Of a stretch of DNA of 64,000 nucleotides, positions 1 through 64,000 are shown piece by piece. Source of the stretch: Hyphomicrobiales bacterium (GTDB taxonomy: Bacteria; Pseudomonadota; Alphaproteobacteria; Rhizobiales; Devosiaceae); NCBI GenBank assembly GCA_027487555.1, contig JAIYDI010000018.1, forward strand, positions 372,001-436,000, given 5' to 3'. The notes beneath the pieces are model-generated. The model ran no database searches and had not been told where the DNA came from. It saw only the letters and a program-made list of their open reading frames with translations. The number at the start of each line of letters is the position of its first letter. Position 1 is the stretch's first letter. The translations under genes and the position numbers were made by a program.

Positions 1-6
1 AATAGC

Positions 7-53
7 AGGGGAAAAAGGCCTATACCCGTACGCAAGACAAACATTTTTCCCCT
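7..53. repeat. 10-bp perfect inverted repeat at the left window edge
   Basis: AGGGGAAAAA (7-16) and its reverse complement TTTTTCCCCT (44-53) are separated by 27 nt. Read on the minus strand, 43-60 gives GGGTAAGAGGGGAAAAATG, which resembles the sequence directly before the integrase start codon (15400-15425, minus strand). It may therefore be an integrase arm-type site at the other end of the same element. That is inference; a simple hairpin is the alternative. The rest of 1-235 shows nothing recognisable. Confidence 0.45.
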
Positions 54-235
54 CTTACCCTAACTCGAACGTATATCACCACGGAGACGTGGCGAGGTCA
101 ATCCAGAGGCTGAGGGCATTTTCTTGGCCCCAAACTCTATGCGAGCGTGCCCTCGGAGATACGGGCCAATAACTCGATAAAGAAACCACGAGAGGGCACT
201 GGAGGGCGGTTCGAAAACGAAGGCCGTGCAGGCGG

Positions 236-742
236 TCAATGCGACGGAAAGGCCGCAGTTCCCTGATCAGTGACTATCTCATACCGGGTCAATCTCGAGC
301 AAACGCGAGACGTCCAGAATTGAAATTCGTCGCCCTTCGTGTAAGTCCCGACCGGGCTGTTTAACGCGCTGAGCATCGCCATTTTCGTCAAACCAGTCGG
401 TTCAGACGAGGAACTGAGGCTGTCCAACCGATCCTGAAGACGTGCGTTTCGAAAGCCTTGGCTCATCTGATCTAGGGCGTCGGTCGTCGAGAGCTCCAAG
501 CTAGACGCAACGGCCTCCCATTCCGACCCGCTAAGCCGCAAACTTGGGCATTCTCCCTCGTTCAGGACGACGTTCCGGACGTGGACCGTGGCTGCATCCA
601 CGGTGCAGCTTACATCACCCCTTGGGTGAGTGGTGCAGGTGAGGATCTCCGAAATGGGCCCCGCCAAGACCGAGCTCTGGGAGACCAGAGGCCCTAACGC
701 GCAGGCGACAATCAACCCTAGAAGTCTGGTTTTCAATGTCAT
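236..742 (-). CDS. Hypothetical secreted protein
   Basis: A 168-residue protein of unknown function. It begins with a basic N-terminus (MTLKTR) and a hydrophobic stretch ending near VLAGP, a plausible Sec signal peptide, so a periplasmic location is likely. The mature part has four cysteines (in ILTCTT, DVSCTV, EGECPS and SRVCSR), which could form disulfides in the periplasm. No catalytic motif was recognised. The ATG at 742 has a G-rich stretch upstream. It is a lone minus-strand gene at the left of the accessory region, and its function cannot be inferred from context. Confidence 0.6.
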   Translation of the reverse strand: MTLKTRLLGLIVACALGPLVSQSSVLAGPISEILTCTTHPRGDVSCTVDAATVHVRNVVLNEGECPSLRLSGSEWEAVASSLELSTTDALDQMSQGFRNARLQDRLDSLSSSSEPTGLTKMAMLSALNSPVGTYTKGDEFQFWTSRVCSRLTRYEIVTDQGTAAFPSH

Positions 743-949
743 CGAGAGCCCCGCTGCACTTTCCGCTGTGTCGCACCCTACCGGGAAACCAACTTTGGCA
801 GAGTAGCTCAGGAAGGTGAACGCTTTCCTTCAGTGGCTGGACCGGGCGCATGGTGCTCAAAACTGCGTCTCCGCACGGTCTCATATCATGGAGGTGCTGG
901 CACCCGAAGGGTCCGGAAACCGGAAGTTACTACACGCGATGGGGTCGCT

Positions 950-1018
950 GCTGTTTCCCTCGGCGCAAAGCGAGGTTGCGCCGTGCAGCACCGTGGCGCG
1001 GGTCGGCGTTAAGGGTGG
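950..1018. repeat. Palindromic 3'-end repeat, copy A
   Basis: This is copy A of a repeat seen again at 2967-3049. The shared core reads CCCTCGGCGCAA then, after a few substitutions, GCCGTGCAGCACCGTGGCG and CGGGTC, ending in TTAAGGGTGG. It contains the hairpin arms CCTCG/CGAGG. It overlaps the stop codon of the Sel1-repeat gene. It could act as a terminator, a REP-like element or a recombination tail. Confidence 0.7.
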
Positions 1019-1671
1019 GCCTCAGCCCATTCCCAAGCAAGCTTCTGCGCCTCGGCGATCTGATTGCGCGTCATGCGGGATGCCACATCGTCGCGAAGCT
1101 GGGCGGCGCCGGCAACACCCTTGCTGGCCGCAAGGTTGAACCACATGTGCGCGAGCACGTTGTCCTGCGGCACGCCCTCGCCGTTTTGGTACCTGAACCC
1201 GAGGCTGGACTGGGCGTCGGCATCGCCCTGCTCTGCGGCGAGACGATACCACTTAACCGCCTCGGCGTAATTTTGCAGAACGCCGTAGCCGAATTGGTAC
1301 ATGAACCCGAGCCTGACCTGAGTGCGGGCATGGCCCTGCTCGGCGGCCAGCCGGTACCAGCGCGCCGCCTCGGCATAATTTTGCGGTACGCCCTTGCCCC
1401 TATAGTAGTATTGCAAACGCAGCGCCTCGTAAAATGAGTTCGGCGCTTCGAGCAGCATCTCGTAGTACCCATCGCCGAGGTAGTACATGTCCCCGAGCGT
1501 GGCCTGAGCAAGAGCGTTGCCCTGCTCTGCGATCGGTCTAAGGATCCGCAGCGCCTCGGCATAATCACCGGCCTGATATGCCGCGCGCGCATCCTCCAAT
1601 TGCCCTGCGGTTGCCGGCGCCATCGAGGCCAGCCCCAGTGCCAGAAGCAGGCTCATAAGAAGCATTCGCAT
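1009..1671 (-). CDS. Sel1-repeat (SLR) periplasmic protein
   Basis: A 220-residue protein with a signal peptide (hydrophobic core then APATAG) followed by tandem Sel1-like repeats. The diagnostic pattern AxxWYRLAAEQGxAxAQxxLG recurs about every 36 residues (AEAARWYRLAAEQGHA, AEAVKWYRLAAEQGDA, then LAHMWFNLAASKGVA). The third unit has the MWFNLAA variant typical of the last repeat. SLR solenoids mediate protein-protein contacts; no enzymatic role is expected. The start at 1671 has AGGATGAAG upstream. The final codons and stop lie inside repeat copy A, so the C-terminus may have been set by that element. Confidence 0.85.
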   Translation of the reverse strand: MRMLLMSLLLALGLASMAPATAGQLEDARAAYQAGDYAEALRILRPIAEQGNALAQATLGDMYYLGDGYYEMLLEAPNSFYEALRLQYYYRGKGVPQNYAEAARWYRLAAEQGHARTQVRLGFMYQFGYGVLQNYAEAVKWYRLAAEQGDADAQSSLGFRYQNGEGVPQDNVLAHMWFNLAASKGVAGAAQLRDDVASRMTRNQIAEAQKLAWEWAEAHP

Positions 1672-1926
1672 GAGACTTCATCCTCCGGGCCCATTGAGGC
1701 TAAGCACATTTCATAGGCGGTAACTCGCGCAAGTTACAGGGCTTGCCTTCTTCGCGACCGCCCCATGTTGCACCGCGCGACCAAAGGCGCCGCTCGGGGC
1801 GAAAAAACGCTTGTTCATCTGGCGCAATCAGGCCATCTTTATATTTGATTTCACGCCACTTGAGGGATGTCGGTTGCCCCATGCCCCCAAGTCGAGTCAT
1901 GTATTCGATGGGGCGGGGGAAATATC

Positions 1927-2964
1927 ATGGCTTTCAAGGACGATGTCGCCGATCTGGCGAAGCGCGCCATTAGTGCGCAGGCGGTAGCTCAGACCGAAGA
2001 GGCGACCAAGAATGCCATTGTCATGCCTTTTCTGCGGGTGCTCGGATTCGACGTCTTTGACCCGACGCAGATCATACCGGAATACGTTGCCGATGTCGGT
2101 CTGAAAAAGGGCGAAAAGATCGACTACGCCGTAAAGATCGGTGATCGCATCGAATATCTCGTCGAGGCCAAGGCCGTGTCCGTAAGCTTGCGTGATGCGC
2201 AGTACAGCCAGCTTTTTCGCTATTTCCACACCAGCGATGCGAACATCGCCATGCTGACCAATGGCCTGCAGATTTGGTTCTTCACTGATCTGGAGGCGCC
2301 CAACAAGATGGACGCCAACCCGTTCTTCAAGTTCGACCTGCTCGGCTATGACGAGAACGACCTGCGCGAGCTGGAAAAATTCCACAAGGCCAATTTCTCG
2401 ATCGACAACATCAAGGCCGCTGCGTCCTCGCTGAAATACCTGCGCGGCGCCATGGCCTTCATCGAAAAGCAATGGGCGAACCCCGACGAGGAGTTTGTGC
2501 GCATGGCGGCGCGCGATTTCTATGAGGGGCAGTTGCGCGCCTCGGTTATCGAGACGATGAAGCCCATCGTCAAGCGCGCCTTCGACGACCTGTTCCGGCA
2601 GCGGGCGCTGAAGCGGATCGACGTCGCTTTCGACGGTGGCAAGGAAGAGTCGCTGCCCGAGTTCAACGAGGCCAAGGTCGAGACTACCGAGGAAGAACGT
2701 CAGGCCTTCATGATCGTCCGCGCCATCGCGGCCGAATTGGTCCCAGTGTCACGCATCGCCATTCGCGACGGCCAGAGCTACTGCGCCATCCTGTTCGACG
2801 ACAACAACCGCAAACCGATCATCCGCCTGCACTTCAACGCCAAGACCAAGTTCGTCACCGTGTTCGGCGCGGATAAGGAAGGCGTGCGCCACGACGTGGC
2901 GGGGGTAGAGGATATCTTCGGCCTGCGCGAGGCGATCAAGGCCGTAGTGCGCTCATACCAGTAG
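1927..2964 (+). CDS. Solitary type I restriction HsdR_N-like nuclease-domain protein
   Basis: A 345-residue protein resembling the N-terminal domain of type I restriction R subunits (HSDR_N family). It shows a PD-(D/E)xK-type pattern: D66 in GEKIDYAV and E80-A-K82 in YLVEAKAV. No helicase domain, HsdM or HsdS follows, so it is not a classical type I system. The rest (about 130-345) is unassigned; the tail (ETTEEERQAFMIVRAIAAE onward) resembles the conserved C-terminus of stand-alone members. The ATG at 1927 is chosen because GGGGGAAA precedes it and homology starts at MAFKDD; an earlier in-frame start at 1867 is less likely. A defence or DNA-processing role is inference. Confidence 0.8.
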   Translation: MAFKDDVADLAKRAISAQAVAQTEEATKNAIVMPFLRVLGFDVFDPTQIIPEYVADVGLKKGEKIDYAVKIGDRIEYLVEAKAVSVSLRDAQYSQLFRYFHTSDANIAMLTNGLQIWFFTDLEAPNKMDANPFFKFDLLGYDENDLRELEKFHKANFSIDNIKAAASSLKYLRGAMAFIEKQWANPDEEFVRMAARDFYEGQLRASVIETMKPIVKRAFDDLFRQRALKRIDVAFDGGKEESLPEFNEAKVETTEEERQAFMIVRAIAAELVPVSRIAIRDGQSYCAILFDDNNRKPIIRLHFNAKTKFVTVFGADKEGVRHDVAGVEDIFGLREAIKAVVRSYQ

Positions 2965-2966
2965 GC

Positions 2967-3049
2967 GCTGTTGGTTACCCTCGGCGCAAGGCGAGGTCGT
3001 GCCGTGCAGCACCGTGGCGCGGGTCCCTTTACGGTCGCCTTAAGGGTGG
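2967..3049. repeat. Palindromic 3'-end repeat, copy B
   Basis: This is copy B of the repeat at 950-1018, with a few substitutions and about 10 extra bases (CCTTTACGGT region) before TTAAGGGTGG. It begins two bases after the stop codon of the HsdR_N gene and contains the stop codon of the convergent DUF5681 gene. Like copy A it sits at 3' gene ends. Confidence 0.7.
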
Positions 3050-3433
3050 CCAGCGTCCGCCAAAAATCAAGACCGCTTCCAACGCCTCGGTCGGTACGTC
3101 GCGAAGATCATGCACCCTAGCGCTGTCATGGACAGCCCGGAGATGCTCGACTGTCAAACTTGCCCACGCCTTCTGAATTCGGTCCCAATCGGCCTCAGCC
3201 GGTCCGGCCGTCACTTCGAGCGAAGCCGGGGCCTTGCCAAGGGTCCGGTCCAACAGCGCCAGGCTTGCCGACAGCGCCAAGCGTTCGTCCTCGCTTTTGA
3301 CCAGCTCCACCAGCCGTTGTTCGGCCGCTAGGCTTCCCGCCTTGAGGGCGGACCTCACGTCCGGGTCGGCCTTAGGTCGGCCGCCGGGATTGCCAGTGAC
3401 GCCGGGGACAAAGCGGCTGTTAGGTTGGCGCAT
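3029..3433 (-). CDS. DUF5681 domain protein
   Basis: A 134-residue protein opening with FVPGVTGNPGGRPKAD, the signature of the DUF5681 family. The family is common in phage and mobile regions of alphaproteobacteria, often near terminase-like or DNA-processing genes; its function is unknown. A basic, Gly/Pro-rich N-terminus is followed by a helical region (ALKAGSLAAEQRLVELVKS). The last codons and stop lie inside repeat copy B, so this C-terminus may be secondary. A terminase-small-subunit-like role is only a family-level guess. Confidence 0.7.
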   Translation of the reverse strand: MRQPNSRFVPGVTGNPGGRPKADPDVRSALKAGSLAAEQRLVELVKSEDERLALSASLALLDRTLGKAPASLEVTAGPAEADWDRIQKAWASLTVEHLRAVHDSARVHDLRDVPTEALEAVLIFGGRWPPLRRP

Positions 3434-3624
3434 GTTCTACTCCTGATCTGAGGCGGACACACCGTTCGCCGAAGGGACGGCCCTGATGTCCGCCGGCGCG
3501 GCCCGGCGCCGCAGCTCCGAACGGCTGGGGCCTTGGCGGCGCGCGGCGACGGTGTGTAGGCGTCGGGGCGGGCGGGCGCGCGCAGGGTCACTATCTCACT
3601 CAACAGATCGGCGGTTGGTATCAT
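3355..3624 (-). CDS. Possible small CDS or gene remnant upstream of the DUF5681 gene
   Basis: A minus-strand frame from ATG 3624 starts plausibly (MIPTADLLSEIVTLRAPARP) but becomes Arg/Pro/Ser-rich and overlaps the DUF5681 gene by 79 nt in another frame. This suggests a frameshifted or decayed small gene, or chance. The surrounding 3434-3815 stretch holds no other coding signal; it includes a small hairpin (CGCTG/CAGCG near 3762-3775). Confidence 0.25.
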   Translation of the reverse strand: MIPTADLLSEIVTLRAPARPDAYTPSPRAAKAPAVRSCGAGPRRRTSGPSLRRTVCPPQIRSRTCANLTAALSPASLAIPAADLRPTRT

Positions 3625-3815
3625 GTGCCATCGGAGAACCGTGTTTCTAACGGGCGCGCTGGAAATCGAACTAAGCCAGCGCCCCCAAGCACTTCGACAT
3701 GATCGTCTCCGGGTTTGCCACACTGGCAAAGCGGTTGCTGTCAGAGACGGCCCTTTTTGTCGCTGCCCCAGCGATCGCCCAACGCCATCGCCTTTTGCGC
3801 CCTCCTGTCCAGAGG

Positions 3816-6800
3816 CTAAATCACCAGAAAATCCGCATAGGTCAGACTGGCTCCGTTCGTTATCGTCGCGAACTGCACGGCGAGTCCCGCACCGCTGCCG
3901 TCGGCGTCATGGTACAGTGCCCCTGTAGCGGAATTGTAGATGATCCGGTCATCCACATCGACGGCGGCGCTCCCAGAGACGAACGCGGTATCAGCCAACG
4001 CTCCGATAGCAAGGCCGGCAAATGGCCCCCCGGCGGTGGCTTTGAGCTGAACCGTGTCGTAGATCGGATTGAAGTCGACAACTTGGTCGATGTTGGCTGC
4101 GCCAAGAGCAGCGGAGAAGACGAAGACATCGGCTGATGTATCCACGAATCCAGCGAGGATGTCATTGCCTAAGCCGCCATCAATCACGTTCGCCCCGGTG
4201 TTGCCGGTAAGCGTGTCACCGGCGGATCCGCCGCGGATGTTTTCGAAGTTGGAGATGGTGTCGGTGCCGCCACCACCTGTGGCGGTGTTGGTCGCAAGGT
4301 TCACCGTCACGGCTGTTGCGATGCCGTCATAGCTGAGGGTGTCATTTCCACCCGCACCATTGAGAGTGTCGTTACCCAATCCGCCAGCGATGACGTTGTC
4401 GCCGGCGCTCCCGGTGATGTTGTCAGCGGCCGATCCACCGATGACATTTTCGATGCCAGAGATGACGTCGGTTCCCCCACCGCCGGACACAGCGTTGGTG
4501 GTCAGGTTGACCGTGACCGCCGTGGCGACGCCCTCGTAGGTGATGGTGTCGCTGCCCGCACCGCCGGTTAGCGTGTCATTGCCGGCTCCACCGTTCAGGA
4601 TGTCATCTCCCAGACCACCGACAAGGCTATCGTTGCCACCATTTCCGATCAGGCGGTCGGCAAAGCCGGTGCCGGTGATGACGTTGACTCCAGCGTTCCC
4701 TATAACGGTCAGGCTGTTCAACACGCTTGCGGCGTTCACGTTGATCGCGGTGGTTGCGGTCAATGTCGCAGTTGCAGTTGTTCCCGTGCCGATAGTGACA
4801 GACTCGATGCCGGTAACGGCACTAGTCAGTGACAGCGTTGCAGCGACTGTCGTCGCGAAACGGAGTTCATCCGTGCCATTGGACCCGGTGTCGCTAGTGA
4901 TTTCACCGGATGCATAGTCGCCGAGGACACTCAGAATATAGAGATCTGACCCATCGCCGCCGTCGAGCGTGTCTGCACCACCAAGCCCGTTGATGATGTC
5001 GTTACCGGCGCCACCGATGATAATGTTGGCTGTCGTGGCATTGCCGGTCAAGGTATCGTTACCGCTGCCGCCGGTGAGGTTCTCGACTAGGCTGATCGTG
5101 TCACTGCCTGCACCGACGGTGTTTTGCAGCGCCGTCGAATTCAGCGACACGCTAACGGCTGCAGACATATCCTCGTAGCTGACCGTATCAATCCCGGCCC
5201 CGCCATTGATGATGTCGTTACCCGCTCCGCCGATCAGCGTGTCGTTACCGTCGCCCCCGTTGAGGGAGTCGTTCTCAGTTCCGCCCTCAATTCGGTCATT
5301 GCCCCCAGCGCCGTTGATGGTGTCGGCCCCGGCATTGCCACGGATCCATTCATCGTCGGCAGTGCCCGTGTAGTTGTTAGCGGTGCCGTCTAGATCGATC
5401 GCATCGTCGTTGATGATGGTTCCGACGGCGGAACCGGTATCGATGATCAAGCCAGCGCTTGCGCCTGACAACGATACGAGAAGCGTTTCTCGCTGTTCGG
5501 CCAATGTATCACCGGCGACGAGCACGGTGATCGTCTTCTCTGTCTCACCTGCATCAAAGACAAGAGTTCCAAAGGGCAAGGCATTCCCCAAGAAATCTGA
5601 TGCCGCCACCGCATTGGACCCGGTTCCGGTAACAGCCCAGTCAATGCTCTGTGACGCCAACGAAGCGGCACTCAGGTTAACCCTGAATGTAAAGGCCACC
5701 GTTCCGGTGTTGCCTTCTACTTTGGTGGCATCCACGGTGGCGATACTGACAGAAACGGGTGTGACGAGTATTTGGTTATCGAACCGCAGATACTCGATCC
5801 CGGTAAGTGTATCAGTGCCATCCAGCCCGACCACCGTCAGCTTGCCGCCAACAATCGAGAACGCATAGGCGGAGCGGTTGCCAGCAAATACAGCCGTATC
5901 CAAGCCATCACCGCCTGCAATCGTGTCATTGCCAAGTCCGCCGTCTAGGCTGTTGTCGCCGCTATTGCCGGTCAACGTGTTGCCGAGCCCATTGCCTGTG
6001 CCGTTGATATTGGCGGTACCCGACAGAAGCAGGGTCTCAATATTGCTGCCAAGGGCAAAACTGACCGATGCCTCGACCCGATCGGTCCCTTCGCCTAAAG
6101 CCTCGACCGCGACATCTTCGGCATCATCGACGACGAAGACGTCATTGCCCTGACCGCCAACCAGAGTGTCTGCACCGGAACCGCCATCCAAAGTGTCGTT
6201 GCCGCTGCCACCTTCAAGGCGATTGGCGACATCGTTGCCCATCAGAAGATTGTTGCCGCTGCCGCCGATGAGGTTCTCGATACCGTGGTCCCAAGCCAGA
6301 GTATCTATGCCCACTGAACCCGTGTCCTGATCAGCGTCGCTGGCTAGGCTAAAGGAGATGTTGCCGCTGACCCCGGCGAAGCTGATCGTATCGATGCCAT
6401 CACCGCCCCAATAGACGTCGTTGCCGAGACCGCCGATTAGGAGGTCATCGCCATCGCCGCCAAGCAAGTTGTCATCGCCGTCGCCACCCGATATCGAGTC
6501 GTTCCCCGCACCGCCATCGAGAATGTTGGCGCCGGTGTTGCCGATAATGAGGTTTGCCAGAGCGTTACCGTACGCATCGATGTCGCTGCTACCTGTCAGC
6601 GTTAAGTTTTCGACATTGGCACCGACAAACGCAGCACCGGTCGCTTGGTCTGGTTCAGTCACAAGAGACACGCTCGAACGAACCTCGTCGCTTCCTGCGC
6701 CTGCGAGTTCCTGAACCCGGTCCCCCACGGAATCGACGACATAGACGTCGTTTCCCGCGCCGCCAATCAGTGTATCGTCACCGGTGCCGCCGTTGAGAGT

Positions 6801-9554
6801 GTCGGCACCAGTGCCGCCAACAATGATATTTGCGAGTGTGTTGCCGGAAAGAGTCTGCCCCCCCAACGGGGCTGATAGCCCCGACCCGGAGTATGCCTTC
6901 AGGTTTTCGACGTTCGCCGCCAAAGTGTAGGCGACGAGGTTGGTATAGACCGTATCGTTCCCTTCACCGGCCTTCTCAGAGACGAGGTCTCCAGTGGCGT
7001 CGACGATATAGCCGTCATCACCCAGCCCGCCATAGAGCTTGTCGTTGCCGGTGCCGCCATTCAGCAGATCATTTCCGCCCATGCCGTACAGCACATCTGC
7101 TCCACCAAGCCCGTTTACCCAATCCGCCGACAAGCCCCCGAAGAACCTGTTCGCACTCGCGGTGAGTTGCCTTTCGGTCAGGGGATTTGTGACGGTGACA
7201 CTCAGTGCTTGCTGGTCTTGCGCCCCCGACGGGTCAAGCACGGCAACCGTGACTTCATAGACGTTGTTCCCACCGGCATCGGTCGGCGCGAGCACATCGG
7301 GCAAAGACCGCCAAGCCAGTGCGCCGGTTGCGTCGTTGATGGTGAACAGGTCCGCATCGTTACCGCCCACGATGCTGAAATGGAAAGTGTCCGCATCCTC
7401 GTCAGTGCCGGTCACGGTGGCTACATTTGCCCCAGCACCCCACGCATAGCTGACGCTGCCCGTGTTGCCGCCGCCATGTGAGGTGATGGTAGGCGCGTCA
7501 TTCGTGTTTCCGACGGTGATGGTGAAGGTATCTGAGACGGACGCGCCGTGAGTATCCGTCGCTGTGACGGTGACGTTGATCGCACCGACGTCGCCATTGG
7601 CAGGCGTGCCTGAGAAAGTGCGGGTCGCTGCGTCAAAGCTTAGCCACACGGGGAGAGCTGCGCCACCCGCCAAGGTCGCCGAATAACTTAAGATGTCACC
7701 GACATCGGGGTCAGTGAACACGCCCGAGGCAACCTGATAGCTAAAGGCGCTGTCCTCGGTTGCCGGGCGATCAGGAACGGCGCTGGCAAGGACAGGGCCG
7801 TCATTCGTATTGATCACTGTGAGGTTGAAGGTCTGCGACGCTGACGCGGACGAGCTGTCGGTCGCTATGACCTTGACGCTGCTCACGCCCACGTCGCCAT
7901 TTGCGGGGGTGCCGTAAAAGGTGCGCGTGGTGGGATCGAAGACCAGCCAAGTTAGGAGGGCGGCTCCGTTTGCGAGCGTGGCGGAATAAGTCAATGTATC
8001 GCCCAAATCGACATCGGCAAATGCATCGCTGGGCACTTGGAAGCTGAAATAGCCGTCCTCGTTTGTGCTACGGCCCACAATTGCGACGCCAACGGTGGGC
8101 GCGTCATTCGTGTTTGCGACGGTGATCGCGAAGACGTCCGAGACCGAAGCGCCGTGAGTGTCCGTGGCTGTGACGGTGACATTGATCGCGCCAACGTCGC
8201 CGTTAGCAGGCGTGCCTGAGAAAGTTCGGTTTGCTGCGTCGAAGCTCAGCCATGTTGGCAACGCGGCCCCGTTCGAAAGGGTCGCCGAATAGGTCAGCGT
8301 GTCGCCGACATCTGGGTCGGTGAATGCATCGGAAGCAACCTGATATGTAAAGGTGTTGTCCTCGGTTGCCGGGCGATCAGGAACGGCGCTGGCAAGGACA
8401 GGTTCGTTCTCTATCGTAAAGAGAGCTAGGGTCTGTGGACTAGCGCCATTGACTCCTAACGCGCTGAGGTACGAAGCAACCAAATTACCGTCACTTAGGA
8501 ATACGAGCTTCGGGTCGGATGGCGCATCAAATGCAGTCTGACTTACTGCGAACTCCGAACCAAATCGAGATCCGTCACTTTTGAATAGTTGCGCATAGAC
8601 CTCACGACTGCCACTTTGATCCTCCCAAGCAATGGCAAAAACCCCATCGGAACGTACGGCGATCTGCGGATAAATCTGCAATGCAAATTGCGTAGTGTTA
8701 ACCTGAAACTCACTACCGACCTTTTGACCTGTGGAGTCTACGATTTGAGCGCGGATCGATCCGCCATAAATATCCCCTGTCTGACCCCACGTATCCAGCC
8801 ATACGACGACATAATTACCGTTCGGCAAAACCTTCAAAATGCTCTGATACTGATCTCCGATAATGTTTGTATTTACCGTTGTCACTGTCGACATATTACC
8901 TGTGGCAATATCAATCGATCTGAATTTGATGTCAGGGTCTCGTCCTAACGAATTGTACTGACTCCATGCGGATGCAATAGTTCCAAAATTACCATCTATA
9001 TGTGGCGTTCCAGAATATACATCCGATATGATGCCAGATATATTTATCTCATTGCCAGTTGGTTGACCAGTAGAGGTAAATTGCTGGAGGTAGTGGTTTG
9101 AATCGTTCTTACTAAAAGAAACGGCGAAACCTCCACTATCAAGTGCAGTTATCGTGGGGTTTTTGGCGTAATTTGATGTGCTAGCGACAGATGCGGTCTT
9201 AATTATATCGCCATTTTTCGAAATTATTTCATACAATACGTTAGTACCGAAATTCCCAGAAGTTGTAAAAACGATTACAAATTTGTCGGCACCAATGTAG
9301 GTTATGTCATTAATATACCCGGTTGGTATTTCTGCGTTGCTGTTTGTATATATCCGACCAAACAATTTCTCTCCATTGTTAGAAAAATATCCAAACTCGA
9401 CCTGTGGTTTTGTGGGATTTTCATTAATTCTAGTCAATACGGTAGCGAAACCTCCCGATCCGGCCGCAATTTTTGCGCTGGACCAATCTGTTGATTGCGA
9501 GTAGGGGCTCATGGTGGTTACGTTGAAGTCATTCTTAATGCGAATGAGGTCCAT
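3816..9554 (-). CDS. Giant RTX protein with beta-propeller-like, Ig-like/cadherin-like and Calx-beta domains
   Basis: About 1,912 residues. Order: an N-terminal repeat region (about 1-385) with blades such as YPQIAVRSDGVFAIAWEDQSG; three near-identical putative-Ig (He_PIG) modules (about 385-685) with NDAP linkers; a cadherin-like module (about 685-790); many GGxGxD RTX nonapeptide blocks; a Calx-beta domain (about 1267-1384) ending GTIINDD; more RTX; and a C-terminal type I secretion-type region (DVFVFSAALG through YADFLVI). It is expected to be Ca2+-binding and exported by a type I system, but no HlyB/HlyD genes are in the window. ATG 9554 is preceded by AGGAC at good spacing; the upstream GTG at 9602 is less likely. 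DNA for the first 385 residues is visibly more AT-rich than the rest, suggesting mosaic origin. Role (adhesin or biofilm protein) is inferred. Confidence 0.9.
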   Translation of the reverse strand: MDLIRIKNDFNVTTMSPYSQSTDWSSAKIAAGSGGFATVLTRINENPTKPQVEFGYFSNNGEKLFGRIYTNSNAEIPTGYINDITYIGADKFVIVFTTSGNFGTNVLYEIISKNGDIIKTASVASTSNYAKNPTITALDSGGFAVSFSKNDSNHYLQQFTSTGQPTGNEINISGIISDVYSGTPHIDGNFGTIASAWSQYNSLGRDPDIKFRSIDIATGNMSTVTTVNTNIIGDQYQSILKVLPNGNYVVVWLDTWGQTGDIYGGSIRAQIVDSTGQKVGSEFQVNTTQFALQIYPQIAVRSDGVFAIAWEDQSGSREVYAQLFKSDGSRFGSEFAVSQTAFDAPSDPKLVFLSDGNLVASYLSALGVNGASPQTLALFTIENEPVLASAVPDRPATEDNTFTYQVASDAFTDPDVGDTLTYSATLSNGAALPTWLSFDAANRTFSGTPANGDVGAINVTVTATDTHGASVSDVFAITVANTNDAPTVGVAIVGRSTNEDGYFSFQVPSDAFADVDLGDTLTYSATLANGAALLTWLVFDPTTRTFYGTPANGDVGVSSVKVIATDSSSASASQTFNLTVINTNDGPVLASAVPDRPATEDSAFSYQVASGVFTDPDVGDILSYSATLAGGAALPVWLSFDAATRTFSGTPANGDVGAINVTVTATDTHGASVSDTFTITVGNTNDAPTITSHGGGNTGSVSYAWGAGANVATVTGTDEDADTFHFSIVGGNDADLFTINDATGALAWRSLPDVLAPTDAGGNNVYEVTVAVLDPSGAQDQQALSVTVTNPLTERQLTASANRFFGGLSADWVNGLGGADVLYGMGGNDLLNGGTGNDKLYGGLGDDGYIVDATGDLVSEKAGEGNDTVYTNLVAYTLAANVENLKAYSGSGLSAPLGGQTLSGNTLANIIVGGTGADTLNGGTGDDTLIGGAGNDVYVVDSVGDRVQELAGAGSDEVRSSVSLVTEPDQATGAAFVGANVENLTLTGSSDIDAYGNALANLIIGNTGANILDGGAGNDSISGGDGDDNLLGGDGDDLLIGGLGNDVYWGGDGIDTISFAGVSGNISFSLASDADQDTGSVGIDTLAWDHGIENLIGGSGNNLLMGNDVANRLEGGSGNDTLDGGSGADTLVGGQGNDVFVVDDAEDVAVEALGEGTDRVEASVSFALGSNIETLLLSGTANINGTGNGLGNTLTGNSGDNSLDGGLGNDTIAGGDGLDTAVFAGNRSAYAFSIVGGKLTVVGLDGTDTLTGIEYLRFDNQILVTPVSVSIATVDATKVEGNTGTVAFTFRVNLSAASLASQSIDWAVTGTGSNAVAASDFLGNALPFGTLVFDAGETEKTITVLVAGDTLAEQRETLLVSLSGASAGLIIDTGSAVGTIINDDAIDLDGTANNYTGTADDEWIRGNAGADTINGAGGNDRIEGGTENDSLNGGDGNDTLIGGAGNDIINGGAGIDTVSYEDMSAAVSVSLNSTALQNTVGAGSDTISLVENLTGGSGNDTLTGNATTANIIIGGAGNDIINGLGGADTLDGGDGSDLYILSVLGDYASGEITSDTGSNGTDELRFATTVAATLSLTSAVTGIESVTIGTGTTATATLTATTAINVNAASVLNSLTVIGNAGVNVITGTGFADRLIGNGGNDSLVGGLGDDILNGGAGNDTLTGGAGSDTITYEGVATAVTVNLTTNAVSGGGGTDVISGIENVIGGSAADNITGSAGDNVIAGGLGNDTLNGAGGNDTLSYDGIATAVTVNLATNTATGGGGTDTISNFENIRGGSAGDTLTGNTGANVIDGGLGNDILAGFVDTSADVFVFSAALGAANIDQVVDFNPIYDTVQLKATAGGPFAGLAIGALADTAFVSGSAAVDVDDRIIYNSATGALYHDADGSGAGLAVQFATITNGASLTYADFLVI
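7500..8402. repeat. Duplicated Ig-like module DNA within the RTX gene
   Basis: Within the RTX gene, 7752-7796 and 8358-8402 are identical over 45 bases, and 7537-7620 closely matches 8147-8224. The first and third Ig-like modules are therefore recent duplicates, while the middle one (about 7805-8105) has diverged. Such repeats favour expansion or contraction by recombination. Confidence 0.8.
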
Positions 9555-9694
9555 GTTTTTTGTCCTAGGGTGCGATCTGTAACCAGAGCCTAGGCTCAGC
9601 ACTCATTGCTCACAACCAGAAGATGACGGCCGCCGCTATGCAAGGCCCGCTCCTGATGAATAGGACGGGTCAGGTCGCGACGCCCGCGCATCAT

Positions 9695-11809
9695 TCATTC
9701 ACTGGAACCGGACATAACGAGATGATTGCTGGGCTGGGTCGGTTCGAACCGACTAAGCGCCCCCAAGCTTTCTGACAACGCTGCCTCGATGTCAGACACA
9801 ATCGTCGCGTTCCAGATAACGACCTTTGGTTTGGTCCCGGCACCAGCCCGCTGATAGCGAGCCGCGCAAAGATGTGGAGCTGCGTCCATCACGGCCGCCG
9901 CGAAGGCGGGAAGGTCCAAATTCGGGGAGGACGGCCCCGTTTTCGTATAGAGATATCTACTGGAATTCGAGGCTGTCCTCCTTTCCCGGTCACTTTTGAT
10001 CGCCTTTTCAGACCCCAATTCCGGCGCGATTCTTGCCAGATCCGCGGCACTTTCGACCCAAAGGCCTTGCCCAAGGGCAATCTCGTCTTTGCTGGCCCAC
10101 TCGAAAGGCCGAATGCTATCGACCGGAAGCGGCGGCAAGGTATCGCCCCAGATTTCAATCGTGACGGGGTCTTTCTCCGTCCGGTTCAGCCCGCGAGGGC
10201 GGCCGATTTCCTGAATGGTGCCGTCCTCGGCGATTGAGGCGCGGACCTCTTCAGCAAGCGGGTCCGGATGAAATTCCTTCTTGAACGAGGCACTGGTCCC
10301 GTCAGCCGCCACGACCGTCTCGTAACTTTCGGTGTACCATTCCGAGCATGGCGTCACGGCCTCGCCTGATAACGCACCGGCATATTGCTCGATGACCCAT
10401 GGCGGCGGCAGGTTTCGGCCGATAATGATCATCAACCTGACGTCCTTGAAGCCGTCCAAGCCGACCACGGCTCCGTGATGCAGGACCGGAACATGCGTGG
10501 GCCAGTTCGGAAATTGCTTTTTCCAAGACTGCGCCATAGCCTTCGTTGTGACCAGCAGCGTCCGGCCCGGCACCAGCGCCGCCCGAGCCAAGACGGCGTT
10601 TCCAAAGTCGCGGGCCGCACCTTCATTACCAAGAGCGCTACGGGACGTGGACTTTCCCGTCACCGCGACGATCCGTTGGAAGGGCGTTTTGATTTGGATG
10701 TCCGCCCGCAGGTCTAGGAGCGGCAGGACTTCACGGACGATCTTCTGGCGCATGGTGGCGTCAATATGCGCGACTGCGCCGAGCCAAGAGCCGTGAATAG
10801 GCCGGATCCTGCGAAGGACGAGGCGCATGCCCGGCTGCCCGTCAGTCATGGGCTCTAAGGAGAGGCGACCTGAAGCCTTTCCGCCGCTGAGAAACAGCCT
10901 CAGTTCCCACCAGATGTCGGCCAATAGGCGTGGGCTCGGGACCCGCGCCAGCCCATTATCTCGAACCGTGGCCCGCTCGTGCGCTGGCATTCCCGGGTAC
11001 ATGGCGGAGGTCATACGACGCAGTTCGGCGGAACGGGCGTCGAGGCAGAATTCGCGGTCAGTCAATCCGACGACCTCAAGACTTTCGCGTCGCATCGGAC
11101 CGAACCCGTTGATGTCGACTGCGGCCTTAAGCAAGCGCCGCATGGGCATGAGTTCGGCGGTCAAATCGTTCATTTTGTCGACGTGCCAGTCACCGCGGTT
11201 TCGACCCTTCGTTTTGCGGATGACAGGCTCGATCAGCAGATCGGCCACGTTGATGGCGAGGATTTCGGAAAGCCCCGCACCGAGACTTTGCCAAAAGCTT
11301 TCGTCGATGAGGACCGTCGTGGGCTTTGGAATAACCTCAGGACGTTTGAGCGCGAGATGCGCATGGTTCACGATCCAAATGTCTGCCGACATGCAGCGCT
11401 GGCGCATGTATCCGCAGGACGCGTGATGCCTGCAGGTGAATGGCATGCCGTCGATTTTTGTCTCACAGCAGGCGCTGAGCACATCTTCGCCAGTGGCCAA
11501 CGCCGCTCTCACCGCCTCAGGATCGAGGCACATTGCCTTGCCGGGGCGTTCCGGGTCAGGTGCTTCGCGACCACGCCATACGCGCACGCTGACCTTTAGG
11601 CCCCGTTTCTTGGATGCTTCCCAAAACCGATCAGCAACCTCATCGGCGAGCGCGAGACTGGGCACGGCATAGACGAGTGAGCCGCCTTGGTTCGCAAGCG
11701 TGTCCAGCTCCGCGTCAATAGCGGCGGCCGTTTTGCCGCCGCCGACATCGACGCGGACGGCGTAGGCACCCACCCCCGCTTCTTGCAGCGCTATTTTGAG
11801 ATTAGCCAT
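9695..11809 (-). CDS. XPD/DinG-like helicase of the integrative element
   Basis: A 704-residue protein with Walker A VDVGGGKTAA (K26), a DExH-like box VLIDES (D169-E170), and between them clustered cysteines (C114/C115, C126, C132, C139) followed by WIVNHAHLAL. This order (Walker A, Cys cluster, NHxLL-like motif, then Asp-Glu box) is that of the XPD/DinG iron-sulfur helicases. The C-terminal half (about 350-700) is unassigned, apart from a stretch about RTLLVTTKAMAQSWKKQFP and FKDVRLMIIIGRNLPPPW like a second RecA domain. The ATG at 11809 overlaps the end of the primase-like gene by 8 nt (ATGGCTAA), so the two are translationally coupled. It probably unwinds DNA for element replication. The Fe-S assignment is inference from motif order. 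Confidence 0.75.
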   Translation of the reverse strand: MANLKIALQEAGVGAYAVRVDVGGGKTAAAIDAELDTLANQGGSLVYAVPSLALADEVADRFWEASKKRGLKVSVRVWRGREAPDPERPGKAMCLDPEAVRAALATGEDVLSACCETKIDGMPFTCRHHASCGYMRQRCMSADIWIVNHAHLALKRPEVIPKPTTVLIDESFWQSLGAGLSEILAINVADLLIEPVIRKTKGRNRGDWHVDKMNDLTAELMPMRRLLKAAVDINGFGPMRRESLEVVGLTDREFCLDARSAELRRMTSAMYPGMPAHERATVRDNGLARVPSPRLLADIWWELRLFLSGGKASGRLSLEPMTDGQPGMRLVLRRIRPIHGSWLGAVAHIDATMRQKIVREVLPLLDLRADIQIKTPFQRIVAVTGKSTSRSALGNEGAARDFGNAVLARAALVPGRTLLVTTKAMAQSWKKQFPNWPTHVPVLHHGAVVGLDGFKDVRLMIIIGRNLPPPWVIEQYAGALSGEAVTPCSEWYTESYETVVAADGTSASFKKEFHPDPLAEEVRASIAEDGTIQEIGRPRGLNRTEKDPVTIEIWGDTLPPLPVDSIRPFEWASKDEIALGQGLWVESAADLARIAPELGSEKAIKSDRERRTASNSSRYLYTKTGPSSPNLDLPAFAAAVMDAAPHLCAARYQRAGAGTKPKVVIWNATIVSDIEAALSESLGALSRFEPTQPSNHLVMSGSSE

Positions 11810-12902
11810 TTGTCTGCTTCCCCGGGGCATCTATAAAGATCTGCCGCATCACCGCTTGGAGCTGGTTTCGCGCCTCCTCGACAGGTAGAGTTCTCGATTG
11901 AGAAACTTCCGGGCCGCTTATGGCGATTTCGATGCGCTGGCGCACGTGGACGGGCCCGAGTTCCACCAAGGCATCGTTGAAGTCGGCCTTGGTCCGCTTC
12001 AGTTCAGCGAATGGCGATGCAATCACGACCTTGCGGCCCTCGCGCTGCCAGCGCCTAATGCCTTTCGTGGCATGCATTAATGCGGCCCCCTCGCGGGGAT
12101 CGTCATCTGGGCAGGCAATGATCAGGCGATCGAGCGGTACTGCTGAAACGTCGGCCTGACCGATAACGCCGCAGACAGCCCAAGTTTCAAGACCGGTCGC
12201 AAACCACAGGCTTAGCGCCGTCTCCGGCCCCTCAGCCAGAATGAGCGGTCCATCAGTGCCAAGCCCAAACTTGGCCGCCGCACCCTTGATCGGCCCGAGA
12301 GAGCGCTTGACCTTTTTACCATCAGCATCGAGCAAGGGTGTGCCGTCAGAATTCAGCGAAATGCGCTGCAGGGCGGCAAAGGAGCCATCAGGACGGGTCA
12401 GCGCGACCAGCAATTGCTTGCTCGCAGGAGCCCATCGCAATTGGTCAGGCCACGTCTCAGGAGTAGTCCCCCGGTTCCGAAGATAGGCCTCGGCTGGTGT
12501 GCCCGAAACCGTTACGCCCGCGTTCCAGATGCGCAGCGCTTTGGCCCGTTTGGTGGCGGTATCGTCTTCATCATCCGTTTGCGTCTGGGACTTAACTGGA
12601 GGCCGGTAAACACTTTCGCTGGGCCGCCCGAGCCACTCCCGTGCCCAGACCAGAGCCTCACGAAAGGTGATGCCACGCTCGCGCATGATCAGTTCAAACG
12701 GGCCACCGCCACTTCCAGCTTCATGGTCGAACCATGAGCCACGCTTTGGGCCTTTTAGCGCCAGCGCCAAGCTGCCGTTTCGACCCCAGCGCAGTTCGCC
12801 GCGGCCCGACAATTGTTTGTTCGGCGATCCGAGGAGGTCTCTGGCGAGGTCCTCGATGCGATCCCTGAGGTCGCGTTTAATCTCGTCAAGGTCGTGCTTC
12901 AT
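11802..12902 (-). CDS. Toprim-domain primase-like protein (DUF7146 type)
   Basis: A 366-residue protein. The N-terminal part (about 30-75; GRNGSLALALKG, RGSWFDHEAGSGGG) matches the primase zinc-finger-like region of phage/plasmid primases but has lost the metal-binding cysteines. The C-terminal half is a Toprim domain: the catalytic Glu is in LILAEGPETALS and the acidic DxD-like motif is in IACPDDDPREG. Toprim proteins of this type are element-encoded primases. It is coupled by an 8-nt overlap to the helicase gene, forming a replication module with the AlpA gene upstream. AAAGGA precedes the ATG. Confidence 0.8.
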   Translation of the reverse strand: MKHDLDEIKRDLRDRIEDLARDLLGSPNKQLSGRGELRWGRNGSLALALKGPKRGSWFDHEAGSGGGPFELIMRERGITFREALVWAREWLGRPSESVYRPPVKSQTQTDDEDDTATKRAKALRIWNAGVTVSGTPAEAYLRNRGTTPETWPDQLRWAPASKQLLVALTRPDGSFAALQRISLNSDGTPLLDADGKKVKRSLGPIKGAAAKFGLGTDGPLILAEGPETALSLWFATGLETWAVCGVIGQADVSAVPLDRLIIACPDDDPREGAALMHATKGIRRWQREGRKVVIASPFAELKRTKADFNDALVELGPVHVRQRIEIAISGPEVSQSRTLPVEEARNQLQAVMRQIFIDAPGKQTNG

Positions 12903-13028
12903 CGTGCGAAATCCTTTGTTTCGCCGGTCACGCCACTTGCGCTAAACTGCAGAATTTGCTAAGGAATTGCTGTCCACGGCAATGCAAAGCATGGTTCCGG
13001 CTCGTCGCGCAAATCGGCGGGCCGGTTG

Positions 13029-13244
13029 TTATTTGGTGGGGGGGTTGGTCTTGTATGTGTTGCCGCCATCAATCCCACGGCGACGCTCCCATACTTCGAG
13101 ATCGCTCTGTTTCCAGCGGCTGCAACCGGCAGAGAGACGGTGGCTTTTCGGAAAGTCCCCGGCGTGCGCCCAGCGCCAGATCGTGGTGCGTGAAACTGCA
13201 TAGCGCTTCGCCAGTTCTCGATCAGAGAAGAAGTAGTCCGGCAT
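13029..13244 (-). CDS. AlpA-family excisionase/transcriptional regulator
   Basis: A 71-residue winged-helix/HTH protein: FSDRELAKRYAVSRTTIWRW is the recognition helix-turn-helix, followed by FPKSHRLSAGCSRWKQSDLEVWERRR, the typical AlpA/MerR-like wing. In P4-like elements AlpA controls integrase expression and excision. AGGAG lies 7 nt before the ATG. It sits between the integrase module and the primase/helicase genes, the usual place in such elements. Confidence 0.88.
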   Translation of the reverse strand: MPDYFFSDRELAKRYAVSRTTIWRWAHAGDFPKSHRLSAGCSRWKQSDLEVWERRRGIDGGNTYKTNPPTK

Positions 13245-13341
13245 TGAAAGCTCCTGTCGCGGGCCAAATCAAGTTGGAGCGGCCCGTTGCAGGAATGGGA
13301 ATAGGACGCAGGGGGAGTAGCCCTCGACCCCAATCAAACAA

Positions 13342-14097
13342 TTAGTTGACTGGGTCCGGCAGGAGCGCTGCTTCAACCGCTGCTGCCTTCGCGGCAAAAT
13401 CGTTTTGTGCCTGCTGAATGAGAGCCTCAAAGCGTTCCCGAGGCGGAAGGTCGTTGGTAAGCTTGAACACATAGGGCCATTTTTGGAATGCATTCCGCAG
13501 ATCGCGATGCTCTGCATACACCCTGAGCATGGTCGCTTCTTTTGGCATTTCGATGAAGGCACGCATGCTGGCAAAGACAATACCGATGGCACTCATGGGT
13601 GGAAAGTGCCCCAACTTGCTGAGCGTCGCCTTGCTGCATGTGGCGGTCATCGACGTGACCTCGGCGAGGGTATGAACCAGACCACAGAACAACGTATTTC
13701 GGTCAGTCTCGAATGGTCGCCCGGGGTCGTCGGCTGGGATAAGGCGCTCCATCAAGACGTCATAGGCCAAGTGCCGGACGTCGAACGAACGAAGCTGCCC
13801 CATCAGGACGCCGACACACATTTTCTTCGCCAGATAGTCGTGCGCCAAGGCGCTGTCTCTGATTAATGCCCGGATCGCAGTAACGTCATCGGCAGTTGGC
13901 CCATAACGAACCAACGACGGTGCGGGATAGAGCCCGGCCCCGGGCGGCGAAGTTTCGACGAAAACCGGCCGGAGATGCATGTCTATATCCGCTAACTCGC
14001 GATGGATCTCTGGCAGGAAGACAGCGTCGCCGACCACTTTTCGGGAGATGACCTGACAGGCATAGTCAATTGCAACCGCGATGGCGTGCCGGTCCAT
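13342..14097 (-). CDS. Hypothetical protein of the integrative element
   Basis: A 251-residue protein with no recognised domain. It looks globular and mostly helical, with a C-terminal helical, Ala-rich tail (QNDFAAKAAAVEAALLPDPVN). No signal peptide or membrane segment. ATG 14097 begins one base after the integrase stop codon and is preferred over the in-frame TTG at 14130 inside the integrase gene, so it is probably co-transcribed with the integrase. A role in element maintenance is only a positional guess. Confidence 0.65.
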   Translation of the reverse strand: MDRHAIAVAIDYACQVISRKVVGDAVFLPEIHRELADIDMHLRPVFVETSPPGAGLYPAPSLVRYGPTADDVTAIRALIRDSALAHDYLAKKMCVGVLMGQLRSFDVRHLAYDVLMERLIPADDPGRPFETDRNTLFCGLVHTLAEVTSMTATCSKATLSKLGHFPPMSAIGIVFASMRAFIEMPKEATMLRVYAEHRDLRNAFQKWPYVFKLTNDLPPRERFEALIQQAQNDFAAKAAAVEAALLPDPVN

Positions 14098-14098
14098 G

Positions 14099-15400
14099 TT
14101 ACGAGCCCGTTCTGCGGCTGAGAGCCACAACCTTGCCGGACTTTTTGCCTAGAAGAAAGTCTGCCCAGTCGGCCATCATGGCGCGCCTTCGCTCCACCAT
14201 GTCGCTCCGCCGATAGGCGCGCTCAACTTCGGAGCCGACCTGATGGGCCAGCGCAATTTCAGCCATCTCGCGCGGGTAAGTCGTTCTTTCCGCGGACCAA
14301 TCACGAAACGTGGAGCGGAGACCATGCGGGACCGCCGGGCGACTGGACTTGGCATCGAGATAACCGGGACCGCCGTTCGCCAGAGCTTCCGCATGCATGC
14401 GCCTCATGACGGCGGACAGGGTCGCGTCCGAAAGTGGCCCGCCCCTTGCAGCGGGAAAGACAAGTGGGCTGCCATCAACGCGCGGCAAGGCGCTCAACAG
14501 GTCCAGCGCGGGCTTGCTCAATGCCACCCGATGCTCGCGGCGGGCTTTCATGCGCGAGGCGGGAACGGTCCATATTCCCTGATCAAGATCGATTTCGTCC
14601 CAGCGGGCACCGCGCACCTCACCTGATCGAGCTGCCGTGAGCGCTTGGAAGGCAAGCGCCTTGGCGGCGATGCCGTCACGTTTGAGCAGTTCTGAATACC
14701 AGCCGCTCACGGCAGTGAGCGCAAGCGCACCATGGTTCTCGACCTTTGCCACTTTGCCGGGCTTGGGGAGAACCGCGTCCAGATTGCCTTTCCAACGCGC
14801 TGGGTTGTCCCCGTCACGATGTCCGGCAACGGTTGCCCATGCCAGCACCCTCTCGATGCGCCCTCTGACCCGGTCAGCCGTCTCGGTTTTCGTCCGCCAT
14901 ATCGGTTCGAGGACACGCAGAATGTCTGCCATTACGATGTCGGCAACCTGCATGGGCCCGATGGCGGGGCTGGCGTAGGTCGCAAGTGTCGAGCGCCATT
15001 GCGCGGCGTGCTTGGCGTTTTTGAACTCAACGCTCTTGCTCGGGAGATATCTTGCGGCGGCCTCGTCAAAGGTCAGGCCGCGCTTCTGGGAGATCACCAA
15101 TTGTGCTTTGGCCGAACGCTTGGCCTCGATAGGGTCGATGCCGTTGCGGATGTCTTCGCGGATCAGACGGGCCTTATCCCGGGCTGCGGCAAGTGACACT
15201 TCTGGATATGGCCCAAGCCCGATCTCGCGGGTCTTGGGTCCGACGGCCGTTCGCAGCACCCATGAGGCGGCGTTGCTGGGCGTGATCTGCAGCCTGAGGC
15301 CGGCCACGCCGCCAACTGGTTTCTGCACATTCCCGCCATGGCCGGGATGGGTCAGGCGCTTGACATCCAGCGCCCCCAACTCGCGTGCACGCTTAGGCAT
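14099..15400 (-). CDS. int: P4-type tyrosine recombinase/integrase
   Basis: A 433-residue site-specific recombinase. The N-terminal arm-DNA-binding domain is of the DUF4102 type (GVAGLRLQITPSNAASWVLR, REIGLGPYPEVSLAAARDKA). The C-terminal catalytic domain has the family residues: Arg in ALTAARSGEVRGARWDEI, HxxR in VPHGLRSTFRDW, His in IALAHQVGS and the nucleophile Tyr in VERAYRRSDM. It integrates and excises the element. ATG 15400 is chosen because family members start MPKRA; ATG 15445 is in frame, but the intervening codons cover the putative arm sites. It marks the right end of the accessory region. Confidence 0.92.
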   Translation of the reverse strand: MPKRARELGALDVKRLTHPGHGGNVQKPVGGVAGLRLQITPSNAASWVLRTAVGPKTREIGLGPYPEVSLAAARDKARLIREDIRNGIDPIEAKRSAKAQLVISQKRGLTFDEAAARYLPSKSVEFKNAKHAAQWRSTLATYASPAIGPMQVADIVMADILRVLEPIWRTKTETADRVRGRIERVLAWATVAGHRDGDNPARWKGNLDAVLPKPGKVAKVENHGALALTAVSGWYSELLKRDGIAAKALAFQALTAARSGEVRGARWDEIDLDQGIWTVPASRMKARREHRVALSKPALDLLSALPRVDGSPLVFPAARGGPLSDATLSAVMRRMHAEALANGGPGYLDAKSSRPAVPHGLRSTFRDWSAERTTYPREMAEIALAHQVGSEVERAYRRSDMVERRRAMMADWADFLLGKKSGKVVALSRRTGS

Positions 15401-15431
15401 TTTTTCGCCCCCGATCTTACCCCCGATAAAA
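15401..15431 (-). promoter_or_regulatory. Putative integrase arm-type direct repeats
   Basis: On the minus strand ATCGGGGG occurs twice with a 12-bp period (15427-15420 and 15415-15408), immediately before the preferred integrase start. G-rich direct repeats near int are common for this integrase class and probably bind its N-terminal domain. A related sequence occurs at 43-60. Confidence 0.4.
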
Positions 15432-15463
15432 GGATGATATTGCATGCAATCGGATGAGACAAG

Positions 15464-15655
15464 ATGGAAATGGCGGAGGGATCAAAACGGGCTCATCTTA
15501 TTGATATCGCGTTACTAATCGAAATGTCGTGCGACAAGGTGGAACCTAACGGAGGCGGCCTGACAGGCATACTGCTTGGGACGCTTGTCCTCTGGCGGCG
15601 CAATGCGCTCGATGCACAGGTCCCGTTTCTCAGCTGGCTGTTCCGGCGCCGGTAA
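15464..15655 (+). pseudogene. Possible 3' fragment of a chromosomal gene cut by element insertion
   Basis: A plus-strand frame of up to 63 codons ends with a membrane-like stretch (GLTGILLGTLVLW) and a basic tail (SWLFRRR) then stop. No ribosome binding site fits ATG 15464, and the N-terminal half does not look like protein. Lying just beside the integrase, it may be the truncated tail of a gene whose 5' part lies beyond the element. No tRNA was seen here. Confidence 0.3.
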
Positions 15656-15691
15656 GCCTGCCGCTTCAGCCCGCCTGCAAATCCCCGACAC

Positions 15692-16087
15692 TCAGGAAGC
15701 GGCAGTGGCAGTATAGTGCTCCCTGCTGCCATTGATGCTGAGCACAAGCTCGGTATCGGCAAGCGCGACGATGCTCGCCTCGATCTGGCGGCCATCCTCG
15801 TCCCAGCGCAGTGACCCGGCCGAGGTGAACGTCCACGGGCTCAACCGATGCGTCTCCCAGCAGGAATCCTGCACCAGCGTGCCATCTGACAGAAAGATCT
15901 TCATCGTGCCCGAAAGGGTGCTGTCGCCAGAACGCGCCCACACACGGTCCGTGAAACCGGGACGCACCTCGCCGGGTGTATCCGGCGAGCAGTCCGCAAC
16001 GCTGTCCTCAGCCAAAGCGGGAAGCACCGGGTTGAGGCCAACGCCCCACACGGCGAGCAGGGCAAACAGTGCGGCGCGGCTGGTCAT
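15692..16087 (-). CDS. Hypothetical secreted protein
   Basis: A 131-residue protein with a clear signal peptide (MTSRAALFALLAVWGVG ... ALAED). The mature part has two cysteines (ADCSPD, QDSCWE) that may form a disulfide, and predicted beta structure (WTFTSAGSLRWDEDGRQIEA) reminiscent of small periplasmic lipocalin-like folds. No motif identifies a function. Stand-alone minus-strand gene between the element and the OYE gene. Confidence 0.7.
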   Translation of the reverse strand: MTSRAALFALLAVWGVGLNPVLPALAEDSVADCSPDTPGEVRPGFTDRVWARSGDSTLSGTMKIFLSDGTLVQDSCWETHRLSPWTFTSAGSLRWDEDGRQIEASIVALADTELVLSINGSREHYTATAAS

Positions 16088-16233
16088 GTTTCTCTCCCGT
16101 TAGGTCTTTCGGCACGTGAGCGCCCGAACGGCGATCTTCAAGCCGCCAGGTGCCGACGCCCACCAGAAAGTCTCACCTCGCAATTGCGGACTTTTTTCGC
16201 CCGCAATCGGGTCTTGTCGTGAACCCGCCGCCT

Positions 16234-17364
16234 TCAGACCCCGCGAATCCCCAGTACCCGATCCTTGTCGCGGATACGGGCCCGGGCCTGGATCGGCCAG
16301 AGTTCATAGGTGCCCCGTGCCCCGCCTTCGAGCGCGTGGCGGGCATGGAGCGGCCAGTTCGGATCTTCGAGGGCGCCGCGGGCAAGGGCGACAAGATCTG
16401 CTTCGTCCTTCGAAAGGATGGCCTCGGCGGCGTGCGGGTCCGAGATCAGGCCCACTGCCATAGACGGCAGTCCGGCGTCACGTACCGCCTTGGCGAACGG
16501 CACCTGATAGAGCGGCCCAGGCTTCAGTCCATAGCCGTCGAAGCCGCCAGACGAACAATGGATCAAATCGACGCCGCGAGACTTGAGTTCGCCGGTCAGC
16601 GCGATGGTATCGTCGAGCGTCCATCCACCCGAAACCCCGTCAACTGCCGAGATTCGGACGAGCAGGGGCTTTTGCCCCGGCCATGCGGCCCGAACCGCCT
16701 CGGTGATCTCGAGCAGAAAGCGCATGCGGTTTTCGCGGCTGCCGCCGTACTGGTCGGTCCGGTGGTTCGCAAGCGGCGACAGGAACTGGTTAATGAGATA
16801 GCCATGCGCGGCATGGATTTCGATCGTATCGAACCCTGCCGCCTCGGCGCGCCGCGTGGCCGCGACGAAGCCGTCGATGACATGCCGGATGCCGGCCTCG
16901 TCGAGTTCGGTTGGCCGGGTGAAGGTCGGGCTGTCGTTATGCGGTTCCGGGCTCGGGGCGACCGGCGTCCAGCTTTCGAAGGCAAACTTCGCTTTTTCCG
17001 CGTCGGTTTCGTTGAAAGCCTGTCGCCAGCCTATCGGCGTTGAGGCTTTGCGGCCGGCATGCGCCAGTTGGATCCCAACGGCGCTGCCGTGCTCCTTCAG
17101 GAAACCGACGATGCGCTGCAATGGCCCGATCTGACCATCTTCCCACAAGCCGAGATCGCCGTATGAAATGCGGCCCTCGGGCACGACACCCGTCGCCTCG
17201 ACAATCACGAGGCCGAAACCGCCAAGCGCGAAGCGGCCCAGATGCACGAGGTGCCAGTCATTGGCGTAGCCATGCCGGGCCGAGTACTGGCACATCGGCG
17301 CGACAACCGTTCGGTTGCGCAGCGTCAGATCACGGAGGGTGAAGGGCGAGAACAGGCGCGACAT
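16234..17364 (-). CDS. NADH:flavin oxidoreductase, Old Yellow Enzyme family (YqjM-like)
   Basis: A 376-residue cytosolic FMN ene-reductase that reduces activated C=C bonds (enones, quinones or other electrophiles) with NAD(P)H. The TIM barrel has VAPMCQYSA with the Cys typical of the YqjM (thermophilic-like) subclass, IQLAHAGRK, the substrate-binding HAAH pair in IEIHAAHGYLINQFLSP, YGGSRENR, and the phosphate-binding end VALARGALEDPNWP. Its length matches the family. It is divergent from the sorbosone-type dehydrogenase, and a perfect palindrome 24 bp upstream suggests control by a dedicated repressor, as is usual for electrophile-responsive OYEs. The physiological substrate is unknown. Confidence 0.93.
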   Translation of the reverse strand: MSRLFSPFTLRDLTLRNRTVVAPMCQYSARHGYANDWHLVHLGRFALGGFGLVIVEATGVVPEGRISYGDLGLWEDGQIGPLQRIVGFLKEHGSAVGIQLAHAGRKASTPIGWRQAFNETDAEKAKFAFESWTPVAPSPEPHNDSPTFTRPTELDEAGIRHVIDGFVAATRRAEAAGFDTIEIHAAHGYLINQFLSPLANHRTDQYGGSRENRMRFLLEITEAVRAAWPGQKPLLVRISAVDGVSGGWTLDDTIALTGELKSRGVDLIHCSSGGFDGYGLKPGPLYQVPFAKAVRDAGLPSMAVGLISDPHAAEAILSKDEADLVALARGALEDPNWPLHARHALEGGARGTYELWPIQARARIRDKDRVLGIRGV

Positions 17365-17387
17365 GAGGATTTCTTCTTCACGTTATG

Positions 17388-17408
17388 GCAGCGACTGGCA
17401 GTCGCTGC
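17388..17408. promoter_or_regulatory. Perfect palindrome, candidate operator of the OYE gene
   Basis: GCAGCGACT (17388-17396) and AGTCGCTGC (17400-17408) are perfect inverted arms around GGC. The site lies 24 bp upstream of the OYE start, in a divergent intergenic region and not after a stop codon, so an operator is likelier than a terminator. No regulator gene adjoins it. Confidence 0.55.
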
Positions 17409-17515
17409 TTCATCGTCATTTACCGATATAACGATCTCGACAACAGCTTGGCAATCCGTGGTGGGAAACCTACCTGTTCGAGCAGGCGTAGGCGAAGACC
17501 AAGAGGAGGCAGGCA

Positions 17516-18853
17516 ATGCGCGCGCAATTCGGACTGGCAACACTTGCAGCAGCGCTGCTGATCGGCATGCCGGCACAGGCCCAGGAGTCGCCACTTACCG
17601 GCCAGGCGGCCTTCGGCGACTGGCGCGCCGACCAGTTGGGGGTCAAGCGCTTGATCACCGCGGACGATCTCGAGGCGCCCGACATGGCGAACTCCGCGTC
17701 GAACGCGCCCGGTGGGGTGGACCGTCCGGCCAATGCTGCCCCGGTCGTGCCGAAGGGGTTTGCCGCAACGCTCGTCGCTGAGGGAATCCCGCAGCCGCGT
17801 GTTCTGCGGTTCGCTCCCAATGGCGACCTCTATATTGCCGACAGTGCTTCGGGTGAGGTCGTGTTCATCCCGGCCGGTGACCTCGCCGCCGGCACTGCGA
17901 CACCCAAAGTCTATGCCAGCAGCCTCGATGCGCCCTACGGCCTCGCCTTCTATCCGGCCAGTGACCCGAAATGGCTCTATGTTGCCGAGACCGGCCGGGT
18001 CGTCCGCTTTGCATGGAACGCGACCGACGGCATGGCGACATCCGAGCCCGAGGTGATCGTTCCCAACCTGCCGACTGGCGGGCACTGGACGCGCGACATC
18101 GCGTTTTCTCCAGATGGCAAGGTGATGTATGTGGCGGTCGGGTCCGACTCCAATGTCGCACGGCAGATCGGCTCCGCCCCCAATGGCGGTCTCGACGCGT
18201 GGATCGGCGCCCAGCCTCTCGGCGCCGCCTGGAACCAGGAGGAACGGCGTGCGGTCGTTCTGGCCTTCGATCCTGACGGCAAGAACGAGCGGGTCTTTGC
18301 GACGGGCCTGCGCAATTGCGCCGGCATGACCGTGCAGCCGCAGACCGGGGCGTTGTGGTGCGTGGTCAACGAGCGCGATGGGATGGGTGACAATGTTCCG
18401 TATGATTATGCCACCAGCGTCGGAGAGGGCCGCTTCTATGGCTGGCCATGGTACTATATCGGGGACAACCCCGATCCGCGCTGGGCGTCGCAACCGCGCG
18501 ATGACCTGAAGGGCAAGGTCACCGTGCCCGATGTGTTGTTCCAGGCGCATTCGGCGCCGCTCGGCATCACCTTCCATTCGGGCAAAGCGCTCGGTGCTGA
18601 CTATGCCGGCGACGCCTTCGTCACGCTGCGCGGTTCGTGGAACCGCGGTAGTCGCACCGGCTACAAGCTGGTGCGCCTCGATATCGACGCCAGCGGTCGA
18701 GCCACCGGAATCTACGAAGATTTCGCCATTGGTTTCGTCATAGACGACGAGCGCGTCTGGGGGCGCCCGGTGGGGATCACCGAGGGTATGGATGGTGCCC
18801 TCTACATGTCCGAAGACGGCAGCGGCACCATCTGGCGCATTGCACGGGAGTAA
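17516..18853 (+). CDS. Periplasmic sorbosone/glucose dehydrogenase-type beta-propeller protein
   Basis: A 445-residue protein with a signal peptide (MRAQFGLATLAAALLIG ... AQAQES). The mature part is a PQQ-type glucose/sorbosone dehydrogenase propeller: VPKGFAATLVAEGIPQPRVLRFAPNGDLYIADS, GHWTRDIAFSPDGKVMYVAVGS, FATGLRNCAGMTVQPQTGALWCVVNERDGMGDN and GSWNRGSRTGYKLVRL are family landmarks. These enzymes oxidise aldoses or sorbosone in the periplasm and pass electrons to the respiratory chain; the real substrate here is unknown. AGGAGGCAGGC lies before the ATG. It is convergent with the DHA2 transporter, leaving one base between the stops. Confidence 0.88.
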   Translation: MRAQFGLATLAAALLIGMPAQAQESPLTGQAAFGDWRADQLGVKRLITADDLEAPDMANSASNAPGGVDRPANAAPVVPKGFAATLVAEGIPQPRVLRFAPNGDLYIADSASGEVVFIPAGDLAAGTATPKVYASSLDAPYGLAFYPASDPKWLYVAETGRVVRFAWNATDGMATSEPEVIVPNLPTGGHWTRDIAFSPDGKVMYVAVGSDSNVARQIGSAPNGGLDAWIGAQPLGAAWNQEERRAVVLAFDPDGKNERVFATGLRNCAGMTVQPQTGALWCVVNERDGMGDNVPYDYATSVGEGRFYGWPWYYIGDNPDPRWASQPRDDLKGKVTVPDVLFQAHSAPLGITFHSGKALGADYAGDAFVTLRGSWNRGSRTGYKLVRLDIDASGRATGIYEDFAIGFVIDDERVWGRPVGITEGMDGALYMSEDGSGTIWRIARE

Positions 18854-18854
18854 G

Positions 18855-20252
18855 TCAGGGGCGGTGACCGGAAACCTCCGCGCCGGCATTGGCGGGCAGC
18901 AGCAGGAACTGCATCGCCGACACGGCGCAGAGCCCGCCCATGATGAACAACGCGATGCGGAAATCCTCGATGCCGAGCGGCGCATTGCGCAGCAACGCCG
19001 AGACATTGAGGATGCCCGCCGAGGCGGCGATACCGAACACCATCATCACCTGCTGGAACATACTTGAGAGCGTCGATGCCGATGAGCGGCGCTCAGCATC
19101 GATATCGGCGAAGGCCAGGGTGGCGAGTGCGGTAAACTGCATCGAGCGCGACAACCCGGCGATAAACAGGGCCGCCGCGGTCAGGGGGTATGCCGTGTCG
19201 GGCGAGAGTAACCCGCAGGCCATGATGGCGAGCCCGGCGAGCAGACCGTTGCCGATCAATATGCGGCGGAACCCGAAACCCTTGAGGATGCGCGTGGTCG
19301 CGGCCTTCATGACAAGGTTGCCGAGGAAATAGATCAGCACGAGGCTGCCCGCCTCCAAGGGATCTAGCCCAAACCCGAGCTGGAACATCAGCGGCAGGAT
19401 GAAGGGCGTGGCGTTGATGGTAAGCCGCAGGAACGCACCCGCCTGCAACTCCGAGGCCGCGAAAGTCGGTACCTTGAGGCTCGCGAGGTCGAGCAGTGGA
19501 TGGGCGGCGCGCCTCAGCCAGGCGATCGCAGCTATTGCCAGCAGCAACCCGGCGCCCGCCAGTGCCCATCCCAGTTCGGTTGGAACCGTACCCTGGGCGA
19601 GTCCGTCGAAGCCGTAGAGCAGGCCTGCGAGTGCGAGGCCCGTCAATGCAAAGCCAGTCCAGTCGAATGGCTTGTCTGCCGGCTCACCATCCTTTGGCAC
19701 AATGGCCATCACCAGCGCCATGCCGGCAATGCCGAGCGGGACGTTGATCCAGAAATTCCAGTGCCAACTTGCATAGGTCGTGAAGAATCCGCCAATTGCC
19801 GGTCCGATCACCGGTGCGAACAGGGCCGGCCATACAGTCAGGCCGATGGCTTGCACGATCTCGGATTTCTCGACACTGCGCAGCACGATGATCCGACCGA
19901 TCGGGAACATCAGCGCGCCGGCCGCACCCTGCACGATTCGCGCAGCGACAAAGGTCGGCAGGTCGGGCGCCAGACCGCAGGCGAGCGACGCGATGGTGAA
20001 AATGCCGATGGCGATGACAAACACCAGCCGCGCGCCGAAGCGGTCGGCGAGCCAGCCCGCCGCCGGGATGATGATCGCCGCCGTCAGCATGTAGGCCGTA
20101 ACCCCGATGCTCATGTCGAGCGGACGCACGCCGAAGTCCTCCGCCATGCGGGGTAGGGCGGTGACGATGATCACACCATCTAGGATCTGCATGAAGAAGG
20201 AGGCGGCAACCACGAGGGCAATGTTGCGGCCTTGGGCGGTGGATTGGGGCAT
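18855..20252 (-). CDS. MFS transporter, DHA2 (EmrB/QacA-like) family
   Basis: A 465-residue inner-membrane proton antiporter with about 14 hydrophobic segments. The N-terminus shows the DHA2 signature: motif D1-like LDGVIIVTALPRMAEDFG in TM1 and GWLADRFGARLVF (motif A) after TM2; RIVQGAAGALMFPIGRIIVL (motif B) and GPAIGGFFTTYASWHWNFWINVP (motif C) follow. It probably exports drugs or other hydrophobic compounds. No membrane-fusion partner (EmrA) is adjacent. Its promoter region 20253-20459 lies divergent from the PhnB-like gene. Confidence 0.9.
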   Translation of the reverse strand: MPQSTAQGRNIALVVAASFFMQILDGVIIVTALPRMAEDFGVRPLDMSIGVTAYMLTAAIIIPAAGWLADRFGARLVFVIAIGIFTIASLACGLAPDLPTFVAARIVQGAAGALMFPIGRIIVLRSVEKSEIVQAIGLTVWPALFAPVIGPAIGGFFTTYASWHWNFWINVPLGIAGMALVMAIVPKDGEPADKPFDWTGFALTGLALAGLLYGFDGLAQGTVPTELGWALAGAGLLLAIAAIAWLRRAAHPLLDLASLKVPTFAASELQAGAFLRLTINATPFILPLMFQLGFGLDPLEAGSLVLIYFLGNLVMKAATTRILKGFGFRRILIGNGLLAGLAIMACGLLSPDTAYPLTAAALFIAGLSRSMQFTALATLAFADIDAERRSSASTLSSMFQQVMMVFGIAASAGILNVSALLRNAPLGIEDFRIALFIMGGLCAVSAMQFLLLPANAGAEVSGHRP

Positions 20253-20459
20253 GTTTGTCGGGGGCGAGATGGTGGGCGGGGCGCAGCCTTGTGCTGCCCG
20301 AGCTTACACTGCGTCGCGGCCCGTCGCTCGTGAAAACGCCCGCGCCTTCCGTAGGGGGCAGTTTGGGGCCGGCTGATCTTGGGTCAATTATCTATTGTGG
20401 TATTGGTTCTTCGGGGGTTCTATCTCGCAGCGGCTTTGGGCCGAGGAGGAGACTGCCAA

Positions 20460-20930
20460 TTGAGTGTCAACACTAGTCCGATCCTTCCGTGCCTGTGGCT
20501 TCCCGCGAATATCGAGGAAGCCATCGCCTTCTATGTGCGGCTGTTCGAGGATGCCGAGGTGCGGCATGTGCAGAAGATGCCGGATGGTTCGGTGCTCGCC
20601 ATCCGCTTCCGCGTGCGCAACCAGGAGTTTCTGGCGCTGGGTGGTCGGCCCGACGGCGCCCCCACCGATGTGGTGAGCTTCCAGATCGATTGCGCCGACC
20701 AGGCCGAGGTAGATCATTTCTGGGATGGCCTGGTCGCCGGTGGCGGCAAGGAGATCATGTGCGGGTGGCTGCGCGACCGCTTTGGCGTCACCTGGCAGGT
20801 GGTCCCGTCCATGATGCCGGGCTTGTTGAGCCGTCCGGATCAGGCCGGTGCGCAGCGCGCCTTCCAGGCCATGATGAAGATGAAGAAGCTGGTGATCGCC
20901 GATCTTGAGGCGGCCTATCGCGGCGAGTGA
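20460..20930 (+). CDS. VOC-superfamily protein, PhnB / 3-demethylubiquinone-methyltransferase-like
   Basis: A 156-residue glyoxalase-fold protein: PCLWLPANIEEAIAFYVRLFEDAEV is the first beta-alpha-beta unit, FLALGGRPDGAPTDVVSFQIDC the second, then EVDHFWDGLVAGG and the family hallmark CGWLRDRFGVTWQVVP. A TTG start at 20460 is chosen: GAGGAGGAGA lies 7-8 nt upstream, whereas the in-frame ATG at 20379 has no such site and its extra residues look non-coding. Many such proteins are annotated as methyltransferases without evidence; the activity is unknown. Confidence 0.88.
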   Translation: MSVNTSPILPCLWLPANIEEAIAFYVRLFEDAEVRHVQKMPDGSVLAIRFRVRNQEFLALGGRPDGAPTDVVSFQIDCADQAEVDHFWDGLVAGGGKEIMCGWLRDRFGVTWQVVPSMMPGLLSRPDQAGAQRAFQAMMKMKKLVIADLEAAYRGE

Positions 20931-20942
20931 GGAGCATTCGGC

Positions 20943-21128
20943 TCAGCCGTAGCGGGAGCGCTCGTCCTCGTTCGGCTCGCCATCTTCCCAGGCGATGTCG
21001 TCAGGCACGGATTTTTGTGCCTGACGGGGCGCCTTGAGCCTTTCGAGCATGCGGCGCAGCGTCCGCCCTGCCTCTTCCATATGGTGAGGGTCGAGCAACG
21101 GGCGATGGTCTGTCGGTGCGTTGGCCAT
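20943..21128 (-). CDS. Small hypothetical protein
   Basis: A 61-residue hydrophilic protein with a charged helix (MEEAGRTLRRMLERLKAPRQAQ) and an acidic tail (IAWEDGEPNEDERSRYG). No domain recognised. Codon composition looks coding and the frame is clean, but no strong ribosome binding site is seen. It is convergent with the PhnB-like gene and divergent from allantoicase. Confidence 0.5.
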   Translation of the reverse strand: MANAPTDHRPLLDPHHMEEAGRTLRRMLERLKAPRQAQKSVPDDIAWEDGEPNEDERSRYG

Positions 21129-21292
21129 AGGCGAAGTCTGCGCCTGCAGAGGTTAACGGAAGATTGCCAGCGGAAGGGCGACCTTTGCCATGGTCAGGGT
21201 CCGCTCCGAGAGCCTGGCCCCTATCCGGGAATGTGCGATTGAGCTAAGCAGACAGCAGCGATTTCACCGACAAAAAGACCGACCCCGACCTC

Positions 21293-22318
21293 ATGAGCGA
21301 AGCATCCGTCATCCTGCCGCCGCCGACTGATCTGCCCGATTTCGCCCGCTATGGGGTGAACCTCGCTTCGGCGGGGCTTGGCGCTGCCGCCCTGTTCGCC
21401 ACCGATGATTTCTTCGCCGATGTAGGCCGCATGCTGGCCGACAGGCCGGCAGTGTTCTTCCCCGACCGCTATGACGACAATGGCAAGTGGATGGATGGCT
21501 GGGAGAGCCGGCGCAAACGCGTCGCCGGGCACGACTATGCCGTGGTGCGGCTCGCCGCCGCCGGCGTTGTGCGTGGCTTCGACGTCGATACCAGCCACTT
21601 CACTGGCAACTACCCCACCGCTTGCCGCATTGAGGCCTGTCGCGTGAAGGGCGATCCGGGCGAGGGCACGGCCTGGACCGAAATCCTGCCGCTCACCCCG
21701 CTCACCGCCAGCGCGCATCACTTCTTCAAGGCCAATGGCGAAAGCCAGTGGACGCATGTGCGACTCCACATCTACCCCGATGGCGGCGTGGCGCGCTTCC
21801 GCGTCTATGGCGAGCCACATATCGACGATATCGCGCTGGGTGACAGCACCATCGACCTTGCATCCGGCCTCAATGGCGGCCGGGTCATCGCCTATTCCGA
21901 TGCGCACTATGGCGCCTTTCACCGCCTGCTCGCGCCGGGGCGTGGCCTCGATATGGGCGATGGCTGGGAAACCCGCCGCCGCCGTGTGCCGGGCAATGAC
22001 TGGATCATCATCGCGCTGGGTGCCCGCGGCATCGTCGAGCGCGTGGAACTCGACACGGCCCACTACAAGGGCAACTACCCGGACAGCGCCTCCATCCTTG
22101 CTGCCGACGTCGGACGCGGGCTCGACAACCTCAATGCCGCTGTGATCACGTCCGCGATGTTCTGGCCGGAACTGCTTGCCCAGCATAAACTGCAGCCAGA
22201 CCACATCCACAGGTTCGACACGGTGAACGCGCTCGGTCCGGTCACCCATATCCGGCTCAACATTTTCCCGGATGGCGGTATCTCGCGCGTCCGCATCTTC
22301 GGCAAGCTCGCGCCGTGA
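21293..22318 (+). CDS. alc: Allantoicase
   Basis: A 341-residue cytosolic enzyme hydrolysing allantoate to ureidoglycolate and urea. It has the two repeated jelly-roll-like modules of the family: WMDGWESRRKRVAGHDYAVV with FDVDTSHFTGNYP in the first half, and DMGDGWETRRRRVPGNDW with VELDTAHYKGNYPDSASI in the second; both modules end with a THxRLxIYPDGG-type motif. Full length. It overlaps allA by 4 nt (GTGA), so the two are translationally coupled. It is the first gene of the purine-degradation region. Confidence 0.96.
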   Translation: MSEASVILPPPTDLPDFARYGVNLASAGLGAAALFATDDFFADVGRMLADRPAVFFPDRYDDNGKWMDGWESRRKRVAGHDYAVVRLAAAGVVRGFDVDTSHFTGNYPTACRIEACRVKGDPGEGTAWTEILPLTPLTASAHHFFKANGESQWTHVRLHIYPDGGVARFRVYGEPHIDDIALGDSTIDLASGLNGGRVIAYSDAHYGAFHRLLAPGRGLDMGDGWETRRRRVPGNDWIIIALGARGIVERVELDTAHYKGNYPDSASILAADVGRGLDNLNAAVITSAMFWPELLAQHKLQPDHIHRFDTVNALGPVTHIRLNIFPDGGISRVRIFGKLAP

Positions 22319-22818
22319 CAACCATCACGGTCGAGCCCCTGAGCCGAGAGGCCTTCGCGCCCTTCGGGCAGGTGATCAGCATCGAGGGCGCGCATCATTA
22401 TCCGATCAATTCGGGTATGACCGAGCGCTTCCACGACCTTGCGCGGGTGGAGCTTGGCGGTGTGCATGCCCGCCCGCTCATTTCCATATTTCGGGGCCAG
22501 CCCTATCCCCTGCCGATGGCGCTCAAGCTGATCGAGCGCCATCCGCTGGGCAGCCAGGCCTTCTACCCGCTCTCCGATCGGCCGTTCCTCTCCATCGTCG
22601 CACCCGACGAACACGGTACCCCGGGCACCCCGCGTGCCTTCCTCGTGCCGCCACGTACCGGCGTCAACATCGCCATGCATGTCTGGCACGGCGTCCTCAC
22701 CGCCCTTGGCGATGTTTCGGATTTCCTTGTGGTCGACCGTGGCGGCGATGGCAACAATCTCGAGGAGCATCATTTCGCCGTGCCATACACGGTGCAAATG
22801 CCTGCGGTCGGGCTTTAG
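22315..22818 (+). CDS. allA: Ureidoglycolate lyase
   Basis: A 167-residue cupin-type enzyme splitting ureidoglycolate into glyoxylate and urea, the last step of the pathway. Landmarks: PFGQVI near the N-terminus, ISIFRGQPYPLPMALKLIERHPLGSQAF, FLSIVAPD and FLVPPRTGVNIAMHVWHGVL. It starts with GTG at 22315 overlapping the allantoicase stop. Together with alc it turns allantoate into glyoxylate plus two urea; no urease is in this window. Confidence 0.95.
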   Translation: MTTITVEPLSREAFAPFGQVISIEGAHHYPINSGMTERFHDLARVELGGVHARPLISIFRGQPYPLPMALKLIERHPLGSQAFYPLSDRPFLSIVAPDEHGTPGTPRAFLVPPRTGVNIAMHVWHGVLTALGDVSDFLVVDRGGDGNNLEEHHFAVPYTVQMPAVGL

Positions 22819-22920
22819 CTTCGCTTCTTTACTAAATCTTAGGGATTTGCTTCCGCCTGCGCCAGAAACGTCATAATCGAGCAGCATCATGCCAATCGGG
22901 GGGCATGGAGGGACTTGATT

Positions 22921-23685
22921 GTGATATCGAAACTTGCGCTGGCAGCCATGATGCTGCTCGCCATGCTCTTGCCCGCCGTGGCCGATGACAAGCTCGGCAT
23001 CAGCGGCAAGGTGTACTACCGCGAGCGGCTGTTGCTGCCCGCCGGCTCGGTGCTCACCGTGTCGCTCATCGACATCGACAAGCCTGTCCAGCCTATCGTG
23101 TCTGTGGAGGCCGTTACTGCCGATCGCGGTCGATCCCCACTCGAATTTACGCTCAAGGTCGCCGATGGCGTGCTGCGCGCAGGCCAGAACTACGGCCTCA
23201 CGGCTGAGATCGTCACCTCGGGCGATCGGCTCTGGTTCACGAGCGCGCTCCCTGTGGCGCTCGATCTGGCCCAGCTCGATATGCCTGTGGAAATTCTTGT
23301 GGTTGGCACCGGCCAGAAGCCACTGCCTGAGGCCGAAATCGCGCGATTCTACGACAAGCCACTCGAAATCATCGAACTTGCCGGCACTGAACTCGTCGAC
23401 GGCCAATACCCGACGCTGCAGCTTTCCCCCGATCTTCGTGCCAGCGGTACCTCTGGCTGCAACAACTGGTTCGCACAAGCGACTGTCGACGGCCAGTCCA
23501 TTGGCTTTTCGCCGGCCGCTGCTACGCGCATGGCCTGCCCAGGCAAGGGCGTCAGTGAGCAGGAATCGGCGTTCTTTGCGGCGCTCGAGAAAGTCGCCGG
23601 CTGGGCGATGCGCGGCCAGTTGATCCAGCTCTTCGACACGGCCGGCGCCGAGATCATCCTGCTTGCGCCACTGCCGGACGTCTGA
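22921..23685 (+). CDS. YbaY-like and META-domain periplasmic protein
   Basis: About 254 residues: a signal peptide (KLALAAMMLLAMLLPAVADD), then a YbaY-type beta domain (GKVYYRERLLLPAGSVLTVSLIDI, about residues 27-120), then a META/HslJ domain (LELAGTEL-like core, GTSGCNNWFAQATVDG, TRMACPG, EQESAFFAAL). YbaY-META fusions are envelope-stress-type proteins of unclear activity; no lipobox Cys is present. The GTG at 22921 is preferred because GGAGG lies 8 nt upstream; the TTG at 22915 is too close to it. Confidence 0.82.
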   Translation: MISKLALAAMMLLAMLLPAVADDKLGISGKVYYRERLLLPAGSVLTVSLIDIDKPVQPIVSVEAVTADRGRSPLEFTLKVADGVLRAGQNYGLTAEIVTSGDRLWFTSALPVALDLAQLDMPVEILVVGTGQKPLPEAEIARFYDKPLEIIELAGTELVDGQYPTLQLSPDLRASGTSGCNNWFAQATVDGQSIGFSPAAATRMACPGKGVSEQESAFFAALEKVAGWAMRGQLIQLFDTAGAEIILLAPLPDV

Positions 23686-23757
23686 GTACGTCCTGTTCGA
23701 CGGTTGACGCCTCCGTCTCGGCCGCTAGTTTCGGGCATTCGCGTTAGGAGCCAACCC

Positions 23758-24381
23758 ATGCATTCGCCCGATTTCGTCTCCCGCCTGCTCGATGTCATCG
23801 AGAACGACCTCGTGCCCCTGACGCGGCGCGGGGTTTCGGGCGGCAACAAGCTGTTCGGCGCGGCGATCCTCAGGAAATCCGACCTGTCGGTGGTGATCGC
23901 CGAGACGAACAACGAGACCGAGAACCCCCTCTGGCACGGCGAAATGCATGCGCTGAAGCGCTTCTACGAGCTGCCGGCCCCGTCGCGGCCGGCGACCAAG
24001 GATTGCATTTTCCTCGCCACGCACGAGCCGTGCTCGCTCTGCCTCTCCGGCATCACCTGGACCGGCTTCGACAATTTCTACTACCTGTTCAGCTACGAAG
24101 ACACGCGCGACGCCTTCGCCATTCCGCATGACATCCGCATCCTGCAGGAGGTCTACGCCGTGCCGGATCCCGACCGCGCTGCGGTGCATCCCGAGCGACC
24201 GCTCTACAACGTGAAGAACGCCTTCTGGCAAGGCTTTGGCTTGCAGAAGCTGATTGCGCTTTACGACCGCACCAGCAAGGAAGAACTGACCGCGCGGATA
24301 GACGAACTCAACGGCGTCTATAACGGGCTTTCCGCCATCTACCAGAAGGACAAGGGCAAGGCGGATATTCCGCTCAGCTGA
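23758..24381 (+). CDS. Zinc-dependent nucleoside/cytidine-deaminase family protein
   Basis: A 207-residue CDA-fold deaminase. Zinc ligands and the proton-shuttle Glu are visible: HGEMHA (HxE) and HEPCSLCLSG (PCxxC). It is longer than TadA, with a distinct C-terminal part (LYNVKNAFWQGFGLQKLIALYD). Substrate unknown. Its place within a purine-degradation cluster suggests a purine-base or nucleoside substrate, but Ade and GuaD homologues are also present. TAGGAG lies 7 nt before ATG 23758. Confidence 0.8.
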   Translation: MHSPDFVSRLLDVIENDLVPLTRRGVSGGNKLFGAAILRKSDLSVVIAETNNETENPLWHGEMHALKRFYELPAPSRPATKDCIFLATHEPCSLCLSGITWTGFDNFYYLFSYEDTRDAFAIPHDIRILQEVYAVPDPDRAAVHPERPLYNVKNAFWQGFGLQKLIALYDRTSKEELTARIDELNGVYNGLSAIYQKDKGKADIPLS

Positions 24382-24589
24382 GCCCACGTCGCCAGGTTCC
24401 CGTCTCGCGGCAAGGCAAGGTGCGGCCCGGCTCTCCCTCGAAGAAAAGCCGAGCCGCTGACGCCTGGTTGCGGCAGGCGAACGGACGCGCTTGTCACGAC
24501 GGGGCGTACACCCACGGATCGCTCTCGGCGCAAATCTCAGAGTATTGGCCGCTTTTGCGTCCACAGCGGTGGGGGTGGGCGGCGGAAAA

Positions 24590-24676
24590 TCAGACCGGCA
24601 TGGCCGATGCGGCGATCGTCAGGGTGGCCATGGATACGGCGAACATGGCGAAAAGCGAGAGTTTCAGTTTCAGCAT
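24590..24676 (-). CDS. Possible 28-residue hydrophobic micropeptide
   Basis: The intergenic stretch 24382-24840 between two convergent genes holds one notable small frame. It begins MLKLKLSLFAMFAVS and ends SAMPV, reading like a complete signal peptide or single membrane helix with two basic residues near the N-terminus. A moderately purine-rich ACGGAAAA precedes the ATG. It could be a membrane micropeptide or a chance frame. A small inverted repeat (CGGCTC 24428-24433 / GAGCCG 24451-24456) follows the deaminase gene. Confidence 0.35.
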   Translation of the reverse strand: MLKLKLSLFAMFAVSMATLTIAASAMPV

Positions 24677-24840
24677 TTTTCCGTGCCCCCAGTGGGCTTA
24701 AGGTCCGTTCTTGCAGCTCAACTGCATCTGACGCACACAATGGGCCGTGGGCGTTGAACGTTCCCGGAATCCTGCATTCAGTTGGCGTTCATCGCCGGCG
24801 CAAGGTTTTCGCGCCGACGATGGGTCACCCACCCGTCCAA

Positions 24841-26259
24841 TCAGTCCTTGAGGATCTGCCGCAGCCGCAACTCCGCGATGCGCTCGACCTGCTTGCACGC
24901 GGTCGCAAACTCGGTGTCCCGATCATTGCCGATGCGCGTTTCGAAGGCTGAGAGAATCTGCGCCTTGGTGTTGTCGCGCACCGCGATGATGAACGGGAAA
25001 CCGAACCTCTCGACATAGGCGGTGTTGAGTTCGGTGAACCGGTCCCGCTCGGCGTCGGTCAACGCATCGAGCCCGGCCGAGGCCTGCTCGGCCGACGACG
25101 ACTCGGTCAGGCGCTTTGCCGCAGCGAGCTTGCCGGCGAGATCCGGATGCGCCTGCAGCACTGCCAGCCGCTGCGCCTCGGTTGCTCCCCGGAACACCTG
25201 GCACATGGCCGCGTGCAGGCCGGTCGCGTCGTCGTGGATCGGCCCGAGTTCGCGCCTGAACGTGCGCTCGGCGATCCATTCGGAATGCTCGAAGATCCCG
25301 CCAAAGAGCTGGGTGAAATCGTCGAGCGCCAGCCGCGAGGGGTAGATGTCCCTCGGCATGAACGGATGGGTCTTCAGCCAGTGTTCGGCGATATCGATGC
25401 GTTTCGCGATCCAGACGCCGGGCTTGCTCTGAATGTAGTCGACAAAGCGCTTCAGCCCCGCGAAGCGACCCGGCATGCCGACCAGCCGGCAATGGAGCCC
25501 CAATGACATCATCTTGGCCGAGCCGGCCTCGCCCTCTTCATAGAGCACGTCGAACCAGTCCTTGAGGATCTGGAAATACGCCTCGCCATTGGCAAAGCCC
25601 GACGCGGTGGTAAACCGCATGTCGTTGGACGCCAGCGAATAGGGGATGATCAGCTGCGGCGACCCCATATGCTCGCGGTAATAGGGCAGGTCGTCGTCAT
25701 AGGTATCGGACACATAGGTGAAGCCGCCTTCCTCGCTCGCAAGGTCGACGGTGTTGACCGAGGTGCGGCCGCAATACCAGCCCGTCGGTCGTGTGCCGGT
25801 CACTTCAGTATGAAGGCGAATGGCCTCGTGCAGGTCACGCCGCTCGTGTTCGATGTCGTGGTCGCGATAATCGATCCATTTGAGGCCATGGCTGGCAATC
25901 TCCCAATCCGCATCGAGCATGGCCTTCACATGGTGCGGCGAGCGGGCAAGGGCTGTAGCGACGCCATAGACGGTGACGGGTATGGCGCGCTCGGTGAGGA
26001 ATTTGTGCAGCCGCCAGAAGCCGGCGCGGGCGCCATACTCGTACATCGACTCGACGTTCCAGTGCCGCTTGCCCGGCCAGGGCGCCGCACCGATGACGTC
26101 GACAAGGAACGCCTCCGACGCGGCATCGCCATGCAGGATGTTGTTTTCGCCGCCTTCCTCGTAGTTCAGCACGAATTGCACGGCGACCTTGGCGCCATTA
26201 GGCCACTTCGCATCGGGCGGGTTGGGGCCGTAGCCCAGCATGTTGCGGGGATAGCGCAT
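24841..26259 (-). CDS. puuE-uraD: Bifunctional allantoinase PuuE / OHCU decarboxylase UraD fusion
   Basis: A 472-residue fusion. Residues 1 to about 300 are the PuuE polysaccharide-deacetylase-like allantoinase (FVLNYEEGGENNILHGD, WEIASHGLKWIDYRDHD, GWYCGRTSVNTVDL), which opens S-allantoin to allantoate. Residues about 305-472 are UraD (FTQLFGGIFEHSEWIAERTF, LQAHPDLAGKLA with the catalytic His, SSAEQASAGLD, FGFPFIIAVR), which decarboxylates OHCU to S-allantoin. Consecutive steps are thus in one chain; such fusions are known in some proteobacteria. ATG 26259 is preceded by TGGAGC. It is divergent from uraH-xdh. Confidence 0.94.
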   Translation of the reverse strand: MRYPRNMLGYGPNPPDAKWPNGAKVAVQFVLNYEEGGENNILHGDAASEAFLVDVIGAAPWPGKRHWNVESMYEYGARAGFWRLHKFLTERAIPVTVYGVATALARSPHHVKAMLDADWEIASHGLKWIDYRDHDIEHERRDLHEAIRLHTEVTGTRPTGWYCGRTSVNTVDLASEEGGFTYVSDTYDDDLPYYREHMGSPQLIIPYSLASNDMRFTTASGFANGEAYFQILKDWFDVLYEEGEAGSAKMMSLGLHCRLVGMPGRFAGLKRFVDYIQSKPGVWIAKRIDIAEHWLKTHPFMPRDIYPSRLALDDFTQLFGGIFEHSEWIAERTFRRELGPIHDDATGLHAAMCQVFRGATEAQRLAVLQAHPDLAGKLAAAKRLTESSSAEQASAGLDALTDAERDRFTELNTAYVERFGFPFIIAVRDNTKAQILSAFETRIGNDRDTEFATACKQVERIAELRLRQILKD

Positions 26260-26373
26260 CGGACGCTCCAGGGTGGTGAGTGGCCAAAGTTTATGACCGA
26301 GGCTGGCATGGGGGAGCAAGGTGCTCAAATGTGGACCACTTGGTAAATAACTCCCCACAACCCCCTTCCGCGC

Positions 26374-26388
26374 GAGCAGAAATTGCTC
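26374..26388. promoter_or_regulatory. Small palindrome in the divergent puuE-uraD / uraH promoter region
   Basis: GAGCA and TGCTC flank GAAAT in the 218-bp region (26260-26477) between two divergently transcribed purine operons. It is a candidate operator for a shared regulator. No regulator gene lies in the cluster, and the arms are short. Confidence 0.3.
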
Positions 26389-26477
26389 AATAGTCAGGCA
26401 ATCTCAGGGGTGTGCCTCTCCACGATGCGATCTGCGGCATTGGGGCAGGGCACGACTGACCAGACAAGGACGACTGA

Positions 26478-26834
26478 ATGGCGGGACCCGCGCGCCTTAC
26501 AACCCATGTTCTCGATACGACTCACGGCAAGCCGGCCGCCGGCATGCGCTTCGACCTCTTGATGGTGCATGGCGACCATACCCATCACATCATGTCGGGC
26601 TTCACCAATGCCGATGGCCGCGCCGACCAGCCGCTGCTTGAGGGTGATCGGTTCCACAAGGGCCAGTTCGAGCTGATCTTCCATGTGGGGCAGTATTTCG
26701 AGCGCGTTGGTGTCGAGCTGACTTCCCCGTTCCTCGATACAGTGCCCATTCGCTTCATCATGAGCGAGGACGCGCATTACCACGTGCCGCTGCTCGTCTC
26801 GCCCTATGGCTATTCCACCTATCGGGGCAGTTGA
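26478..26834 (+). CDS. uraH: 5-hydroxyisourate hydrolase (transthyretin-like)
   Basis: A 118-residue enzyme hydrolysing 5-hydroxyisourate, the product of urate oxidation, to OHCU. Family landmarks: LTTHVLDTTHGKPA with the catalytic His, TNADGRADQPLL with Arg, HYHVPLLVSPYGYSTYRGS with the second His and the C-terminal YRGS signature. No signal peptide, so cytosolic. It opens a long plus-strand operon; xdhA starts at the base after its stop codon. AAGGA lies upstream of the ATG. Confidence 0.96.
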   Translation: MAGPARLTTHVLDTTHGKPAAGMRFDLLMVHGDHTHHIMSGFTNADGRADQPLLEGDRFHKGQFELIFHVGQYFERVGVELTSPFLDTVPIRFIMSEDAHYHVPLLVSPYGYSTYRGS

Positions 26835-28304
26835 ATGACCGAGATCCGCACCACGCTGCGCTTCATCCTCAACGGGCAGGACATTGTCCTCTCGGACGTT
26901 CCTGCGACGCGGACGCTGCTTGACTACCTCCGGCTCGATTGTGGCCTCAAGGGATCGAAGGAAGGCTGCGCCGAGGGCGATTGCGGCGCCTGCACGGTGC
27001 TGGTTGGCAAACTCGATGCCACGGGCCTGCTTGCCTATGAGACGGTCACGGCCTGCATTACCTTCATGGGCCAGCTCGATAGTGCGCATGTCGTCACCAT
27101 CGAGCATTTGTCGCCACCAGAGGGGCCGCTGCACCCGGTGCAGCAGGCGATGGTCGATTATCATGGCAGCCAGTGCGGCTTCTGTACGCCCGGCATCGTC
27201 ATGTCGCTCTATGCCTTGTGGATGCGAAACCCGCAGCCCTCGGGCAAGGCGGTGGAAACCTCGCTGCAGGGAAATCTATGTCGCTGCACCGGCTACAAGT
27301 CCATCTTCAATGCGGCCAGGGCAATCTCAACCTATGGCCGCCCGGAAACCGATACCCTCGTCACCGAACGCGACAGCATCACTGCGCGGCTAAAGGCCCT
27401 GAAAGACGGTGCACGGGTCGAGCTCGGCTCGGGCAAGGCGCGGATCATCCTCCCCGCTTCGGTCGATGACCTCGCGACCGTCTATCTCGAGAACCCTGGC
27501 GCGACGATCGTCTCGGGTGCGACCGATGTCGGCCTCTGGGTCACCAAGTTCATGCGCGATATCGGTCCGCTGATCTTCATCGGGGACATAGCCGGGCTGC
27601 GGGACATCGGCCGCGAGGGCGATCGCCTCGTCATCGGCGCGGGCGTCACCTACACGCGCGCGCGGGCCGAAATGGTCGCGGCATTTCCGCAGCTCGCCGA
27701 ACTCTGGGATCGCATCGCCGGCGAGCAGATTCGCAATCGCGGCACTATAGGCGCCAATATCGCCAATGGCTCGCCGATCGGCGACACGCCGCCCCCGCTG
27801 ATCGCGCTTGGCGCCGATGTCACGCTCAATCGCGGTGGGGTGCGCCGCACGCTGCCGCTTGAGGATTTTTTCATCGCCTATGGCAAGCAGGACCGGCAGG
27901 CGGGTGAGTTTGTCGAAAGCGTCTCTGTGCCGCTTCTGCCCGAGGGCGAGCATTTCGCCTGCTACAAGCTGTCGAAACGGCGCGACGAGGATATCTCCTC
28001 GGCCTGCGGCGCGTTCCGAGTGAAACTCGACGGCGACGGCAAGGTCGCGTCGGCGCGGGTTGCCTTTGGCGGCATGGCGGCTACGCCGAAGCGCGCCAAG
28101 GCGGTGGAGGCTGCGCTTGTTGGCCAGCCCTGGACCGAGGCCGGTATTGCCGCCGCCGTTGCCGCGTTCCCGACCGACTACCAGCCGCTCACCGACATGC
28201 GCGCCAGCGCCGAGTATCGGCTCACGGCCGCGCAGAACCTGTTGAAGCGGTTCTTCCTCGAAACCACCGGCCGCGCCGAGCGTCTTGTGAGGGAGGTGGC
28301 ATGA
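26835..28304 (+). CDS. xdhA: Xanthine dehydrogenase small subunit (2Fe-2S and FAD)
   Basis: A 489-residue subunit. The N-terminal ferredoxin-like domain binds one [2Fe-2S] (LKGSKEGCAEGDCGACTVLVG). The adjoining helical domain binds a second (SQCGFCTPGIVMSLYALW and GNLCRCTGYKSI). From about residue 195 is the FAD-binding domain (TIVSGATDVGLWVTKF, IRNRGTIGANIANGSPIGD) and a CO dehydrogenase flavoprotein-type C-terminus. It transfers electrons from the molybdenum centre of XdhB to NAD+ as hypoxanthine/xanthine is oxidised to urate. It overlaps xdhB by 4 nt (ATGA). Confidence 0.97.
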   Translation: MTEIRTTLRFILNGQDIVLSDVPATRTLLDYLRLDCGLKGSKEGCAEGDCGACTVLVGKLDATGLLAYETVTACITFMGQLDSAHVVTIEHLSPPEGPLHPVQQAMVDYHGSQCGFCTPGIVMSLYALWMRNPQPSGKAVETSLQGNLCRCTGYKSIFNAARAISTYGRPETDTLVTERDSITARLKALKDGARVELGSGKARIILPASVDDLATVYLENPGATIVSGATDVGLWVTKFMRDIGPLIFIGDIAGLRDIGREGDRLVIGAGVTYTRARAEMVAAFPQLAELWDRIAGEQIRNRGTIGANIANGSPIGDTPPPLIALGADVTLNRGGVRRTLPLEDFFIAYGKQDRQAGEFVESVSVPLLPEGEHFACYKLSKRRDEDISSACGAFRVKLDGDGKVASARVAFGGMAATPKRAKAVEAALVGQPWTEAGIAAAVAAFPTDYQPLTDMRASAEYRLTAAQNLLKRFFLETTGRAERLVREVA

Positions 28305-30628
28305 ACAAGCAGGTCGCCATCACCGCATCCCCGCTGCACCAGTCGCAGCCGCATGATTCAGCCGTCAAGCAGGTGGCGGGCCGCGCCGAGTATATCGACG
28401 ATCTCGTCGAGCCCACCGGCACGCTCCACGCCTATCTCGGGCTCGCGACCCGGGCCCATGCCGAGATCGTCAGCATGGACCTTTCCGCCGTACGCGCCGC
28501 ACCGGGCGTGGTCGCCGTGCTCACCGCCGACGATGTGATCGGTGAAAACGATATCAGTTCCAACCACTTGCACGACGAACCGATCTTTTCTGACAAGCAT
28601 GTGCAGTTCTGGGGCCAGCCGCTCTTCGCCGTTGTCGCCGATACGCGCGACATCGCGCGCCGCGCCACCAAGCTCGCCAAAGTCGAATACAAGGACTTGC
28701 CGCATCTCACCAGCGCCGAGGCGGCTGCGGAGGCGGGCGGGCGCCTCGTCACGACTCCCCTTAAGCTCAGTCGCGGCGACCTCGCTGAGGGCTTTTCGAA
28801 GTCTGAGCGCGTCGTCAAGGGCCGCATGAAGCTTGGCGGGCAGGAGCACTTTTACCTCGAGAGCCAGGTGGCCCTCGCCATTCCTGGCGAGGACGAGGAG
28901 ATGCTGCTGCAATGTTCGACACAGCACCCGACCGAAATCCAGGTGATGGTCGCGCAGGTGCTGGGCATTCCGCATGCCTCGGTCACAGTCAACATGCGCC
29001 GGATGGGTGGTGGCTTTGGCGGCAAGGAAACCCAGGGCAATCTCTTTGCTGTGGTAGCGGCGCTTGCGGCCAAGCTCACCGGGCGCGCCGTGAAAATCCG
29101 GCCCGACCGCGATGACGACATGTCGATCACCGGCAAGCGCCACGATTTTGTCGTCGACTACGAGGTTGGCTATACGAACGAAGGCAAGATCCAGGCCGTG
29201 AAGGCGCGGTTTGCCGCCCGCTGCGGCTGGTCGGCCGATCTTTCCGGCCCGGTCACGGATCGCGCGCTGTTCCACTGCGACAACGCCTATTGGTATCCGG
29301 CTGTCGAGGCGGTTTCGGTGCCGCTCTACACCAACACCCAGTCGAATACTGCGTTCCGGGGTTTCGGTGGCCCGCAGGGCATCATCGGCGCCGAGCGCTG
29401 GATCGAGGATATCGCTTATGATCTCGGCGTGGATCCGCTCGAAATCCGCAAGCGGAATTTCTACGGCACCGATACCGAAAACATCACGCCCTACCACCAG
29501 CCGGTCGAAGACAACGTCATCCGCGAGGTGATCGCCGATCTTGAGAAGAGCTCGGACTATCAGGCGCGTCGCGAGAACATCCTCGCATACAACGCCAAGA
29601 GCCGCGTGCTGAAGAAGGGCATCGCGATGGTGCCTGTGAAGTTCGGCATCTCGTTCACCGCCACGTGGCATAATCAGGCCGGCGCGCTGATCCATGTCTA
29701 TCGCGACGGATCCGTGCACCTGTCGCATGGCGGCACCGAGATGGGGCAGGGCCTGCATGTCAAGGTAGCGCAGGTGGTGGCCGATGCCTTCGCCATTCCG
29801 CTTTCGGCCGTCAAGATCACCGCATCCAACACGGGCAAGGTGCCGAACACCTCGGCTACGGCCGCATCCTCTGGTACGGATCTCAATGGTGCGGCCGCTC
29901 TCAACGGCGCCGAGCAGGTCAAGGCGCGCATGATCGCGCAGGCCGCCAAGCTCGGCAATGTCGCGCCCGAACTGGTCCGCTGGGATTATTCCGGCATCAC
30001 CGCCGGCGAAAAATTCCTTACCTTCGCACAGCTCGCACATGCCTGCTGGATGGGCCGGGTGCAACTCTCTGCTGCCGGCTTCTACGCGACCCCGAAAATC
30101 CACTGGGATCGTTCCACCGGGCGCGGCCACCCCTTCTATTATTTCGCCTATGGCGCTGCAGCGGCGGAAGTCACCATCGACACGCTCACCGGCGAATATG
30201 TCGTCGACCGTGTCGATGTGCTCGAGGATGTCGGCCGGTCGCTGAACCCCGCCATCGATATCGGCCAGGTCGAAGGCGGTTTCATCCAGGGCATGGGCTG
30301 GCTCACAACCGAGGAACTCTGGTGGGACCAGAAGGGTGAGCTGCGCACGCATGCGCCCTCCACCTACAAGATCCCGCTCGCGTCCGACATGCCGGCCGAG
30401 TTCAACGTTCGCCTCGCCGAATGGAGCATCAACAAGGAGCCGGCCATCGGCCGCTCCAAGGCTGTGGGCGAACCGCCGCTGGTGCTCGGCTACTCGGTGG
30501 TCGAGGCGCTGTCGATGGCTGTCGCCTCGGTCGCCGACTACACAATCGCCCCGCGGCTCGAAATGCCCGCGACGCCCGAGCGAGTGCTGCTGGCGGTCGA
30601 GCGGCTGCGCAAAGAGGCCGCCCATTGA
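28301..30628 (+). CDS. xdhB: Xanthine dehydrogenase molybdopterin-binding subunit
   Basis: A 775-residue catalytic subunit carrying the Mo-pyranopterin cofactor. Visible motifs: MGGGFGGKETQGN, AFRGFGGPQGI, HGGTEMGQGLHVKV, TAASSGTDLNGAAA, and VGEPPLVLGYSVVEAL with the catalytic Glu. Length matches the bacterial XdhB family. It hydroxylates hypoxanthine and xanthine. The stop overlaps the TTG start of xdhC by 4 nt, indicating tight coupling of the three xdh genes. Confidence 0.97.
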   Translation: MNKQVAITASPLHQSQPHDSAVKQVAGRAEYIDDLVEPTGTLHAYLGLATRAHAEIVSMDLSAVRAAPGVVAVLTADDVIGENDISSNHLHDEPIFSDKHVQFWGQPLFAVVADTRDIARRATKLAKVEYKDLPHLTSAEAAAEAGGRLVTTPLKLSRGDLAEGFSKSERVVKGRMKLGGQEHFYLESQVALAIPGEDEEMLLQCSTQHPTEIQVMVAQVLGIPHASVTVNMRRMGGGFGGKETQGNLFAVVAALAAKLTGRAVKIRPDRDDDMSITGKRHDFVVDYEVGYTNEGKIQAVKARFAARCGWSADLSGPVTDRALFHCDNAYWYPAVEAVSVPLYTNTQSNTAFRGFGGPQGIIGAERWIEDIAYDLGVDPLEIRKRNFYGTDTENITPYHQPVEDNVIREVIADLEKSSDYQARRENILAYNAKSRVLKKGIAMVPVKFGISFTATWHNQAGALIHVYRDGSVHLSHGGTEMGQGLHVKVAQVVADAFAIPLSAVKITASNTGKVPNTSATAASSGTDLNGAAALNGAEQVKARMIAQAAKLGNVAPELVRWDYSGITAGEKFLTFAQLAHACWMGRVQLSAAGFYATPKIHWDRSTGRGHPFYYFAYGAAAAEVTIDTLTGEYVVDRVDVLEDVGRSLNPAIDIGQVEGGFIQGMGWLTTEELWWDQKGELRTHAPSTYKIPLASDMPAEFNVRLAEWSINKEPAIGRSKAVGEPPLVLGYSVVEALSMAVASVADYTIAPRLEMPATPERVLLAVERLRKEAAH

Positions 30629-31500
30629 GCTTTTCCGCAGCGCGCCTTGCCGAGTTTCTGCCATCGCATCCCGATGCGGTGGTGGCGGAACTGACGGCAG
30701 TCCGGGGCTCCTCGCCACGTGAGGCGGGGGCCTTCATGGTCATCGCGCCCGAGGCGACGATCGGCACCATCGGTGGCGGCGCGCTCGAATACCTGGTGAT
30801 CGATCGTGCCCGGCAGGTGCTGCGGCAGGGCGGGGCGGGCGACGATCTCGACGTTCCGCTCGGACCGGAGATCGGGCAATGCTGCGGCGGCCGTGTCGAT
30901 GTGGCGCTCCGGCGGCTCGACCGGAAGGCCGGCGAGGCCCTCGTCGCGCGCCTTGTGGCACAGGAAGCCGCGCGGCCAAACTTGTTCCTCTTTGGCTGCG
31001 GCCATGTCGGCAAGGCGCTCGCCATCGCGCTTTCGGCGCTGCCGCTCAAGATCACCGTCGTCGATACGCGTCCAGACGAACTGCACGACCTTCCGCCCGG
31101 CGTCATCGGTCGCGCGGTCGCCATGCCCGAAGCCGTCGTGCGGCAGGCGCCCATAGGCAGCAGCTATGCCATCCTGACGCATGACCATGCGCTCGACTTT
31201 CTGATCGCTGCCGAAGCCCTGCAGCGCGCCGATGCGCCCTATGTCGGCATGGTTGGTTCTCTGACCAAGAAGGCAAAGTTCCGCAGCTGGTACCTGGGCG
31301 AGGGATATCCGGCCGGAGTGCTCGAACGGCTCGTATTGCCGCTCGGTTCGGCGGCTTTTCCCCAGCCATTCCGGGACAAGCGCCCCGAGGTGATTGCGGC
31401 GCTGGCAGCGGCGGAGATTATGGTTCACATTGTCGGTCGGGAAGCCTGTACGGCGAGGCCGGTCACCGTAGGGAAGTCGGGAGCCGTCCTTGGGAACTGA
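30625..31500 (+). CDS. xdhC: XdhC molybdenum-cofactor maturation chaperone
   Basis: A 291-residue XdhC that binds, sulfurates and inserts the Mo cofactor into XdhB. Landmarks: VRGSSPREAGAFMVI, TIGGGALEYLVIDRA, IGQCCGGRVDVAL with paired cysteines, the Rossmann motif LFGCGHVGKALA and YVGMVGSLTKKAKF. It starts at TTG 30625 (TTGA overlapping the xdhB stop, AAAGAGG upstream); an in-frame reading further upstream would overlap xdhB by 200 nt and is not homologous. Its end overlaps the ABC ATPase start. Confidence 0.93.
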   Translation: MSFSAARLAEFLPSHPDAVVAELTAVRGSSPREAGAFMVIAPEATIGTIGGGALEYLVIDRARQVLRQGGAGDDLDVPLGPEIGQCCGGRVDVALRRLDRKAGEALVARLVAQEAARPNLFLFGCGHVGKALAIALSALPLKITVVDTRPDELHDLPPGVIGRAVAMPEAVVRQAPIGSSYAILTHDHALDFLIAAEALQRADAPYVGMVGSLTKKAKFRSWYLGEGYPAGVLERLVLPLGSAAFPQPFRDKRPEVIAALAAAEIMVHIVGREACTARPVTVGKSGAVLGN

Positions 31501-33055
31501 TCAGAAGCCGCGTCTCGAACTCAGCGGCATCACCAAGCGCTTTCCCGGTGTCCTCGCCAACGACAATGTCTCATTTGCCGTGCAGCCTGGTGCAATCCAC
31601 GCGCTGCTGGGCGAAAACGGTGCCGGCAAGTCGACGCTGGTCAAGATGATCTATGGCATCATGTCGCCCGATGCCGGCGACATCCGCTGGAACGGTGAGG
31701 TGATCCGCGTCGCCAACCCCAAGGCCGCCCGCAAGCTCGGAATCGGCATGGTGTTCCAGCATTTCTCGCTGTTCGAAGCCCTCACCGTGCTCGAAAACAT
31801 CGCGCTCGGCATGGATGCGAAGATTCCCGCCCGTGAGCTCGAAGCCCGCATCCGGCAGGTGATGGACCAGTACGGGCTCAAGCTCGATCCGCACCGGACC
31901 GTGTCAACGCTATCGGTCGGCGAGCGCCAGCGGATTGAAATCGTGCGAGCGCTACTGCTGAACCCGAAGCTCCTCATCATGGATGAGCCGACCTCTGTGC
32001 TGACCCCGCAGGAAGTGGATCAGCTGTTCATCGTGCTCCGCAAGCTTGCGGCGGAGGGTTGTTCTATCCTCTACATCTCGCACAAGCTCCATGAAATCAA
32101 AGCCTTGTGCGACACAGCCACTATCCTGCGTGGCGGCAAGCTGGTCGACACCTGCGATCCGAAGGTCGAGACCAGCCGGTCGATGGCCGAGAAGATGATC
32201 GGCGGGAACCTCAAGAGCATCGAGAAGCCGCAGGGCCGTTCCCTCGGTACCGAGAAATTCGTGGTCAACCGCCTGAACCTGCCGGCTATCGGGCATTTCG
32301 GCACCGCGCTGAAGGACATAACCTTCACCGTGCGCGCGGGCGAAATCTTCGGGATCGCCGGCGTCGCGGGCAATGGCCAGACGGCGCTACTGCTGGCGCT
32401 TTCTGGCGAGGAGCCGGTCGACGATGCGGGCGCTATCACGCTCGACGGGGTGCCGCTTGGTACGCTCGACGCCAAGCGTCGGCGGCTCGAGGGTCTGGCC
32501 GCGGTGCCCGAGGAACGTAACGGTCACGCCGCGGTGCCCGATTTCACCCTGTGGGACAATGCCGTGCTCACCGCGCGGGATCGGCTCGGCCTGGCGCTTT
32601 CGGGCTTTATCCAGCCCCGAGCGGCCAGGAAATATGCCGGCGAAGTGATCTCTGCCTTCTCGGTCAAGGCGACGGGGACCGAGGCGGTCGCCGGGTCGCT
32701 CTCTGGCGGCAATCTGCAGAAGTACATCATGGGCCGCGAGATCCTGCAGAAGCCTACCGCGCTGGTTGTGAGCCAGCCGACCTGGGGCGTTGACGCGGGC
32801 GCCGCCGCCGCCATCCATCAGTCGCTGGTCGATTTGGCGGGCGCAGGCTCGTCGATCATCGTCATAAGTCAGGATCTAGATGAGCTGCTGTCGCTTTGCG
32901 ATACGCTGGCGGTGATCAATGGTGGCCGGCTCTCGAAGCCGATGAGAGTCTCCGAGGCCGATATCAACGAAATCGGGCTGCTGATGGGCGGCGTCCACGG
33001 CACGCCCCAGGAAACGCATATCGAGTCGGGGGCGGTGCATGCAGTTACGGCTTGA
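31490..33055 (+). CDS. ABC transporter ATP-binding protein of a BMP-type (purine/nucleoside) importer
   Basis: A 521-residue ATPase with two fused ABC domains. The first is canonical (GENGAGKSTLVKMIYG, signature LSVGERQRIEIVRALL, Walker B LLIMDEPTSVL). The second is degenerate (GVAGNGQTALLLALSG, LSGGNLQKYIMGREI). This asymmetric layout is typical of sugar/nucleoside importers of the RbsA/YufO type. TTG 31490 follows GGGAG at proper spacing and overlaps xdhC by 11 nt. Position inside the xdh operon implies a purine, nucleoside or ureide substrate; that is inference. Confidence 0.93.
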   Translation: MGTDQKPRLELSGITKRFPGVLANDNVSFAVQPGAIHALLGENGAGKSTLVKMIYGIMSPDAGDIRWNGEVIRVANPKAARKLGIGMVFQHFSLFEALTVLENIALGMDAKIPARELEARIRQVMDQYGLKLDPHRTVSTLSVGERQRIEIVRALLLNPKLLIMDEPTSVLTPQEVDQLFIVLRKLAAEGCSILYISHKLHEIKALCDTATILRGGKLVDTCDPKVETSRSMAEKMIGGNLKSIEKPQGRSLGTEKFVVNRLNLPAIGHFGTALKDITFTVRAGEIFGIAGVAGNGQTALLLALSGEEPVDDAGAITLDGVPLGTLDAKRRRLEGLAAVPEERNGHAAVPDFTLWDNAVLTARDRLGLALSGFIQPRAARKYAGEVISAFSVKATGTEAVAGSLSGGNLQKYIMGREILQKPTALVVSQPTWGVDAGAAAAIHQSLVDLAGAGSSIIVISQDLDELLSLCDTLAVINGGRLSKPMRVSEADINEIGLLMGGVHGTPQETHIESGAVHAVTA

Positions 33056-34121
33056 GAAGCGGGCACAACCCAGCCGGACCATGCTCTATGCGGCGCCAAT
33101 CCTGGCTGTACTGCTGACCATGGTGGTCGGCGCGATCCTCTTTTCGGTGATCGGCTATGACGGTATCGGCGCGGTGCTGGAGATATTCACCCGGCCGCTG
33201 ACCAATCCCCTGAAGTGGCAGGACCTCGGCGTGAAGGCCGCCCCACTGATCATCATCGGCGTCGGCCTGTCGATCGCCTACCGCGCCAATGTCTGGAACA
33301 TCGGTGCCGAGGGCCAATACGTCGCCGGCGCCCTAGGTGGGACGGCCGTCGCGCTTCTCACCATGAAGATGCAGGGGCCATGGATCCTGCCTGCCATGAT
33401 CCTCTTCGGCATCCTTGCCGGGATGGCACTGGCCGCGATCCCGGCCTTTCTCAAGACCCAGTTTGACGTCAACGAGATCCTGACGACGTTGATGCTCAAC
33501 TATGCGGTGGTACAACTGCTCTACTTCCTTCTGCGCACCGTGTGGAAGGATCCGATGGGGTTCTCTTTTCCTAAAACGCCCTTGTTCACCGCCAGTCAAT
33601 CGCTACCCTACCTGTGGCCTGGGACCATCCTTCACTGGGGCGTGCCCATAGCTCTTCTCGTGGCGGTTCTCGCCTGGTTTGTGATGAGTCGGTCGGTATT
33701 CGGCTTCCAGGTTCGGGTTGTTGGGTCGGCGCCCCATGCTGCGCGCTATGGCGGCTTTTCTGCCAAGCGGGCGATCTGGCTGGTGATGCTTGTCTCGGGC
33801 GGCCTTGCCGGCCTTGCCGGCGTGCTCGAAGCCGCGGGGCCATTCCGCCAACTTGTGCCGGCTTTTCCCACCGGCTACGGCTTTACTGCCATCATCGTGG
33901 CATTCCTCGGCAGGCTCAATCCGCTTGGCGTTGTGATTGCCGGCATAGTGCTGGCGATCTCCTATGTCGGGGGCGAAGTGGCGCAGACCACGATGGGTCT
34001 GCCGAGCGCCGCTACGGGCATCTTCCAGGGTATGCTGCTGTTCTTCCTGCTCGCCGGCGACGTGCTGGTGCGCTATCGGGTGCGGGCGGTGTCGACGCGA
34101 GCGTCGGGAGAGACGGCATGA
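33039..34121 (+). CDS. ABC transporter permease (BMP-type importer), subunit 1
   Basis: A 360-residue inner-membrane permease of the BPD_transp_2 family with about 9-10 hydrophobic segments. The family loop NVWNIGAEGQYVAGALGG is present, as are LPAMILFGILAGMALAAIPAFLK and FDVNEILTTLMLNYAVV, typical of nucleoside importer permeases (YufP/NupP type). It overlaps the ATPase gene by 17 nt and the second permease by 4 nt, forming one operon. Confidence 0.92.
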   Translation: MQLRLEKRAQPSRTMLYAAPILAVLLTMVVGAILFSVIGYDGIGAVLEIFTRPLTNPLKWQDLGVKAAPLIIIGVGLSIAYRANVWNIGAEGQYVAGALGGTAVALLTMKMQGPWILPAMILFGILAGMALAAIPAFLKTQFDVNEILTTLMLNYAVVQLLYFLLRTVWKDPMGFSFPKTPLFTASQSLPYLWPGTILHWGVPIALLVAVLAWFVMSRSVFGFQVRVVGSAPHAARYGGFSAKRAIWLVMLVSGGLAGLAGVLEAAGPFRQLVPAFPTGYGFTAIIVAFLGRLNPLGVVIAGIVLAISYVGGEVAQTTMGLPSAATGIFQGMLLFFLLAGDVLVRYRVRAVSTRASGETA

Positions 34122-35047
34122 CCATCGAGTTTGCCATCGCAATCATCTTCGCGATCGTACTTGTTGCTTCACCCATCCTGCTGGCGGGTCTGGGCGAACT
34201 GGTGGTGGAAAAGGCCGGCGTGCTCAACCTGGGCGTCGAAGGCATGATGCTGATCGGGGCGGTCACCGGCTTTGCCGTTACATCGAGCTTTGGCAGCCCT
34301 TGGCTCGGCACCCTCGCCGCGGCGATGGCCGGAGCTACAGCGTCGATGATATTCGGGTTCCTGACGCTTACGCTCGCGGCAAATCAGGTGGCCACAGGTC
34401 TGGCGCTCACCATTTTCGGTGGCGGGTTCTCGGCGCTGGCTGGCAAGGCGTTTCTCGGAAAGACCGTACCTGCGTTCACCCAACTGTTCCCGTCGCCGCT
34501 CGCCACCGATCCGATCTGGCGTGTGGTCTTCGGTTATTCGCCGCTGGTGTATTTTTCGCTCGCGATGTGCATTGGCGTGGCCTGGTTCCTCAAGTCGACG
34601 CGGGCAGGGCTCATCCTGCGAGCCGTGGGCGAGAACGACCTGTCCGCGCACTCGATCGGCTATTCGGTGACCGGCGTGCGCTATGCTGCGGTTGCTTTCG
34701 GCGGCGCCATGGCCGGCATTGCCGGCTCGATGTTCTCCCTTGTGCTCACGCCGATCTGGGCCGAGGGTCTCACGGCGGGACGCGGCTGGATTGCGCTGGC
34801 TCTGGTGGTGTTCGCCGCCTGGAAGCCCTATCGGCTGCTTGTCGGCGCCTACCTGTTTGGTGCGGTGATGACGCTCGAGGTGCACGCCAAGGCGGCCGGC
34901 GGCGTGTTTTCGGCGCTGCCGTCAGAACTCTGGGCGGCGCTTCCCTATCTCATGACGATCATCGTGCTCGTCATCATTTCCTTGCGGCGCAGCGGCAATA
35001 GCGTTGCTCCGGCTTGCCTCGGAAAGCCCTTCCTACCCACGATCTAG
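34118..35047 (+). CDS. ABC transporter permease (BMP-type importer), subunit 2
   Basis: A 309-residue permease partner with about 8-9 membrane segments. The family motif ELVVEKAGVLNLGVEGMMLIGAV lies near the N-terminus, then LAANQVATGLALTIFGGGFSAL and LRAVGENDLSAHSIGYSV. ATG 34118 overlaps the stop of the first permease (ATGA); a longer in-frame reading from 33614 would overlap it by 500 nt and is rejected. Length matches YufQ/NupQ-type subunits. Confidence 0.93.
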   Translation: MTIEFAIAIIFAIVLVASPILLAGLGELVVEKAGVLNLGVEGMMLIGAVTGFAVTSSFGSPWLGTLAAAMAGATASMIFGFLTLTLAANQVATGLALTIFGGGFSALAGKAFLGKTVPAFTQLFPSPLATDPIWRVVFGYSPLVYFSLAMCIGVAWFLKSTRAGLILRAVGENDLSAHSIGYSVTGVRYAAVAFGGAMAGIAGSMFSLVLTPIWAEGLTAGRGWIALALVVFAAWKPYRLLVGAYLFGAVMTLEVHAKAAGGVFSALPSELWAALPYLMTIIVLVIISLRRSGNSVAPACLGKPFLPTI

Positions 35048-35066
35048 GGCCGACACGGCCGGCCCT
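35046..35066 (+). terminator. Hairpin between permease and binding-protein genes
   Basis: AGGGCCG and CGGCCCT flank a 7-nt loop directly at the stop codon of the second permease. Only TTGTAA follows, so it is not a classical terminator. It may stabilise mRNA ends and adjust expression between the permeases and the binding protein. Confidence 0.4.
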
Positions 35067-35113
35067 TGTAATGCGAGTGACTACAAAACCAACGTCATGC
35101 AGGAGAAACCAAT

Positions 35114-36199
35114 ATGACAATCGCAACACGTCGTACCATCCTCAAGGGCGGTCTGGCGCTGGCGGCGCTGCCCGTTCTTCCGGGCCTCGCCTTCGGCCAG
35201 GAGAAGCTCAAGGTCGGCTTTGCCTATCTCGCCGTGCCGGGCGACTTCGGTTGGACCTACGCCCATGACCAGGGCGCCAACGATCTCGCCAAGGCGCTTG
35301 GCGACAAGGTGGAAGTCACGAAGGTCGAGAATGTCGGCGAGGCCGGCCCCAATGTCGAGCGCGTGCTGCGCGAGCTGGCCCAGCAGGGCCACAAGCTGAT
35401 CTTTGCCACCACCTTCGGCCACATGGAAGCGGCAGTGAAGGTTTCGGCCGAGTTCCCGGACGTGATCTTCGAGCATTGCACCGGCTACATGACCGGCCCC
35501 AACCTCGGCACCTACAATGCCCGCTTCTACGAAGGTCGTGCGGTTATTGGCACCATTGCCGGGCACATGTCCAAGAAGGGCGTAGCAGGCTACATCGCCT
35601 CGTTCCCGATCCCCGAAGTGGTGATGGGGATGAATGCCTTCGTGATCGCCGCTCGCAAGGTGAACCCGGCTTTCGTGCTCAAGGCCGCCTATCTCTCGAC
35701 CTGGTTCGATCCCGCCAAGGAAGGCGCACAGGCGCAGGCCTTTATCGACCAGGGCTGTGACTTCATCACGCAGCACACCGACTCGCCGGCGCCGGTCGAG
35801 CTCTGCGAGCGCCTTGGTGTGCCGTGCTTCGGCCAGGCCTCCGATATGTCGGCCTTCGGTCCCACTCAGTGCCTCACCTCGATCGTCGACAACTGGGGTC
35901 CGCACTACATCAAGACCGCTGAAGCCGTGATAGCCGGCACCTGGGCCCCGGCCCAGCCGTGGGACGGCCTCAAGGACGGCGGACTCGTCATCACGCCTTA
36001 CAACGCGACAGTGCCGGCCGACGTGCAGGCCGCTGCCGATGTGGTCAAGAACGGCCAGATCGACGGCAGCTTCCACATCTTTACCGGCCCGCTCAAGGAC
36101 AAGGACGGGGCCGAGTTCGTTGCAGCTGGCGTCACGCCCGACGATGGGTTCTTGCTCGGCATGCAGACCTATGTCGAAGGCATCGAAGTCATCCAGTAA
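35114..36199 (+). CDS. BMP-family periplasmic substrate-binding protein
   Basis: A 361-residue binding protein of the basic-membrane-protein (PnrA/Med) family, which in studied cases binds purine nucleosides. The N-terminus TRRTILKGGLALAALPVLPG has a twin-arginine and a hydrophobic core, so export may be by Tat or Sec. Mature landmarks: VGFAYLAVPGDFGWTYAHDQG, KLIFATTFGHMEAAVKVS, GYIASFPIPEVVMGMNAFV, FITQHTDSPAPVELCE. AGGAG precedes the ATG. Follows its permeases and precedes puuD. The ligand is probably a purine or ureide (context inference). Confidence 0.94.
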   Translation: MTIATRRTILKGGLALAALPVLPGLAFGQEKLKVGFAYLAVPGDFGWTYAHDQGANDLAKALGDKVEVTKVENVGEAGPNVERVLRELAQQGHKLIFATTFGHMEAAVKVSAEFPDVIFEHCTGYMTGPNLGTYNARFYEGRAVIGTIAGHMSKKGVAGYIASFPIPEVVMGMNAFVIAARKVNPAFVLKAAYLSTWFDPAKEGAQAQAFIDQGCDFITQHTDSPAPVELCERLGVPCFGQASDMSAFGPTQCLTSIVDNWGPHYIKTAEAVIAGTWAPAQPWDGLKDGGLVITPYNATVPADVQAAADVVKNGQIDGSFHIFTGPLKDKDGAEFVAAGVTPDDGFLLGMQTYVEGIEVIQ

Positions 36200-36207
36200 T
36201 CACCTCA

Positions 36208-36229
36208 GGGGCGCGCCTCGGTGCGCCCC
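36208..36229 (+). terminator. Hairpin after the binding-protein gene
   Basis: GGGGCGC (36208-36214) and GCGCCCC (36223-36229) form a strong stem, followed by ACTTTCCTT. It may be a partial terminator or 3' stabiliser, leaving puuD-guaD-glcB under reduced read-through or their own promoter. The 197-nt gap to puuD also has a weaker stem (GCCGCAA 36309-36315 / TTGCGGC 36326-36332). Confidence 0.5.
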
Positions 36230-36396
36230 ACTTTCCTTGGCCTCTTCTCTTATCAGCCCTTGGGGCGCCCTATCCCAACGTGAGAGCAGATGAAACCTGC
36301 GAGATCGTGCCGCAACGTCGTCCCCTTGCGGCGAGTTGGGGGCGGCAGGCGGGATGAGGGATGAGCCGCTTTTGCCGGGTACAGAGTGACCGATTG

Positions 36397-37617
36397 ATGA
36401 CCGATACCGCAATTCTCTGGGAATGGCTCAACTTCGCCGTCCGCTGGACGCATGTGATCACGGCTATCGCCTGGATCGGGTCAAGCTTCTATTTCATCGC
36501 GCTCGACCTTGGCCTCAGGAAGACCCCGAGCTTGCCGCCGCTCGCCCATGGCGAGGAATGGCAGGTGCATGGCGGCGGCTTTTACCACGTCCAGAAATAC
36601 CTCGTGGCGCCGGATTTCCTCCCCGAGCACCTGACCTGGTTCAAATGGGAAGCCTATTCCACCTGGCTCAGCGGCTTCATGCTGCTGGTGCTGATGTACT
36701 ATTTCAGTGCGGACCTCTACCTCGTTGACCGCCATGTGCTCGACGTGCCGAACTGGGCAGCGATCCTCATTTCGCTCGGCTCGATCGTCTTCGGCTGGCT
36801 CGTCTACGACACGCTGTGCAAATCGAAGATCGGGCAATCGACCACGGGGTTGATGGTGGTGCTTTTCGCCATCCTTGTCGCCATGGCCTATGCCTATACC
36901 AAGGTGTTCACTGGCCGCGCGGCTATGCTGCATATGGGCGCGTTCACCGCGACCATCATGGCGGCCAATGTGGCGATGATCATCATCCCCAACCAGAAGA
37001 TCGTCGTTGCTGACCTGAAAGCGGGCCGCGTGCCCGACGCCAAGTACGGCAAGATCGCCAAGCAGCGCAGCCTGCACAACAACTACCTGACGCTGCCCGT
37101 CATCTTCTTCATGCTGTCGAGCCATTACCCGCTGGCTTTCGCCACCGAGTGGAACTGGCTCATTGCGTCGCTGATCTTCCTTGAAGGCGTGCTGATCCGG
37201 CACTTCTTCAACTCGAAGCACGCCCGGAAGGGCAAACCCTACTGGACCTGGGCGCTGGCGGTGATCATCTTCATCCTCATCGCCTGGCTGTCGAGCAGCC
37301 CGAAGCTGCCGACCGGTGCCGAGACAATGCCGTCACCCCAGGCAACGCTCTATATGCAATCCCCGCACTTCAAAGCAGCCTCTGAGGTGGTGCAGGCCCG
37401 CTGCGCCATGTGCCACGCTGCCGTTCCGGGGCAGGAGGGCATTGCCGAGGCGCCCAAGAACGTCATCCTCGACAATGACGTTGCCATCGCCAACCATGCC
37501 GAGCAGATCGCCCTGCAGGCGGGCTATTCACGCGCCATGCCGCCGGGCAACATGACCGAGATCACGCCTGAGGAGCGGGCGCTGCTTGTCGAATGGTTCC
37601 GGGAGGCGCGCTCGTGA
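36397..37617 (+). CDS. puuD: Membrane urate hydroxylase PuuD with C-terminal cytochrome c domain
   Basis: A 406-residue membrane protein oxidising urate to 5-hydroxyisourate, replacing uricase. The N-terminal part (WLNFAVRWTHVITAIAWIGSSFYFIALD) and about eight membrane segments match the PuuD family. The C-terminal domain carries the haem-binding CAMCH and distal Met in RAMPPGNMTE, so electrons probably enter the respiratory chain. ATG 36397 is preferred by homology; ATG 36361 is in frame but its codons look non-coding. Its end overlaps guaD by 4 nt. Confidence 0.93.
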   Translation: MTDTAILWEWLNFAVRWTHVITAIAWIGSSFYFIALDLGLRKTPSLPPLAHGEEWQVHGGGFYHVQKYLVAPDFLPEHLTWFKWEAYSTWLSGFMLLVLMYYFSADLYLVDRHVLDVPNWAAILISLGSIVFGWLVYDTLCKSKIGQSTTGLMVVLFAILVAMAYAYTKVFTGRAAMLHMGAFTATIMAANVAMIIIPNQKIVVADLKAGRVPDAKYGKIAKQRSLHNNYLTLPVIFFMLSSHYPLAFATEWNWLIASLIFLEGVLIRHFFNSKHARKGKPYWTWALAVIIFILIAWLSSSPKLPTGAETMPSPQATLYMQSPHFKAASEVVQARCAMCHAAVPGQEGIAEAPKNVILDNDVAIANHAEQIALQAGYSRAMPPGNMTEITPEERALLVEWFREARS

Positions 37618-38912
37618 CCACGCGAATTCTCCGCGGGCGCGTACTTAGCTTCGTTGAGGAACCGCAGGCGCGAGATGACCGCGCGTCGTACCGGCTCATC
37701 GAGGACGGCGCGGTCACCATTGTCGATGGGATCATCTCTGCTGTCGGCACCTTCGATCCCGCCTCGGCGGCAGGCGCGGATATCATCGACCACCGCCCGT
37801 ACCTCATCCTTCCCGGCTTCATCGACGCGCATATCCATTTCCCGCAGATGCAGGTGATCGGCGCCTATGCCGCCGCGCTGCTCGAATGGCTCAACACCTA
37901 TACCTTCATCGAGGAGCAGCGCTTCGCCGATCCGGCCCATGCTGCGCGCATCGCCGGGCGGTTCTTTGACGAGCTGATCCGGCACGGCACCACTACGGCT
38001 GCCGCCTATTGCTCGGTGCATCCGCAGTCGGTCGATGCGTTTTTTACCGCCGCTGGCGAACGCAACATGCTGATGGTCGGCGGCAAGGTGATGATGGATC
38101 GCAACGCCCCCGAAGGCCTGCTCGACACGGCCCAGTCCGGCTACGACGATACCAAGGTGCTGATCGGCAAGTGGCACGGCAAGGGCAGGGCGCATTGCGC
38201 CATCACGCCGCGCTTCGCCATCACCTCCACTCACGAGCAGATGGCGGCCGCCGAGGCACTGGCCCGCGAATTTCCGGACCTGCATATCCAGACGCATGTC
38301 AGCGAGAACCTCGCCGAAATCGCCTTCGCCAACGAGCTCTACCCGAACTATGGCGATTATGTCGGCATCTACGAAAAGTTCCACCTGCTCGGGCCCAAGA
38401 CGCTGCTCGGGCACTGCATCCATTTGAGCCGTCGCGAGACCGAAGTGCTCGCCGATACAGGTTCGGTGGCGGTGTTCTGCCCCACCTCCAACCTGTTCAT
38501 CGGCTCGGGCCTCTTCGACTACGATCGCCTGCACTCGCATGGTGTGCGCATCGCCACGGCTACCGATGTCGGCGGCGGCAGCTCCTATTCGATGCTGCGC
38601 ACCATGGACGAGGGCTACAAGGTGATGCAGTTGCGCGGCCAGCGGCTCACCCCGCTCCGCAGCTTTTACCATCTCACCCTCGGTAATGCTCGCGCCATGA
38701 GCCTCGATCACCGCATCGGCCAGCTCGCGCCGGGCATGGAGGCCGATATCGTCGTGCTCGATTCCTCGGCAACCCCGCAGATGCGGCTCCGCATGGAGAC
38801 AGTCGATACGCTCGAACAGGAGCTGTTCCTCCTGCAGACCTGCGGCGACGACCGCGCTATCGCCGAAACCTATGTGATGGGCGAGGCGCAGAAGTCGAAG
38901 CTCGCGAGCTAA
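37614..38912 (+). CDS. guaD: Guanine deaminase
   Basis: A 432-residue amidohydrolase converting guanine to xanthine. Zinc-binding HxH in GFIDAHIHFPQMQVIG, HPQSVDAFF, the TIM-barrel His in THVSENLAEI and HCIHLSRRE, and the catalytic Asp in ATDVGGGSSYSML are visible. GTG 37614 overlaps the puuD stop (GTGA) and has GGGAGG upstream; the in-frame reading from 37593 is rejected. It feeds XdhAB with xanthine. Confidence 0.96.
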   Translation: MTTRILRGRVLSFVEEPQARDDRASYRLIEDGAVTIVDGIISAVGTFDPASAAGADIIDHRPYLILPGFIDAHIHFPQMQVIGAYAAALLEWLNTYTFIEEQRFADPAHAARIAGRFFDELIRHGTTTAAAYCSVHPQSVDAFFTAAGERNMLMVGGKVMMDRNAPEGLLDTAQSGYDDTKVLIGKWHGKGRAHCAITPRFAITSTHEQMAAAEALAREFPDLHIQTHVSENLAEIAFANELYPNYGDYVGIYEKFHLLGPKTLLGHCIHLSRRETEVLADTGSVAVFCPTSNLFIGSGLFDYDRLHSHGVRIATATDVGGGSSYSMLRTMDEGYKVMQLRGQRLTPLRSFYHLTLGNARAMSLDHRIGQLAPGMEADIVVLDSSATPQMRLRMETVDTLEQELFLLQTCGDDRAIAETYVMGEAQKSKLAS

Positions 38913-38927
38913 GCGCTGGGCAACCCG

Positions 38928-38962
38928 GGACCTCACCCTGAGCTTGTCGAATGGCGAGGTCC
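38928..38962. repeat. REP-like palindrome between guaD and glcB
   Basis: GGACCTCACC and GGCGAGGTCC are arms with one mismatch around a loop containing CTGAGCTTGTCGAAT. CCTGAGC-TTGTCGAA inside a palindrome is a common dispersed repeat of alphaproteobacterial genomes (recalled from general knowledge). It lies after the guaD stop and contains the in-frame ATG at 38951, which speaks against that start for glcB. Confidence 0.65.
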
Positions 38963-38998
38963 GGTCTACTGAAACTACGTCACAAACGGGGGCGTCCG

Positions 38999-41158
38999 AT
39001 GCCGAACTATGTCGAAAAATCCGGGTTGAAGGTCGCCGCCATTCTTGCCGATTTCGTCGAGCAGGAAGCCATACCGGGCACTGGCGTCACCCCGCAGCAA
39101 TTCTGGGATGGGCTCGCCGGCATCGTCGCGGCCCTCGCGCCCAAGAACCGCGCGCTCCTCGCTATCCGCGACGACCTGCAGTCGAAGATCGACGCCTGGC
39201 ACAAGGCGAACGGCCCCGTTTCCGCCAACCCGTCAGGCTACGAGGCCTTCCTCCGCGACATCGGCTATCTCGTGCCCGAGCCCGCCGATTTCACCATCGA
39301 GACCACCGGGCTCGACCCCGAAATCACCTCGATCTGCGGACCACAGCTCGTGGTTCCCGTCTCGAATGCGCGCTATGCCTTGAACGCCGCGAACGCCCGC
39401 TGGGGCAGCCTTTACGACGCGCTCTATGGCACCGACGCGATTTCGCGCGAGGGCGAACTTGCTCCGGGCAAGGGCCTCAACCCCGCCCGCGCGGCCGCGG
39501 TCGTCGCCGAGGCCGCGAAGTTCCTCGATGACAGCTTCCCGCTCGCTTCGGGCAGCCATGCCGATGTCGTTGCCTATCACGTGGTGAAGACAGATGGCCG
39601 CTGGAGCTTCGGCGCCGACCTCGCGTCTGGCCGCGTCGCACTCGCCGACCCCGCCGCCTATGTCGGGTTCACCGGAACGCCGGAAAAAGGCGAGCTGGTG
39701 CTGCGCCATAACGGCCTGCACATCATCCTCGTCATCGACCCATCGAGTCCCATCGGCAAGCTGCATCCGGCCGGCCTCGCCGACGTCATACTCGAAAGCG
39801 CCCTGACCACCATCCAGGATTGCGAAGATTCCGTCGCTGCCGTCGATGCCGAGGACAAGGTCGGCGTCTATCGCAACTGGCTCGGGCTGATGAACGGCAC
39901 GCTCGAGGACACGTTCGAAAAGGGCGGCAAGAGTGTCACCCGCAAGCTCAATGCCGACCGCAGCTACACGGGCGTCGACGGCAATCCGATGACGCTCAAG
40001 GGCCGCGCGCTGCTGCTCGTCCGCAATGTCGGCCACCTGATGACCACCGACGCCATTCTCGACGCAGCGGGCCAGCCGATCGGCGAGGGGCTGATGGACG
40101 CGGCTGTCACAGCGCTCTGCGCGCTGAGCGACAAGGTCAATTCCACCACCGGCGCCATCTATGTGGTGAAGCCCAAGATGCATGGGCCGGATGAAGTGGC
40201 CTTTGCCTGCGAAATCTTCGCCGCCGTCGAAAAGGTGCTGGGCCTCAAGCCCGAAACGATCAAGATCGGCATCATGGACGAGGAGCGCCGCACCTCGGCC
40301 AATCTCAAGGCCTGTATCCATGCCGCGCGCCGTCGCGTCTTCTTCATCAATACCGGCTTCCTCGACCGCACCGGCGATGAAATCCATACGTCCATGCTGG
40401 CCGGCCCGGTGCTTCGCAAGGACGATGTGAAGTCCGAGAAATGGATCCAGTCCTATGAGGATCGCAACGTCCTGATCGGCCTCGCTGCCGGGTTCTCCGG
40501 CAAGGCGCAGATCGGAAAGGGCATGTGGGCGCGTCCGGACGACATGGCTGCGATGCTGAAGGCCAAAACCGGCCATCCGAAATCCGGCGCCAATACTGCC
40601 TGGGTACCGTCGCCCACCGCCGCGACGCTGCATGCGCTGCACTATCACCAGGTCGATGTGTTCGCGGCGCAGCAGGGGCGGCTCACCCAGCCCAAGCCGG
40701 GCCTTTCCGAGCTCTTCTCCATGCCGGTGCTTTCGGCCAACACGCTGGGCCGCGACGAGATTTCGCGCGAGCTCGACAACAATGCGCAGGGCATTCTCGG
40801 CTATGTCGTACGCTGGGTCGAACAGGGCGTCGGCTGCTCCAAGGTGCCCGACATCAACAATGTCGGCCTGATGGAAGACCGCGCGACCTGCCGCATTTCC
40901 TCGCAGGCGGTGGCGAACTGGCTCAGGCATGGGCTCGTCACCGAAGCGGAAGTGCGCGCCTCGTTCGAAAAGATGGCCGCAGTCGTCGATGGGCAGAATG
41001 CGGGCGATCCGCTCTACCGCCCCATGGCCGGGCATTTCGACAGCTCCATCGCCTATCAGGCGGCGCTGGCGCTGGCCCTCGAAGGTACGACGCAGCCCTC
41101 GGGCTATACCGAGCCCATCCTCCATGCGGCGCGCGCCAGGGTGAAACTGGCTGGCTGA
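38999..41158 (+). CDS. glcB: Malate synthase G
   Basis: A 719-residue monomeric malate synthase G condensing glyoxylate with acetyl-CoA to malate. Landmarks: [76 protein letters not shown] (active-site Arg region), [19 protein letters not shown] and [21 protein letters not shown] 38999 has GGGGG upstream and gives the family start [12 protein letters not shown]. Located downstream of guaD, it can consume glyoxylate made by AllA. Confidence 0.97.
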
Positions 41159-41183
41159 TCCGCGATCGGACCGGTAGTCGCGT

Positions 41184-42839
41184 TCAGATCACCGGCCCGA
41201 GCAGCGCCATCTCCAGCACCGGCAAGGTGATCGCGCTCGGTCGCTGTGGATCGTGGAAGAGCTCGATATCTGCCGCGTCCAGGCGGGTTGCGTCCCCGAT
41301 CGGCTCGCCGGTGCCGGGGTTGCGCGCAAAGCGCGGATGCGCGCCGCTCGCCACCACCAGCCGCAAGCGGTGGTGACGCTTGAACAGATGTGCAGTGGCG
41401 TGGAAACGGATGGTAAGCTTCCAGACATTGTCCGGTACTGCCGGGTCCGCGGCGGATTTGCGCAGGTAGCCGTCGGTGATGTTGGTCGACAGGCCCTGCT
41501 CGTCCACATCGCAAAGCCGCACGAAGATATCCGTGTCGGGCAGGGTGGAGCGCAGGTAGAGCGTTGCCCGTGTGTTGCCGATCACCAGCGTGTCGCCAAA
41601 CAGCGGCTCGGACGAATAGACCAGCACATCCTTTCGCGCTTCGAGCCGCCTGTTGTCTGTGGCACCTGCGCCGGTGAAGGCGAAATAGGCGCCGCCCACC
41701 GCGGGTGTCGGGTCTACCGGATCGTAGGTATAGGTGTCGGGTGGCGATGTCCGACCGGGCCGCAGTGACAGCAGCTTTTCGGGATGAAGGTACCAGATCT
41801 GCTGGTCGGCCGTGCCTGGGGGGAAGGTATCGAAATCGTGCCATCGGCCATCGCCGCTGACATGGATGCGCACGGGCTTGGCGGCCAGGCCGCTTCGGTC
41901 GCCACGCAATTGCGCGTTCATCCATTTCAGCGTTTCGCCGATACTCGCGGTGTTGAGCTCCGGGCTGATATGGCTCCATGGGCCGATCACCAGCGGCGGG
42001 TTCTGTCCGGCATCCACCAGCGTCCGGTAGTCGCGCAGCAGCTGGTCGAGCATGAAATCATACCACCCCGACATGAATGCTACGGGTGGCGTGCGCGCTC
42101 CAAGCCGGTGGGTATGGTCGAGCGCCTCCCAGAAGTCGTCATTGCCAACGGCGTGTTCCATCCAGTGCCGCCAGAACGGCACTTCCCGCCCGACAACGCG
42201 CTTGTCGGCATCGCGCAGCGGTAGCTTCATCGTCGCCGTCAGCGTCAGGCGGTCAATGCCGCCCGTCACCATGCGTCGCGCCGTGAGGAAGGCGTTGCCC
42301 TTCAGACCGTAGATGGTCTGCAGCCAGCTGAGCCACAGCCCGAGCGCAAAGCCGCCGCCGGGGAACACCACGCTGCGGAATTCCGCGCTCGATACCTTCA
42401 CTGCCATGGCCGAGTGCGGCGGCAGGGCATCGGCAATGGCCCATTGCGTATAGCCGAGATAGGAGGGCCCGGTGGTGCCGAGGCGCCCGTCGAACCAGGG
42501 TTGCGCCTTGATCCAGTCGAGCGTTGCAAGCCCGTCGTCGCGCTCGTGACGAAGCGGATCGAAATCGCCATCGGAGCTGTCGGTGCCACGGCAGGCCTGC
42601 AGCACCACATTGTAGCCCCGCTCGGCATAGACCCCGGCCACGGCGCCAAAACCCCGCAAACCATAGGGCTCGCGGATCAGCAGTGTCGGATGCTTTCCGG
42701 GCAGGCGCGGTGTGTAGAGCGTCGTCGCGAGAGTCACCCCATCCCGCATCGGGATACGGATGCCCTTGTGCCGCTCGGCGCGGCATAGCCGCTTGGGCAG
42801 GCCACCGACCTGCGCAAGAAATCGGCTTGCGATGCTCAT
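41184..42839 (-). CDS. CocE/NonD-family serine hydrolase (X-Pro dipeptidyl-peptidase-like)
   Basis: A 551-residue alpha/beta hydrolase. The N-terminal domain (about 20-300) has [14 protein letters not shown], the nucleophile Ser in [14 protein letters not shown], a likely catalytic Asp region [12 protein letters not shown] and the His in [11 protein letters not shown]. The C-terminal jelly-roll (about 330-551) is the X-Pro_dipeptidyl-peptidase C-domain ([40 protein letters not shown]). Ester or amide substrate unknown. ATG 42839 overlaps the adenine deaminase stop by 4 nt, so it is co-translated with ade; a longer reading from 42953 is rejected. Confidence 0.9.
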
Positions 42840-44545
42840 GAGACGAAATCGAAGCGGTCGACGTCGAACAGCCCGCGGTCGGTCATCTTGAGATGCGGAA
42901 TCACGGGCAGCGCCATGAACGCCACCTGCAGGAAGGGTTCTGGCAGCGTGCACCCCAGCGCCCAGGCGGCATTGCGCAGCGTGTGCAGCTTTTCGGCGAC
43001 ATTCTCGAAGGGCAGCAGGCTCATCAGCCCGGCGATCGGCAGCGCCAGTTCGGCGGTGATCCGCCCCTCGTCGGCAACGGCGAAGCCGCCACCCAGTTCG
43101 ATCAATCGATTTACGGCGAGCGCCATATCCTCGTCGGTTGCGCCCACCACGGTGATGTTGTGGCTGTCATGCCCGACTGAACTTGCGATGGCCCCGCGTT
43201 TCAGCCCATAGCCCTTGGTGAAGCCCCGCCCGACATTGCCATTGATGCCGTGCCGCTCGATCACCGCGATCTTCAGCACGTCATTGTCGAGGTCGGGCAG
43301 GGTGCCGCGCTCGGAAATCTCCAGAACCGCGGTTTCCCGATAGGTGAGAATGAGGCCGGGTCGCACGGCGATCACGGGAGTATCGTTCTGCCGCGGATTG
43401 GCGGGATACATGAAGGTTGTCGGGCTTACCCGTCGCGCCTTCATTGATGCGAGACCAACGGGGGCAACCGGGCGCCGCGCCGTGAACAGGTCCGGTGTCA
43501 CAAGCCGGCCGCCGGTCATCACATCGGTGACACGGCACTCATCGAGGCTCGAAAGCAGGGCGATATCGGCGCGGTAGCCCGGTGCGACAAGTCCGCGGTC
43601 CTTGAGGCCGAAAATGCGGGCGGCCGAGTGCGAGGCCGCACGGTAGACATGGTGCAGTGGGCAGCCCCGCGCGATCAACCGCCGGATCGAGCTGTCGAGA
43701 TGGCCTTCCTCGAGGATGTCGAGTGGATTGCGGTCATCGGTGCACAGCGCGACATAGGCCGAGGTTTCCGCCGTCAGGATCTCGGCAAGGGCCTCGAGAT
43801 CTTTCGAGACCGAGCCCTCGCGGATGAGGATATGCATGCCCTTCGACAGCTTTTCCCTCGCCTCCGTGGCGGTGGTCGCCTCGTGGTCGGTCCGGATGCC
43901 TGCAGCAAGATAGCCGTTGAGCGCCTTGTCGCTGACCAGGGGCGCGTGCCCATCGATATGTCCACTCTGGAAGGCGACAAGCTTGGCGATGATGCCGGGA
44001 TCGGCAGCGAGCACGCCGGGGAAATTCATCATCTCCGCAAGGCCGATGACCTGGTGATGGGCGCGGAAGCGGATCAGGTCCTCGATCTCGAGCCGTGCGC
44101 CCGCCGTCTCGAAGGGCGTTGCCGGTACGCAGGACGAGAGGTTGACGCGGATATCCATCACGGCGCGCTCGGCGCACTCGAGGAAGTAACGGATTCCATC
44201 CACGCCCAGCACATTGGCGATTTCGTGCGGGTCGCAGATTACCGTCGTCACGCCATGCGGCAGCACGCAGCGCTCGAACTCGAACGGTGTCACAAGTGAC
44301 GATTCGATATGCAGGTGGGTGTCGATGAAGCCGGGTACGGCAAAGCGGTTGTCGCCCTCGATCAAGCGTCTGCCGTTGTAGTAGCCATGCGTGCCGACGA
44401 TCCGGTCCGCGACGATGGCGATGTCGGTATGGGTCACCGCGCCCGTGATCACGTCGAGCATCCGGACGTTCTTGATCACCACATCGGCGGGCTCTTCCCC
44501 GGCCCCAGCCTTGATCATTCGGGTCAGCGTTTCGGCAGACGTCAT
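42836..44545 (-). CDS. ade: Adenine deaminase
   Basis: A 569-residue metal-dependent amidohydrolase converting adenine to hypoxanthine. Motifs: [62 protein letters not shown], and the C-terminal domain with [17 protein letters not shown] 44545 with GAGAGAG upstream gives the family-like start; an in-frame reading from 44605 adds an Arg-rich tail. It completes entry of adenine into the XDH pathway. The stop overlaps the start of the hydrolase gene. No purine riboswitch is evident in the 210-nt leader side. Confidence 0.95.
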
Positions 44546-44755
44546 CGCACTCTCTCGCTTGTTGCCGCGACCCTCGGTCCGGCGCGCCCTCGGGTCAAGA
44601 GGCAAGCGTATCCTTCGCGCGGAACTGCCGGTGCAACGGCTGCGGCAGGCGCCCTAGACGACGGTGTGCTGCGTGCCGGTTCTTGCCGCCATCCATGTGC
44701 CGTCTACCGTCCAGCGCCTCGCCGGCGACTCACCGGGTTGGGCCACGCGCCCGAC

Positions 44756-46216
44756 TCAGGCGGCGGCGTCAGCGTTGCGAACCGGCTCAGGGCGCGCAAG
44801 GTCGGTCTCGTAAAGCCTATAGGTGTTCCGGCCGGATTCCTTGGCTTGGTACAGGGCGAAGTCGGCACGAGCCGGCAGGTCAATGCCATCACGCGCCGCA
44901 TCCTTGGCGATGGCAACACCTATCGACACGCCCACCGACACCTCATGTTCTGCCAGCCTGAAGGGCACTCCGATGGCTTCGATGATGCGCTCGGACAGAT
45001 GCCGGGCCTCGCTCACGGTCTTGATGGCGTTCTGCAGCACGACGAACTCATCACCGCCGAGGCGCGCCACGGCATCCTGGTCACTGAGCAGGGACTTCAG
45101 CCGCATTGCCACCTGACGCAGCAATTCGTCGCCCGCCTCGTGCCCGAGCGTATCGTTCACCTGCTTGAAGCGGTCGAGATCGAGCGCGAGCAGCGCAATT
45201 GGGCTTCCGCCGCGATTGAGGTCTTCCAGCGCCGTTGTCATGCGTTTCTGGAACATGGCGCGGTTGGCGAGTCCGGTGAGTGGATCGTGAAGCGCAAGGT
45301 GCACCGCCTGCTCGCGGGCCTGCTCGAGTTCAGCCGTCGCCTTCCTCAGGCGCCACAGCAGCCGAGCCATCAGCAGCCCGATGATCAGCACCACGGCGGC
45401 AAGTGCCGGCAGGGCTTCGTAGGTCATGCGAACGGCAGGACGGTCGGCCGTCCAGACAAACTTGCCGATGGTGTCGCCGGCAGCGCCGAGGATGGGAACC
45501 ATGGTGTCGCCGTCGGGAATCGGTGCAGCGGCCGGCAGATAGGCGCCGGCGGCGATTGCGGGGATGTCTCCGGCGATCGCCGGGTCGGGGACGGTCAGAA
45601 AGCTGATCGCGACGTAAAGATAGGCGTCAATGGCCTCGATCAGGATATCGTTGCTCTCGCCAAGCAGCGGTACAGCCGACACTATGGCCGGCCGGCCATC
45701 GATCAGGGCTGCGGCGGACGACACGGGAATCTCGGCGATACCTTCGTTATAGGCCGAGATCGCCGCCTGGCCGTTGACCGAGCGATGCTGCGCGACGACC
45801 GGGGCGATTGCTGCCTCGTCCGCAGCATAAGTTTCCGGAGCCACCTTTCCGCCGTTCCGCATGGCGAAAACCGGTTTGAGGTCAGGCGTGAGAAGGTAGG
45901 CGCGGTCAAAGCCGTCCCGTTCGAAGGCATCGGCGCCATAGTTTGCCGCGAGCCAACCCAGGTCGTCCTGTGTCGCGGCGACCACCGCCTCGTCCCAGGC
46001 CCCGTAACCCATCTGCTTGGCAGGCAGGGCGGCTCTCTCGCTCTCGACCATGTGGGTGACCACGCGTTTCTGAATGTCGATGGCGCCAGCGTCGATGCGG
46101 CTTGCGGACCAGAGCATGAACCCGACACAAATCAGGAGCGCGCTGGCGCTTGTGGCGATTACAGGCGCCACGATCTTCACTGTGAAGGACCACCCTCTAT
46201 TTGCATTGCCGGCCAT
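44756..46216 (-). CDS. CHASE4-GGDEF membrane diguanylate cyclase
   Basis: A 486-residue inner-membrane enzyme. A TM helix (IVAPVIATSASALLICVGFML), an extracytoplasmic CHASE4-type sensor (about 40-250; QMGYGAWDEAVVAATQDDLGWLAANYG), a second TM (ALPALAAVVLIIGLLMARLLW), then a GGDEF domain with intact RLGGDEFVVL and DPLTGLANR. It makes cyclic-di-GMP. The allosteric RxxD upstream of GGDEF reads SDQD, so the inhibitory site is absent. GGGAG precedes the ATG. Neighbouring 46350-48548 encodes a paralogue with EAL. Confidence 0.92.
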   Translation of the reverse strand: MAGNANRGWSFTVKIVAPVIATSASALLICVGFMLWSASRIDAGAIDIQKRVVTHMVESERAALPAKQMGYGAWDEAVVAATQDDLGWLAANYGADAFERDGFDRAYLLTPDLKPVFAMRNGGKVAPETYAADEAAIAPVVAQHRSVNGQAAISAYNEGIAEIPVSSAAALIDGRPAIVSAVPLLGESNDILIEAIDAYLYVAISFLTVPDPAIAGDIPAIAAGAYLPAAAPIPDGDTMVPILGAAGDTIGKFVWTADRPAVRMTYEALPALAAVVLIIGLLMARLLWRLRKATAELEQAREQAVHLALHDPLTGLANRAMFQKRMTTALEDLNRGGSPIALLALDLDRFKQVNDTLGHEAGDELLRQVAMRLKSLLSDQDAVARLGGDEFVVLQNAIKTVSEARHLSERIIEAIGVPFRLAEHEVSVGVSIGVAIAKDAARDGIDLPARADFALYQAKESGRNTYRLYETDLARPEPVRNADAAA

Positions 46217-46349
46217 TCGCGTCTCCCAGCCGCAAGCTGTTCTGTTGCGCGGGAGGCTATGAGCACGCCGGGAAACGACTGGTTACCGCCGGGCTCCGGC
46301 GTGGTCCGGTGGTAAACAAGCTCCTGCGGCGAATGCAGCCGTTCGCCGA

Positions 46350-48548
46350 TCAGGCGACCTGCGCCACGCCGCTCGGGGCCCAAAGCCGCTCGAGTTCCTC
46401 GGCCCTGAGCGGAGCGCCGAAGAGATAGCCCTGGAATGTCGTGCAGCCCATCTCGCGCAGCCTTTCGAACTGCTCACGGGTTTCGACGCCCTCGGCCGTC
46501 ACCTCGATGCCGAGTGCATCCGTCAGACGCACCATGGCTTCGACAATTGGTCGGGAGCTGCCGATATCGGCCACTTGGGCGACAAAGGAGCGGTCGATCT
46601 TGATCCGGTCGACAGGGTAGCGACGCAGATAGTTCAGCGAGGAGTAGCCCGTCCCGAAGTCGTCGATGGCGAGCCGCACATTGGCAAGATGCAGGGTGCG
46701 CAGGTTCTCCACCACCGCGGCCTGCTCGTCGAGCAGGATGCTCTCGGTGATTTCGAGCTCGAGGTCCTGTGCCTGCATGCCCGCGTCGTGCAGCACGTCG
46801 AGCACATGCGCGCCAAATCCCGGATGCCTGAATTGTGCGGCCGACACATTGACAGCAAAGCTGCGGCCCGGCCAGCGCGCGCCCATCCGGCAGGTCTCGC
46901 GCAGTACGTACTCGCCGAGTGCCTCGATGAGGCCAGAGGTCTCTGCTACGCCGATGAATTCTGCCGGGGGGACCTGACCGAGGCGCGGATGCTTCCAGCG
47001 CACCAGCGCTTCAGCGCCGACCGGGCGGCTGGAATCGGCTCTGAAAAGCGGCTGGTATGCCACCCAAAGCTGGTCTGTGCTCGCAAGCGCTTCGCGCAGT
47101 TCCGCCTCGATTCGATGGCGCCCCTGCACGCGCTCGTCCATCGCCCCATCATAGAAGACAGCGCGGTTGCGGCCGCTCGCTTTCGCCTCGTAGAGCGCGA
47201 TATCGGCACGCCGCATGATGTCGAGCTGGTCGGTCTCATCGGCTTCGAGCACCACGACGCCGATCGAGACACCCACAAAGGCGTCGGTACCCTCCAGACG
47301 GAAGGGCAGGCGCACGGATTCGATGATTTCCGTCGCCAGCGCCTGCAGTTCGGTCCGTCGCCGCCGGGCCATCAGCGCGAATTCGTCGCCACCGAGTCGT
47401 CCGATCACTTCGCCCGGGCGGAGAAGGGCACTGAGACGGAAGGCCATGGAGCGGATCAGGGTATCTCCCGCCTGATGGCCGAGGGTGTCGTTGACCTGCT
47501 TGAAGCGATCAAGGTCGAGCATCAGCAGGCCGAGCGAGGAGCGCCGTGGCGCGTCGAGCGCCCGCTGGAATTGCGCCTCGAAGCTCAAACGGTTTGGCAG
47601 TCCGGTCAGGGCATCCTGGTTCGCGAGGCGCTCGGCCTCGTTGCGGCGCCCTTCGAGCGCCCGGCTCGACCGCCACAGCCCGATCAGCAGGACGGTGAGC
47701 ATGCCACTCACCAACAGGATGACGCCTACCAGCGCGGGTGCCGTGCTGCGCAGCATCAGTTCGCCCGGACGATAGGCCTCCCACTGGAAGAAGGTCACGA
47801 TACGGCCGGCGCGGTTGGTGACCGGCAGGTTCGCCTCGTGGTTGGTGGGCGGCTCGGTGGTGAAACGACCGGCATCGACGAGATATTTGTCGATCAGGCG
47901 CAGTTCGTAGTCGAGGTCGAGATTGACGATGCTGACCAGCACCGGTTCGTCCCCCGCCCGCACGGCGAGCCTGCCGCTATCGGTCACCACCGGTGTGAGA
48001 CTGACCAGGGCCGGGCCGGTCGGCAGATCGACGAAGTCCGAAATCTGCGGCGGCGTATCGGCATAGCCGCGCGAAGCCAGCATGCGCAGTTCTTCCACCA
48101 GTGGGCGAAGCGGTGGATAGTCGTCCGCAAGCGCGGAGAGTTCGACCTGGCTGCCTTCGTCCCAGGCCAAGGCCGGTGCAATGGCCCCCTTGGTATAGAT
48201 CAAGGAGATATCGTGCTGGAAATACTCGTACATCCAGCTGCCGATATTGCTGTCGAGCCAGCCGTTGTCTCCGTCCGCGATGGCGCGCACGGCATCATCC
48301 CAAATGGTGACGCTCGACTGTTCGCGCGGCAATTGCTGGAGCTGGATGGCGAGCGCGTGGGCAACGCGCTGGGTCTGCGTGTCGAGCCCGGATCGGTCGA
48401 TGTCATTGGCGGACAGGAGGAAAAGCCCCATCGCCAGACCGATCGAGGCGAGGAAGACCAGCAGCACCGAGGCCAGAACGGCGACAGAGAACGATCCGGG
48501 AAAGCGGCGACGTTTATCCTCGATTTCCGGCGGGGCAATGGCGATCAT
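46350..48548 (-). CDS. CHASE4-GGDEF-EAL membrane bifunctional c-di-GMP enzyme
   Basis: A 732-residue membrane protein. TM1 (VAVLASVLLVFLASIGLAMGLFLL), CHASE4 sensor (SSVTIWDDAVRAIADGDNGWLDSNIG), TM2 (ALVGVILLVSGMLTVLLIGLW), then GGDEF (DALTGLPNR, RLGGDEFALM) and a complete EAL domain (GAEALVRWKHPRLG, AIDDFGTGYSSLNYLRRYPVDRIKIDRSF, TAEGVET). EAL residues suggest an active phosphodiesterase; GGDEF is also canonical, so net activity is unknown. ATG 48548 is preferred; further upstream codons are not homologous. Confidence 0.93.
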   Translation of the reverse strand: MIAIAPPEIEDKRRRFPGSFSVAVLASVLLVFLASIGLAMGLFLLSANDIDRSGLDTQTQRVAHALAIQLQQLPREQSSVTIWDDAVRAIADGDNGWLDSNIGSWMYEYFQHDISLIYTKGAIAPALAWDEGSQVELSALADDYPPLRPLVEELRMLASRGYADTPPQISDFVDLPTGPALVSLTPVVTDSGRLAVRAGDEPVLVSIVNLDLDYELRLIDKYLVDAGRFTTEPPTNHEANLPVTNRAGRIVTFFQWEAYRPGELMLRSTAPALVGVILLVSGMLTVLLIGLWRSSRALEGRRNEAERLANQDALTGLPNRLSFEAQFQRALDAPRRSSLGLLMLDLDRFKQVNDTLGHQAGDTLIRSMAFRLSALLRPGEVIGRLGGDEFALMARRRRTELQALATEIIESVRLPFRLEGTDAFVGVSIGVVVLEADETDQLDIMRRADIALYEAKASGRNRAVFYDGAMDERVQGRHRIEAELREALASTDQLWVAYQPLFRADSSRPVGAEALVRWKHPRLGQVPPAEFIGVAETSGLIEALGEYVLRETCRMGARWPGRSFAVNVSAAQFRHPGFGAHVLDVLHDAGMQAQDLELEITESILLDEQAAVVENLRTLHLANVRLAIDDFGTGYSSLNYLRRYPVDRIKIDRSFVAQVADIGSSRPIVEAMVRLTDALGIEVTAEGVETREQFERLREMGCTTFQGYLFGAPLRAEELERLWAPSGVAQVA

Positions 48549-48582
48549 CCGTTCACCATAGCGGCACGGGTTTGCCACAAGG

Positions 48583-49884
48583 TTACCTCGACCTGCGCAA
48601 CTCGCCGCCGTCGCCGGCCTCATCGGGCCGATCCTTGAACAGCACTTCCCGATCCTGGGTGAAATTGGCAAGCAGCGGCAGCGCGGCGCCGCCCATGGCG
48701 CGTGCCGCAGCGCCGATCGTCCCGGCCACGAGGCGGAAGGGTGTCAGGCCGCGCAGGTTCGAGCGGTCGAGCACGGCGCGGGTTGCGTCGATCAGTTCCT
48801 GCCGCACCGAGATCGGGAAAGCCCCGTCTATCAACACATTCTGCACATCAACGACTGCCACCGCCGCTATGATCGCCTGCGCCAGGCTCTCGGCTGCCTC
48901 GCCAATCCATTCCGAGAGCAGCGGACCGGCAGCGTCGCCCCAGTCGTCGGGAGATTGCCAGAGAAACTCGGACGGCAGTCCCGCCGCCACCAGCTTCCGC
49001 TCGAGCACATAGATCGATGCATAGTTGACGAGCTGGGGGAGGGGCTCCAAGCCGTCGCTGCGGCCGCGATAGGAGGGCATGGAGCCAAGCGCCGCAGCAT
49101 TCTGGCTCCGGCCTGGAAACAGGTGGCCGTCAAGCACCAGTCCGCCCCCCACGAAGGACCCAACATAGACATAGAGATAGTCCGGAAAGTCCGCGCCTGA
49201 GCCGAACATCAGTTCGGCAGCGCAGGCGGCCGTAATGTCATTGGAGAAATAGACCGGCCAGGGGCAGAACTCGGCAACCAGTCTTCGGACGTCTACATCG
49301 CGCCACGCGTCGATCGCCTCGCGCGGCGCGCCGATTTCCTCGTGCCAGGTCCAGATTTCGAAAGGTGCTGCGATGCCGAGGCCCGTGATGCGCTTCTGCA
49401 GCCGGTGAGGCAGCTTCGCCAACAGCTTCTCGATGCCCAGCCGGGTGAAGCGGCGGATGCCTTCGGGCGTCGGGTAGGCATAGGTTTCATGGACGAGCTC
49501 GATGATCTCCCCGGTGAAGTTGATGAGGTAAAGATCGGCGCTGCGCCGGCCCAGCTTCAGGCCCAGGCTGAAGGCGCCTTCGGGCCTGAGCGAATAGGGC
49601 ACCAGCGGCTGGCCGACCTTGCCCCGCTGCGGCGCGCCGCGCGACAACAGTCCATCGGCTTCGAGAGCATTGGTGATGATCGAGACCGTCTGCGGCGACA
49701 GGCCGGTCATGCGTGCCAGATCCGCTTTTGGCACTTCGCCGTGCCGCCTGATGAGCGACAGCACCAGCCGCTCGTTATAGAGCCGCACGCCGGTCTGGTT
49801 TGTGCCCCGGCTTGCTGTCACGTCTTGGGTTGTCGCTCGGCGCCTTGGTGTCTGGCCCGTCAAGATTGCCCTGCTCCTACGCAT
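48583..49884 (-). CDS. ROK-family transcriptional repressor (FrcR-like)
   Basis: A 433-residue regulator. The N-terminal winged HTH (about 35-90; VLSLIRRHGEVPKADLARMTGLSPQTVSIITNALEADGLL) is followed by a ROK sugar-kinase-like domain (FSLGLKLGRRSADLYLINF, GLGIAAPFEIWTW, VYFSNDITAACAAELMFG, GSFVGGGLVLDGHLFPG). The CxCGxxGC-type zinc motif of ROK proteins is not seen. It is divergent from frcB, the arrangement of frcR in Sinorhizobium, so it probably represses the FrcBCA operon via the inverted repeat at 50006-50044. Confidence 0.9.
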   Translation of the reverse strand: MRRSRAILTGQTPRRRATTQDVTASRGTNQTGVRLYNERLVLSLIRRHGEVPKADLARMTGLSPQTVSIITNALEADGLLSRGAPQRGKVGQPLVPYSLRPEGAFSLGLKLGRRSADLYLINFTGEIIELVHETYAYPTPEGIRRFTRLGIEKLLAKLPHRLQKRITGLGIAAPFEIWTWHEEIGAPREAIDAWRDVDVRRLVAEFCPWPVYFSNDITAACAAELMFGSGADFPDYLYVYVGSFVGGGLVLDGHLFPGRSQNAAALGSMPSYRGRSDGLEPLPQLVNYASIYVLERKLVAAGLPSEFLWQSPDDWGDAAGPLLSEWIGEAAESLAQAIIAAVAVVDVQNVLIDGAFPISVRQELIDATRAVLDRSNLRGLTPFRLVAGTIGAAARAMGGAALPLLANFTQDREVLFKDRPDEAGDGGELRRSR

Positions 49885-50005
49885 TGTCCATGCGACTCCA
49901 GCGCGTTGGCGCGGGTCTTTGCAAGCCCCGCCAAGGCCAATCCGTCAACAAAATGCAGGGTGTGTTCACCCCTCCCTGCCTAAAACATGCGCAAACGGGG
50001 AGATG

Positions 50006-50044
50006 CTGTCAATTAATAACTCCACTGGATTTGCTTATTGACAG
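50006..50044. promoter_or_regulatory. Candidate ROK operator
   Basis: CTGTCAATTAATAA (50006-50019) and TTATTGACAG (50035-50044) form an imperfect AT-rich inverted repeat in the 272-nt gap between the ROK gene and frcB. The right arm overlaps the -35 hexamer of the frcB promoter, as expected for a repressor site. AT-rich arms are usual for ROK operators. Confidence 0.6.
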
Positions 50045-50066
50045 TCCGTAGGCGTTGCGCTGTTAT
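50038..50066 (+). promoter_or_regulatory. Sigma-70-type promoter of frcB
   Basis: A consensus -35 TTGACA (50038-50043), a 17-bp spacer and -10 TGTTAT (50061-50066) are found 91 bp before the frcB start. It overlaps the likely ROK operator. Confidence 0.65.
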
Positions 50067-50073
50067 CGGTTTC

Positions 50074-50107
50074 GGAAAACGGCGAGCCCAAAGGGCGGTC
50101 GTTTTCC
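50074..50107 (+). promoter_or_regulatory. 5'-leader hairpin of frcB mRNA
   Basis: GGAAAACG (50074-50081) pairs perfectly with CGTTTTCC (50100-50107), with an inner GCCC-AAA-GGGC stem. It would form just after the predicted transcription start and may stabilise the abundant binding-protein message. Confidence 0.5.
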
Positions 50108-50156
50108 CCCGTGTCGTGGCGGCAGCCGCCCCTCGGGTCTCAATGGGAGGACATCG

Positions 50157-51182
50157 ATGAAACTGAATTTGCTCGCCGCAGCCTCTGCTGCGGTCGTCGC
50201 CGGGTTTATGCTCGCGGGCTCCGCTCAGGCCGCCGGCGTCGGCGCCTGCCTCATCACCAAGACCGACACCAACCCCTTCTTCGTCAAGATGAAGGAAGGC
50301 GCGCAGGCCAAGGCGGCCGAGCTCGGAGTCGATCTCAAGACCTATGCCGGTAAGGTCGATGGCGACCATGACAGTCAGGTTGCCGCAATCGAATCCTGCA
50401 TCGCCGATGGTGCCAAGGGTATCCTGATCGCTGCGTCCGACACCAAGGCCATCGTCGATTCCGTCAAGAAGGCTCAGGCGGCCGGCATGGTGGTAATCGC
50501 GCTCGACACCCCGCTCGATCCGATCGATGCGGCCGACGCGACCTTCGCAACCGACAATCTCGAAGCCGGCAAGCTGATCGGCGCCTGGGCCGCGGCTACG
50601 CTGGGCGACAAGGCCAAGGATGCCAAGATCGGCTTCCTCGACCTCACACCCTCGCAGCCAACCGTCGACGTGCTGCGCGACCAGGGCTTCATGATCGGCT
50701 TCGGTATCGATCCCAAGGACCCGAACAAGATCGGCGACGAAGACGATCCGCGCATCGTTGGCCATGACGTGACCAACGGTAATGAAGAAGGTGGCCGCAA
50801 GGCCATGGAAAACCTTCTGCAGAAGGATTCCGGCATCACCGTGATCCACACCATCAACGAGCCTGCCGCGGTGGGTGCGTACCAGGCGCTCAAGGCCGTC
50901 GGTCTCGAGAGCCAGGTGCTGATCGTGTCCGTCGACGGTGGCTGCCCGGGCGTCCAGGCTGTGGCCGAGGGCGTCATCGGCGCCACCTCGCAGCAATACC
51001 CGCTGATGATGGCTGCCTATGGCATCGAGGCGATCAAGACATGGGCCGATACCGGCGCGAAGCCGAAGCCCACCGAAGGCAAGGCCTTCTTCGACACCGG
51101 CGTCAACCTCGTCACCGACAAGCCGGCCGCTGGCGTGCCCTCGATTGACACCAAGGAAGGCACTGCCAAGTGCTGGGGTTGA
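50157..51182 (+). CDS. frcB: Sugar ABC transporter periplasmic binding protein (FrcB-like)
   Basis: A 341-residue periplasmic binding protein with a signal peptide ([19 protein letters not shown] ... AQAAG). [60 protein letters not shown] and [18 protein letters not shown] closely match rhizobial FrcB, which binds fructose (also mannose and ribose). GGGAGGAC lies before ATG 50157. Downstream polyol dehydrogenases rather than a kinase leave open a different ligand (a polyol or another sugar). Confidence 0.93.
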
Positions 51183-51283
51183 TCAGCTGGGGTTGATCCC
51201 CGGCACCGGCAGGTAGATCATCCCGCCTGAACAAGACGGGGAGGGGGCCCTCAGGTTCTCTCCCCGCAAACCGACAAGATCTG

Positions 51284-51321
51284 GGGCATTTCATCTTTTC
51301 GATTTGGAAGCGGAAATGCCC
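51284..51321 (+). terminator. Intercistronic hairpin between frcB and frcC
   Basis: GGGCATTTC (51284-51292) and GAAATGCCC (51313-51321) are perfect arms around a 20-nt loop in the 196-nt gap, followed by CTTTGG. A hairpin here is typical for lowering permease expression relative to the binding protein by attenuation or 3' protection. Confidence 0.6.
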
Positions 51322-51378
51322 TTTGGCCGGCAACGACCGGCCGTTGCCCGCATCGTCGGGACACCAAGGGGGGAGGGC

Positions 51379-52440
51379 ATGGCCCAGCCACAGGATTTCG
51401 AAAAGGTCGTCGAGCAGAGCGACACCAGTGTCGCGAGTTTCGCCGAGCACCGCTCGCTGCTGACCCGCATCCAGCATTTCCTGCATTCGAATCCGGCCGC
51501 CGTGCCGTTGATTGTGCTTGTGCTGTCGATCGTCATCTTCGGCATTTCGATCGGGCCGAAATTCTTCTCGTCCTATACACTCACGCTCATTCTGCAGCAG
51601 ATCGCCGTCGTGGGTATCCTCGGCGCAGCGCAGACGCTCATCATCCTGACCGCCGGCATCGATCTTTCCATCGGCGTCGTCATGGTGATTTCAGCGGTGG
51701 TGATGGGCAATTGCGTTGTGCACTACGGCATGCCTGCCCCGCTTGCGATCCTTGTCGGTCTCGGTGCGGGTACATTGGCCGGCATGCTCAATGGCGTGCT
51801 CGTCGCCATCATGAAGCTGCCGCCCTTCATCGTGACGCTCGGTACGTGGAACATCGTCATGGCGACGAATTTCATCTATTCAGCCAACGAGACGCTGCGC
51901 GAGGCCGATATCACCGCGCAGACGACAGCGCTGCATTTCTTCGGCAGCAGCTTCAAGCTCGGCACGGCGGTGTTCACCTTTGGTGTCATCGGGATGGTGC
52001 TGCTGGTTCTGGTGCTTTGGTACGTGCTCAACCATACGGCCTGGGGCCGTCACCTCTATGCGGTGGGTGATGATCCGGACGCTGCTCAGCTCTCCGGCAT
52101 CCGCGTCAATCGCGTTCTGATCTCAGTCTATGGCCTTGCGGGGCTGATCGCCGGGCTCGCCGCCTGGGTGTCGATCGGGCGCAACGGTTCGATTTCTCCC
52201 TCCGCGGCCGTCACCGACTATAACCTCCAGGCCATCACAGCTGCGGTTATCGGCGGTATCTCCCTCTTCGGCGGACGGGGCTCAATCCTTGGAACATTGT
52301 TTGGCGCAATGATTGTCGGCGTGGTCTCGATGGGTCTCAACATGCTGGGCGCCGATCCGCAGTGGAAGGTGCTGCTCACCGGCGTGCTGATCATCGGCGC
52401 AGTGGCGCTCGACCAGTGGATCAGAAAGGTGTCGGCATGA
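51379..52440 (+). CDS. frcC: Sugar ABC transporter permease (FrcC-like)
   Basis: A 353-residue BPD_transp_2 permease with about 8-10 membrane segments and a cytoplasmic N-terminal extension of about 40 residues (FEKVVEQSDTSVASFAEHRS) as in FrcC. Landmarks: LGAAQTLIILTAGIDLSIGVVM, LPPFIVTLGTWNIVMATNFIYS, GRHLYAVGDDPDAAQLSGI and AVIGGISLFGGRGSILGTLFG. GGAGGGC precedes ATG 51379. The stop overlaps the frcA start by 4 nt. Confidence 0.92.
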   Translation: MAQPQDFEKVVEQSDTSVASFAEHRSLLTRIQHFLHSNPAAVPLIVLVLSIVIFGISIGPKFFSSYTLTLILQQIAVVGILGAAQTLIILTAGIDLSIGVVMVISAVVMGNCVVHYGMPAPLAILVGLGAGTLAGMLNGVLVAIMKLPPFIVTLGTWNIVMATNFIYSANETLREADITAQTTALHFFGSSFKLGTAVFTFGVIGMVLLVLVLWYVLNHTAWGRHLYAVGDDPDAAQLSGIRVNRVLISVYGLAGLIAGLAAWVSIGRNGSISPSAAVTDYNLQAITAAVIGGISLFGGRGSILGTLFGAMIVGVVSMGLNMLGADPQWKVLLTGVLIIGAVALDQWIRKVSA

Positions 52441-53219
52441 GTGCGGTTCAACCTGTCCTCCAGGCCCGCGGGCTGGTGAAGCGCTATGGCCGCGTCGTGG
52501 CGCTCGACAACGCCGATTTCGACCTGATGCCGGGCGAAATCCTCGCGGTCATCGGCGACAACGGCGCCGGCAAGTCGACCCTGATCAAGGCGCTGTGCGG
52601 CGCGATCGCGCCCGATGAGGGCGAGATCAGGCTCGAGGGCAGGACGGTCAACTTCACGAGCCCGATGCAGGCGCGCGATGCCGGCATCGAGACGGTGTAC
52701 CAGAACCTTGCGCTCTCGCCGGCGCTCTCCATCTCGGACAACATGTTCCTTGGTCGCGAGATCCGGAAGAAAGGCCCGATGGGCTCGATCTTTCGCATGC
52801 TCGATCGCAAGACCATGGAGAAGAAGGCCCGCGACATGCTGTCTGAACTGGGCCTCATGACCATCCAGAACATCACCCAGGCTGTGGAAACGCTGTCCGG
52901 CGGCCAGCGTCAGGGCGTCGCCGTGGCCCGTGCGGCCGCCTTCGGCTCGAAGGTGGTGATCATGGACGAGCCCACGGCCGCGCTCGGCGTCAAGGAAAGC
53001 CGCAAGGTGCTCGAGCTTATTCTCGATGTCCGCCGCCGCGGCCTGCCCATCGTGCTGATCTCGCACAACATGCCGCATGTGTTCGAGGTGGCCGACCGCA
53101 TCCATATTCATCGGCTGGGCAAGCGCATCGCCATCATCCGCCCGAAGGACTACACCATGTCCGATGCGGTGGCCCTGATGACCGGCGCGATGAAACCTCC
53201 GGCCGAAATGGCGGTTTGA
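52437..53219 (+). CDS. frcA: Sugar ABC transporter ATP-binding protein (FrcA-like)
   Basis: A 260-residue ATPase with one ABC domain only, as in FrcA and unlike the double-domain RbsA type. Walker A GDNGAGKSTLIKAL, signature LSGGQRQGVAVARA, Walker B VVIMDEPTAAL, switch LISHNMPHV. ATG 52437 overlaps the frcC stop (ATGA). Two copies would energise import with FrcB and FrcC. Confidence 0.94.
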   Translation: MSAVQPVLQARGLVKRYGRVVALDNADFDLMPGEILAVIGDNGAGKSTLIKALCGAIAPDEGEIRLEGRTVNFTSPMQARDAGIETVYQNLALSPALSISDNMFLGREIRKKGPMGSIFRMLDRKTMEKKARDMLSELGLMTIQNITQAVETLSGGQRQGVAVARAAAFGSKVVIMDEPTAALGVKESRKVLELILDVRRRGLPIVLISHNMPHVFEVADRIHIHRLGKRIAIIRPKDYTMSDAVALMTGAMKPPAEMAV

Positions 53220-53277
53220 GTCGTTCTGCCCCGTGACCCGTCGCGCGCTTTGTGCGACGACATAAAGCAGGAGGAGG

Positions 53278-53297
53278 CCCCGGCGCGTTTGCCGGGG
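53278..53297 (+). terminator. Hairpin between frcA and the dehydrogenase genes
   Basis: CCCCGGC (53278-53284) and GCCGGGG (53291-53297) form a perfect stem with a 6-nt loop; a second weaker stem (GTCGC/GCGAC) lies at about 53240-53260. No T-run follows, so partial attenuation or mRNA stabilisation is likelier than full termination. Confidence 0.5.
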
Positions 53298-53321
53298 TCG
53301 CAGTGTTTTGCGAGAGAGATC

Positions 53322-54368
53322 ATGACCCTGATGCCCGCCCTGGTGCTGGAAAAACAGCACGAACTCGCCATCCGCGATATCGACCTGCCGATGGAGGTCG
53401 GGCCAGGTCAGGTGAAGATCAAGCTGCACACGGTCGGCGTCTGCGGGTCCGATGTGCACTATTACACCCATGGCAAGATCGGGCCCTTCGTCGTCAATGC
53501 GCCCATGGTTCTCGGCCACGAGGCCGCTGGCACGATTGTCGAAGTCGGCACGGGCGTCACGAACCTCAAGGTCGGCGATCGCGTCTGCATGGAGCCCGGC
53601 GTGCCTGACCCGAACTCGCGCGCCGCGCGGCTCGGCATGTACAATATCGACCCCGCAGTCACCTTCTGGGCAACGCCGCCCATCCACGGTGTGCTCACCC
53701 CGTATGTTGTCCACCCGGCGAATTACACCTTCAAGCTGCCCGACACTGTCAGCTTCGCTGAAGGCGCCATGGTCGAACCCTTTGCCGTCGGCATGCAGGC
53801 GGCGACGAAAGCGAAAATCACCCCCGGCGACACCGCCATCGTCATGGGCGCGGGGCCCATCGGCACCATGGTGGCCCTCGCGGCTTTGGCTGGCGGCTGC
53901 TCGCGCGTCATTATCACCGACCTCGCGCAGCCCAAGCTCGATATCGCCGCGCGCTACCAGGGCATCATCCCGGTCAATATCCGCGAGAAGAAGCTCGTCG
54001 ACGAGGTCAATGCGCTCACCGAAAACTGGGGCGCCGATGTCGTGTTCGAGTGTTCGGGCAGCCCTCGGGCCTGGGCCGGCATCATCGATGTGGTGCGGCC
54101 CGGCGGCACGGTCGTCGTTGTCGGCCTGCCTGTAGAACCGGTGAACTTCGACATCGCCTCGCTCTCGGTGAAGGAAGTCACCATCACCTCGGTGTTCCGC
54201 TATGCGCACCAGTATGATCGCGCTATCGCGCTCATGGCGTCGGGCCGCGTCGACCTGAAGCCGCTGATCTCCGAAACCTTCAGTTTCCGCGATTCGATCA
54301 AGGCCTTCGACCGCGCCGTCGAAGCCCGCCCGACCGACGTGAAGCTGCAGATCGTGATGGACGAATAG
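53322..54368 (+). CDS. Zinc-containing polyol dehydrogenase (sorbitol/xylitol dehydrogenase-like), structural zinc site missing
   Basis: A 348-residue medium-chain NAD-dependent dehydrogenase. Catalytic zinc ligands C41 (GVCGSD), H66/E67 (LGHEAAG) and the Glu in MVEPFAVG are present, as is the Rossmann [11 protein letters not shown] with downstream [11 protein letters not shown] favouring NAD. Residues 93-110 ([18 protein letters not shown]) occupy the place of the structural-zinc Cys cluster (usually CxxCxxC...C) but contain no Cys. It probably oxidises a polyol such as xylitol or sorbitol brought in by FrcBCA-like transport; the exact substrate is unclear. GAGAGA precedes ATG 53322. Confidence 0.88.
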
Positions 54369-54393
54369 GCCGATTAGGGCAGGAGGGGACATC

Positions 54394-55176
54394 ATGGATC
54401 TGGGACTGAAGGGCAAGCTGGCCGTCATTACCGGCGGCAGCGTCGGTATCGGCCTTGCGATCGCCGAGGGCCTCGCGGCCGAGGGGGCGAATATCCTCAT
54501 CGCAGCGCGGGGCGGTGATCGCGCCAAGGCGGAAGCATCCCGCATTGCGTCCAGTTTCGGCGTCACGGCGCGCGGCATTGGCGCTGATGTCGCGACCGCC
54601 GCCGGTTGCGATACGGTCATCGCCGCTGCGTCGGAACTCGGCGGCGCCGATATCCTCATCAACAATGCCGGTACCGGCTCGAACGAAACCATCGCCGAGG
54701 CGTCCGACGAAAAGTGGCAATACTACTGGGATCTGCACGTCATGGCCGCGGTGCGGCTGGCGCGCGGTCTCGTGCCGCAGATGAAGGCGCATGGCGGCGG
54801 CGTGGTTCTGCATAACGCGTCGATCTGCGCGGTGCAGCCGCTCTGGTATGAGCCCATCTACAACACCACCAAGACGGCGCTGATGATGTTCTCGAAAACC
54901 CTCGCCAACGAGGTGGTGGGCGACAATATCCGCGTCAACACCGTCAATCCAGGCCTCGTGCTTACGCCCGACTGGGTGAAGACGGCAAAGCAGCTCGCCG
55001 GCGAAGACGGCTACAAGGCGCATCTCCAGGGCGTCGCCGACGAGGCGGGCGGGATGAAGCGCTTTGCGTCGCCCGAAGAGATCGCGCATTTCTTCGTGTT
55101 CCTCAGCTCGAACAAGGCGAGCTACTCGACGGGCTCCACCTATTTCGTCGATGGCGGCTGGCTGAAGACGATCTAG
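54394..55176 (+). CDS. Short-chain dehydrogenase/reductase
   Basis: A 260-residue classical SDR. NAD(P)-binding TGGSVGIGLAIAEGL near residue 14, NNAGTGS, catalytic Ser in LHNASICAVQ, YNTTK (YxxxK), and the C-terminal GSTYFVDGGWLKTI. AGGAGGGGAC lies before the ATG, 25 nt after the polyol dehydrogenase stop, so it is in the same operon. It probably oxidises or reduces a further sugar or polyol intermediate; substrate unknown. Confidence 0.9.
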   Translation: MDLGLKGKLAVITGGSVGIGLAIAEGLAAEGANILIAARGGDRAKAEASRIASSFGVTARGIGADVATAAGCDTVIAAASELGGADILINNAGTGSNETIAEASDEKWQYYWDLHVMAAVRLARGLVPQMKAHGGGVVLHNASICAVQPLWYEPIYNTTKTALMMFSKTLANEVVGDNIRVNTVNPGLVLTPDWVKTAKQLAGEDGYKAHLQGVADEAGGMKRFASPEEIAHFFVFLSSNKASYSTGSTYFVDGGWLKTI

Positions 55177-55238
55177 ATCGTGGTGGTCGCGGCTCCGAAG
55201 CGGATTGTCGCGACCACTTGTCTTCCAATCGCTCCAGG

Positions 55239-56663
55239 TCACGCTGCCGGCTTTGGCCCTCGTATAGCGGCTTCACGGCGGACCATCGCTGACATGATCG
55301 GTACGAGAACGAGCGGCAGCATTGCGAAGCTGCCAAAGAGCCAAGCGGCGGCGTTGGCCGGTTGGCCGGTAGTCAGCCCCGTGGCGTTCACCACGACTCC
55401 GGCAAGCGCCGCTCCCAGGCCACCGGAGAACAGCTGTACCATCGAGATGGCCGCCGAGGTCCGGTCGCGCTCGCCCTCTGGCGCATTGGCCAGCACACGG
55501 CCAGAAAGATGCGGCCAGCAAATGCCGACGCCGAGCCCGAGACCATAGAGCGCGATGCCGATGCCGCAAAGCACGGCGATCGCCGCCCAGCCATCCTGAG
55601 CCTGCGGCACGAGGATCGCCAGTCCGGCATTGGCGGCGGCGAGCAGGACGGGCCCGACCACGAGGCTGGTGCCGCTTTTGCGTTCGGACCAATGCGCGGT
55701 CATCAAGGAGCCCGAACTCCAGCCAAGCGCTACCAGTGCCACCATGTATCCGGCGACCAGCGGGCTCAGCCCATGCAGTTCCTGCAGGAACAGCGGGATG
55801 AACAGGTCACTCATGATGGCAATGTTGGCAAGGAACATACCGACATAGAGGCTCGACAGCATCGTGCCGGGAGTGAAGCTGCCTTTGGGCAGCAGGCGGA
55901 TGTCGCGGCGCTGGTCGATCACGCCCAGCGCGATGATCGCCAGCACCGCGAGCCCAACGAGCAGTGCAGGCAGCATCGCACCTCCCGTCAGGATTGACGC
56001 TACCGAGACGGCGAGCACCGCGCCGACGAGCAGCAGGATTTGCAGGATTGGCGCCTTCTGGGCCGGAGCTTCGTCCGTTGTCTTGGGAATCGCCCTCAGC
56101 GCCAGCACGCCGAGCAGCAGCGCGAGCGGCGCAATCAGGATGAATGCCGGTCGCCATGCGTTGAAGGTCGCGAAAATCCCGCCGATCGCGGGGCCGATCA
56201 GCGTCGCCACGCCCCAGACCGACGAGATCAGTGCAAAGGCGCGCGGCCATAGTGGTTGCGGGTAGACGAGCCGCACCATCAGATAGCCCATCGCCGTCAG
56301 GAGCCCGGCGCCGAAGCCCTGGATGGCGCGGCCCAGGAGCATCACCGGCATGTCGGGCGCGAACCCGCACAAGAGGCTGCCGATGGCAAAGGTCACGGCG
56401 GCGATCAGGTAGATCGTGCGGGGTCCAAGACCCCCGGGGCGCATCGCCGCAAACACCGAGGCGATGATCGAGGCGACGATGAACAGCGTCGCCTGCCACG
56501 AGAACATCTCGAGCCCGCCGATCTCGGCCACCACGGAAGGGAACAACGTGCCGCCGATAAAGACTTCGATGGCCTGAAGAGCAACTCCACCCACCAGCAC
56601 GATACTGGTCAGGGCGCGCCCGTCTGAGAAAAGGGCACTCCAGCCTGCCTGCGACTCGCTCAT
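55239..56663 (-). CDS. MFS efflux transporter, likely SoxR-regulated
   Basis: A 474-residue membrane protein with about 14 hydrophobic segments (DHA2-like). LVGGVALQAIEVFIGGTLFPSV in TM1, LGRAIQGFGAGLLTAMGYLMVRL (motif B), SVWGVATLIGPAIGGIFATFNAW (motif C) are visible. It is transcribed away from soxR, and the SoxR box sits in a 19-bp -35/-10 spacer (TTTACC/TACGTA) in its own orientation, so it is probably induced by redox-active compounds and exports them. ATG 56663 is preferred over the in-frame 56771. Confidence 0.9.
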   Translation of the reverse strand: MSESQAGWSALFSDGRALTSIVLVGGVALQAIEVFIGGTLFPSVVAEIGGLEMFSWQATLFIVASIIASVFAAMRPGGLGPRTIYLIAAVTFAIGSLLCGFAPDMPVMLLGRAIQGFGAGLLTAMGYLMVRLVYPQPLWPRAFALISSVWGVATLIGPAIGGIFATFNAWRPAFILIAPLALLLGVLALRAIPKTTDEAPAQKAPILQILLLVGAVLAVSVASILTGGAMLPALLVGLAVLAIIALGVIDQRRDIRLLPKGSFTPGTMLSSLYVGMFLANIAIMSDLFIPLFLQELHGLSPLVAGYMVALVALGWSSGSLMTAHWSERKSGTSLVVGPVLLAAANAGLAILVPQAQDGWAAIAVLCGIGIALYGLGLGVGICWPHLSGRVLANAPEGERDRTSAAISMVQLFSGGLGAALAGVVVNATGLTTGQPANAAAWLFGSFAMLPLVLVPIMSAMVRREAAIRGPKPAA

Positions 56664-56716
56664 TCTGATCCTCGAATTCGGGCCGGCGGGACTTGGTTCC
56701 CGTCCTCGTCGCGTGT

Positions 56717-56747
56717 TACGTACAACCTCAAGTATGGTTGAGGTAAA
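56717..56747 (-). promoter_or_regulatory. SoxR box and promoter of the MFS gene
   Basis: CCTCAAGTATGGTTGAGG (56726-56743) has perfect CCTCAA/TTGAGG arms as in known SoxR boxes. On the minus strand -35 TTTACC (56747-56742) and -10 TACGTA (56722-56717) are exactly 19 bp apart, the unusual spacing of MerR/SoxR-activated promoters. The -10 is weak. The box also touches the soxR leader, allowing autoregulation. Confidence 0.75.
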
Positions 56748-56754
56748 GCGGAAA

Positions 56755-57189
56755 ATGGGACGGGACTTCACCGTGGGGGAAGTAGCGCAGCGCTCGGGTC
56801 TCGCGGTTTCGGCGCTGCACTTTTACGAAGCCAAGGGCCTTATTCGTTCGCATCGCACGGGCGGTAACCAGCGGCGCTACGATCGTGACGTGCTCCGGCG
56901 CCTGTCCATCATCCGCGTTGGGCAGGAACTCGGCATCCCGCTCGCCGAAATCGGGGCGGCGCTCGCCACCCTGCCGCATGACCGGCCGCCGGCGCTCGCC
57001 GACTGGCAGCAGCTCTCGGAAGGCTGGCACAGCCAACTCGAGGCGCGCATCACGCTGATGAGCCGGCTCCGCGACGAACTCACCGGTTGCATTGGCTGCG
57101 GGTGCCTCTCCATGCAGCATTGCCCACTGATCAACCCTGACGACAAACTGGCAAATGACGGCTCGGGCCCGCGGCAACTTCTGCGCTGA
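56755..57189 (+). CDS. soxR: Redox-sensitive transcriptional regulator SoxR
   Basis: A 144-residue MerR-family activator. N-terminal HTH (TVGEVAQRSGLAVSALHFYEAKGLI), dimerisation helix, then the [2Fe-2S] motif CxxCxC...C (C112, C115, C117, C123: GCIGCGCLSMQHCPL), diagnostic for SoxR. It senses redox cyclers through cluster oxidation. ATG 56755 is preferred because the in-frame ATGs further upstream lie in or before the SoxR box. Divergent from the MFS gene, its likely target. Confidence 0.95.
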   Translation: MGRDFTVGEVAQRSGLAVSALHFYEAKGLIRSHRTGGNQRRYDRDVLRRLSIIRVGQELGIPLAEIGAALATLPHDRPPALADWQQLSEGWHSQLEARITLMSRLRDELTGCIGCGCLSMQHCPLINPDDKLANDGSGPRQLLR

Positions 57190-57233
57190 TCTGTGAAGAG
57201 CGCGGGAACATGCCGGCAGCACCCCGCGGAAAA

Positions 57234-57283
57234 ACACAGGGCGCGGTCCTGGCGGGAGGGAATCGCCAAGGCCGCGCCCGTGT
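57234..57283. repeat. Strong hairpin downstream of soxR
   Basis: GGGCGCGGTCCTGGCG-type left arm (57239-57254) pairs with 57264-57279 with two mismatches, and ACAC/GTGT extends it around a bulged A. There is no T-run, so it is not a classical terminator, though it may serve as one or as part of a structured RNA. Confidence 0.55.
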
Positions 57284-57428
57284 CGTGACGCGGCGCCCGT
57301 GGTGCCGGGTCCGCGCCATGGGACGCCGAAGCTGCCACAGAGGGCGCTTCCGGCATCCATTCAGGCCCGTCGGTCCTTGGAGGGGACAGGACCTTTGGCC
57401 TTGACCGGCAGATGGGACGCCGGCCCCT

Positions 57429-57546
57429 TCGTGACAAGTCCCCAGGGAGTGGGATGTCACGAAAGCTCGTTCACGCTCCGGTGAAACGGAGCGGGGGGAA
57501 GTGTGCTTTGGGAATGCGAGCTATGACGCTGGCAAGCACACTTCCC
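57429..57546. ncRNA. Three consecutive hairpins, candidate structured RNA
   Basis: Stem 1: TTCGTGACA (57429-57437) / TGTCACGAA (57456-57464), with inner TCCC/GGGA. Stem 2: GCTCCG (57476-57481) / CGGAGC (57487-57492), loop TGAAA. Stem 3: GGGAAGTGTGCTT (57496-57508) / AAGCACACTTCCC (57534-57546), all perfect. The 57190-57577 gap holds no convincing gene and no RNase P, 6S, tmRNA or SRP signature was recognised. It could be a small RNA or a mosaic palindromic repeat; strand unknown. Confidence 0.4.
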
Positions 57547-57577
57547 ACCCCAGGTACATGCTCCTGTGGACGCAGGA

Positions 57578-58021
57578 TCAGGTACCAACTGCGCTGAGGC
57601 GCTGATGGCGCACCCAGAAACTCACCATGGCTGCCGCCTCGCGCCGGAAGGCGCTGATATCGGCATGCCGTTCGAACGCGGCGTCGGCACCTGCGATCTC
57701 GATGCGCTGCCGTTGTTTCATGTCGCCCTCCGCCGCAAGGCCGACAACCAGCAGGTCGCCGCCGATGGCAGAGGCTCTGAGCGCGGCGATGCAGTCCGCC
57801 GTTGCATCGCCGCGCTTCAGATCGACCACGACCATGGCCGGCAGCTCGCTATCGGGCGCCAACCACAGCCCGGCAATGCCGGAGCCCGTCTCGTCCACCG
57901 GATCCACCCAGGACACCGACGGCGCGCCATGCGCAATCAGCATCCTGATCGTCTGTCGCGCCGAAAGCGCATCGTCATCCACGACGGCCAGATATGGCCG
58001 CGCGGGCTGAGAGATAGCCAT
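57578..58021 (-). CDS. Degenerate response-regulator receiver protein
   Basis: A 147-residue stand-alone receiver-like protein. The acidic pocket VVDDDALSARQ and a putative phospho-acceptor D67 (MVVVDLKRGD) are present. The conserved Thr/Ser of strand 4 reads Ala (VGLAAEGD) and the conserved Lys of strand 5 is replaced (AAFERHADIS), so normal phospho-switching is doubtful. No output domain and no histidine kinase adjoins. AAGGATGACC precedes the ATG. Confidence 0.75.
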   Translation of the reverse strand: MAISQPARPYLAVVDDDALSARQTIRMLIAHGAPSVSWVDPVDETGSGIAGLWLAPDSELPAMVVVDLKRGDATADCIAALRASAIGGDLLVVGLAAEGDMKQRQRIEIAGADAAFERHADISAFRREAAAMVSFWVRHQRLSAVGT

Positions 58022-58247
58022 TGGTCATCCTTCTGCCGCAAGAAGGGGCACGGGAGGCGTGGTGGTCGTTGAGAAAAGAACGTCTCGGGGGCCGCCACCC
58101 CAAAGACCCTAGGCTCCGCCAACCGCAGACCAGCTGCTGTCGCGTCGATGACCGGCATATGGTCCGATTGCCGGCGAAACTGAAGCAAAAGCCCGTTACT
58201 TGCGGTTACATGGCACCGTTTTACATGTTAATTAGCTTGCTCAGGCA

Positions 58248-60032
58248 ATGGGCGGACGGGCGGTGGCGGAACCAGAGCTGGACAGGTCGGCCATAGAGGC
58301 GGAACTCGCGCGTGTGCTGGCCTCCGCACCGTTCGAGCGATCGCAGCAGGTTGCCCGGTTCCTGCGCTACATCGTTGATGCCAAGCTGCGCGGCGACGAG
58401 GCTGCCATCAAGGCCTATGCCGTAGCGGTCGATGTCTTTGGCCGACCTCAGAATTTTGATCCGCAGACCGACCCGATCGTTCGGGTTCAGGCCCGCCGCC
58501 TGCGCGGTATGCTCGAAGCGTTCTATGCCCTTGGGCCGTCCCCGTTCGGCGTCGAACTCCGGCTTCCCATCGGCCGCTATGTCCCGGATTTCCTGCCCTC
58601 TGACACAGCTCCGCAGGCGCCTCCGCCGGCGCAGGACAGCGAATCACGAGGCAGGCTCGCGTTTGCCGCCACGCCTGCTTCGGCGTCCGCCCCGCAATCC
58701 GTGCCTGCCGAAACCCCCGCGAGTCGCGCCGCAGCAGGCTGGCTCTTGGCGCTGGCGCTCGCGCCTTCCGCGATTCTCGTTGTGCTGGTGGTGATATGGG
58801 GAGCCATCGAGCTGGGCTGGCTGTATCCGGGACCACCACGGACCTTGTCGCGGCCGGTCATCGAGATCGGGGAGTTCGTGCCGGTCCCGTCCTGGGGCGG
58901 CGACTATGTCAGCGTGCCCGGCCTTGCGGTCGAGCTTGTCTCCGACCTTCAGCTCTTCGGCGATGCGGATGCACGGCTCATGGCCTCCGATGCGGAGACG
59001 CCGGGCGTCTTTCAGCTCACCGGGCTTGTTCGACCGGAGGGCGCCCGCGTGCTGGTCACCGCGACGCTCCGGCGCGGCGGCACCGAGGCGGTCGTCTGGT
59101 CGCACAGTGTCGTCGTGCCGCTCAGTCTGCTCTCTGATCAAATCGATGAGGTGTCGCAGCGCCTGGCCGAACAACTCGGAGCGACCGCCGGACCGCTGCA
59201 CAAGCCGGGATATGATTGGCTGCAATCGCATCCAGACGCGTTTCGCAGCGGCGATCCCTACCTCTGCCGATTGCTGATCCGCAGCTATATCGCAGGGGCA
59301 AGCGCCGAAACGGCGCAGAATGCGCGGGCCTGTGCCCAGGCGGAACTGCTGCTACAGCCGGATTCTGCAGAGGCCCTCGTTACCAATGCAGTTTTGCGGC
59401 TGGCCACTGAAGCGCAGCAGCGTCCGCCGGGAAGCTATTCCATCGAATCCCGTGCCGTTGTGAATTCCGCTCTGCTCAGGGCGCGCAATCTGGGAGGAAC
59501 CTCGGCATTTGTCTGGTTCGGCGTCGGATTGGCCTATGATCAGCTCGGTCAGCGCGACAAGGCCATCGAGGCGTATCGCAACGCTTTGCAGCTCAACCCC
59601 GCCGATCTCGACATTCGGGCCGCGCTGGCGCGGTGTCTCGTTCTGTCCGGCGCGTCAACGGATGGCACAAGCATGGCGATGACTGCGATTGCCCACAGTG
59701 CCATCGTGCCCGGCTGGTATCGCATCGCACCTGCAGTGGATGGTCTGAGAAAAGGCGATAACGGGTTCTTGCTGCGGCAGGCGCAACTGGCAGCCGAAGG
59801 CGATTCGGAGCTTGGTGCGGTGCTGGCGGCTGTTGCCGGCAGACGGCTCGGGCAGGCAATGGTTCTTGATCGATACCTTGCGCAGGCCCTCGAAGGCCCC
59901 CGCATTCGCCGATATGGCATTCTGCCGGTGCTGCGCACGTGGGTGGCCGATCCGGAATTGCTCCGCACCATCGCCGCCGAAATGAGCCTCGCAGGCGTCG
60001 ATCCGGTCACCGTCAACGGCTCAGGCGCCTGA
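58248..60032 (+). CDS. Membrane TPR protein with DNA-binding-like N-terminal domain
   Basis: About 594 residues. Residues about 20-120 (FERSQQVARFLRYIVDAKL, AYAVAVDVFGRP, FDPQTDPIVRVQARRLRGML, LPIGRYVPDF) match the N-terminal domain of many alphaproteobacterial TPR/adenylate-cyclase-like proteins and may be a winged-helix-type domain. One TM (LALAPSAILVVLVVIWGAI) follows, then a beta region and C-terminal TPRs (FVWFGVGLAYDQLGQRDKAI, AYRNALQLNPADLDI). Function unknown; no cyclase domain. ATG 58248 or GTG 58263 could be the start. Confidence 0.75.
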   Translation: MGGRAVAEPELDRSAIEAELARVLASAPFERSQQVARFLRYIVDAKLRGDEAAIKAYAVAVDVFGRPQNFDPQTDPIVRVQARRLRGMLEAFYALGPSPFGVELRLPIGRYVPDFLPSDTAPQAPPPAQDSESRGRLAFAATPASASAPQSVPAETPASRAAAGWLLALALAPSAILVVLVVIWGAIELGWLYPGPPRTLSRPVIEIGEFVPVPSWGGDYVSVPGLAVELVSDLQLFGDADARLMASDAETPGVFQLTGLVRPEGARVLVTATLRRGGTEAVVWSHSVVVPLSLLSDQIDEVSQRLAEQLGATAGPLHKPGYDWLQSHPDAFRSGDPYLCRLLIRSYIAGASAETAQNARACAQAELLLQPDSAEALVTNAVLRLATEAQQRPPGSYSIESRAVVNSALLRARNLGGTSAFVWFGVGLAYDQLGQRDKAIEAYRNALQLNPADLDIRAALARCLVLSGASTDGTSMAMTAIAHSAIVPGWYRIAPAVDGLRKGDNGFLLRQAQLAAEGDSELGAVLAAVAGRRLGQAMVLDRYLAQALEGPRIRRYGILPVLRTWVADPELLRTIAAEMSLAGVDPVTVNGSGA

Positions 60033-60035
60033 GGC

Positions 60036-60368
60036 TCAGTGCACGGCGGATTTCGAGAACAGGTTGATGACGACAACGCCCGCGATGATCAGCCCCATGC
60101 CGATCAGCGCCGGGGCATCAAGCACCTGCCTGTAGATCAGCCAGCTGGCGAGTGAGACGATCACAATCCCCACGCCCGACCAAAGGGCATAGGCCACGCC
60201 CACCGGCATGGTCTTCAGCGTCAGCGACAAGAAGTAGAACGCAACGGCATAACCGACGATCGATACCAGCGAAGGGACCAGAACCGTGAAGCCCTGCGCC
60301 GCCCGGAGCGCCGTCGTCGCGATCACTTCGGCGATGATGGCGACCGCAAGATAGGCATAGGCAATCAC
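60036..60368 (-). CDS. Small multidrug resistance (SMR) family transporter
   Basis: A 110-residue, four-helix proton-coupled exporter. TM1 has the essential Glu in AIIAEVIATTAL; GVAYALWSGVGIVIVSLASWLIY in TM3 is family-typical, and the length matches EmrE/QacE. It starts at GTG 60368 and overlaps the murD2 stop by 4 nt, so it is translated from the peptidoglycan operon. Substrate (a toxic cation or another compound) is unknown. Confidence 0.93.
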   Translation of the reverse strand: MIAYAYLAVAIIAEVIATTALRAAQGFTVLVPSLVSIVGYAVAFYFLSLTLKTMPVGVAYALWSGVGIVIVSLASWLIYRQVLDAPALIGMGLIIAGVVVINLFSKSAVH

Positions 60369-61684
60369 GATCCGTCACCGAACGCTTCGCCCGAAAGCTG
60401 CACGAAGGCCGCGCCACGTTCCTCGAAATTCTTGAACACCTTGCCCGGAGCCTCGAGCTGGCCATAGCTCGGCGCGCCGGGAGACAGAATCACCGTGTCG
60501 AAGCGCTCGCGGCGCGCGGCGAGCGCCGCGATGGCAGCCGTCAGCGTGCCGGCTTCCAGCACTTCGACCTGCGGAGCGGCCGAATAGGCGAGAGTGGCGA
60601 GGCGGTCGCCGGTCACCGGCAGGCAGACCAGCACCGTCACGCCGCGCGGGCCGAGCAGGCTGGCAAGCTCGGTGTAGTCCTGCTGGCGCTCGTGCCCACC
60701 CGCGATCAGTGCGATCCGGCTGCCCTCATAGGCGGCGAGCGCGGCCTTGGTAGCTTCGGGCGTCGTCGAAATCGAGTCGTTGACGATCGTCACCCCGCCG
60801 ATCTGATGTTCTTCCAGCCGGTGGGGCAGGGGTTCGAAACGCTGGATGCCGCGCACCACGCCTTCAATATCGCCGCCGGCCTTGAGCGCCAGCTGGGCCG
60901 CGAGGCGTGCATTGAACAGATTATGCTCCCCCTTCAGCCTAGAGCGGGCCACGGCGGACGCCACGCGGTCGGCGAGGAACGGCGCAAGCATCGGGATCAG
61001 CCGCTTCCTGTCGCGCAGCGCTTCGAGCACAAGTGGATGCTCGGCCGCACCAACCCCCAGCGCCACCGGGAAAGGGGTGTCGCGATCGATCAGGTTGAGC
61101 TTGTCCTGGTAGTAGCGCTCCACCGTTCGGTGCCAGTCGGTGTGCTCGGGCGAAAGATTGGTGATCGCAGCGAAGTCCGGCGTAAAGGCCATGTCCGCTG
61201 TCTGGTAGCTTGAGAGTTCGAACACGATCACCTTGTGCTTGTCCGCGATCTCGAGCGGCGCGAGGCCGACATTGCCAGCGAGCCCGGAGTCTATCCCCGA
61301 CTCCACCAGCATCAGGTGCACCAGCGTCGCCGTCGTCGACTTGCCCTTGGTGCCTGTAATCGCGATGACCTTGCGGCCCTCGCGATAGGTTTCACCCCAC
61401 AGATTGAGGTTCGAGGTCACCTGCACGCCGGCCTCGCGGGCAATCGCGAAGATCGGCCGGTAGCGCGAGACCCCGGGGCTCTTGACGATGGTGCCGATCT
61501 TGCCCGCCGCAATCGCATCCGGCAGGTCGGCTGGCGCGATGAATTCCGCGTCCTCGATATCGGCTGCGCCGCTGTCGACCGTCACGTAGACCTTCAGGTC
61601 GGGTGCGCGCGACTTGAGAAAGGCGCGGGTCGAGCGGGCTTCACGGCCGGCGCCGTAGAGCAGCACGGGCATGTCAGTGCGCAT
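60365..61684 (-). CDS. murD2: MurD2-type UDP-MurNAc-L-alanine:L-glutamate ligase
   Basis: A 439-residue Mur ligase. ATP-binding GTKGKSTTATL, EHTDWHRTVERYYQDK, LKGEHNLFNARLA, ISTTPEATKAAL and GGHERQQDYTELA are visible. Order relative to murL and overall sequence fit MurD2, which adds L-Glu rather than D-Glu to UDP-MurNAc-L-Ala. The D- versus L-specificity cannot be read directly from the sequence. ATG 61684 (AAGGTGG upstream) overlaps murL by 11 nt; ATG 61672 is an alternative. Confidence 0.88.
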   Translation of the reverse strand: MRTDMPVLLYGAGREARSTRAFLKSRAPDLKVYVTVDSGAADIEDAEFIAPADLPDAIAAGKIGTIVKSPGVSRYRPIFAIAREAGVQVTSNLNLWGETYREGRKVIAITGTKGKSTTATLVHLMLVESGIDSGLAGNVGLAPLEIADKHKVIVFELSSYQTADMAFTPDFAAITNLSPEHTDWHRTVERYYQDKLNLIDRDTPFPVALGVGAAEHPLVLEALRDRKRLIPMLAPFLADRVASAVARSRLKGEHNLFNARLAAQLALKAGGDIEGVVRGIQRFEPLPHRLEEHQIGGVTIVNDSISTTPEATKAALAAYEGSRIALIAGGHERQQDYTELASLLGPRGVTVLVCLPVTGDRLATLAYSAAPQVEVLEAGTLTAAIAALAARRERFDTVILSPGAPSYGQLEAPGKVFKNFEERGAAFVQLSGEAFGDGS

Positions 61685-63002
61685 GGGGGGCCACCTTTGC
61701 TTCGAGCGGGGCGGGAATCAGGTGTTCCTGGCTATCGTGCATCAGCGCGGCCCACGCAGCCTCGAGCCGCGGCGCGCCATACTGGGCGAGCAGGTCATCC
61801 ATGAGCAGCCCGACGATCACCTCGCCCTGCCACTCCGGCATCGTCGCAATCCGCCAGAGGCAGGCTGCGGCTTCCTCTATTTCACCAACGCATTCCCAAG
61901 GCTTCTGGCCGGCAAGGCCGGTCAGTTCGCGGAACGAGCGCTCGTGGTCGGCCTCTGCCAACAGGTCCTGCCCGAAAATCCCGGTCAGCCTTGCCTTTTC
62001 CATCACCGGCGCCAAGATCAGGAAGACGAAGTGGCATTTCGGGCAGCGGCCGCACCAGAGCGGGCCCTTGTGCCCGGCGAGCTTGAAATTCTCGTTGCAG
62101 CTCGAAAACACGTCGTCGAAGCGGGTTTCCCGCGCAAACAAGGTCGCGATCTTCGCCTCGGAATAGGGCCTCAAGAGCGAGAAATAGCCGAGCGCGCCGC
62201 CCGTCGCTCCTGCCAGCACCTCGGCGATCAACCGCTCGAAACCGATCGATTTCGAATGCTGGTGGTTGGCTTCGCGTCCATCGAACACGACATTGCCCTC
62301 GCTCGCCGAGCGCTCGTTTGAAAGCACGATGCGGTTGAACGACCAGAGCAGCGCCGTCAGCGCCGCGATCATCGAGTTGATCGCCGTTGAGGGCACGTGG
62401 CCGTTGTAAAAGCCGGGTTGCTTGCCGAGCCGGATCATTTCGGCGTCGAGCGTGCGCTTCACCGTCAGCGACGTCCGGCCGATCCTGTCGAACGACCCCA
62501 GGATCGGGCCCTTTGCGTTCACAGCGAAGGGGGTGAAATCCAGCCCCGCCTTTTCGAGCAGTTGCACCGAAACCAGCGAATCCTTGCCGCCGCCGATCGG
62601 CAGCAGCGCCCGGTCGCGCAGTGTCGGCGCCTCTGGTGCAGGGCCTGTGTCGTCAGGGGCCTCGATGATGATCTTCCCGAAGCGCTTCAACTCGTTGCGG
62701 GCATAGAACTCGCCAAGGCCGTTCTCGTAGACGTCGAGCGCGAAGGCGCGTTCCTTGTCCGTCAGCGCGATGCCGGTACGGATGGTGAAGGGCGCGCGGA
62801 GCTTGAAGTAGCTCACCCCGAGCACAATTGCGGTAAGCCCGAGCAGCTTCCCGAACGCGGGCGTATCGCGCACGGCCGCATCGAAGCCCAACGGAAACCC
62901 GAGCGTTTCGGTGAAATGGTGTTCGCCGAGGCCATAGCCAAAGCTCGCGACGCCGGTCGCAGGGTCGAAGCGCGGCACATCGATCAGCAGGAATTTGGGC
63001 AC
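61674..63002 (-). CDS. murL: MurL, UDP-MurNAc-L-Ala-L-Glu epimerase
   Basis: A 442-residue protein matching MurL, which flips the terminal L-Glu of UDP-MurNAc-L-Ala-L-Glu to D-Glu. It carries a PP-loop-like LLPIGGGKDSLVSVQLLEKAG, the NGHVPSTAINSMIAALTALL and SNERSASEGNVVFDG regions, a Cys-rich FSSCNENFKLAGHKGPLWCGRCPKCHFVFLIL, and a C-terminal helical region. GTG 63002 follows GAGG at proper distance, 8 nt after the metallophosphoesterase stop; the longer open frame to 63935 only overlaps that gene. Older databases label such proteins as endonuclease-like or hypothetical. Confidence 0.9.
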   Translation of the reverse strand: MPKFLLIDVPRFDPATGVASFGYGLGEHHFTETLGFPLGFDAAVRDTPAFGKLLGLTAIVLGVSYFKLRAPFTIRTGIALTDKERAFALDVYENGLGEFYARNELKRFGKIIIEAPDDTGPAPEAPTLRDRALLPIGGGKDSLVSVQLLEKAGLDFTPFAVNAKGPILGSFDRIGRTSLTVKRTLDAEMIRLGKQPGFYNGHVPSTAINSMIAALTALLWSFNRIVLSNERSASEGNVVFDGREANHQHSKSIGFERLIAEVLAGATGGALGYFSLLRPYSEAKIATLFARETRFDDVFSSCNENFKLAGHKGPLWCGRCPKCHFVFLILAPVMEKARLTGIFGQDLLAEADHERSFRELTGLAGQKPWECVGEIEEAAACLWRIATMPEWQGEVIVGLLMDDLLAQYGAPRLEAAWAALMHDSQEHLIPAPLEAKVAPHAH

Positions 63003-63010
63003 GGGCCGCC

Positions 63011-63904
63011 TCAGTAGATTCGCACGGAATTGCGCAGCACGATATCGGAACTGAGGCGCTGAAAGCCAAACTCCCGCATCGTGCACTGCCAGGCGGTGCC
63101 AAGCCGCTGGATCTGGAAGAGATTGTAGCGCGCCGGATCGTGCACCATCTGCTCGTGCTGCGCTGCACCGGCCGCCGCTACCCCGATCACCGGCACCTCG
63201 GCCTTGGGGCCTGCGATCGCGTAGATGCTCGATCGGTGGGTGTGGCCATGCAGCACCATTTCGGCGCCTGCTTCGGCGATCACCTTGCGGAATAACGGCG
63301 CCCCATAAAGGCCCAGGCGCGGATGGAAATTCTCGACGTTCGGCGGGTGGTGGATCAGCACCACACGGAAATATCCGCCATCGCCCAGGAGCCGCAGGAT
63401 TCGAGCCAGTCGCGCCGCCTGTGCCTTGTCGAAGCGACCGGTCGCGAGCCAGGGCGCTGTCGGCACCGCGCTCGAGCAACTGATGATCGCCACTTCCCCA
63501 ATGCGTCGGACGAAGGGGAAGGGGTTCAGGTCCACCGTTTCGCCGCGGATATAGCCGCCCCAGCGACGGATCGCCTTCTGCAACTGGCCCTTGACATAGG
63601 CATCGTGATTGCCAGGCGATACGCAGACGCGCAGCGGCTCGCCGAGCGTTTCGAGCCAGTTGTGCGCCACGTTGATTTCGGCATCGAGCGCCAGGTTCAC
63701 GAGGTCGCCGGTCACGGCGACAAAGTCCGGCCTCTGCTCGTTGAGGTGATGCACGAGCTTGACGAGCCCGTCGCCATCCAGGGTCCGCGCCCGCTTCAGT
63801 CGCCAGTTCAGGTAGCCTGTGATGCGCTTGCTGAACAGTTCGGTAAACCGAACCGGCGGCAATGGCGCAAGATGGGCGTCGGAAAGGTGTGCCAGGGTGA
63901 TCAT
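63011..63904 (-). CDS. Metallophosphoesterase (calcineurin-like)
   Basis: A 297-residue phosphoesterase. Metal-binding motifs: AHLSDAHL (DxH), VTGDLVNLALD (GD), SPGNHDAYV (GNHD), VVLIHHPP and VLHGHTHRSSI (GHTH). No signal peptide, so cytosolic. First gene of the operon with murL (8-nt gap), murD2 and the SMR gene. A link to UDP-muramyl metabolism is possible but unproven; a general phosphodiesterase is the null view. The region 63905-64000 upstream has its promoter; nothing else was seen there. Confidence 0.9.
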   Translation of the reverse strand: MITLAHLSDAHLAPLPPVRFTELFSKRITGYLNWRLKRARTLDGDGLVKLVHHLNEQRPDFVAVTGDLVNLALDAEINVAHNWLETLGEPLRVCVSPGNHDAYVKGQLQKAIRRWGGYIRGETVDLNPFPFVRRIGEVAIISCSSAVPTAPWLATGRFDKAQAARLARILRLLGDGGYFRVVLIHHPPNVENFHPRLGLYGAPLFRKVIAEAGAEMVLHGHTHRSSIYAIAGPKAEVPVIGVAAAGAAQHEQMVHDPARYNLFQIQRLGTAWQCTMREFGFQRLSSDIVLRNSVRIY

Positions 63905-64000
63905 GCCATTCGCCTAATGCCACGAGCCTGTGCACATGGGAACGACTTAGTTGCGCGAAGGTGCCGATTCGGTCGATCCGAATGGTGCGGCGCCCATCGT

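Follow-up and report, generated by a model that had tools for sequence, protein, structure and literature searches.

This locus raises the question of how the bacterium that carries it brings D-glutamate into its peptidoglycan. Within the window, the whole stretch of 64,000 nt that was analysed, the original prediction saw a MurL-type gene with a GGGKDS motif overlapping a variant murD, and proposed that L-Glu is ligated first and epimerized afterwards. Both reading frames are indeed open, we do not put the observation down to chance, and the genes are arranged as follows, all on the (-) strand:

61674-63002, (-): murL, encoding MurL (442 aa, GTG start), identified by a match to NF041275, membership of a Devosiaceae MurL clade and an AF2 model
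60365-61684, (-): murD2, encoding a MurD of the L-Glu type (439 aa), identified by TIGR01087, MurD2-type residues, the MurD tree and an AF2 model
61674-61684, (-): murL/murD2 overlap of 11 nt, kept in 13/13 own-family loci (the own genome being one of the 13) and in 21 of the 23 loci L044-L066, which are within the best 80 of 573 relatives
63011-63904, (-): metallophosphoesterase gene (PF00149), context, 8 bp upstream of murL
60036-60368, (-): small multidrug resistance (SMR) family gene (PF00893), context, with a 4 nt overlap with the end of murD2

We think it very probable (about 0.92), from comparison of the sequences, that murD2 and murL form the MurD2–MurL route to D-Glu, in which L-Glu would be ligated first and then epimerized. 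The pathway is already known in this group; it was published for Xanthomonas, and the accessible text of a 2021 review also names Devosia and Pelagibacterium (PMC8788868). What is added here is a family-wide pattern across 136 genomes and a reading of MurL as a QueC-like enzyme.

The MurL product matches the NCBIfam model MurL_Xanthmoales (NF041275) over nearly its full length (E-value 2.4e-108, 362.5 bits; residues 11-438 against profile positions 16-444 of 447), although it falls short of the curated cut-off of 700 bits. We do not accept this shortfall as an objection to the identification, since none of the 136 genomes of the family (Devosiaceae) reaches the cut-off; nine of the 398 genomes of the phylum sample do so, and from the failure of all 136 Devosiaceae, together with the name of the model, we take the threshold to have been set for Xanthomonadales. 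In a 110-row tree made by a quick method, which includes Pseudoxanthomonas and Micromonospora and leaves out L092 (a run-on frame), L021 (the own genome, identical to the window) and the partial L040 and L042, the 61674-63002 protein lies inside a 36-row MurL clade with support of 100*, the named members of which are Devosiaceae. It is about 37-42 % identical to the gammaproteobacterial and actinobacterial rows, and among the best 80 of the 573 relatives found, from which the named loci are drawn, the closest named relatives of both MurL and MurD belong to Devosia, Arsenicitalea, Pelagibacterium and Maritalea, which is why we assign the genome to Devosiaceae. Two MurL alignments were used: A1, in which 20 rows represent the 32 loci L010-L041 (that of L021 being the window), and A3, with the window and 40 of the 80 named loci. 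We note that locus L099 is from Micromonospora sp. ATCC 39149, a strain given as a user of the pathway in the accessible text of the review (PMC8788868).

The partner protein exceeds the cut-off of the canonical murD model TIGR01087 in NCBIfam (251.1 bits against 211.95), and its AF2 model (pLDDT 93.8) matches MurD structures, with 2uag at the top (E-value 1.3e-27). The positions that bear on its choice of glutamate enantiomer, and an insert near one of them, are listed below, with E. coli MurD numbered in the literature style, without Met1:

61145-61147, (-): MurD2 Glu180, corresponding to E. coli Asp182 and Xanthomonas oryzae MurD2 Glu197
60686-60688, (-): MurD2 Arg333, corresponding to E. 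coli Lys348 and X. oryzae MurD2 Arg358
60770-60772, (-): MurD2 Ile305, corresponding to E. coli Lys319
60470-60472, (-): MurD2 Pro405, corresponding to E. coli Ala414 and X. oryzae MurD2 Pro433
60437-60457, (-): 7-residue insert LEAPGKV beside the P405 loop, as placed by alignment columns

At E. coli positions 182, 348, 414 and 319 the window protein thus has E, R, P and I, where the 13 canonical MurDs of the order all have D, K, A and K. Among 108 other MurL-linked MurDs, which include those from the best 80 of 573 relatives, position 182 is E in 106, position 348 is R in all 108, position 414 is P in 106 (and is not covered in the other two) and position 319 is I in 77, L in 30 and N in one. 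D stands at position 182 in two MurL-linked rows, L068 and L117. According to the accessible text of the review, the preference of X. oryzae MurD2 for L-Glu is set by E197 and R358, an E197D/R358K double mutant of that enzyme uses D-Glu instead, and E. coli MurD becomes able to accept L-Glu through the substitution K319T (PMC8788868); the loss of Lys319 from 108/108 MurL-linked rows fits the last of these effects. Position 416 is Tyr (Tyr407) where Phe would be expected of a MurD2, but it does not discriminate between the two kinds of enzyme, because both carry both residues (Tyr in 74 and Phe in 31 of the 108 MurL-linked MurDs; Phe in 11 and Tyr in two of the 13 canonical ones).

The MurD tree, again made by a quick method, agrees with the residues: one branch with support of 99* splits 84 MurL-linked from 14 canonical rows, and the window protein groups with the former, its nearest neighbour in these 98 rows being from a Devosia sp. 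MAG (L044, 79 % identity). The tree was cut from 123 rows by dropping four partial or masked rows and 21 near-alike actinobacterial rows; of two rows flagged for their long branches, E. coli MurD and D2g_L041, the latter falls on the canonical side when the tree is rooted at its midpoint. The underlying alignments were A2, with 18 rows for the 31 of loci L010-L041 that have a MurD, and A4, with the window and 28 of the 80 named loci. Residues and tree position together give good support for a MurD of the L-Glu type (MurD2), the variant that had been proposed for this gene. The score above the canonical murD cut-off would also suit another explanation, that an ordinary D-Glu-specific MurD has moved out of the dcw cluster, that D-Glu comes from a racemase of the YgeA kind, and that the MurL-like protein does something else; the E/R/P/I set in place of the D/K/A/K of the order argues against it, and the content of the genome bears on it further.

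The own genome (4.53 Mb in 52 contigs, 94 % complete) has no murI over the cut-off, the best match to TIGR00067 scoring 31.6 bits against 146.65. The gene responsible, a PF01177 member, was rejected as a MurI and is assigned by TIGR00035 (197 bits, over the cut-off of 93) to the YgeA-like Asp/Glu racemases, with 255 bits to PRK10200, under the cut-off of 417. It might make some D-Glu, and its presence counts in favour of a relocated ordinary MurD. A D-amino-acid transaminase over the cut-off was likewise not found in this genome; the best match (109.7 bits against 277.45) was rejected as such and is IlvE. The window murD2 is the sole murD over the cut-off in the genome, and none lies between mraY and ftsW, the position that murD occupies in E. 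coli K-12: the end of mraY is separated from ftsW by 125 bp. The dcw genes in this genome carry presumed names, based on the appearance of their sequences; weaker Mur-ligase matches of the murD profile search agree with where murE, murF and murC are placed. The expectation that neither murI nor a dcw-cluster murD would be present therefore holds for this 94 % complete genome, and with the identities of the two genes and the MurD2 residues it supports the proposed route.

The same picture extends to relatives, for which samples of 136 genomes from the family, 297 from the order and 398 from the phylum were searched. A MurL match is present in 131 of the 136 family genomes, and in 117 when only the 119 good-quality ones are counted; at least seven of the 131 matches are partial or in pieces, and the five genomes that have none are 62-92 % complete. 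No family genome has a murI over the cut-off (0/136). A weak racemase match to TIGR00067, below the cut-off, occurs in 62 of the 136, including 18 of the 19 genomes of the own genus, which again suits the notion of a moved MurD fed by a racemase; against it, 74 of the 136 have no TIGR00067 match at an E-value of 0.001 while MurL is found in 131, so that, as far as this model detects, the racemase is not general in the family. The family genome G676 is exceptional in having both MurL and a 113-bit murI-like match, under the cut-off, to profile positions 1-200.

Across the order sample, MurL was found in 13 of the 297 genomes, which are the 13 members of the own family, and in none of the 284 others, and murI over the cut-off was found in 218 of the 297. 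Each of 25 genomes searched has one murD over the cut-off (coordinates compared by eye), which adjoins MurL in the 12 own-family relatives and lies between murF-like and murC-like matches in the 13 relatives from the order. MurL is present in 20 of the 398 phylum-sample genomes, and among 17 genomes chosen for having MurL none has a murI over the cut-off and three have a weak match; two of the 17, G676 and G788 (the latter with a match at the same place and with the same score as G677), were already in the family sample. A MurD homologue adjoins MurL in 31 of the 32 loci L010-L041 and in 78 of the 80 named loci (the best 80 of 573 relatives), and in these two sets the linkage of MurL to an L-Glu-type MurD spans Alphaproteobacteria, Gammaproteobacteria and Actinomycetota. 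Such linkage is a further argument against the moved ordinary MurD, which we consider highly improbable.

A somewhat different arrangement would have both routes operating side by side, with MurL and MurD2 supplemented by D-Glu from the racemase and with MurD2 accepting both enantiomers. The racemase gene in the own genome is in keeping with this, as is the activity of X. oryzae MurD2 with D-Glu, given in the accessible text of the review as extremely low and not nil (PMC8788868). We nevertheless regard it as improbable, since murI over the cut-off is absent from all 136 family genomes and since the own genome and each of the 12 family relatives have a single murD over the cut-off, located beside MurL. 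The MurD2–MurL route as such, the reading we prefer, would mean that in almost all Devosiaceae the usual D-Glu supply and the usual MurD seem to have given way to this pair, and murI and a canonical murD should consequently not be assumed in this family. Moreover, as the curated MurL model at its high cut-off takes in none of the 136 genomes, Devosiaceae gene pairs are at risk of being annotated as a hypothetical protein and a D-Glu-type MurD.

For the orthologues of this pair the literature describes ligation of L-Glu, an ATP- and Mg-dependent one-way epimerization and the formation of AMP, and the window MurD2 and MurL would, by analogy, have the same activities. AMP is reported as the by-product of MurL in the accessible text of the 2021 review, where the mechanism of MurL is described as unclear and the site of activation is a hypothesis (PMC8788868). 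Two sites in the window MurL are relevant to this mechanism:

62577-62594, (-): PP-loop GGGKDS, MurL residues 137-142, invariant in 41/41 MurL rows of A3
62034-62099, (-): Cys-x14-Cys-x2-Cys-x2-Cys (C302, C317, C320 and C323), predicted QueC-type zinc site

An AF2 model of MurL built from 41 sequences (pLDDT 95.4, pTM 0.93) was compared with the PDB using Foldseek, and the only four matches with E-values of 0.001 or less were to QatC (the best, 6.6e-6 and 9.1e-6) and QueC (2pg3, 5.7e-5; 3bl5, 6.9e-4), all with a probability of 1.00. The similarity to 2pg3 is modest by TM-score (0.35/0.64) and amounts to 15 % identity; the top two matches of the model in a viral fold library are phage QueC proteins. 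Sequence comparisons are much less telling. Alignment of the MurL and QueC profiles with hhalign was weak (probability 11 %, E-value 0.0027, from shallow profiles; MurD2 control 2.5 %, E-value 0.019), the window MurL has no match to Pfam QueC (PF06508), and a Pfam search with the 41 MurLs gave seven families, none of them QueC, with a best E-value of 0.053. A PDB sequence search with MurL alone found no match at an E-value of 0.01, and one with the MurL profile found marginal matches only, the best to TtuA (E-value 0.034) on the PP-loop stretch. By sequence, MurL is outside the QueC family as PF06508 defines it; by predicted fold and motifs it looks like a QueC-type enzyme.

The motifs given for QueC in the accessible text of a 2026 paper are SGGxDS and C(x)8CxxCxxC, with a C(x)19 variant in QatC (PMC13329287), and QatC is reported to bind zinc through four Cys (PMC13279940). 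The GGGKDS loop of MurL is similar to SGGxDS. In MurL, for which zinc binding is predicted, all four Cys are invariant in the 41 rows of A3 (drawn from the best 80 of 573 relatives); the residues between the first two Cys number 14 in 14 rows (the window included), 13 in eight and 15 in 19. Seven QueC rows from the order have x14 with CxxCPxC in five, so that the window shares their spacing (three of the five are CGxCPxC, as in the window), and x7 in two. These features, namely the fold, the PP-loop and the four Cys, resemble those of QueC and so support an adenylation of a carboxylate, converting ATP to AMP, as the driving force of one-way epimerization.

MurL would then most likely be a QueC-like PP-loop ATP pyrophosphatase whose GGGKDS loop binds ATP. 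The α-carboxylate of the terminal Glu would be adenylated with release of pyrophosphate, the Cα proton of the Glu adenylate would become acidic and be lost and regained, and hydrolysis of the adenylate would yield the D product and AMP, making the reaction one-way. We consider it likely that an adenylate step of this kind takes place within the QueC-like fold, and equally likely that MurL represents a hitherto unrecognized lineage among the QueC-type PP-loop enzymes, one that uses carboxylate adenylation for stereo-inversion and no longer for making amides. The pathway could also be right and ATP drive a different activation, for example of a peptide carbonyl or of the γ-carboxylate; this gains from the hypothetical status of the activation site in the review (PMC8788868) and from the varied substrates reported for QueC-like enzymes (PMC13329287), and it loses from the reports of ATP-driven activation of a carboxylic acid by QueC (PMC13279940) and of AMP as the by-product of MurL, so that we hold it to be unlikely, if still worth reckoning with. 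For α-carboxylate adenylation, the predicted QueC-like fold may offer a structural frame with named candidate residues: apart from the ATP-binding and Cys sites, H202, H247, K251, E256, K367, E370, C371 and E374 are invariant in 41/41 MurLs, and the pair that transfers the proton may be among them. This view of MurL as a QueC-like enzyme seems to be new, as no earlier link between MurL and QueC, or between MurL and a PP-loop, was found in the literature searched (a statement in subscription papers is possible), and MurL is not mentioned in the accessible text of PMC13329287.

MurL departs from QueC and QatC in its lack of a Pfam QueC match and its weak profile similarity, in a different substrate and a stereo-inverting outcome, and in being longer, at 442 aa, than the seven QueC rows, which have about 220-250 aa. 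The review reports, in its accessible text, that the Micromonospora and Salinispora orthologues of the X. oryzae pair, MurD2 (XOO_1320) and MurL (XOO_1319), are confirmed (PMC8788868). The window resembles these systems in the gene pair, the match to the MurL model and the absence of murI, and its MurD2 has the same two specificity residues, Glu and Arg, as that of X. oryzae; the window differs in a MurL score below the NF041275 cut-off, in Tyr rather than Phe at MurD2 position 416 and in the 7-residue insert. With the Devosia and Pelagibacterium pairs it shares the same clades in both trees and the short gene overlap seen in most of loci L044-L066, but the columns of its LEAPGKV insert are filled in only three of 123 aligned MurD rows, those of the window, L044 and L047. 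The overlap of 11 nt compares with 20 nt in six loci of family f89. Of the flanking genes, among the best 80 of 573 relatives, neither has a homologue at any of the 57 loci L067-L123, whereas at loci L044-L066 the metallophosphoesterase has one in 19 of 23 and the SMR gene in 12 of 23.

The MurL tree holds another Hyphomicrobiales group, made up of the proteins at six loci of MurL-holding relatives (L068, L077, L079, L094, L101 and L117), whose records carry Beijerinckiaceae and Roseiarcaceae names and whose branch is separate from the Devosiaceae clade with support of 100. In the residue comparison, two MurL-linked MurDs from these loci (L068, 7296-8594, and L117, 7313-8629) have the canonical Asp at position 182 (E. 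coli numbering without Met1) and, despite this, Arg at 348, Pro at 414 and Ile at 319. Neither the Hyphomicrobiales MAG nor the Roseiarcaceae genome from which these two MurDs come gave a murI match. Such naturally occurring mixed cases could be used to probe stereospecificity.

Within the family Devosiaceae, one genome that also has MurL (G676) gave a murI-like match on contig 236 (L180; 113 bits, profile positions 1-200, under the cut-off), and this may be either an exception within the family or a foreign contig. The MurL match is in two adjacent pieces in three other family genomes (G682, G691 and G726), possibly through sequencing errors.

Three features of the window lie within or beside the murL-murD2 pair:

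60437-60457, seven-residue insert in MurD2, adjoining the P405 loop
63011-63904, metallophosphoesterase gene, directly upstream of murL
60036-60368, SMR-family transporter gene, overlapping the end of murD2 by 4 nt

The columns of the insert are occupied elsewhere among 123 aligned rows only by L044 and L047. The metallophosphoesterase gene, which has only weak NCBIfam matches, has a homologue at 19 of the 23 loci L044-L066, and the SMR-family gene at 12. QueC, the PP-loop enzyme whose fold the MurL model resembles, was found above the TIGR00364 cut-off in 7 of the 26 genomes searched (the source assembly and relatives), the source assembly not being one of the seven.

Elsewhere in the window, an open frame of 1928 aa (3816-9602) contains numerous GGxGxD-like repeats, and in the adjoining stretch the G+C fraction falls to 0.50 at 8001-10000.
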